A DNA stretch of 8,641 nt from Candidatus Rokuibacteriota bacterium (lineage in GTDB: Bacteria > Methylomirabilota > Methylomirabilia > Rokubacteriales > JACPHL01): positions 1 to 8,641 of the forward strand of contig JACPHL010000290.1 in the NCBI GenBank assembly GCA_016188625.1. Direction: 5' to 3'. A program made the position numbers and the translations under genes. Position 1 is the first letter of the stretch. The number at the start of each line of letters is the position of its first letter. The notes below the pieces were generated by a model, which was given only the letters and a program-made list of their open reading frames with translations, made no database searches and was not told the DNA's origin. Of the stretch, positions 1 through 8,641 are shown in pieces.

Positions 1-1286
1 AGCGAGGTGTTGCCGCGGAGGCCGTTGACCTGCGCCCAGCCGGTCATCCCGGACTTGACCTTGTGGCGGAGCATGTACTGGGGGATCATCGTCCGGAACT
101 GCTGGACGAAGTACGGCCGCTCCGGCCGCGGGCCGACCAGGCTCATCTCGCCCCGGAGGACGTTCCAGAGCTGGGGGAGCTCGTCCAGGCTGAAGCGGCG
201 GAGGACCCCCCCCACTCGGGTCCGCCGGGCGTCGTCCGGAGCCGTCCAGACCGGCCCGCTCGCGGCCTCGGCATCCGTCCGCATGGAGCGGAACTTGTAC
301 ATCCAGAACGGCCGCCCGTCGAGCCCCATCCGCTCCTGGCGGTAGATCACCGGCCCCGGGGAGGTCAGCCTGATCGCCAGCGCGATCACCGCGAAGAGGG
401 GCGAGAGGGTGACGAGGGCGAGGGCCGAGGCCGCGAGGTCCAGCGCCCGCTTCGCCACCCGGTTCCACCCGGTGACCGGGCCCTCGGACAGGCTGATGAT
501 GGGGAGCCCGTCCAGCTCCTCCACCGCCGCCTTGAGGGTGATGAACTGGAGGATGTCCGGGATGACCTTGACGTCCACCAGCTCCCCTTCCAGGGCGTTC
601 AGGATCTTGAGCATCTCGGCGTGGGCCTCCAGGGGGAGCGCGATGAAGAGCTGATCAGCCGCCTGGTGCGCCAGGACCTCCTGGACCGCCTCGAACCCTC
701 CCAGGACCTCGCGCCCCTCGACCCGCTCCCCGACCGGACGCCGGTCGTCGAGGAACCCCACCACCCGGAGCCCGAGCTCCGGGTGCCCCCGCAGCCGGTG
801 GGCCACCGCCTGGCCGAGCGGCCCCGCCCCGGCGATGAGGACCCGCCGGACGAACCGGCCGTGGCGCCGGAGGTAGCGGAGCGCCTCCCGGATGGCCAGC
901 CGCTCCCAGAAGACGAGGAGGAGGTCGAGCCCCCAGAAGAGGACGATGACGCCTCGCGAGTAGGAGAAGCCCCGGATGAAGAAGGTCGCCGCCACCAGGA
1001 GGATGGCGGCCAGGGTCACCCCCCGCACCAGGGCGAAGGCCTCGTCGGCCTTCGTCCGCTCCCGGCGGTAGCGGTAGAGCCCCGCGGCGCCCAGGGCGAG
1101 GGCGTGGAGCGGCAGGAGGGGGAGCAGGAGGAAGAGGTAGGGCTCGAGCGGCGGGACGCCCAGGGGAACCGGGAAGAGCCCCAGCGAGAAGCGGAGGGCG
1201 TAGGCGGCCAGGAGGGCCCCGACCGCCGCCAGGGTGTCGCCGGCGAGGAGGGCCAGGAGGAGCCAGAGGCGGCGCTCCTTCAGCAC
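1..1286 (-). CDS. Polyprenyl-phosphate sugar-1-phosphate transferase (WcaJ/PssY-like priming enzyme), C-terminus cut by window edge
   Basis: Starts exopolysaccharide repeat-unit synthesis by moving a sugar-1-phosphate from a nucleotide sugar to undecaprenyl phosphate at the inner membrane. I translated the minus strand by hand; 428 residues are visible and the frame runs off position 1. Hydrophobic helices lie near residues 8-30, 47-70, 90-104 and 113-127. A Rossmann-like middle domain follows ([13 protein letters not shown] from 149; [15 protein letters not shown] from 175). A further hydrophobic segment (285-308) precedes the catalytic bacterial sugar transferase domain: YRQERMG (315-321), YKFRSMR (330-336), Asp368-Glu369 in [20 protein letters not shown], then PRPERP (386-391) and [16 protein letters not shown] at the edge. 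About 40 residues seem missing. The GTG start at 1286-1284 has GGGAG 7 nt upstream and overlaps the preceding gene by 7 nt, suggesting translational coupling. The sugar donated cannot be read from sequence. Confidence 0.95.
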
Positions 1287-2392
1287 CGCACCGCTCCCGC
1301 GCCTCGGTGACGCGCGAGGCACTCCTCGACGTAAGCGGCCATCTCCCCGAGGAAACGCTCCTGGCGGAAGCGGAGGGCGTGGGCCCGGATCTTGTCGGCG
1401 TCGAAGCCGGTCAGCTCGAAGCGGCGGAGGGCGTCGATGAGCGACTCGGGAGTCTGCTCGGCGAAGAAGAGCCCGGTGACCCCGTCCAGCGAGGTCTCCA
1501 GGAGCGCGCCGCGGGCGTAGCCGATCACGGGCCGGCCCGCCGCCATGGCCTCCAGGGGCGCGATCCCGAACTCCTCCTCCGCCGGAAAGACGAAGGCCCG
1601 GCACCGGGCGTACTGCTCGGCGAGAACGCGGTCGTCCTGCCAGCCGAGGAAGCTCACCGTGGGCCCGGCGAGCCGCCGCAGGCGGGCCGCCTCGGCGCCG
1701 TCCCCGATGACCCGGAGCGGCCAGCGGAGCCGGGTGAAGGCCTCGACGGCGACGTCGAGGCGCTTGTAGGGAGCCAAGGCCGAGACGATGAGGAAGAAGT
1801 CCTCGGGCGGGCGCCCATCGGGGACGAAGCGGGCGGTCCGGACCGGCGGGTAGATGACCCGGGCCTCGCGCCCCCAGTGACGCCGGATGCGCTCGGCGAC
1901 GTGGTGGGAGATGCACGCCAGGAAGCCGGGGCGCTGGCCGGCCGCCCGGTCCCACCGCTTCAGCCGGTCCAGGAGCGGCGCCAGCGCCAGGCGCCCGAGC
2001 GGCCCGGCGCCCGCCAGGTAGGTCTCCCGGAGGTCCCAGGCGTAGCGCATCGGGGTGAAGCAGTAGCCGATGTGGCAGGTCGCGGGCGGGGTCCTGGCCC
2101 CGATGGCGACGCAGTGGCTGGTCGAGATCACCAGGTCGAACCCCGAGAGATCGAACCGCTCGACCGCGGCGGGGAAGAGCGGCAGGTAGTGGCGGAAGCG
2201 CCGCGGGGCCAGGGGCAGGCGCTGGATGAAGGAGCTCCGGATCGGGCGCGCCTCAAGGGAAGGGGTCAGGCGATGGGGCCGGTGGACGAGGGTGAAGAGG
2301 GTCGCCTCCGGGAAGAGGGTGACGAGCGCCTCGAGGACCCGCTCGCCCCCCCGCATCCCGGTGAGCCAGTCATGGACCAGGGCGACCCGCAT
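1280..2392 (-). CDS. GT4 family glycosyltransferase, WbaZ-like
   Basis: A predicted cytoplasmic GT-B fold retaining glycosyltransferase of 370 residues that adds a sugar to the lipid-linked polysaccharide intermediate. The N-terminus RVALVHDWLTGMRGGERVLE (2-21) is the typical opening of the WbaZ-like branch of GT4. FFLIVSALAPYKRLDVAVEAF (from 199) carries the phosphate-contacting Lys210-Arg211 region. The family EX7E motif is Glu273 to Glu281 in EEFGIAPLEAMA, followed by GRPVIGYARGALLET, which contacts the nucleotide sugar. Length is normal and no damage is visible. The ATG at 2392 follows the preceding stop after 3 nt, with GAGGG just upstream. This gene differs clearly from the other three glycosyltransferases of the operon, which share another N-terminal signature. 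Mannose is a common donor in the branch, but donor and linkage here are unknown. An internal promoter near 2519-2547 may transcribe this gene separately. Confidence 0.95.
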   Translation of the reverse strand: MRVALVHDWLTGMRGGERVLEALVTLFPEATLFTLVHRPHRLTPSLEARPIRSSFIQRLPLAPRRFRHYLPLFPAAVERFDLSGFDLVISTSHCVAIGARTPPATCHIGYCFTPMRYAWDLRETYLAGAGPLGRLALAPLLDRLKRWDRAAGQRPGFLACISHHVAERIRRHWGREARVIYPPVRTARFVPDGRPPEDFFLIVSALAPYKRLDVAVEAFTRLRWPLRVIGDGAEAARLRRLAGPTVSFLGWQDDRVLAEQYARCRAFVFPAEEEFGIAPLEAMAAGRPVIGYARGALLETSLDGVTGLFFAEQTPESLIDALRRFELTGFDADKIRAHALRFRQERFLGEMAAYVEECLARHRGAGAVRC

Positions 2393-2395
2393 CGC

Positions 2396-3502
2396 TCACC
2401 CTCGCGCCTCCCTGTACACGGCCGCCGTCGCCTCGGCCACCCGACGCCACGAGAACGTCCGCGCCCGCGCGAGCCCGCGCGCCCGAAGCTCATCCCGCAG
2501 GGACAAATCAACCAAGAGATTATACAAAGCGGCCCTCAGGGCGTCAACGTTGGTGGGATCCACTAAAAGCCCCGCCTCGCCGACGACCTCCGGCAGGCCG
2601 CCCCGATCCGTCGCCACGACCGGCGTCCCCGTGGCCATGGCCTCCAGCGCGGGGAGCCCGAACCCCTCCCAGAGCGAGGGGAGGACGAGGAGCTCGGCCC
2701 CCTGGTAGAGGACCGGCATCGTCTCCTCCGCGATCACGCCCAGGACCCGCACCCGCTCCCCGAGGCCGCGCCCGCCCACCTCCCGCTCCACGCCGGGGCG
2801 GGCTCGCTCCGGGGTCCCGGCCAGGACCAGCCGGCCGAGCTTCGGGTCCAGGCCGGCGAAGGCATCGAGGAGGCGCGGGAGGTTCTTGTGGGGCTTCGGG
2901 TTCCCCACGAACAGGAGATACGGCCGCTCGAGCCCGAGCCGGGCGAGCGCGGCGTCCAGGGCCGCGGGGTCCGCGGCCGGGCGGAACCGCCCGTCCACCC
3001 CGTTGGGGATCACGCGGACCTTCCCGGGCGACGCGCCCAGGCGCTCGGCCAGGTCCCTGGCCGTCGCCTCGGAGACCGCGATGATGCGGCGGGCCGACCG
3101 GACCGCGATCCGGAACATCACCCGGGCGTAGAGAGGCGCGAGCGGCGAGGGGAGCTGGTCCGGGAACCGGAGGTGGATGAGGTCGTGGATCGTGACCACG
3201 GCGGGGCAGGGGCGCAGGGGGGGGAGCACGTAGTGGGGAGCGTGGAAGAGGCTCAGGCGGTGACGGGCCATCTGGAGCGGGAGGGCAAGGAGCTCGCGCG
3301 CCGAGTAGGGGGCCGAGCCCTCGACCGCCAGGGTGACACCCGGACGCCCGCCCAGCGGGGAGCCGTGGCGCGCCGCCTCCGTGGGAAGGTAGACCACCAG
3401 CTCCTCCGGGCTCCCCAGGGCCGGGAGCTCCTGGAGCAGGCCGCGGAGATAGGTGCCGATCCCGAAGTCGTGGAGCTTCCGCGCATCGAGACCGACCCTC
3501 AT
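2396..3502 (-). CDS. GT4 family glycosyltransferase, MtfB-like (third of three operon paralogues)
   Basis: A predicted GT-B glycosyltransferase of 368 residues acting in polysaccharide repeat-unit assembly on the cytoplasmic face of the membrane. The N-terminus MRVGLDARKLHDFGIGTYLR contains the glycine-rich start seen in MtfB-like GT4 enzymes. VVTIHDLIHLRFP (102-114) and IIAVSEATARDL (140-151) follow. The donor half begins at YLLFVGNPKPHKNLPRLLDAF (195-215), and the EX7E motif is Glu279 to Glu287 in EGFGLPALEAMATGTPVVA. It ends with the GLARARTFSWRRVAEAT motif shared with its paralogues at 3499-4638 and 6094-7206. The ATG overlaps the previous stop as ATGA (3499-3502). Codons for residues 312-339 are unusually AT-rich (11 of 28 end in A or T, plus three TTG) and embed a promoter-like sequence. 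Protein sequence there (YNLLVDLSL) also departs from the usual RLLEDPALR-type consensus. The sugar specificity is unknown. Confidence 0.95.
   Translation of the reverse strand: MRVGLDARKLHDFGIGTYLRGLLQELPALGSPEELVVYLPTEAARHGSPLGGRPGVTLAVEGSAPYSARELLALPLQMARHRLSLFHAPHYVLPPLRPCPAVVTIHDLIHLRFPDQLPSPLAPLYARVMFRIAVRSARRIIAVSEATARDLAERLGASPGKVRVIPNGVDGRFRPAADPAALDAALARLGLERPYLLFVGNPKPHKNLPRLLDAFAGLDPKLGRLVLAGTPERARPGVEREVGGRGLGERVRVLGVIAEETMPVLYQGAELLVLPSLWEGFGLPALEAMATGTPVVATDRGGLPEVVGEAGLLVDPTNVDALRAALYNLLVDLSLRDELRARGLARARTFSWRRVAEATAAVYREARG
2519..2547 (-). promoter_or_regulatory. Predicted internal sigma-70-type promoter inside a glycosyltransferase gene
   Basis: Read on the minus strand, TTGACG (2547-2542) is followed after exactly 17 nt by a perfect TATAAT (2524-2519). 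It lies within codons 319-328 of the glycosyltransferase gene, and TATAAT supplies its Tyr327-Asn328 codons. Transcription would begin near 2512 and run into the WbaZ-like glycosyltransferase and the priming sugar transferase, with a leader of about 120 nt. The surrounding stretch (2486-2569) is the only clearly AT-rich patch within the operon's coding sequence. The match is seen directly; that it works as a promoter is inference. Confidence 0.55.
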
Positions 3503-4638
3503 GCCCGCCCCCGGCGATGGACCTGCTGGTAGACTTCCCGGGTCTGGATCGCCACCCGCTCCCAGGAGAAGGCCCGGCTCCGCGCGAGCCCGCGGGCCGT
3601 CAACTCGGCGCGGAGTACGGCCTCGGTCAGGACGCGGTGGAGGGCCTCGGCGATCGCCTCGACCTGGTAGGGCGGGACCAGGAGCGCGGCGTCACCCGCC
3701 ACCTCCGGGATCGAGCCGGAGGCCCCGGCGACGACGGGCACCCCGCAGGCCATGGCCTCCAGGACCGGGAGCCCGAACCCTTCGTAGATGGAGGGGAACG
3801 CGAAGGCCTCGGCCATGGAGTAGACCGCAGGGAGGTCCTCCGGGGCGACGTAGCCGGTGAAGATCACCTCCTGCTGGAGGCCGAGCCGCTCGACGGCCTG
3901 GAAGATCGGCCGATAGAGCCACCCCCTCTTGCCGGCCAGGACCAGGCGGTGCGGGAGACGGACGCGCCTCCGGAGCAGGGCGTAGGCCTCGATCAGCCGG
4001 ACCAGGTTCTTCCGGGGCTCGAGGTTGCCGACGAAGAGGATGTAGGGCCCCTCGAGCCGATAGCTCCGCCGGACCGCCTCGAGCCGCGCGGGGTCGCGGA
4101 CCGGCTCGTACCCGGTGCCGAGGGCCGCGTGGATGGTCCGGATCTTCTCCGGCGGCACCCCGAGCTGCCGTACCAGATCCTCGCGGGTCGCCTCGGAGTC
4201 GGCGATGATCCGGTCGGCCGAGCGGACCGAGAGCCGGGTCATCCAGCGCATGTAGATCCCGTACTTGGTCGGGACCGTCTCCGGGAAGAGGAAGGCGACC
4301 AGGTCGTGGATCGTGACCACCGTGCGATAGCCGAGCTTGAGGAGCGGGAGGAAGACCGCCGGCCCGTGGTAGAGGTCCGCCCCGAGGGCGGCGAGCCGGA
4401 AGGGGAGGTAGGAGGACTGCCAGAGATCCCCCACCAGGTGATTCTCGAAGGAGATCCGGGTCACCCACGGGGAGAAGTTGGGCTGGCGGATCCCGGGATC
4501 GGGGCCGTCGCTCACCGTGAGGTAGGTGTAGCGGGTCGTGGGGTCGATGGCGGCCAGGGCCCGGAGGAGGTGCTGGGTGTAGAGCCCGATCCCGGACTGG
4601 AGACGGGAGATGTAGCGAGCATCCACCACCACGTGCAT
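3499..4638 (-). CDS. GT4 family glycosyltransferase, MtfB-like (second of three operon paralogues)
   Basis: A predicted GT-B retaining glycosyltransferase of 379 residues for polysaccharide chain assembly. MHVVVDARYISRLQSGIGLY at the N-terminus holds the family's GIG acceptor-side loop. VVTIHDLVAFLFPE (107-120) and RIIADSEATREDLVRQLG (143-160) follow. YILFVGNLEPRKNLVRLIEAY (199-219) opens the donor domain, and EX7E runs from Glu286 to Glu294 in EGFGLPVLEAMACGVPVVAG. It ends with GLARSRAFSWERVAIQT. The frame is open upstream to 4950, but that extension is low-complexity Arg/Ser/Pro sequence opposite the flippase gene. The ATG at 4638 starts the family motif and has GAGGGG about 5 nt upstream, so I use it. 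It begins 10 nt after the flippase stop, and its own stop overlaps the next ATG. Donor and acceptor are unknown. Confidence 0.95.
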   Translation of the reverse strand: MHVVVDARYISRLQSGIGLYTQHLLRALAAIDPTTRYTYLTVSDGPDPGIRQPNFSPWVTRISFENHLVGDLWQSSYLPFRLAALGADLYHGPAVFLPLLKLGYRTVVTIHDLVAFLFPETVPTKYGIYMRWMTRLSVRSADRIIADSEATREDLVRQLGVPPEKIRTIHAALGTGYEPVRDPARLEAVRRSYRLEGPYILFVGNLEPRKNLVRLIEAYALLRRRVRLPHRLVLAGKRGWLYRPIFQAVERLGLQQEVIFTGYVAPEDLPAVYSMAEAFAFPSIYEGFGLPVLEAMACGVPVVAGASGSIPEVAGDAALLVPPYQVEAIAEALHRVLTEAVLRAELTARGLARSRAFSWERVAIQTREVYQQVHRRGRA

Positions 4639-4648
4639 CAGGGCCCCC

Positions 4649-6097
4649 TCACGACCGGCCGCCCCGGGCGAAAAGGACCTCCCGGAGGAGGCCCCACTCC
4701 TCGCGCGAGAAGATCCTGAGCGCCACCAGGCAGGCGCCGTAGACGGCGAGGGCCAGGGAGACCCTGGCGGTCCAGGGCAGGGGGTTGACGAGGCCGAGGG
4801 CCCCGACCGCCGCCAACCCGGCCAGGAACGGCTTGACCGCGCCCCAGGAGACCGCGAAGGCCGGCCGGACCAGGGCGCCGAGCGCGAGGACGCAGAGGAG
4901 CGCCAGGACCCCCTCGGTGAGGAGCACGCCGAGGCCCCCGCCCGCGGCACCCCAGCGCGCGACCAGCGCCGGGGTCAGGAGGAGGCTGACCCCGAGCCCG
5001 GCGGCGGTCAGCCCCAGGAGGAGGCGTGGCCGGTCGAGGGCCAGGAAGACGAAGAGGAAGAAGTAGGTGAGGAATCCGAAGGGCGTGGACCAGCCGAGGA
5101 GCTGGAGCGCCGGGACGGCCGGGAGATAGGCCGCCCCGTAGAAGAGCGTCACGAGCGGGCCGGCGCCGAAGCCCAAGACGATGGCCAGGGGGAGGCTCAC
5201 GATCAAAAGCCCCCGCACGGACTGGGCCAGGGCGCCCCGGAAGCGCTCGCCGGCCGGGTCGGAGCTGGCCAGGACGGGGAAGAGGGCGGCGGCGAAGGCG
5301 GCCGGGACCAGATCGAGGGCCTCGAGGATCCGGGCCGCGGCCCCGAAGAAGCCGGCCTCCGTCTCCCCCCGGAGGAGCGCCACTGCCAGCGGCGCCACCC
5401 GCCGGGCCGCGAAGGCCAGGAGGAACGCCACGGCCACCGGCCAGATCGTCGCGCCGAGCCGCCAGGCCTCGGCACCGGCCCAGCCCCAGGTGAAGGTCCC
5501 GAAGCGCCGCGCCAGGCGGAGGCCGAGGGCGAGCGTCACGGCCGCCGCGGCCACGTAGGCGAGGGTGAGGCCCAGGAGATGCCACCCCGCCCAGAGGGCC
5601 AGCCCGCCGAGGCCGATGAGGGCGACCTTCCCCGCCAGGCGCAGGGCCAGCTCGTACTCGAGCCGGCCGAAGGCGGTGAAGACCGCGACCACCAGCTCCA
5701 CCAGCGACTGCAGGAGCACGTACGCCGTCAGGAGGTAGACCGCCCAGGTGGTGTCCCAGGCCCGGCCGGTCAGGAGGGGGAGGGCCAGCAGGGCCAGGAC
5801 GATGGGGCCGGCCAGGCCCGCCTTGAAGGTGAGCGCCGCGGTCCACTGGCGGGGCGCCCGGCCGGGGTCGCGGGCGACCTCCCGGATGAACAGGGGGTGG
5901 AGCCCGAGGTCGAGGGCGGCCCCGAAGAGGGTGACGAGGGCGTAGGCGAAGGTGAACTTCCCGAACCCCTCCGGCGCGAGGGTCCGGGCCACGACCATGA
6001 AGAACAGGACGCTCAGGAGGCGGGTCAGGACCTCGGCGGTGGTCTTGGCGAGGAGGTTCCGGGCGATCTGCCGGAGGGTCCCGGTGGCGCGGGTCAT
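4649..6097 (-). CDS. Wzx/MATE-like polysaccharide flippase, oligosaccharide transporter
   Basis: A predicted inner-membrane protein of 482 residues that would flip the undecaprenyl-linked repeat unit to the periplasm. It opens with LRQIARNLLAKTTAEVLTRL (8-27), then LLSVLFFMVVARTLAPEGFGKFTFA (27-51) and LGLHPLFIREVARDPGR (64-80), which is typical of the polysaccharide-type flippase N-terminus. The rest is mostly hydrophobic helices, about 12-14 in number (for example 96-109, 155-170, 176-195, 219-240, 297-315, 338-353, 358-379, 389-413, 421-437). The frame extends upstream to 7036, but that part is a shadow of the adjacent glycosyltransferase. The ATG at 6097 overlaps that gene's stop as ATGA (6094-6097), indicating translational coupling. 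Its position among glycosyltransferases and a priming transferase favours Wzx-type export over a multidrug role. The transported sugar is unknown. Confidence 0.93.
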   Translation of the reverse strand: MTRATGTLRQIARNLLAKTTAEVLTRLLSVLFFMVVARTLAPEGFGKFTFAYALVTLFGAALDLGLHPLFIREVARDPGRAPRQWTAALTFKAGLAGPIVLALLALPLLTGRAWDTTWAVYLLTAYVLLQSLVELVVAVFTAFGRLEYELALRLAGKVALIGLGGLALWAGWHLLGLTLAYVAAAAVTLALGLRLARRFGTFTWGWAGAEAWRLGATIWPVAVAFLLAFAARRVAPLAVALLRGETEAGFFGAAARILEALDLVPAAFAAALFPVLASSDPAGERFRGALAQSVRGLLIVSLPLAIVLGFGAGPLVTLFYGAAYLPAVPALQLLGWSTPFGFLTYFFLFVFLALDRPRLLLGLTAAGLGVSLLLTPALVARWGAAGGGLGVLLTEGVLALLCVLALGALVRPAFAVSWGAVKPFLAGLAAVGALGLVNPLPWTARVSLALAVYGACLVALRIFSREEWGLLREVLFARGGRS

Positions 6098-7206
6098 GCC
6101 GCCACCGCGCGGTAGACCGCCAGGGTCTCCTCGGCGGTCCGCCGCCACGAGAAGCGCCGCGCCCGCTCGAGCCCCCGGGCCCGGAGCCGCTCCCTGAGGC
6201 CGGGGTCGCCCACCAGGACGGCCAGGGCGTCGGCCAGGGGCCCCGCCTCCGGCTCGACCAGGAGCCCCGCGTCCCCGATCAGCTCCGGGAGGGCCCCCCT
6301 GGCCGAGGCGACGACCGGCGCGCCCGAGGCGATCGCCTCGAGCGCGGGGAGCCCGAACCCCTCCCAGAGGGAGGGGAAGACGAAGCCGAGGGCGAGGCTG
6401 TAGAGTCCGGGGAGGTCGGCCTCGGGGACCGGGCCGAGGAACCGCACCGCCCCGTCGAGCCCGAGTCGCTGGACCCGGCGCGGCAGGCCCTCGGTATCCC
6501 AGCCGCCCGCCCCCGCGATGACGAGCTCGATCCCGGCCGGGGCCTGCCCCCCGCGCCGGAGGAGGGCGAAGGCCTCGAGCAGGATGGGGAGGTTCTTCTT
6601 GGGCTCCAGGAGCCCGACGAAGAGCAGGTACTCCCCGGGGAGGGCGTAGCGCTCCCGCAGGGCCTGGCGGAGGGCCGGCGCCTCGAGCGGCCGGAACTGC
6701 TCGCCGACCGCCTGAGGGACGACCACGACCTTGGCCGGGGAGATCCGGAAGCGGTCGAGGGTCTCCCGGCGCGTGGCCTCGGAGACGGCGATGATCCGAT
6801 CCGCCCGCCGGAGGGCGCCCCCGATGAGGAGCCGGAAGGCGACGCGGTGCCGCCAGGGGGTGAGGGCCGGGAAGGTCAGCGGGATCAGGTCGTGCACGGT
6901 CGTGACCAGCCGGAGCCGCCGGGACCGGGGGAGCTCGAAGCCGGTGAGGCTGTGGTAGCAGTCCACCGGCTCCCGGGCCAGGGCGCGGGGGAGGCTCCAG
7001 AGCGACCAGACCAGACGGTGGGGGCCGCCCAGGCACCGCTGCGTGATCCGCGGGGAGGCCGGGATGGCCTCGAGGGGGGCGTCGGTGAAGAGGACCAGCT
7101 CCTCGTCGCCCGGAAGACCGGCGAGCGCCGTCACCAGCTGCCGGGTGTACCGGGCGATCCCGCTCCGGGGTTCGCCCATCAGCCTGGCATCAAGACCGAT
7201 CCTCAT
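6094..7206 (-). CDS. GT4 family glycosyltransferase, MtfB-like (first gene of the leftward operon)
   Basis: A predicted GT-B glycosyltransferase of 370 residues and the first gene of the leftward polysaccharide operon in this window. MRIGLDARLMGEPRSGIARY starts the protein. VTTVHDLIPLTFPALTP (101-117) and RIIAVSEATRRETLDRF (137-153) follow. The donor domain starts at YLLFVGLLEPKKNLPILLEAF (193-213), and EX7E spans Glu282 to Glu290 in EGFGLPALEAIASGAPVVAS. The C-terminal GLERARRFSWRRTAEETLAVY matches the two downstream paralogues. The ATG at 7206 is the only plausible start: no ATG or GTG lies in frame within about 45 nt upstream. The Shine-Dalgarno is poor, with GAAGAGG only 2 nt and AAGGA about 12 nt upstream. 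Sugar specificity cannot be inferred. Confidence 0.95.
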   Translation of the reverse strand: MRIGLDARLMGEPRSGIARYTRQLVTALAGLPGDEELVLFTDAPLEAIPASPRITQRCLGGPHRLVWSLWSLPRALAREPVDCYHSLTGFELPRSRRLRLVTTVHDLIPLTFPALTPWRHRVAFRLLIGGALRRADRIIAVSEATRRETLDRFRISPAKVVVVPQAVGEQFRPLEAPALRQALRERYALPGEYLLFVGLLEPKKNLPILLEAFALLRRGGQAPAGIELVIAGAGGWDTEGLPRRVQRLGLDGAVRFLGPVPEADLPGLYSLALGFVFPSLWEGFGLPALEAIASGAPVVASARGALPELIGDAGLLVEPEAGPLADALAVLVGDPGLRERLRARGLERARRFSWRRTAEETLAVYRAVAA

Positions 7207-7265
7207 AACCTCTTCGATTCCTTGGCTTTTCCGCCCCAGTCCAGCGCCGCGCCTCCCCCTCCCAC

Positions 7266-7289
7266 AAGGAGAACCCGAAGTTTCCCCTT
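7266..7289. repeat. Imperfect inverted repeat abutting the -35 box
   Basis: Arms AAGGAGAA (7266-7273) and TTCCCCTT (7282-7289) pair at 7 of 8 positions around an 8-nt centre. The right arm ends inside the TTGACT box of the predicted rightward promoter, so it could be an operator. Length and perfection are modest for GC-rich DNA, and no regulator is encoded in the window, so this is a weak call. Confidence 0.3.
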
Positions 7290-7313
7290 GACTCGATCGG
7301 GATATGTGATAAT
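7288..7313 (+). promoter_or_regulatory. Predicted promoter of the rhodanese-MoeB gene
   Basis: TTGACT (7288-7293) resembles a -35 box. TGTGATAAT (7305-7313) is an extended -10 element, a TG dinucleotide one base before GATAAT. The 14-nt spacer is short, but extended -10 promoters depend less on the -35 box. Transcription would start near 7319-7321 and give a leader of about 27 nt ending in the ribosome binding site. Confidence 0.5.
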
Positions 7314-7332
7314 TTGACGCCTGTCATCTGCC

Positions 7333-7342
7333 GAGGAGGGGG
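7333..7342 (+). promoter_or_regulatory. Strong Shine-Dalgarno that fixes the ATG at 7347
   Basis: GAGGAGGGGG ends 4 nt before the ATG at 7347. It rules out the upstream in-frame TTG at 7314, which would add 11 residues translated across the Shine-Dalgarno itself. Starting at 7347 gives MKTFREMVAEAKQ, a sensible N-terminus for a rhodanese domain. Confidence 0.85.
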
Positions 7343-7346
7343 TGCC

Positions 7347-8641
7347 ATGAAGACGTTTCGGGAGATGGTCGCCGAGGCCAAGCAGGTCGTCCCCGAGGTC
7401 TCGGTCGAGGAGGTGCGGGAGCGGCTCGACCGCCAGGAGCCGATCGTCCTCGTCGACGTCCGCGACCCGGACGAGTACCGCGAGGGGTACATCGACCCGG
7501 CCGTCAACATCAGCCGCGGCTTTCTCGAGTTCAAGATCCAGGACGTCTACCCGGACCCCTCCACGCCCCTCGTCCTCTACTGCCTCTCCGGCCTCCGCTC
7601 GATCCTGGCCGCCAAGGCCCTCCGGGAGCTCGGCTACGAGAACGTCGCCTCCCTGGCCGGCGGCGTCCGCCGGTGGAAGGAGCTGAAGCTCCCCCTCGCG
7701 AAGGAGGAGCCGCTCACCCCGGCGCAGATGGAGCGCTACAGCCGCCACTTCATGCTGGCGCAGGTCGGGGAGCGCGGGCAGAAGCAACTCCTCCGCGCCA
7801 AGGTGCTCCTCATCGGGGCCGGCGGGCTCGGCTCGCCGACCGGCGTCTACCTCGCGGCCGTCGGCGTGGGAACCCTGGGGATCATCGACTCGGACGCGGT
7901 GGATCTCTCGAACCTCCAGCGGCAGATCCTCCATCGCACCCCCGACGTGGGGCGGCCCAAGGTGGACTCGGCGCGGGAGACCATCCAGGCCCTCAACCCC
8001 GACGTCACGGTCATCCCCTACCGGAGTCGCCTCACGGTCGAGAACATCGAGGAGATCATCCGCGACTACGACATCATCGTGGACGGCTCGGACAACTTCG
8101 ACACCCGCTACCTGGTCAACGACGCCTGCTACCTGGCCGGCAAGCCCAACGTCCACGGCTCCATCTTCCAGTTCGAGGGGATGGTGACGGTCCTCGCCCC
8201 GGGCCGGGGCCCCTGCTACCGCTGCCTCTACCCGACCCCGCCGCCCGCGGGCCTGGTCCCGTCCTGAAACGAGGCGGGCGTCCTGGGCGTGCTCCCGGGA
8301 CTGATCGGGGTGGTGCAGGCCACCGAGGCGGTGAAGCTCATCCTGGGCAAGGGCGACCCACTCATCGGGCGGCTCCTCACCTACGACGCCCTGGGGATGC
8401 GCTTCCGCGAGGTGAAGCTCCGGCGGGACCCCGGCTGCCCGCTCTGCGGGAGCCAGCCGACGATCCGGGACCTCTCGCTCCACCGGCACGGCGCGGCCCA
8501 GGCCTGCGCCCTCGAGCCGGGCAACGGGATCAACGATGGGCTCGGCTGGAAGCTCACCGCCGCCAACATGACGATCGCCAGCGGCGCCAGTGTCAATGCC
8601 GATGGGAAGGGGTTTGCTGGTGGTAATAGTTCCGCTGGCCT
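7347..8641 (+). CDS. moeB: Rhodanese-MoeB/ThiF fusion, predicted selenoprotein with in-frame UGA (Sec307); runs off window
   Basis: A predicted cytoplasmic sulfurtransferase fused to an E1-like adenylyltransferase. The family activates the C-terminus of a MoaD/ThiS-type ubiquitin-like sulfur carrier with ATP and helps load sulfur on it. The rhodanese domain spans about residues 15-117, with catalytic-loop Cys79 in YCLSGLRS. The E1 domain starts near 125 (MERYSRHFMLAQVGERG) with ATP-binding GAGGLGS (157-163), DLSNLQRQILH (186-196) and DGSDNFDTRYLVND (246-259). Cys290 and Cys293 form the first zinc pair. After VPS306 comes UGA (8265-8267), then NEAGVLGVLPGLIGVVQATE, and the second zinc pair Cys364/Cys367. 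The UGA occupies the place of the conserved sulfur-transfer cysteine of ThiF, Uba4 and MOCS3. Readthrough as selenocysteine is supported by a downstream hairpin. Stopping at the UGA would give 306 residues lacking half the zinc site. The last 40-60 residues look foreign. A nonsense mutation or base error is the main alternative. Confidence 0.8.
8265..8267 (+). other. In-frame UGA, predicted selenocysteine codon (residue 307)
   Basis: TGA falls between VPS and NEAGVLG, where relatives have Cys in the pattern PS-C-xE-(A/G)-GVLG. The same frame continues with unmistakable family sequence for at least 60 codons on both sides and needs no frameshift. A single TGC-to-TGA change would give the same picture, so the hairpin and the presence of sel genes elsewhere in the genome decide the matter. 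Confidence 0.75.
8280..8301 (+). promoter_or_regulatory. Candidate bacterial SECIS hairpin
   Basis: GTCCTGGG (8280-8287) pairs with CCCGGGAC (8294-8301) over 8 bp, with one T-G wobble (8284-8297) and no bulge. The loop is CGTGCT (8288-8293). The loop begins 20 nt after the UGA, inside the 16-37 nt spacing known for bacterial SECIS elements. G is the second loop base and is followed by T, fitting the requirement for a G among the first two loop positions. In the model, SelB bound to this hairpin delivers Sec-tRNA to the UGA. GC-rich DNA forms hairpins easily, so the placement counts for more than the stem alone. Confidence 0.65.
8490..8641 (+). other. Anomalous right edge: open tail resembling a beta-helix surface protein, possible chimeric join
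   Basis: The E1 domain should finish shortly after CPLCGSQPTIRDLSLHRH (364-381), yet no stop codon occurs before the window ends. The translation shifts to WKLTAANMTIASGASVNADG followed by a Gly/Asn/Ser-rich stretch, a style I associate with repeat-rich secreted or autotransporter-like proteins. From 8589 only 7 of 17 codons end in G or C, against nearly all codons before. The exact join cannot be placed; it probably lies between about 8490 and 8590. A real fusion is less likely than an assembly chimera or a genomic breakpoint. Confidence 0.5.

Follow-up and report, generated by a model that had tools for sequence, protein, structure and literature searches.

A predicted selenocysteine at the E1 catalytic cysteine position of a rhodanese-MoeB fusion protein in Rokubacteriales

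A rhodanese-MoeB gene of a Candidatus Rokuibacteriota bacterium contains an in-frame UGA codon, residue 307, which almost certainly inserts selenocysteine (Sec) in place of the catalytic cysteine of the E1 domain, as indicated by codon conservation and alignment. The gene lies at the end of an 8,641-nucleotide stretch of contig JACPHL010000290.1, referred to below as the window. We consider it very probable that its product is a selenoprotein in which Sec307 serves as the E1 catalytic residue, the UGA is decoded by SelB with the help of a downstream hairpin, and the reaction proceeds through an acyl-selenoester. The sequences show the Sec codon, the SECIS-like hairpin, the Sec machinery, the equivalence of the site to known catalytic cysteines, and the position of the enzyme as the sole E1 of its type in family f2; the acyl-selenoester and the choice of carriers are inferred.

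Results

The reading frame and its domains

The gene (7347-8528, plus strand) shows homology over its whole frame, and its true stop is not within the window. According to the open reading frames of the window, it starts in frame +1 at ATG 7347, 3' of a Shine-Dalgarno-like stretch (GAGGAGGGGG), and runs for 306 codons to the TGA at 8265-8267, so standard annotation would indeed end it at 8267, as an earlier sequence-only reading had warned. This TGA is the sole in-frame stop of the gene within the window. After it, the frame runs on as NEAGVLGVLPGLIGVVQATEAVKLILG...CPLCG with no further stop up to the contig end. The stop codons of relatives are located about 83-110 codons past the Sec.

The N-terminal rhodanese domain (aa 19-112, 7401-7682, plus strand; Pfam PF00581, 67.9 bits) contains the active-site Cys79 (TGC, 7581-7583, motif YCLSGLRS), which is the presumed persulfide carrier and corresponds in its role to C397 of CtUba4 (PMC7527816). 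Each of the 81 fusion loci in the examined set has Cys at this position, and one relative, L160, has a UGA there. The E1/adenylation (ThiF/MoeB) domain follows (aa 131-365, 7737-8441, plus strand; Pfam PF00899, 286.8 bits), and its Pfam match spans the UGA codon without a break, in agreement with the earlier description of E1 motifs on both sides of the UGA in one frame. The QATEAVKLILG helix is intact, as are the two zinc CxxC pairs. The columns of the first pair (C290 and C293, 8214-8225, plus strand) are invariant in the alignment of relatives; in the second (C364 and C367, 8436-8447, plus strand) C364 is invariant and C367 nearly so. Over aa 4-375 the protein scores 536 bits with NCBIfam NF006444, the rhodanese-MoeB fusion family, and so passes its curated cut-off of 449 bits.

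The minus strand of the window between positions 1 and 7206 carries a polysaccharide cluster, in which several glycosyltransferase genes are related to one another (repeat families D1-D6) and one gene resembles a membrane flippase. At the other end, from about 8520 to 8641, the contig is lower in GC and its frame is rich in Gly, Asn and Ser, unlike the C-termini of relatives. This segment is possibly a chimeric assembly end. A search of the contig tail (8480-8641) for a phage match found none.

Conservation of the UGA codon and the Sec machinery

In 110 aligned loci, which include some genomes counted twice because they were reached by two tools, the site codon is TGA in 62 cases and TGC or TGT in the other 48, and it is never TAA, TAG or anything else. 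This pattern far exceeds chance. A search of 95 genomes of the phylum found TGA at the site in 54 of 54 gene-bearing Rokubacteriales genomes and in all four genomes of the neighbouring family f7, and the retrieved loci confirmed the codon. Two genomes from a different phylum have TGA as well. The remaining families of the class carry a MoeB without the TGA, with Cys in the four that were sampled; in one of these remaining families the phylum search showed a TAA inside the MoeB match. All non-Sec homologues examined have a Cys at the site, and the protein sequence 3' of the UGA is strongly conserved among relatives. The sequence-only reading had called this residue a probable selenocysteine, for which homologues should align Cys or Sec, and had regarded varied stop codons or decay past the site in relatives as signs to the contrary. 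The homologues have Cys or UGA exactly there, and neither of the contrary signs was seen.

The genome itself (G000) contains tRNA-Sec, selA, selB and selD, all above curated cut-offs, so that the four genes for which the earlier reading had suggested looking are all present. A single 6.9-kb contig carries the tRNA-Sec (75.7 bits), selA (600 bits) and selB (381 bits). ARAGORN agrees on the tRNA, the anticodon of which is UCA. The selD gene (L137; G000:C179:1347-2267, minus strand; profile match 396 bits) has an in-frame UGA of its own at the Cys position, LSHGAGUACKLGPEDL. Of 59 relatives, 48 have a tRNA-Sec that exceeds the cut-off, as do all four genomes of family f7. About one fifth of the relatives, however, gave no tRNA-Sec over the cut-off with stricter filters, which counts against the Sec reading. 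Genomes with the Sec gene yet no such match include G007, which is rated 100% complete, G013, G018, G021, G026 and others. The missing matches may reflect gaps, filter loss or something else.

A hairpin downstream of the UGA

Support that the earlier reading had not considered comes from the nucleotides that follow the UGA. The alignment of 47 distinct Rokubacteriales genes has 153 conserved columns with a four- or six-fold degenerate residue. A single codon is used in at least 97% of the genes in only 7 of these columns, and 6 of the 7 are codons +5 to +10 after the UGA (hypergeometric P of about 4e-10, a figure that is only a guide as the genes are related). The same codons vary in the Cys homologues and show no such freeze. 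The frozen stretch (8280-8301, plus strand) folds as an 8-bp hairpin, GUCCUGGG-CGUGCU-CCCGGGAC. The bSECISearch range for bacterial SECIS elements is a hairpin about 16-37 nt from the UGA, the loop being small and including a G. With eight base pairs and the loop CGUGCU starting 20 nt past the UGA, the hairpin falls within it.

The stem and the loop of L160, which comes from another phylum, are identical to those of the Rokubacteriales hairpin. In family f7 and in L159 the stem is shifted and the loops are GGUCCUG and AGUUUUA, respectively, with GU kept at the same place. The folding energy itself is unexceptional in comparison with dinucleotide shuffles (z of +0.36) and marginal in comparison with synonymous recoding (P of 0.017 in the window and about 0.1 in a typical relative), and was dropped as a proof of a SECIS element. 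Because the energy alone is not exceptional, the case for a SECIS element rests on codon freezing.

The catalytic site

In alignments, residue 307 falls on a Cys of Chaetomium Uba4 (6yub; the residue is Lys in 6yuc and 6z6s) and on the corresponding Cys of E. coli MoeB. The UGA at 8265-8267 (plus strand) thus takes the place of the thioester-forming Cys on the crossover loop of Uba4 (C202), MoeB and ThiF, and the earlier proposal that it replaces the conserved sulfur-transfer Cys agrees with these alignments. The AlphaFold model of the protein has a mean pLDDT of 87.8 and superimposes on MoeB (1jw9) with a Z-score of 35.1 and an rmsd of 1.4 over 237 residues, on ThiF (1zud) with a Z-score of 33.9 and on Uba4 (6yub) with a Z-score of 31.4. 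Residue 307 comes right after a low-confidence loop, residues 301-306, which in the model fits a flexible crossover loop, as would be expected. E. coli MoeB and ThiF therefore have a similar E1 domain, but they use Cys and have no rhodanese in the E1 chain.

In Uba4, C202 is situated on the crossover loop and forms a thioester with the carrier; in the next step, as modelled, the persulfide on the rhodanese C397 attacks this thioester and displaces C202 (PMC7527816). By analogy with this acyl-transfer chemistry, the following mechanism can be proposed. SelB with Sec-tRNA would decode the UGA, directed by the hairpin just 3' of it. The E1 domain would adenylate the C-terminal GlyGly of ubiquitin-fold sulfur carriers, presumably MoaD for the molybdenum cofactor, ThiS and others, and Sec307 would capture the carrier as an acyl-selenoester. 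The Cys79 persulfide of the rhodanese domain would then attack the selenoester to give an acyl-disulfide, the reduction of which would yield the carrier thiocarboxylate, while Sec307 would be released and recycled. The most likely benefit of selenium would be faster acyl capture and release, or resistance to oxidation. In E. coli MoeB the Cys equivalent to residue 307 is dispensable, and hence Sec307 might not be catalytic as assumed.

Carriers and paralogues

The genomes of family f2 contain no second MoeB-type E1 at E <= 1e-60 in the phylum search, and a separate search outside G000, G002 and G003 gave no other MoeB-type E1 above about 46 bits. MoaE is present in 56 of 59 relatives and ThiS-family carriers in all 59, with several per genome; in the genome of the window a MoaD-like carrier gene adjoins MoaE (C271). 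As the Sec enzyme is the sole MoeB-type E1 of family f2, while MoaE and the carriers are present, it is the likely carrier activator. By analogy, it probably activates all the ThiS and MoaD carriers of family f2 via an acyl-selenoester. A Cys-containing MoeB paralogue in the genome of the window and in two close families (L129, L130 and L135) counts against the main reading. The L129 type was found in this genome, G002 and G003, but not in family f2.

L129 itself (G000:C224) is a Cys MoeB without a rhodanese domain and is followed by an aminotransferase-like gene. The UGA in the G003 paralogue (L130) was considered as a further Sec copy and rejected, as it is the normal stop of that gene. Genome G001, which is rated 100% complete, has no match to a MoeB-type E1, yet it has MoaE and seven ThiS-family carriers.

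Phylogeny and unusual relatives

A tree of the E1 domain, calculated with the site omitted, requires two changes for Sec. The Sec sequences cluster in this tree, and a pair of Cys sequences, L039 and L133, is nested inside the Rokubacteriales Sec clade. A single clade of Sec sequences that excludes this pair was rejected (AU p of 0.0007). The pair has lost the frozen codons and, to judge from its sequences, is a natural Sec-to-Cys reversion. Caution is called for as the genome bin concerned, G056, has 9% contamination and contains a Sec copy as well, along with two variants that have Cys. The nested Cys versions in G056 (L039, L133 and L134) are on a longer branch, and their codon freezing is gone.

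Two further Sec MoeB genes came from a pattern scan that covered 395 genomes of the phylum to which L049 belongs. By frame reading, the rhodanese-MoeB gene L160 (G134:C67:1-8000, codons 82 and 310) has a UGA both at the rhodanese active-site codon (VVYU-ASGLRS) and at the E1 catalytic Cys, in a single genome. A hairpin with the loop CGUGCU is found about 17 nt downstream of the rhodanese UGA, as at the E1 UGA of the same gene. We regard as evenly balanced the joint proposition that the enzyme is an acyl-selenoester E1, sole in most of the order, that sulfur transfer there depends on selenium, and that L160 performs a Sec-to-Sec relay.

Discussion

Of the alternatives, the one that survives best grants the Sec enzyme but gives it another main client, a CysO-like carrier for cysteine synthesis in place of MoaD or ThiS. 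It draws on the L159 gene run (G144:C9:187500-197245, 2044-8051), where the Sec rhodanese-MoeB gene has as neighbours a ThiS-NIL carrier, a JAB peptidase, a double rhodanese and two PLP-dependent enzymes of the threonine/cysteine synthase type. This combination would be expected of thiocarboxylate-dependent cysteine synthesis, and a selenium-dependent cysteine operon is possible there. In Rokubacteriales, however, the Sec gene stands alone next to polysaccharide genes, with MoCF_biosynth (MoaB-like) genes at a distance of a few genes in two of the loci, and in the genome of the window it is a MoaD-like carrier that is adjacent to MoaE. We consider this alternative unlikely. A second alternative is that Sec is real but chiefly regulatory, so that the selenium supply, through the UGA, sets how much E1 is made and the catalytic gain is minor. 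Cys works in the homologues and one lineage has gone back to Cys, as this alternative would have it. Sec is nevertheless located exactly at the catalytic residue, as in enzymes with a catalytic gain, and a selenium-conditional molybdenum cofactor would be costly to family f2, which has one MoeB-type E1. A chiefly regulatory role is thus rather improbable.

The remaining two alternatives deny that Sec is inserted. In the first, the UGA ends the protein and the rest is a remnant, be it through a nonsense mutation, an error of sequencing or the decay of a pseudogene. This would suit a draft contig on which standard annotation stops at 8267, but it is hardly credible: every orthologue in an entire order, and others outside it, carries UGA at this same codon, the downstream protein is strongly conserved, there is no TAA or TAG alternative, and the downstream codons are frozen. 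A changed genetic code with UGA as a sense codon, for which the one in-frame UGA of the gene could be invoked, is the least credible of all since the five other window frames checked all end in TGA, the UCA-anticodon tRNA is tRNA-Sec, and UGA occupies a Cys position in both this gene and selD.

Returning to the selenoprotein reading, the selenium-containing MoeB is of a known kind, as it was reported in 2005 and 2008. The Sargasso Sea survey (11 sequences; PMC1088965) and the GOS survey (19 sequences; PMC2398784) predict MoeB selenoproteins, in agreement with what the sequence-only reading said of marine surveys. The family is retained in reviews of 2022 and 2026 (PMC9312934, PMC13188914), the latter of which mentions 63 predicted selenoproteins in one genome of Methylomirabilota. 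The marine proteins are likewise MoeB/ThiF-type E1 enzymes (COG0476, PF00899) with a predicted Sec. They are survey sequences, whereas here the gene is fixed across an order. Presumably, pfam05237 is the C-terminal region of MoeB and MoeZ and holds the residue 307 site. The 2008 survey assigns the marine family to pfam05237, consistent with the same Sec site at the level of the family and not of aligned positions, and mentions no rhodanese among the fusions that it describes (PMC2398784), whereas a rhodanese is fused to the E1 here.

The NF006444/PRK08762 fusions of Luteibacter and others have the same domain order as the present protein. Those of Luteibacter and Luteimonas have Cys at 307 in the motif APNC, where the present protein has VPSU. 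Uba4/MOCS3, which activates Urm1 and MOCS2A in eukaryotes, also combines E1 and rhodanese in one chain and has its catalytic crossover-loop residue at the same position, but this residue is Cys (C202) and not Sec. The likeness to Uba4/MOCS3 drawn by the earlier reading thus holds for the residue, as the Uba4 alignment indicates, and fails for the domain order, as the rhodanese of Uba4/MOCS3 is C-terminal and the one described here (aa 19-112) precedes the E1. The literature searched contained no paper on Sec in a Rokubacteria MoeB and no functional study of MoeB selenoproteins. A rhodanese-fused, order-fixed, reverted or double-Sec MoeB was absent from it as well, the primary 2026 groundwater study being outside this search. 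The rhodanese fusion, the fixation as a sole E1 across the order and the relative in which both catalytic residues are Sec are new here.

The Sec rhodanese-MoeB is shared by almost all of an order of bacteria from soil and groundwater, and standard annotation rules wrongly end its gene in dozens of genomes. Sec on the E1 catalytic residue links selenium to sulfur-carrier activation, to the molybdenum cofactor and perhaps to thiamine and cysteine synthesis. Since the Sec enzyme is for the most part the only MoeB-type E1 of the order, and a Cys reversion is nested there, the benefit of Sec in acyl transfer can be tested cleanly. If the reading is true, most of the order would need selenium for its molybdenum cofactor and for the other sulfur transfer that relies on carriers.
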